In this document: piece after piece, positions 1 to 22,558 of the stretch
Layout of the letters: every line of letters starts with the position of its first letter
Numbering within the stretch: position 1 is the stretch's first letter
IMG/VR virus record: IMGVR_UViG_3300032291_004024
Coordinates: 1-22,558 of that record
Length of the DNA: 22,558 nucleotides
Source: a virus
Reading direction: 5' to 3' (one strand)
Notes under the pieces: generated by a model
Databases searched by the model: none
The model's input: only the letters and a program-made list of their open reading frames with translations
Told to the model about the DNA's origin: nothing
Translations under genes and position numbers: made by a program

Positions 1-291
1 ACAGGTTTTGCTGATAAGAACAGATATGACTATGGTGTGTTGTATAGTTTTAATGAAAAGATTTATGGTACTGTTCATAGAACAGAAAATGATGACCTAG
101 GCTTCACGGGCAACTATTGGGGACTGGTCTACAACCTGCACACAGAGGATGATAAACACAAAAGACCAGATAAAAGAGCTGGACTAGAGTTTGGTTTGTA
201 TTACCACGATAAAGAACAAACTTCAGTGTTTACGGGTGTATATAAAGATTATAACCCACAGTTGTTGGCCACCATTCGTTACAAGTTCTAA
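1..291 (+). CDS. Outer-membrane beta-barrel-like protein, C-terminal part (partial)
   Basis: The reading frame is open from the first base, so the gene starts before the window and only the last 96 residues are seen. The visible part alternates polar and hydrophobic or aromatic residues in short strands (for example GVLYSF, YWGLVYNL, LEFGLYY), separated by charged turns rich in D, K and E. It ends in ATIRYKF: a terminal Phe with Tyr two residues before it, as in the beta-signal of outer membrane proteins recognised by the BAM complex. There is no catalytic motif. I infer a barrel inserted in the host outer membrane. A beta-rich virion protein that happens to end in F cannot be excluded without the upstream part. 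If it is a barrel, the window holds two such proteins, this one and the porin at 9665-10708. Confidence 0.5.
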   Translation, partial: TGFADKNRYDYGVLYSFNEKIYGTVHRTENDDLGFTGNYWGLVYNLHTEDDKHKRPDKRAGLEFGLYYHDKEQTSVFTGVYKDYNPQLLATIRYKF

Positions 292-301
292 TGTTTCTTT
301 A

Positions 302-309
302 GATAAATA
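302..309 (+). promoter_or_regulatory. Possible T4-type late promoter element (GATAAATA)
   Basis: GATAAATA matches seven of eight bases of the T4 late element TATAAATA, whose first base varies in marine relatives. It lies just after the stop of the barrel gene and only 5 bases before the ATG at 315, so a transcript started here would have almost no leader. An 8-base match in AT-rich DNA is weak evidence. Confidence 0.3.
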
Positions 310-314
310 CTTTT

Positions 315-428
315 ATGTTTTACTTTTGGCACACATTATTGGTAGCAGCTTTCATAGCAGTGGCGTTCGTCCTAGGACATAAGTTAGGACAAAAAAAAGC
401 AGCAGATAAAAAAATCAACATACGATAA
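315..428 (+). CDS. Very small single-span membrane protein (37 aa)
   Basis: The ATG at 315 opens a 37-codon frame ending in TAA at 426-428. Residues 4-21 are a clear hydrophobic segment (WHTLLVAAFIAVAFVLG), followed by a basic tail with many Lys (GQKKAADKK and a final IR), which by the positive-inside rule should face the cytoplasm. It sits between the barrel gene and the next small membrane gene, with a 3-base gap to the latter, so the three are probably co-transcribed. No Shine-Dalgarno sequence is visible. No family was recognised; small membrane proteins of this form are common in T4-like phages, where most have no known role. A holin-like or spanin-like job is possible but nothing here shows it. 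Confidence 0.55.
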   Translation: MFYFWHTLLVAAFIAVAFVLGHKLGQKKAADKKINIR

Positions 429-431
429 TCC

Positions 432-653
432 ATGTTGGCATTGCCAAAGCATTCCTTAGATATTATTACCGAGATAGATAGTCTTTCCCTGCCCAACAAT
501 AATTTTAATCCCTACATGTCAGCACCGCAAAAATTCCAAGAGGATCATGAATCACTGAAAGCGGAAATGTACTTGGCGATAGAGAGATCCCAGATCAAGA
601 TCATGGCAGTGGCACTGGTGATTGTATTCGCCTCTGTCCTGCTGTTTAGATAA
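432..653 (+). CDS. Small protein with C-terminal membrane anchor (73 aa)
   Basis: The ATG at 432 follows the previous stop by 3 bases. The first 50 or so residues are soluble and mixed in charge. Residues 54-72 (KIMAVALVIVFASVLLF) form one hydrophobic span next to the end, so this is a tail-anchored protein with its N-terminal part probably in the cytoplasm. The internal Met29 in NPYMSAPQ is an alternative start. It is followed by a hairpin at 670-700 and then by a convergent gene. No family was recognised and no function is proposed. Confidence 0.6.
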   Translation: MLALPKHSLDIITEIDSLSLPNNNFNPYMSAPQKFQEDHESLKAEMYLAIERSQIKIMAVALVIVFASVLLFR

Positions 654-669
654 AATTTTTATTTGGATA

Positions 670-700
670 TGCCCGTTGGGGACCTAGGCCCCCAAAGGCA
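670..700. terminator. Hairpin between convergent genes, probable bidirectional terminator
   Basis: TTGGGG (676-681) pairs with CCCCAA (690-695) around an 8-base loop. The stem continues outward as TGCC (670-673) with GGCA (697-700) across a small internal loop, giving ten pairs. It lies in the 55-base gap between a plus-strand gene ending at 653 and a minus-strand gene ending at 709. The T-rich run on the plus side starts only about 8 bases after the stem, so it is not a textbook intrinsic terminator. Confidence 0.45.
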
Positions 701-708
701 CGAGGTGT

Positions 709-822
709 TTATTTTTTCTTCTTGAACCAATTTAATGGATTGATCTTCTCGCCAAAGTTCTCAACTTTCTCGTTGACAAACCAACCTGCGGCGAAACCTA
801 GAATGAACGCTATAGTAAGCAT
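709..822 (-). CDS. Very small membrane protein (37 aa)
   Basis: On the minus strand an ATG at 822-820 opens 37 codons ending in TAA at 711-709. The sequence begins MLTIAFILGFAAGWF, one short hydrophobic span, and continues as a charged tail ending NWFKKKK. It has the best Shine-Dalgarno sequence of the left region (GGGAG, 8 bases before the ATG) and an exact TATAAATA element 25 bases upstream, which together make it a convincing gene despite its size. Such peptides, with an N-terminal anchor and a short amphipathic or basic tail, are frequent in T4-like genomes. Family and function were not recognised. The late-type promoter suggests expression during virion assembly or lysis. Confidence 0.65.
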   Translation of the reverse strand: MLTIAFILGFAAGWFVNEKVENFGEKINPLNWFKKKK

Positions 823-846
823 TGTGTTCTCCCGTTGTTGTGTAAA

Positions 847-854
847 TATTTATA
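847..854 (-). promoter_or_regulatory. T4-type late promoter, exact TATAAATA
   Basis: The minus strand reads TATAAATA exactly, three bases after the stop of the DUF59 gene and 24 bases upstream of the ATG at 822, with a GGGAG ribosome site in between. This is the sequence recognised in T4 by the gp55 sigma factor. Position, spacing and match all agree. Confidence 0.65.
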
Positions 855-857
855 GGT

Positions 858-1226
858 TTACCAGCCCAGTATCAGCTGTCGTATTTCAGGATCCAGGCTC
901 TGCGGGCTCCATTGGGGGATCATGGTGATGCGCACATGGCATTTCTTGATGCCCTCCACGCTTTGCACAGCATTCTGTATGTCCACGGGTATGATGTCAG
1001 CTGCGGGGCAGAATGCGGAGGTCAAGGTGTGCAGCACATGGCATTCAGATTGATCTGTCACTTTGATGTCATATATCAGACCAAGATCGTAAATATTGAT
1101 GGGCAATTCGGGATCAAACACAGTCCTCAATCGTTCCACAATTTTTTGAATGTACAACAATCGAGTAGCTTCATGATCCACAACATCAGCCAACGTTTGG
1201 CTGACATCTTTGGTAATATCATTCAT
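858..1226 (-). CDS. MIP18/DUF59 family iron-sulfur assembly protein (SufT/PaaD-like)
   Basis: The 122-residue protein matches the MIP18 (DUF59) family. Residues 37-53 read VFDPELPINIYDLGLIY, the family's signature near the N-terminus. AFCPAADIIP (71-80) carries the conserved Cys-Pro, and PQWSPQ (105-110) followed by an Ile/Leu-rich end matches the usual C-terminus. Family members (SufT, PaaD, eukaryotic CIA2) help mature or insert Fe-S clusters and act in the cytoplasm. The start was set at the Met of MNDITKDV, because the open frame further upstream runs antisense through another gene and has non-protein-like composition; MLYSS, five residues earlier, is the alternative. There is no Shine-Dalgarno, but a promoter-like pair sits immediately upstream. 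Neighbours include an iron permease, and the window encodes four probable 4Fe-4S enzymes, so a role in supplying clusters to them is a reasonable inference. Confidence 0.85.
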   Translation of the reverse strand: MNDITKDVSQTLADVVDHEATRLLYIQKIVERLRTVFDPELPINIYDLGLIYDIKVTDQSECHVLHTLTSAFCPAADIIPVDIQNAVQSVEGIKKCHVRITMIPQWSPQSLDPEIRQLILGW

Positions 1227-1231
1227 GCTAG

Positions 1232-1260
1232 AGTATAACATGACTTTGACAGAGTCACAA
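1232..1260 (-). promoter_or_regulatory. Sigma-70-like promoter for the DUF59 gene
   Basis: On the minus strand TTGTGA (1260-1255) and TATACT (1237-1232) are separated by 17 bases. The -10 box ends 5 bases before the ATG at 1226, so the transcript would be leaderless or nearly so, in line with the missing ribosome site. It overlaps the divergent promoter at 1246-1273. Confidence 0.45.
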
Positions 1261-1273
1261 CCTGTGTTACAAT
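1246..1273 (+). promoter_or_regulatory. Strong sigma-70-like promoter for the His-rich gene
   Basis: A perfect -35 box TTGACA (1246-1251) and the -10 box TACAAT (1268-1273) are 16 bases apart, 13 bases upstream of the ATG at 1287. The AAGAGAGAG stretch in between can act as a ribosome site. It points to early, host-polymerase transcription. Confidence 0.6.
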
Positions 1274-1286
1274 TAAAGAGAGAGAA

Positions 1287-1499
1287 ATGTTTAATAAAAG
1301 AAAAAAATTCAAACACAAAAAAAAGTTCAACGGCAATCACAACCACAACCATGGCAAGGACACATTTGACAGCAATGTGCATCATCGCAGCAACGGCAGC
1401 TCGGGCTATGGCCTGAAGCGAGGGGTGGAGCAGGATCCCGCGGAGTTGCATGGCAGCTCGCTGCAGGGCATGCTGGACAAGTGGAACAGCAAAGATTAA
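1287..1499 (+). CDS. Small basic, histidine-rich protein (70 aa)
   Basis: The first 13 residues are nearly all Lys, Arg, Phe and His (MFNKRKKFKHKKKF). They are followed by alternating Asn-His (NGNHNHNHG) and later HH, eight His in all, mostly within the first 33 residues. The rest is polar and ends GMLDKWNSKD. The His/Asn clusters could bind metal and the basic start could bind nucleic acid; both are inferences from composition. DTFDSN and the basic N-terminus faintly recall the alphaproteobacterial RNA-binding DUF4167 family, but I would not assign it. The gene has a strong promoter of its own and lies between the Fe-S assembly gene and the lipoprotein and iron permease genes. Its stop codon shares the bases TTAA with the stop of the opposite gene at 1496. 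Confidence 0.6.
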   Translation: MFNKRKKFKHKKKFNGNHNHNHGKDTFDSNVHHRSNGSSGYGLKRGVEQDPAELHGSSLQGMLDKWNSKD

Positions 1500-1633
1500 A
1501 ACTTAGGTAAAGTAATTTTTTCTAGGACCTGGCCCACTCGGTCCATGGGACTGGTTTTTTCTTGTTTGTTTGTTTCAGCGGTGGCACAGCCAATCACGAA
1601 GAACAGACACAATATTGTCAGTGTTTTTTTCAT
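1496..1633 (-). CDS. Small lipoprotein (45 aa)
   Basis: The start was set at the Met of MKKTLTILCLFFVIGC, because this gives a standard lipoprotein signal: two Lys, a hydrophobic stretch and the lipobox VIGC, with Cys17 as the lipidation site. The mature peptide of only 29 residues begins CATAETNKQ and ends VLEKITLPKF. It should be anchored in the inner or outer membrane after processing by Lgt and LspA. The upstream open frame adds no plausible residues. It is divergent from the iron permease gene, with which it shares a promoter region. A role such as an Rz1-like spanin partner, an envelope plug or an iron-system accessory is possible; nothing in the sequence decides. Confidence 0.6.
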   Translation of the reverse strand: MKKTLTILCLFFVIGCATAETNKQEKTSPMDRVGQVLEKITLPKF

Positions 1634-1648
1634 ATGGTATTTAATAAT

Positions 1649-1676
1649 ATTATAACACAAAAAACAATTGACCCAA
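1649..1676 (-). promoter_or_regulatory. Sigma-70-like promoter for the lipoprotein gene
   Basis: On the minus strand TTGGGT (1676-1671) and a perfect TATAAT (1654-1649) are 16 bases apart, 15 bases from the ATG at 1633. The 10-base palindrome ATAATATTAT (1644-1653) overlaps the -10 box and could be an operator. It is AT-only, so it may be chance. Confidence 0.5.
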
Positions 1677-1696
1677 CCGGCAAAACAACATAAAAT
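1668..1696 (+). promoter_or_regulatory. Sigma-70-like promoter for the iron permease gene
   Basis: TTGACC (1668-1673) and TAAAAT (1691-1696) are separated by 17 bases, with the ATG at 1724. The -35 box overlaps the -35 box of the divergent lipoprotein promoter, so the two should compete or be co-regulated. Confidence 0.5.
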
Positions 1697-1723
1697 AAGT
1701 ATGATAAAAAACAATAAGGCACA

Positions 1724-2323
1724 ATGACACCACTGTTAAGTTCCATGTTTGTGATATTCCGAGAAGGCCTGGAAACATGGTTGATCATAGTTCTAGCCCT
1801 GGCCTCTACTAATGGTAATTTACAACAACAAAAAAGCATATGGATCAGCGCTGTAGCCGCTTTTGCAGCCACAATTTTATTGGGCAGTGCAACTGCTGCT
1901 TGGCTGGGCAACCATGCAAATTTAGAGCGCTTTGAAGCATTAATCGCCATTATAACGGGTGTTATATTGGCCTGGGTGGCCTGGTTCTGCCATGGTGCTG
2001 CGCAGCATGTTAAAGATCTTCCTAAACACAGCTCATGGGCACTAGGTGTGGCCACATTTGCCATAATCTTTAGAGAAGGTGTGGAAGTGGTTCTTTTCCT
2101 CACAGGCATCTATGCTGACCATCCCAATGTGGGTTTGATTGGTTTGGGCATTTTGGTGGGTTTGGTGGTTTTGGTAATAGCTGTTAAGGTTGCGAACTAC
2201 CAGATCAAGAAACTGCCAGTGCGACACATATTTTTCTACAGCAGGTGGTTGTTCTCAGCACTGGCTGTGTATTTCCTATATTCTGGAATCAAAGAACTGG
2301 TAGAGCATGGCCTGGGCTTCTAA
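1724..2323 (+). CDS. FTR1/EfeU-family iron permease, short form
   Basis: The 199-residue integral membrane protein has the two hallmark motifs of the FTR1 (oxidase-dependent iron transporter) family: REGLE in the first span (residues 13-17) and REGVE in the fourth (about 116-120). Their Glu residues line the iron path. About six hydrophobic spans can be counted, near 5-25, 38-60, 69-90, 105-127, 133-155 and 168-188. EfeU and its relatives usually have seven spans and roughly 270 residues, so this version lacks the C-terminal span but keeps both motifs. The predicted role is iron import across the host inner membrane. Partner proteins EfeO and EfeB are absent from the window. The start is the ATG with TAAGG 4 bases upstream. 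The gene has its own promoter and is followed by the tRNA promoter. It would count as an auxiliary metabolic gene in a phage. Confidence 0.88.
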   Translation: MTPLLSSMFVIFREGLETWLIIVLALASTNGNLQQQKSIWISAVAAFAATILLGSATAAWLGNHANLERFEALIAIITGVILAWVAWFCHGAAQHVKDLPKHSSWALGVATFAIIFREGVEVVLFLTGIYADHPNVGLIGLGILVGLVVLVIAVKVANYQIKKLPVRHIFFYSRWLFSALAVYFLYSGIKELVEHGLGF

Positions 2324-2327
2324 ACAG

Positions 2328-2355
2328 TTGGCAAATAATTAATTCCTGTTATAAT
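2328..2355 (+). promoter_or_regulatory. Sigma-70-like promoter for the tRNA genes
   Basis: TTGGCA (2328-2333) and a perfect TATAAT (2350-2355) are 16 bases apart. The first tRNA begins 11 bases after the -10 box. The promoter sits directly after the iron permease stop codon and probably also serves the small gene at 2530. Confidence 0.6.
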
Positions 2356-2365
2356 ACATGTACAT

Positions 2366-2441
2366 GCCCCTATAGCTCAGTGAGTAGAGCAACACCATGG
2401 TAAGGTGGAGGTCGTCAGTGCAATTCCGGCTAGGGGCACCA
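2366..2441 (+). tRNA. tRNA-Thr (anticodon GGT), degenerate
   Basis: A 76-base cloverleaf with CCA encoded. The acceptor stem GCCCCTA/TAGGGGC has seven of seven pairs and the D stem GCTC/GAGC is complete. The anticodon loop ATGGTAA gives GGT at 34-36 with U33 in place, reading ACC and ACU. Several positions are abnormal: 27-43 is A-G, the T stem has an A52-C62 mismatch, position 18 is A instead of the invariant G, and position 55 is G instead of the invariant U (pseudouridine). Because 18 and 55 normally touch each other, the D-loop/T-loop contact is altered on both sides. It may be decaying, specialised or affected by sequencing error. Confidence 0.75.
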
Positions 2442-2447
2442 CAACAC

Positions 2448-2523
2448 GGGGGCGTAGCTCACTTGGTAGAGCGCTTGGCTGGCAGTCAAGAGGTAGTCAG
2501 TTCGATCCTGATCGCCTCCACCA
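2448..2523 (+). tRNA. tRNA-Ala (anticodon GGC)
   Basis: A canonical 76-base cloverleaf with CCA encoded: acceptor GGGGGCG/CGCCTCC, D stem GCTC/GAGC, anticodon stem CTTGG/TCAAG with loop CTGGCAG, and T arm GTCAG-TTCGATC-CTGAT. The anticodon is GGC, which reads GCC. The third acceptor pair is G3-U70, the main identity element of alanine tRNA, which confirms the assignment independently of the anticodon. It lies 6 bases after tRNA-Thr and 6 bases before the next gene, so the two tRNAs are processed from one transcript. Confidence 0.92.
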
Positions 2524-2529
2524 CAATGT

Positions 2530-2754
2530 ATGAAATGGCCCATTAATAAACCACCCAGACAATACTGCATGGATCTCACGGTTCCTCAGAGAGCCAAGGG
2601 AGATAGATACTGGGTAAGAATCACCACGCCGGATTGGAGCGTCATCACACAATGGCGAGGCACGGCCAAACAGATTGATTCAAACACATGGAGTTGGTAT
2701 GATCGTGGGGCAGAAGCAGTGGAAGTACAATTAGTAAACCAACGTTCTTTATAA
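2530..2754 (+). CDS. Small conserved-looking protein of unknown function (74 aa)
   Basis: The ATG at 2530 lies 6 bases after the tRNA CCA end, so the gene probably shares the tRNA promoter. Met14 (MDLTVPQR) is a credible alternative start. The core is rich in Trp and Tyr (DRYWVRITTPDW, TWSWYDRGAEAVEV) and alternates as in a small beta-barrel or beta-sandwich. No Cys pair, membrane segment or signal peptide is seen; the protein should be soluble. No family was recognised. Confidence 0.55.
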   Translation: MKWPINKPPRQYCMDLTVPQRAKGDRYWVRITTPDWSVITQWRGTAKQIDSNTWSWYDRGAEAVEVQLVNQRSL

Positions 2755-2767
2755 GTTAAATATTGCT

Positions 2768-3469
2768 ATGAAGTATGGTTTATATGCCGACGATGACGTG
2801 CCTAGGTTTGATCCAGTGCCAGGATATAAAACAAACCCGCATGGATATCGCTGTCCTGAATTCCATCCATTGCCAAACGGTGGCAAGAACATAGTTGTAC
2901 TTGGTTGCTCACATACCTTTGGAATAGGATTGGAAGATGGAGAAATCTGGATAAATCAAGTGGCTAAATCATCAAACAAAATATTTAGATGGTGGAACCT
3001 AGCAAGACCCGGTGGAAGTGCCGATCAAATGTTAAGAATTTTATATGGGACCGAAAAAACACTTTTTCCTAAAATTATAGTGGCATGTTGGCCGTCTATA
3101 AGTCGCAGAGAAAGATTATCTGAACATCCACAAAGCCTTACCAGTGATAATGATTTATTGAAATTAGAAGACCATCATACCGACACGAACAATTTTCTAA
3201 AAAATTTATTTTTTTTAGAAAAATTTGCTGAAAAGATTGACGCAAAAACCTTCCATTGTTTTGCTGAAGAAGTTCACTTATTAAAAAAAGACATCAACGT
3301 ATTGAAAAAATACACAATAAAAAATTGTTGGCCAGAATGGAATGTATTGGAGGGCACTGAGAAGATTACAAATTTTAGTCTAGCTAGAGATGGTGTACAT
3401 TATGGAGTCGAACACCACACAACTTTTGCAAAAATATTTCTAAAACAATTTAATGCAAGGATTCGTTAA
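2768..3469 (+). CDS. SGNH/GDSL-fold hydrolase-like protein
   Basis: Residues 42-54 read IVVLGCSHTFGIG, a strand followed by block I of the SGNH hydrolase fold with Ser48 as candidate nucleophile. RPGGSAD (about 80-86) fits block II. ARDGVHYG near the C-terminus carries the Asp and His of block V. Members are esterases, lipases or acyltransferases acting on sugar or lipid acetyl groups. The NPHGYRCPEF segment (23-32) before block I resembles NSLGYRSDIEF in the protein at 10895-11539, so the two look paralogous. There is no signal peptide. The gene is convergent with the radical SAM operon and overlaps its last gene by 20 bases. A role in glycan or envelope modification is inference. Confidence 0.7.
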   Translation: MKYGLYADDDVPRFDPVPGYKTNPHGYRCPEFHPLPNGGKNIVVLGCSHTFGIGLEDGEIWINQVAKSSNKIFRWWNLARPGGSADQMLRILYGTEKTLFPKIIVACWPSISRRERLSEHPQSLTSDNDLLKLEDHHTDTNNFLKNLFFLEKFAEKIDAKTFHCFAEEVHLLKKDINVLKKYTIKNCWPEWNVLEGTEKITNFSLARDGVHYGVEHHTTFAKIFLKQFNARIR

Positions 3470-4481
3470 AATATTTACAATAATCTATATTTCTTAATAG
3501 GTCCTGCCGGATCATGAATTGTTTCAATGCTATATCATTATTTTCCTTAAAAGAGCAGCAGTTATCTGCTATCGCGTTTAAAAGTTTGCTATCTAATTTA
3601 CACAGTTTGTTCTTGGCCTGTATAGTAAATTTATTTTCAAATCTTATGTCTAGTGCATTAGGTCTTGTGCAAAAGCCATAAGCATGCTCTATATTTTTTT
3701 CTTTTGTGTAAGAGATTATGTTTCCGAGATCTCCCACATTAAGACAACTGACCGTAGTCCAAAAATCTAATTTTAAGTTTGGATATTGTGCTCTCATGGC
3801 CACGTACACATCAACGTTACGATCAAATTTTTCCCACAATATGGGCCACCTCACATAGTCATGTATCTTTTCAACTCCATCAAAACTCATGGTTACAATT
3901 ATTTTTAATCCATTATCTAATAATTCTTTTACCTCTTTGATAACACTGGAGACATTTGTATTAATTCTAACAATTTTTACTGAATCTGGAAGATTCTTAA
4001 GAAGTTTTTTGTAGTTTGGACTTGCGGATGGTTCTCCTCCGTTGATGTCTAATTCACATATCCTGTGCTGGGGCAGGGCAAGAAATTTTTGATAGTTATT
4101 AAATTTTGGATATTTTTTAGAAACGAGACTACCTATCTTGGTACTCAGGCCACTGTGACAAGTTTGGCAAGCACTATTGCATATATTATCTAGTACTCCA
4201 CCTATTATCAAGTAATCTTTTTTAATAGCACGCAATATTCTGTCTCTTTCTATCATATCCAAACGTATGCTGGTATTGCTGGTTTCCTCGGTCATCTTGC
4301 AACGAACACATTCCGCTGGCCATGACTCATTCTGCATCGTCTCTTTTATTTCTTGCAGCCACGAACTTTTTTGCATCTCTTCAAAGGAGTCAAATTCTTT
4401 TGCGTTGGTCATATGTCCGCATTTGCTTATTTTTCCTTCGTGATTTATTCTTGCGAAATGGTCAAGCCTGGGGCAATGCAT
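3450..4481 (-). CDS. Radical SAM protein with N-terminal SPASM/twitch-like Cys region (operon gene 8)
   Basis: The radical SAM signature CX3CX2C is at Cys101, 105 and 108 (NICNSACQTC), and the SAM-binding GGEP motif at 148-151. Before it, Cys3, Cys21, Cys58 and Cys61 form an extra Cys set like a SPASM or twitch auxiliary cluster, but placed N-terminal to the core. Such enzymes cleave S-adenosylmethionine with a 4Fe-4S cluster to make a 5'-deoxyadenosyl radical; the substrate is unknown. At 343 residues it has the normal size for this type, which is common in marine T4-like phages. It is the last gene of the operon and starts inside the end of the sulfotransferase gene (20-base overlap). It is related in layout to the gene at 5033-6175. 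Confidence 0.85.
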   Translation of the reverse strand: MHCPRLDHFARINHEGKISKCGHMTNAKEFDSFEEMQKSSWLQEIKETMQNESWPAECVRCKMTEETSNTSIRLDMIERDRILRAIKKDYLIIGGVLDNICNSACQTCHSGLSTKIGSLVSKKYPKFNNYQKFLALPQHRICELDINGGEPSASPNYKKLLKNLPDSVKIVRINTNVSSVIKEVKELLDNGLKIIVTMSFDGVEKIHDYVRWPILWEKFDRNVDVYVAMRAQYPNLKLDFWTTVSCLNVGDLGNIISYTKEKNIEHAYGFCTRPNALDIRFENKFTIQAKNKLCKLDSKLLNAIADNCCSFKENNDIALKQFMIRQDLLRNIDYCKYFNESLH

Positions 4482-5040
4482 GATCTATCTCCGCTATCAG
4501 TGAAAGTATATTAATTTTTTTGCTTACGTAAAATCTATCAGGTGTTTTATGCATGTGCCGGTCAAACAATAAATCATCGTATAGTATACCTGGATATTTT
4601 ATCTTAGATATCTTTTCTCGCTGTGCATTTGTAATATCAGGAATAGAGGGGCGAGTTCTTTCGGGAATCCATTCTTTTAGTTCACTAACACCGCGGAGAT
4701 CAACTATTCCACTGAAGTATTTTGCAAGACATTTGATAAAATAGAATTGTGGCATAAAATGCTCATTGTCTAGTGAGTGATGTTCTATACAATATAATAG
4801 GGTGTCATAATCCAGATCGCTTTTTTTCCTTCTTTCAAATTCTATAAAGCTGTGCACGCCCGAAATAAATCTATCAATGGGCTCTCTCAAAAATATTATG
4901 ATTGTATCCAAGTTCTTTAGCTGTTCGTTAATCAGCCATTTTATTTTTTTCTCTTTGGCATGAGTTTCAATGCTAGATCTACCATTTTTGAAAATAGGTA
5001 AAACAAATTTTCCGGGCAATAATTCAACAACTTTAATCAT
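4462..5040 (-). CDS. Sulfotransferase-family protein (operon gene 7)
   Basis: Residues 14-23 (LPIFKNGRSS) resemble the 5'-phosphosulfate-binding loop that holds PAPS, and IIIFLREPIDRFISG a little later matches the 3'-phosphate-binding block (RxPxxRxxSG). Together they mark the sulfotransferase family, which moves sulfate from PAPS to sugars, peptides or lipids. The start was set at the ATG at 5040, which gives 192 residues, has GGAAG just upstream and overlaps the previous stop (TATGATTAA); the frame could begin four codons earlier at a TTG. Related genes are frequent in marine myoviruses, and their substrates are unknown. Lying between two radical SAM genes, it may act on the same product. 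Confidence 0.75.
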   Translation of the reverse strand: MIKVVELLPGKFVLPIFKNGRSSIETHAKEKKIKWLINEQLKNLDTIIIFLREPIDRFISGVHSFIEFERRKKSDLDYDTLLYCIEHHSLDNEHFMPQFYFIKCLAKYFSGIVDLRGVSELKEWIPERTRPSIPDITNAQREKISKIKYPGILYDDLLFDRHMHKTPDRFYVSKKINILSLIAEIDHALPQA

Positions 5041-6175
5041 AAACTTCCGCAAATATTTTTTTGCTGTTTAATTTTCTCCTCTTATCTAATAATTCAAGCC
5101 CGCTGTACGACTCCGGTAGTTGCTTTTTGAAATCTGTATTTAAATAATCTAATAAATTTTTATAACTATCCTCAAGAAAATGTCCAGGTTTTTCTTGTAT
5201 TCTATCGTTTAATATCTTCTTGCATGAATCAATCTTGTGCTGAGGCAAGTTCAATATGTTAAGGTATTTTGGTTCGTAGATTGGCCCAATTATAAATGAA
5301 TTGTCATGGAAGCCCATGTCTCTTAGGAAATCAATACAGTCAAAAATCTTTACATGATTTAGTATGAAGTACAACATATTAAAAGATATTTTATGATGAG
5401 ATATCTTTTTTATTTCTGATAGGTTGTTTTGAAATTTTTTCCAAGATCCCCCATATCTGATGTACTCATATGCATCTCCCATGGACTCAACACTCACAGT
5501 CCAGTGCACATTGCCAAACTGTGCTATCAGTTTGCCCACCTTGCTCTCAATGGCAGATAGATTGGTATTGACTCTTAAAGTTACATCGGGATTATCTTTC
5601 ATCAATAGTTCCAAGAATTCTTGATTCTCGTTCATTAGTAAGGGCTCTCCCCCCGCAAGATATACGTTTTTAAAATTTTTAATATTTGAAAAGATATAAT
5701 CTTTTAAATGTTTTTTCCGATCATCGGTCATGCTTTTGCCTCCACCCACTTCCTTAGCCCACAATGTGCTGTTGTGCGGGCCACAATATACACAGGCCTG
5801 ATTGCATTGGTTGGACCAACGCAGATCTGCAGTGCGAAGGTCAAAGTTATTGATAGAATCATACAGTTTAGTATCAACCGACCTTAGCTCTTTCAAATAA
5901 TATATACGCTGGGATATTATGTCAAAGCTATTTTTATTTTCTTCAAGTTTGTAGCACCCAACGCAACTTGCTGGTTTATTGCCAGACAACATCTGTGTTT
6001 TTATTTCTTTATTTTCTTTGCTGTTGACTATCTGTAATATATCCTGTTTCTGTAAATCTCCTATGCTGTCTTTGGCCAAAACACAGTTTTTGACTTCTCC
6101 GGACTGCTGCACAATAAATCCGGTCCATGGCAGTGGACAAAAACTCTTATTTTTTATAATATCTCTGGCATCCAT
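5033..6175 (-). CDS. Radical SAM protein with N-terminal twitch-like Cys region (operon gene 6)
   Basis: The CX3CX2C motif lies at Cys124, 128 and 131 (NQCNQACVYC), followed by GGEP at 175-178. Residues 12-18 (FCPLPWT) with Cys13, Cys31, Cys71 and Cys74 (CVGC) form an N-terminal auxiliary cluster region of the CP-x-PW type seen in twitch-domain radical SAM proteins. At 380 residues it is full length for the type. The start is the ATG two bases after the SDR stop. The enzyme should be cytoplasmic and depend on one or two 4Fe-4S clusters; the substrate is unknown. The same Cys spacing recurs in the gene at 3450-4481, so the pair may have arisen by duplication or act on two sites of one substrate. 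Confidence 0.87.
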   Translation of the reverse strand: MDARDIIKNKSFCPLPWTGFIVQQSGEVKNCVLAKDSIGDLQKQDILQIVNSKENKEIKTQMLSGNKPASCVGCYKLEENKNSFDIISQRIYYLKELRSVDTKLYDSINNFDLRTADLRWSNQCNQACVYCGPHNSTLWAKEVGGGKSMTDDRKKHLKDYIFSNIKNFKNVYLAGGEPLLMNENQEFLELLMKDNPDVTLRVNTNLSAIESKVGKLIAQFGNVHWTVSVESMGDAYEYIRYGGSWKKFQNNLSEIKKISHHKISFNMLYFILNHVKIFDCIDFLRDMGFHDNSFIIGPIYEPKYLNILNLPQHKIDSCKKILNDRIQEKPGHFLEDSYKNLLDYLNTDFKKQLPESYSGLELLDKRRKLNSKKIFAEVYD

Positions 6176-6177
6176 TT

Positions 6178-6744
6178 TTATAACTTCAAATCATTATTTG
6201 TAGGAACGAGAGTGATTTCATTCACATAGATTTTTTTATTATTAATGAAAGTATCCAGTACCAAACTCACCCACTGATCCACATCGCACTTGTCGTCGTT
6301 AGACGAGTTTTTTTGTGTGGACACCCCACCGGGTCTTATTATAGATATAAAAGGCCACCTGTCTTTAAAACGCAATTGGCGAGCGGCGTCTTCCAACGCA
6401 ATTTTTTGATTTCTATACGCAGACATAGTGATGTCTTCTTGGCCGTCTGGTGTGCTGTTTATCGGTTGCTCGGCCATCTGCGTGCTGATGTTCCAGATGT
6501 ACTTGTCTTTTTGTCCACGCCATCTTTGCCACACGGCATAAAGCAATTCCGTCTGAGCGTATTGAGTCTGAGCATTATTAATCAACATATCACAGGGCGA
6601 TATAAGATTTGCCACATGTTCGATCCTTCTTATATTATCTCCCGTGCGACGGCTTACACCCACAATCTCATGCCCACGTGCTTCTAATGCTTTGCAAAAA
6701 GCCTGTCCTATGCCCGCTGTGTGTCCTGTGATTGCAATTTTCAT
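6178..6744 (-). CDS. Short-chain dehydrogenase/reductase (operon gene 5)
   Basis: The glycine-rich nucleotide-binding motif TGHTAGIG (6-13), the NNA motif (56-58), a Ser in IST (86-88) and the catalytic pair YRNQK (Tyr110, Lys114) are all present, so this is an active-looking NAD(P)-dependent classical SDR. The later IIRPGGVST fits the PG motif. At 188 residues it is shorter than the usual 250, with a compressed middle part. The substrate is unknown; SDRs in such cassettes often act on nucleotide sugars or ketones. The ATG at 6744 lacks a clear ribosome site. It sits between a P-loop-like gene (11-base gap) and a radical SAM gene (2-base gap). Confidence 0.85.
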   Translation of the reverse strand: MKIAITGHTAGIGQAFCKALEARGHEIVGVSRRTGDNIRRIEHVANLISPCDMLINNAQTQYAQTELLYAVWQRWRGQKDKYIWNISTQMAEQPINSTPDGQEDITMSAYRNQKIALEDAARQLRFKDRWPFISIIRPGGVSTQKNSSNDDKCDVDQWVSLVLDTFINNKKIYVNEITLVPTNNDLKL

Positions 6745-6755
6745 ATATGAATTAT

Positions 6756-7484
6756 TTAAATCATTTTAAAATGGGTGAAAAATTTATTGATATCTATAGT
6801 TTTGGCAGAGTCGAAACTTACAACATAATTTTTATTATCAATTTGTATATCATTACGTCTAAAATTTTCTTTATTATGTAAAGAAGAAAATAATTTTTTC
6901 ATATTTTTTGTTGAAGGCTCTAATCCGTTTAAAACGCATTGTATTTGACCAAAGGATAATTTGTTCCTATATTTAGATAAAATTTCTTTTGTAATTTTTT
7001 TAATTTCTTTTTTAGTTTTATCATCATTAAACATTTCTATTTTACAATAAATTTCTCCAACATACTCGGTTATGTCTGTTGTTTTATATAACCAATAATT
7101 ATTATAAAGGTGTTGAAGATATTGTTGTTGTTGTTCTTTTGTATTTGGGGGTTTAATTGTTACAAAATAAGAATTAGTAAAAAATTTTCTTAAGATTTTA
7201 GCATCGACATGAGAAGGAACAACAGTAAATTTATTAACCTTATCTATTTTATTTTTAAAATCTTTTATAATTTTTATACATAATTTTTCTTTATCTTGGA
7301 AATTATATTGGAAATTATTATTAAATCCTAAAAATACTTTATTAAATATGTCGTTTTTAATAACGGTTCTGCCTTTTTCTGTCTTAACCAAAAGTCTATC
7401 ACACAATGGATGTTGAGAAATTCTGTGAGATAAATTTTCTCCCCCAAACCCGTGTTGATAACAGACAAAAATAAGTTTATCCAT
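6756..7484 (-). CDS. P-loop/sulfotransferase-like protein, uncertain (operon gene 4)
   Basis: The N-terminus is a hydrophobic strand followed by a Gly-containing loop (LIFVCYQHGFGGENLSH), the form of a phosphate-binding loop. The pattern IF-x2-Y-x2-G-x2-G-x2-L also occurs in the protein at 13799-14503, which suggests a common family of sulfotransferase-like or kinase-like P-loop proteins. The rest is Lys/Asn/Ile-rich with no further motif I can name. The gene is among the most AT-rich of the window, with many A/T runs, unlike the replication genes, and this points to separate acquisition. It follows the SGNH gene after one base. Function is not assigned beyond the loop. Confidence 0.55.
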   Translation of the reverse strand: MDKLIFVCYQHGFGGENLSHRISQHPLCDRLLVKTEKGRTVIKNDIFNKVFLGFNNNFQYNFQDKEKLCIKIIKDFKNKIDKVNKFTVVPSHVDAKILRKFFTNSYFVTIKPPNTKEQQQQYLQHLYNNYWLYKTTDITEYVGEIYCKIEMFNDDKTKKEIKKITKEILSKYRNKLSFGQIQCVLNGLEPSTKNMKKLFSSLHNKENFRRNDIQIDNKNYVVSFDSAKTIDINKFFTHFKMI

Positions 7485-7485
7485 T

Positions 7486-8286
7486 TTAATTTTTTTTAAA
7501 CTTTGCGTAGTTTTCTTGGGTAAATTTTTTACACAGTAATTCTAAAGAAAGATATTTTTTATTTTTTTTCAACCCCTTTTCTAATAAGATTGGACATATG
7601 ATGTTATGCAACAAAGACCACTGAACATCAGCACACGGCACAATTGATTCTCTTTCAGCGCTTACATTATAGATTGCCGATGGATGACTTTTCATAATTG
7701 TTTGTAGAGATTTATCGGTTGCTTGTAATGACCAGTCAATCTCTTTGTAAATAGATTTTGTACTATCATTGTTTGACAAGGACTCATGATCTATATCTGA
7801 ATGTAGTAAGAATCTGTAATAGATATTTTTTTTTTGACACAGGTTCTGTAGTGTAAGCATGTTTTGTAAGTCATCCATGTCTGTGCCAGTTTTGCTTTTA
7901 ATTTTTTCATTATAATATTTTTTCCATTCCACAGTGTTGTCGTTGCTGCTGCACCAATAGCCCGCACCGGTGGTGGTTTTGCTGTTTTCAGGATCCACTA
8001 TAAAATTCCTTATACTTTTGCTATTTAGAACAGTATCAATAAATTCCTGATTTTCAACATACAGATCAAATTTGCCAAAATTCCATTGCACCAACAAAAC
8101 ATCGGGAGTCACTTTATCAAGTTGTCTTATGACCGATCTAGTGATGTAAAGGTTGCCCGCGGCCGGAGCCGAGACATCAATATGTCTGCAATTGAAATAC
8201 AGAGGAAGCAGCTTCGTCCACGTTGGCCAATATCGCCATCGTGAATAGCTAGGTCCGCTACCTGCTGTAATTATTAATTTTTTCAT
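7486..8286 (-). CDS. SGNH-fold-like protein (operon gene 3)
   Basis: The start MKKLIITAGSGPSYS gives a strand and a Gly-Ser turn like block I of SGNH proteins. VSAPAAGNLYI (38-48) fits block II and VLLVQWNFGKFDLY fits block III with its Asn. DVQWSLLHNI near residue 220 can supply the final Asp and His. The match is weaker than in the gene at 2768, so catalytic competence is uncertain. At 266 residues it has no signal peptide. It overlaps the upstream radical SAM gene by ATGA, which means translational coupling. Within the cassette it may add or remove an acyl group from the product; that is inference. Confidence 0.55.
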   Translation of the reverse strand: MKKLIITAGSGPSYSRWRYWPTWTKLLPLYFNCRHIDVSAPAAGNLYITRSVIRQLDKVTPDVLLVQWNFGKFDLYVENQEFIDTVLNSKSIRNFIVDPENSKTTTGAGYWCSSNDNTVEWKKYYNEKIKSKTGTDMDDLQNMLTLQNLCQKKNIYYRFLLHSDIDHESLSNNDSTKSIYKEIDWSLQATDKSLQTIMKSHPSAIYNVSAERESIVPCADVQWSLLHNIICPILLEKGLKKNKKYLSLELLCKKFTQENYAKFKKN

Positions 8287-9353
8287 TCAACCAAATATAT
8301 ATTTTTTTGTAACGTTGGAGTTTCTATCAGCATGTTTTTATTTTGCAATTTCAAATGATTGCGTTTGCTTTTAACTTTTTCAAACTCATCTAGATATTTT
8401 TGGTGTTGTGGGTGTTCTGTAAGTGTGACATTTATTTCTTGAAAATTCTTATAGGTATTCCAATCCTCAATTTTATTTAAACATACATTATCCACGTCAT
8501 ATTTTTCGGCCAATTCAATTATTTTAAGCATCTCGTGATAATTGTCCTTCTGCACCACAAAATGTATAGACAATTTAAAATTATGCTCTTTTTTCTTTTC
8601 CTTTAAAAAAGCAAGATTTTCGATAATTTTATCATATGATCCTCCCAGACGTAACTTTTCATACGTTTCTTTGGTCGCTCCATCTATACTCACCCCAATC
8701 TTTTTTGTTCGATCCCATATCTTCTTTGTTCTATTATATAATTGTTTTAGCAAAAGGCCATTGGTCTGAAAACTAAAATCTATATTTTGAATATCAACAG
8801 ATTCTCTCATAAAATATCTATAGATCAAACTTGCGAATGGATCTCCATCCGATCCTATGTGCACCAATACTCTGTGATTGAGACCTTTTAAAAAAGTTAT
8901 TATTTTATCAATAATTTTTATTCTGGCTTTGAAATGTGTACCAGAAACAACAAATATTTGCTTTTTACGACAACTTGGGCAACTAAGATTACAAGAGTCA
9001 TCCACAGCAAGTTTTATGTTTTTTATTTGTGTCGCAGGCAGATCTTTGCTCCATACTTCTCCCGTGCTCGCATACAATAACCAAGAACACTGCCTATCAT
9101 TACAGTATCGATAAGACCCATCCATTATGGATGTACGCAATGTATTTGCGGATTCGCTTGCTAATACTTCTTCTATATTTTGTAACTGCAAATTCCCAAC
9201 ACTTTGCGGTAACCATGAAGTACATTCACACAGATAGCAAGAACCAAATTTATCAATGAGCAGCGTATCAAATGGTTTGGGGCAACGTGTTTGTATTGAC
9301 TTATTTTTTTTCGTATCAATATTATACCAGTCAAATAACTTTTGATTGATCAC
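8283..9353 (-). CDS. Radical SAM protein with variant GGEP motif (operon gene 2)
   Basis: CX3CX2C lies at Cys121, 125 and 128 (DDSCNLSCPSC). The SAM-binding motif that is normally GGEP appears as GSDGDP (167-172). SFQTNGLLL and VSIDGATKETYEKLR match later strands of SPASM-type radical SAM proteins, the latter being the usual SIDG motif. An N-terminal Cys-rich region (Cys24, 39, 42, 44, 84, 89) precedes the core. At 356 residues the length is normal. The start is a GTG that overlaps the upstream stop as GTGA, so it is translated by coupling with the 66-residue gene. The substrate is unknown. It is clearly diverged from the other two radical SAM genes and resembles typical bacterial SPASM enzymes more closely. 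Confidence 0.85.
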   Translation of the reverse strand: MINQKLFDWYNIDTKKNKSIQTRCPKPFDTLLIDKFGSCYLCECTSWLPQSVGNLQLQNIEEVLASESANTLRTSIMDGSYRYCNDRQCSWLLYASTGEVWSKDLPATQIKNIKLAVDDSCNLSCPSCRKKQIFVVSGTHFKARIKIIDKIITFLKGLNHRVLVHIGSDGDPFASLIYRYFMRESVDIQNIDFSFQTNGLLLKQLYNRTKKIWDRTKKIGVSIDGATKETYEKLRLGGSYDKIIENLAFLKEKKKEHNFKLSIHFVVQKDNYHEMLKIIELAEKYDVDNVCLNKIEDWNTYKNFQEINVTLTEHPQHQKYLDEFEKVKSKRNHLKLQNKNMLIETPTLQKNIYLVE

Positions 9354-9550
9354 TTCTTGAGATCCGGATTGGTGAGGTGATCCAGGGTGACCACTTCATT
9401 GTCTGGCACCACGTACACGTTGGTGGGTGGTTCCGCCTGTTCCCTGGAATGCTTTCTCTGATCGCTGCGACTACGCAGCTGGTCCTGTTTCTGTTGCTTC
9501 CGCAGGTTGCGCTCGCCGCTCTGTGACTTGTATGTGTAGTGTATGCCCAT
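9350..9550 (-). CDS. Small polar protein leading the radical SAM operon (66 aa)
   Basis: The ATG at 9550 follows a strong AGGAG ribosome site, one of the best in the window, and a sigma-70 promoter lies about 50 bases upstream. The protein begins MGIHYTYKSQSGERN. It is then rich in Gln, Arg, Lys and Ser with no hydrophobic core until NVYVVPDNEVVTLDHL near the end. It is probably unstructured for much of its length. It has no Cys and no membrane span. Its stop overlaps the GTG start of the first radical SAM gene. It could be a small regulator, a structural peptide or a substrate of the enzymes that follow; the last is suggested only by position. No family was recognised. Confidence 0.65.
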   Translation of the reverse strand: MGIHYTYKSQSGERNLRKQQKQDQLRSRSDQRKHSREQAEPPTNVYVVPDNEVVTLDHLTNPDLKK

Positions 9551-9603
9551 GGGTCATCTCCTGCTGTGTGATCATCGATACTGTAATTATCCGTGCTAAA
9601 GTT

Positions 9604-9632
9604 ATTGTACTACAACATTGAGCAGAGGTCAA
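9604..9632 (-). promoter_or_regulatory. Sigma-70-like promoter of the radical SAM operon
   Basis: On the minus strand TTGACC (9632-9627) and TACAAT (9609-9604) are 17 bases apart, about 53 bases upstream of the ATG at 9550. The -35 box lies inside a hairpin (9625-9643) that follows the porin gene. It gives the whole cassette its own host-polymerase promoter. Confidence 0.55.
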
Positions 9633-9643
9633 ATAATGACCCC
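9625..9643 (-). terminator. Hairpin after the porin gene, possible terminator
   Basis: On the minus strand GGGGTCA pairs with TGACCTC (six Watson-Crick pairs and one G-U) around the loop TTATT, about 20 bases after the porin stop. No T run follows, so termination would be weak or factor-dependent. The stem also contains the -35 box of the next promoter. Confidence 0.35.
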
Positions 9644-9664
9644 CGCTATCAATATTGTTTTCAA

Positions 9665-10708
9665 CTAAAATGCGTAGTTGATTCCCACCGTTGCTAGGCT
9701 GGGATCTTTTCCTGCTGTAGGAGCAGTCATACCATTAAGATACATGGTACTGTTCGCGTCGTTGGTGACTCTGCTGTAGGCTCCATAGATACTTGCACCC
9801 GGTGCAAATGTCTTGGACAGACCCAAGGTGTAACCAGTGCCTTCATTGGCAGTGGTCTGTGCGCCATCCTTGGCCATGGCGTACACTGCATGAGCCACAA
9901 GTCCGTTCTTGTCCAAAGGTATTCTCGCCGAGAACACGTTGGCAGTGGACTTGACGTCACTGGTCGCGGAGTTGTCACCGTACACATAGGCAGCGCCCAA
10001 AGAGAACGCACCGAAGTCATAGGATCCACCAATGCTCTTGGCATCAGTTTCTCCCACTGAGGTAGTGGCCTGTTTGGTTGCATAGCCCACGCCCAACTTG
10101 GCTGCACCAGTGGCATAGGTCAGAGACCCAGACGTGGTGTCGGCCTTGGCGTCCGTGGTGGCAGTGCTGGAGTTACCCGCATAGCCGGCCTGTACAGAGA
10201 ATCCACCGATGCTTGGTGAAATGTACTTGATCACGTTGCTGGCATCTGTGCCGATCTCTATGGCTGCGCCGTTGACAGGCATGTTTGAGAAGTTTCCGAA
10301 CTGCCATGACAGTGTGTCAATTTCTCCTGCCATTGATAGGTCGGTGGTACCCAAACGTACTTCTCCCGCGGATCCGCTCACTCCCACCCAGGCTTCTCTC
10401 GCGAATACCTGTCCGGTGTTGGTGGTTGAACCCAATGTTGCTGTGTTGGCCTTTAGACCACCTTCCAACTGGAAGTTGAACTGTATGCCACCCAGGTCAG
10501 GGGAGTTGCCCTTGAATCCCAAACGGCTGGTGCTTAGTCCACCATCGCCTGCTCGGATCAAAGAGTCCACGCCGTTGTCATAACTCTGCACGGCAGCGTC
10601 AACGTTGCCGTAGAAGTTGAGAACTGGAGCGGTTGTCTTGGTCTGTGCTCCGGCCGCGCTGGCTATCATGGTAGATGCTAGCAGGGCTAGAATTGTTGTG
10701 TTTTTCAT
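9665..10708 (-). CDS. Gram-negative porin (trimeric beta-barrel type)
   Basis: The start was set at the Met of MKNTTILALLAS, which has AAAGGAG 10 bases upstream and yields a clean signal peptide ending AAGA-Q near residue 21. The 347-residue protein has the usual porin features: FYGNVDAAVQSY as the first strand, STSRLGFKG (as in SRFGFRG of general porins), LEGGLKA, REAWVGVSG-x-GEVRLG, then repeated strands and loops, and a final GINYAF with the C-terminal Phe needed for assembly. Porins let small solutes through the outer membrane. The style recalls betaproteobacterial general porins. The DNA is visibly GC-richer than the neighbouring AT-rich operon, which supports transfer from a host. It is complete with no frameshift, so it is likely functional in the phage. 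Confidence 0.9.
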   Translation of the reverse strand: MKNTTILALLASTMIASAAGAQTKTTAPVLNFYGNVDAAVQSYDNGVDSLIRAGDGGLSTSRLGFKGNSPDLGGIQFNFQLEGGLKANTATLGSTTNTGQVFAREAWVGVSGSAGEVRLGTTDLSMAGEIDTLSWQFGNFSNMPVNGAAIEIGTDASNVIKYISPSIGGFSVQAGYAGNSSTATTDAKADTTSGSLTYATGAAKLGVGYATKQATTSVGETDAKSIGGSYDFGAFSLGAAYVYGDNSATSDVKSTANVFSARIPLDKNGLVAHAVYAMAKDGAQTTANEGTGYTLGLSKTFAPGASIYGAYSRVTNDANSTMYLNGMTAPTAGKDPSLATVGINYAF

Positions 10709-10728
10709 TTTTGTTTTCTCCTTTAATT

Positions 10729-10743
10729 CTTGCAAAAAGCAAG
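10729..10743 (-). promoter_or_regulatory. 5'-leader hairpin of the porin mRNA
   Basis: A perfect 5-base stem CTTGC/GCAAG with a 5-base T loop lies about 20 bases before the porin ATG, just upstream of the AAAGGAG ribosome site. A leader hairpin in this position protects ompA-type mRNAs from degradation in enterobacteria; a similar role here is inference. Confidence 0.4.
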
Positions 10744-10785
10744 AAACGTGATTGTACTATAGGTTGTGTTTATATGCGACCTATT

Positions 10786-10813
10786 ATTGTACTGCCTTGG
10801 TTATTTGACGCAA
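10786..10813 (-). promoter_or_regulatory. Possible sigma-70 promoter for the porin gene
   Basis: On the minus strand TTGCGT (10813-10808) and TACAAT (10791-10786) are 16 bases apart, about 78 bases before the ATG. The 186-base gap 10709-10894 holds nothing else but the leader hairpin and a second copy of the octamer ATTGTACT (10751-10758). A late-like TATAAACA on the minus strand (10774-10767) is an alternative. Confidence 0.35.
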
Positions 10814-10894
10814 CTGGTAAATTGTTGTGCGTGATTTTTTATTATGATAAAAAAACTTATCGTTGAAAACATTTGATATTTTATTTTATGTATA

Positions 10895-11539
10895 TTAGCA
10901 GGCCAATTTGAGATGATCCAGTATCTTCAAGCCAATGAGACGGTGGCTTTTTTTACCAAAAGTGGCAGCATCATGTGGCAGGGACCGATCCACTTGATAT
11001 TTCTGGTCCACCAGGCAATTGGGCAAGGTGATGCCATATCGCACATTGTCCCAATAAAGAAACTTGTGTCGCAGACCCAACATCATTGCCTCCAGCTGGG
11101 CATGGAACTTCCTGAATTCCTCCTCCAGCAGATGCACCGGCTTGTCCAACACTATGCGCCCATCTTGCCGATAGCAATCCAGGTTGTTGATCTGATAAAA
11201 TATCATCCTTGGACGAGACACTGTCAGCAGTGAGCGCACAAATTCTAAATATTCAAGATTGGTGTGCGCCACGCATCCCCATGAAAAATTGTACACGGGG
11301 GCTTTTATCTGTTGTGATACCATGCCAGGGAACGTGTGGATCAGGTCCAGCCCTATGCCAAATGTTATGCTATTGCCCAGGAACCAAATCGCATCATCGC
11401 GCGGCACAAATTCTATGTCCGACCTGTAGCCCAGAGAATTGAAACGATACTGCGAATCCGTGCAGTTGTCATAGCCAAAATTCTTCAACGTGGAAGATCT
11501 GTGCTCCAGCATGTTTTTTGGTGCTTCAGGGAAATTCAT
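10895..11539 (-). CDS. SGNH/GDSL-fold hydrolase-like protein
   Basis: IWFLGNSITFGIG (51-63) gives the strand and block I with Ser57 as candidate nucleophile. VYNFSWGCVAHTNLEYL fits block II, IFYQINNLDCY carries an Asn as in block III, and LPHDAATFGKKSH near the end could provide Asp and His, though the DxxH form is not clear. FNSLGYRSDIEF before block I matches the protein at 2768. At 214 residues it is soluble with no signal peptide. It is flanked by the porin gene and a late-type element at its own start. An esterase or acyltransferase role on envelope sugars is inference. A start at Met10 is possible. Confidence 0.65.
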   Translation of the reverse strand: MNFPEAPKNMLEHRSSTLKNFGYDNCTDSQYRFNSLGYRSDIEFVPRDDAIWFLGNSITFGIGLDLIHTFPGMVSQQIKAPVYNFSWGCVAHTNLEYLEFVRSLLTVSRPRMIFYQINNLDCYRQDGRIVLDKPVHLLEEEFRKFHAQLEAMMLGLRHKFLYWDNVRYGITLPNCLVDQKYQVDRSLPHDAATFGKKSHRLIGLKILDHLKLAC

Positions 11540-11559
11540 TTCTATAACTTATGTATATA

Positions 11560-11567
11560 TTTTTATA
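11560..11567 (-). promoter_or_regulatory. Possible late promoter element (TATAAAAA)
   Basis: The minus strand reads TATAAAAA 20 bases before the ATG at 11539, one base from the T4 late element TATAAATA. It lies between a terminator-like hairpin and the SGNH gene, where a promoter is expected. Confidence 0.4.
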
Positions 11568-11617
11568 GGCTCATTAACAAAAAATCAGCACGCTAACTTG
11601 CGCTGTCGCTTGTTTGT

Positions 11618-11636
11618 AAAAAAATGCGCTGACGCA
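11618..11636 (-). terminator. Intrinsic terminator after the endonuclease III gene
   Basis: On the minus strand TGCG-TCAG-CGCA is followed directly by TTTTTTT. An overlapping alternative stem, GACGC-CCT-GCGTC, lies just upstream. It is 40 bases after the nth stop and fits a rho-independent terminator closing the replication gene block. Confidence 0.6.
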
Positions 11637-11675
11637 GGGCGTCTAGAACATCAGCTCTTGGTAAAATTATCTGGG

Positions 11676-22558: not shown

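Follow-up and report, generated by a model that had tools for sequence, protein, structure and literature searches.

The question raised by this locus is whether a phage carries genes that supply iron during infection and, if so, which proteins would use that iron. The window, the whole 22,558-base stretch of DNA analysed here, is a fragment from an uncultured virus, one of a group of large aquatic phages. The isolate DnaB helicases nearest to the window's own are those of the jumbo phages PA5oct (about 50%) and Atu_ph07 (about 50%); therefore, the window is probably much smaller than the full genome. A first-pass annotation, made from the letters alone, had proposed that a DUF59 gene, a His-rich peptide, a lipoprotein and an FTR1-type permease together form an iron and iron-sulfur supply module. 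We found this observation largely right as to genes, motifs and promoters, and wrong as to the His-rich tract.

The DUF59 and FTR1 genes and the small genes between them

The features of the locus are as follows:

858..1226 (stop codon 858-860), minus strand: DUF59 / FeS_assembly_P protein, SufT-like, 122 aa (PF01883)
1232..1273: interleaved divergent promoters, TTGACA-16-TACAAT (plus strand, 1246-1273) and TTGTGA-17-TATACT (minus strand, 1260-1232)
1287..1499, plus strand: small conserved basic peptide, 70 aa (the former 'His-rich peptide'), no family match
1496..1633, minus strand: small predicted lipoprotein, 45 aa, lipobox VIGC, no family match
1668..1696, plus strand: sigma-70-like promoter before the FTR1 gene, TTGACC-17-TAAAAT
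1724..2323, plus strand: FTR1-family permease, 199 aa (PF03239), six predicted TM helices, REGxE in helices 1 and 4
2366..2523, plus strand: tRNA-Thr(GGT) and tRNA-Ala(GGC) (ARAGORN), right border of the proposed island

We found that the DUF59 protein matches PF01883 with E=6.3e-16 and 58.9 bits, above the gathering cut-off of 23.5, and that its score for NCBIfam SUF_assoc TIGR02945 (1.2e-29, 102.6 bits) is below the equivalog cut-off of 143.4. The DPE (D37 P38 E39) and SAFCPAAD (C72) motifs are invariant in 10 phage DUF59 sequences, and the phage protein has a profile match to the solved relatives TM0487 and 5ird. Hence, the domain behind the proposed MIP18/SufT-like Fe-S assembly gene is borne out. 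A gene extending to 1451 was rejected, since the longer ORF is open by chance and would take in non-coding sequence. DUF59 is common in viruses, with at least 398 confirmed loci, usually without FTR1.

The FTR1 protein matches PF03239 (E=3.9e-13, 49.8 bits, above the gathering cut-off of 25.3) and keeps both REGxE motifs (R13 E14 G15 E17 and R117 E118 G119 E121); neither motif varies among 22 phage sequences, the most distant about 40% identical. REGxE is the iron-path signature of the FTR1 family. In the AlphaFold2 model (mean pLDDT 74.5), helices span residues 3-27, 33-61, 64-94, 104-132, 136-161 and 166-196, and the two motifs lie inside the predicted helices 3-27 and 104-132. Hence, the FTR1-type permease gene is real.

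Scores of the phage protein for TIGR00145 (E 3.1e-17, 63.1 bits) and for the EfeU equivalog NF041756 (43.3 bits) are below the cut-offs of 303.8 and 255, respectively. EfeU has seven membrane helices (PMC9174327); the phage protein stops after six predicted helices, with the C-terminal part and the seventh EfeU helix absent. Its best plasmid-borne cellular relatives share 29-30% identity, and a pattern scan of 84,980 genomes gave no confirmed cellular relative. Among viruses, we found 25 FTR1 loci in two lineages about 40% identical (near, 56-92% identity; far, 38-42%). No EfeO/M75 partner (PF09375) was found in 22 FTR1-related records, all of which are genome fragments. Within the FTR1 family, the phage protein is divergent and shortened, and it probably either relies on a host partner or is partner-free.

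Structure searches were set aside: a search of solved structures with phage FTR1 gave no relative, the Foldseek and VIA matches, including ferroportin, reflect MFS-like helical-bundle likeness only, and the best structural Z for the model (13.9) is about the range cautioned against for helical bundles. Also set aside were matches of FTR1 and DUF59 in isolated phages: most come from unannotated 'Listeria/Staphylococcus phage' records or faecal ones, share 26-43% identity and could derive from host DNA. The open-licence papers searched do not describe FTR1 as an auxiliary gene of phages; the one near case is a cyanobacterial 'iron permease FTR1' mentioned within a potential prophage region (PMC5177637).

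Shortness, distance from cellular FTR1, scores below the equivalog cut-offs and the lack of a partner gene in the 22 fragmentary records would all fit an FTR1-like protein with some other task, such as handling another metal, superinfection exclusion or membrane de-energisation. However, both REGxE motifs are strictly kept across the phages, and the haem and DUF59 context is iron-related, so we consider another task very unlikely.

Relatives encode the 70-aa peptide at 79-94% identity, and its dN/dS is well under 1. Its NHNHNH tract, the basis of the earlier 'His-rich' label, is swapped for K/N-rich sequence in the G011, G012 and L004 homologues, and only the C-terminal part is conserved (HHRS..GYG.K.GVEQDPAELHGSSLQGMLDKWNS). 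Hence, the label is not upheld, and since the tract varies among relatives, we rejected a metal-chelating role. The 45-aa lipoprotein gene proposed earlier is retained: the ORF, which has a lipobox, is conserved in L002, L004 and L018 (50-98%) and is under purifying selection. All four genes are under purifying selection, with dN/dS of about 0.04-0.2 for the pairs with estimable dS.

The overlapping divergent promoters were found as an interleaved pair, and the region between the DUF59 and peptide genes is near-identical in 4/4 sequences compared. Before FTR1, TTGAC and a TAnAAT -10 box are retained in 6/6 sequences compared, and L002 departs to TAGAAT. The overall excess of the promoter scan (9 vs 4.7+/-2.7) is weak taken alone. 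Since the minus-strand -10 box ends 5 nt ahead of the DUF59 ATG, the DUF59 message may be leaderless.

Iron-sulfur genes and co-occurrence in related phages

Beyond the tRNA genes, the window encodes the following proteins:

2768..3469, plus strand: SGNH-like gene, GCSHTFG motif, named by motif reading only, no Pfam match
3450..4481, minus strand: radical SAM twitch-like protein 1, CNSACQTC (N_Twi_rSAM 3.3e-35, below cut-off)
5033..6175, minus strand: radical SAM / twitch protein 2, CNQACVYC (PF04055 2.1e-14; N_Twi_rSAM 1.1e-79, above cut-off)
8283..9353, minus strand: radical SAM/SPASM protein 3 (rSAM3), CNLSCPSC (PF04055 1.2e-11)
9665..10735, minus strand: Omp32-like general porin, phage-encoded (PF13609 7e-38), a possible outer-membrane route
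11676..12368, minus strand: endonuclease III, 4Fe-4S cysteine motif (TIGR01083 2.2e-49, below cut-off; CKSRNPACESCVIKAAC)

The claim of four 4Fe-4S proteins in the window agrees with their motifs: CX3CX2C is present in all three radical SAM proteins, two of which match PF04055, and endonuclease III has CX6CX2CX5C.

We screened 50 viral records, all fragments, of which 21 carry FTR1 (all selected for FTR1) and 14 were selected for DUF59. DUF59 was found in 4 of the 21 FTR1-selected records and a twitch-type radical SAM gene in 20 of them, and the DUF59-selected records had FTR1 in 0/14 and a radical SAM gene in 13/14. Most FTR1 loci have the SGNH-like homologue downstream of the permease gene, and it adjoins rSAM3 even where FTR1 is absent; of the relatives whose sequence covers the region, at least three (L148/G025, L174/G028 and L187/G033) keep rSAM3 and the SGNH gene but have no FTR1. 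Since rSAM3 is kept without FTR1, and since nearly all of these phages carry radical SAM genes, whether FTR1 is present or not, the radical SAM load is not a predictor of FTR1. Hence, radical SAM demand, which had been proposed as the driver of the module, is not supported in that role. The comparison of radical SAM genes in 20/21 records with FTR1 and 8/15 records without it was rejected as evidence, since in 53/80 DnaB loci the sequence stops less than 4 kb from dnaB, short of the relevant region.

Because all screened records are fragments, co-occurrence was counted only in fully sequenced ClpP-FTR1 intervals, with near-identical ones merged to give 11 distinct lineages (L002, L004, L005, L006, L009, L035, L036, L038, L041, L042 and L045). 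DUF59 is present in the interval of four of these lineages and absent from the other seven. It lies beside FTR1 in four close records (L002, L003, L035 and L036) and 1.4 kb from FTR1 in the distant L045/L046. Co-occurrence of the two genes thus holds in these relatives and fails among the DUF59-selected records, and the supply module is partly supported, as an iron-themed island with no fixed set of four genes.

Haem genes upstream in the closest relatives

A further gene is cut by the left edge of the window:

37..291, plus strand: 3' end of an outer-membrane beta-barrel-like protein gene, no Pfam match

The 84 aa encoded here share 65-93% identity with the C-terminal part of 351-355 aa signal-peptide proteins from relatives, and they end in F. 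The full protein is about 355 aa in L211, L036 and L201, so the window starts within the last third of the gene. Beyond the cut, we found haem oxygenase and ferredoxin-dependent bilin reductase genes in 3/3 closest relatives (G001, G011 and G012, the source records of L002, L035 and L036), between ClpP and the DUF59-FTR1 genes and within about 5 kb of the latter. Family matches there are PF01126 with E 4e-21 to 4e-24 and PF05996 with E 5e-17 to 6e-19; the haem oxygenase retains the EQHRRAE and LGDLYGGQ motifs, and an MFS transporter gene sits between the pair in two of the three. The window's own genome probably carries these haem genes to the left of its edge.

In the 50-record screen, PF01126 and PF05996 were found in G001, G011 and G012 only, and a first HemO scan returned only the same records. 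A wider motif scan (RYLGDLxGGQ), with 80 loci examined, found HemO encoded in 79/80 of the motif-selected loci, with no FTR1 or DUF59 found nearby, and profiles for FTR1 and DUF59 detected neither in 20 haem oxygenase phage records outside the subclade. Hence, the combination of haem oxygenase and bilin reductase with FTR1 and DUF59 is so far specific to the subclade of the window.

Across the 11 interval lineages, haem oxygenase, bilin reductase and the outer-membrane protein are present in three, always with DUF59, and every distinct close relative with DUF59 has the haem oxygenase and bilin reductase in the same interval. These counts indicate that DUF59 tracks the upstream set more than it tracks FTR1. 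The association (haem set with DUF59 in 3/3, against DUF59 in 4/11) has a hypergeometric p of 0.024, which treats close relatives as independent; since the three haem-oxygenase records are close relatives, they represent roughly one evolutionary event.

The variation among lineages also bears on the main rival to an iron-handling island, namely a gene-swapping island that is no functional module, in which auxiliary genes come and go, the iron genes are neighbours by chance and each acts alone. The swapped genes would be FTR1, DUF59, haem oxygenase, MFS transporter, TRAP binding protein, porins, 2OG-oxygenase-like genes and methyltransferases. In agreement with this rival, the contents of the ClpP-FTR1 interval vary by lineage, DUF59 and FTR1 are mostly found apart, and the non-iron genes MFS, DctP and BKACE-like share the interval. 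Each gene, moreover, has its own promoter and strand, and therefore there is no operon. Against it, haem oxygenase, bilin reductase, the outer-membrane protein and DUF59 are present or absent jointly in the FTR1 lineages, except in L045, and DUF59 near FTR1 recurs in the distant L045/L046. We regard chance neighbourhood as quite possible, if not the reading that we favour.

The haem pair could instead make a bilin chromophore or signal (a phytochrome ligand), with DUF59 serving another metal-cofactor protein and FTR1 an unrelated nutrient gene. The PcyA of a freshwater phage makes phycocyanobilin that assembles into a working phytochrome (PMC11480375), and the bilin reductase, which iron release alone does not require, is conserved among the relatives. 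However, the annotated intervals showed neither phycobilisome nor phytochrome genes, the porin suggests a host among the Betaproteobacteria, and a chromophore would leave the adjoining FTR1 and DUF59 genes unexplained; hence, we consider it unlikely. As to the host, the porin has a phmmer match to Omp32 1e54 (3.3e-15) and Burkholderiales homologues at about 25-31%, and a porin scan of 84,980 genomes gave no host; the hint is a general Burkholderiales-type resemblance only, from plasmids and Omp32.

A proposed iron-handling island and its relation to known systems

The reading that we favour is that the phage carries an island for iron handling, bounded by the ClpP gene and the tRNA/SGNH/radical-SAM block, and we judge the case for it to be evenly balanced. 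The gene families, intact motifs, purifying selection, conserved promoters and gene order in relatives were observed directly, and together they suggest that the phage may top up host iron during infection; that iron is the substrate, that it moves inward, that the genes are expressed in infection and that the phage benefits, we infer. The iron reading is supported by the invariant REGxE motifs, dN/dS well below 1, the conserved promoter and the adjacent haem genes. It is weakened because FTR1 scores below the equivalog cut-offs and is without a seventh helix, with no EfeO/M75 found in the fragments, and because DUF59 is absent from most intervals and the other haem-oxygenase records are without FTR1 and DUF59.

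In the proposed mechanism, FTR1 would form the core across the lineage, as an inner-membrane FTR1/EfeU-family permease that raises iron entry into the infected cell, either working without the usual periplasmic partner or borrowing that of the host. Haem oxygenase, bilin reductase, the outer-membrane protein and DUF59 would form a subclade add-on upstream. The haem oxygenase would free iron from host haem and the ferredoxin-dependent bilin reductase would clear the biliverdin; these two genes, expected just beyond the window, are the strongest members of the island. The DUF59/SufT-like protein may help to load 4Fe-4S clusters under high demand, like S. aureus SufT, and the porin or outer-membrane protein may ease passage through the outer membrane. 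The likely users of the iron would be phage and host iron enzymes generally and not the radical SAM genes in particular; candidates are the radical SAM proteins, endonuclease III and, in some relatives, class I ribonucleotide reductase, whose small subunit is encoded in the FTR1 records G019 and G020 (far relatives). A more ambitious version, which we hold to be doubtful, is that a lytic lineage related to jumbo phages encodes a full iron economy for the host cell: outer-membrane entry through the porin and outer-membrane protein, inner-membrane import by FTR1, haem breakdown and SufT-like delivery into Fe-S clusters.

Compared with the EfeU/Ftr1 family (PF03239, TIGR00145), the phage permease is alike in its Pfam match above cut-off, in REGxE in helices 1 and 4 and in being a helical membrane protein. 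It differs in length (199 aa and six predicted helices, whereas the family has about 276 aa and seven), in being phage-encoded, in its low identity to the cellular members found and in having no EfeO/M75 partner found. The DUF59 protein resembles the SufT/DUF59 (MIP18) family (S. aureus SufT, M. tuberculosis Rv1466 and T. maritima TM0487) in its single DUF59 domain, DPE and conserved Cys motif; unlike that family, it scores below the TIGR02945 equivalog cut-off and does not adjoin suf genes. Bacterial SufT matters most under high Fe-S demand (S. aureus; PMC4982691), and many aquatic phages carry DUF59, in a range of contexts.

The haem pair of the relatives resembles the phage hemO-pcyX/pcyA cassette of marine cyanophages, pelagiphage Mosig and freshwater phage CB_2 (PMC11480375) in that haem oxygenase and bilin reductase are neighbours. 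The relatives' bilin reductase shares 60% identity with the Mosig enzyme. In Mosig, haem oxygenase adjoins bilin reductase, and a ferrochelatase gene and four genes annotated as 2OG-Fe(II) oxygenases lie nearby; Mosig gave no match in the FTR1 and DUF59 searches of isolated phages. The difference here is that the pair sits with an outer-membrane protein, DUF59 and FTR1, whereas the other haem-oxygenase records tested lack the last two. Iron supply has been named as one idea for phage haem oxygenase and bilin reductase, and on the advantage of the pair in alphaproteobacterial hosts the authors can only speculate (PMC11480375). With an iron permease and an Fe-S assembly factor encoded no more than about 5 kb away, the haem oxygenase/bilin reductase pair of these relatives offers a concrete, testable case for that question; if the more ambitious version above is true, iron supply would be why phages of phycobilisome-free bacteria keep these two genes.

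Much microbial growth in aquatic habitats is iron-limited, and the usual picture of phages is as iron users or carriers, not importers. The 'Ferrojan horse' hypothesis, in which iron in phage tails is used for entry, likewise ties phages to host iron. In contrast to that virion-bound iron at entry, the genes described here would act, if at all, within the infected cell.

Gene context of DUF59

In window 858-1260, the conserved minus-strand -10 box stops 5 nt short of the ATG of DUF59, the SufT-like protein gene. Hence, judged from the sequence, the DUF59 message appears to be leaderless. In another phage lineage (loci L027-L034), DUF59 is directly followed downstream by a UvsW helicase gene whose product is 57% identical to the UvsW of the window. 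The UvsW-adjacent site is a second fixed context of phage DUF59.

Porin and radical SAM block

Two features of the window lie beyond the FTR1-family permease gene:

Window 3450-9353: gene block with radical SAM, sulfotransferase-like, SDR-like and SGNH-like members
Window 9665-10735: phage-encoded Omp32-like porin

Relatives retain the gene block at 3450-9353, which has the look of a set for modifying peptides or glycans. A porin gene also lies in the vicinity of dnaB in loci L035 and L036, whereas in two relatives, L008 and L037, a porin gene directly precedes FTR1 instead. Hence, porins change place inside the region.

Cargo of the variable island and haem oxygenase neighbours

L202 9603-11141 (viral record G003): split TRAP-type DctP solute-binding protein
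L209 16569-17420 (viral record G008): BKACE/DUF849-like ORF in the phage island, assigned by sequence reading only
L201 1925-3190: full-length MFS transporter
L036 3764-5026: full-length MFS transporter
L340 10357-14684 (pelagiphage Mosig): clustered haem oxygenase, bilin reductase, ferrochelatase and four 2OG-Fe(II) oxygenases

The split DctP sits in the same variable island as other auxiliary genes; its N-terminal ORF matches Pfam DctP, and two similar ORFs resemble the DctP C-terminal half. In two phage relatives (L201 and L036), the MFS gene separates haem oxygenase from bilin reductase and is on the strand opposite to both. Pelagiphage Mosig, which carries the haem oxygenase/bilin reductase/ferrochelatase cluster of L340, is an isolated SAR11 phage.
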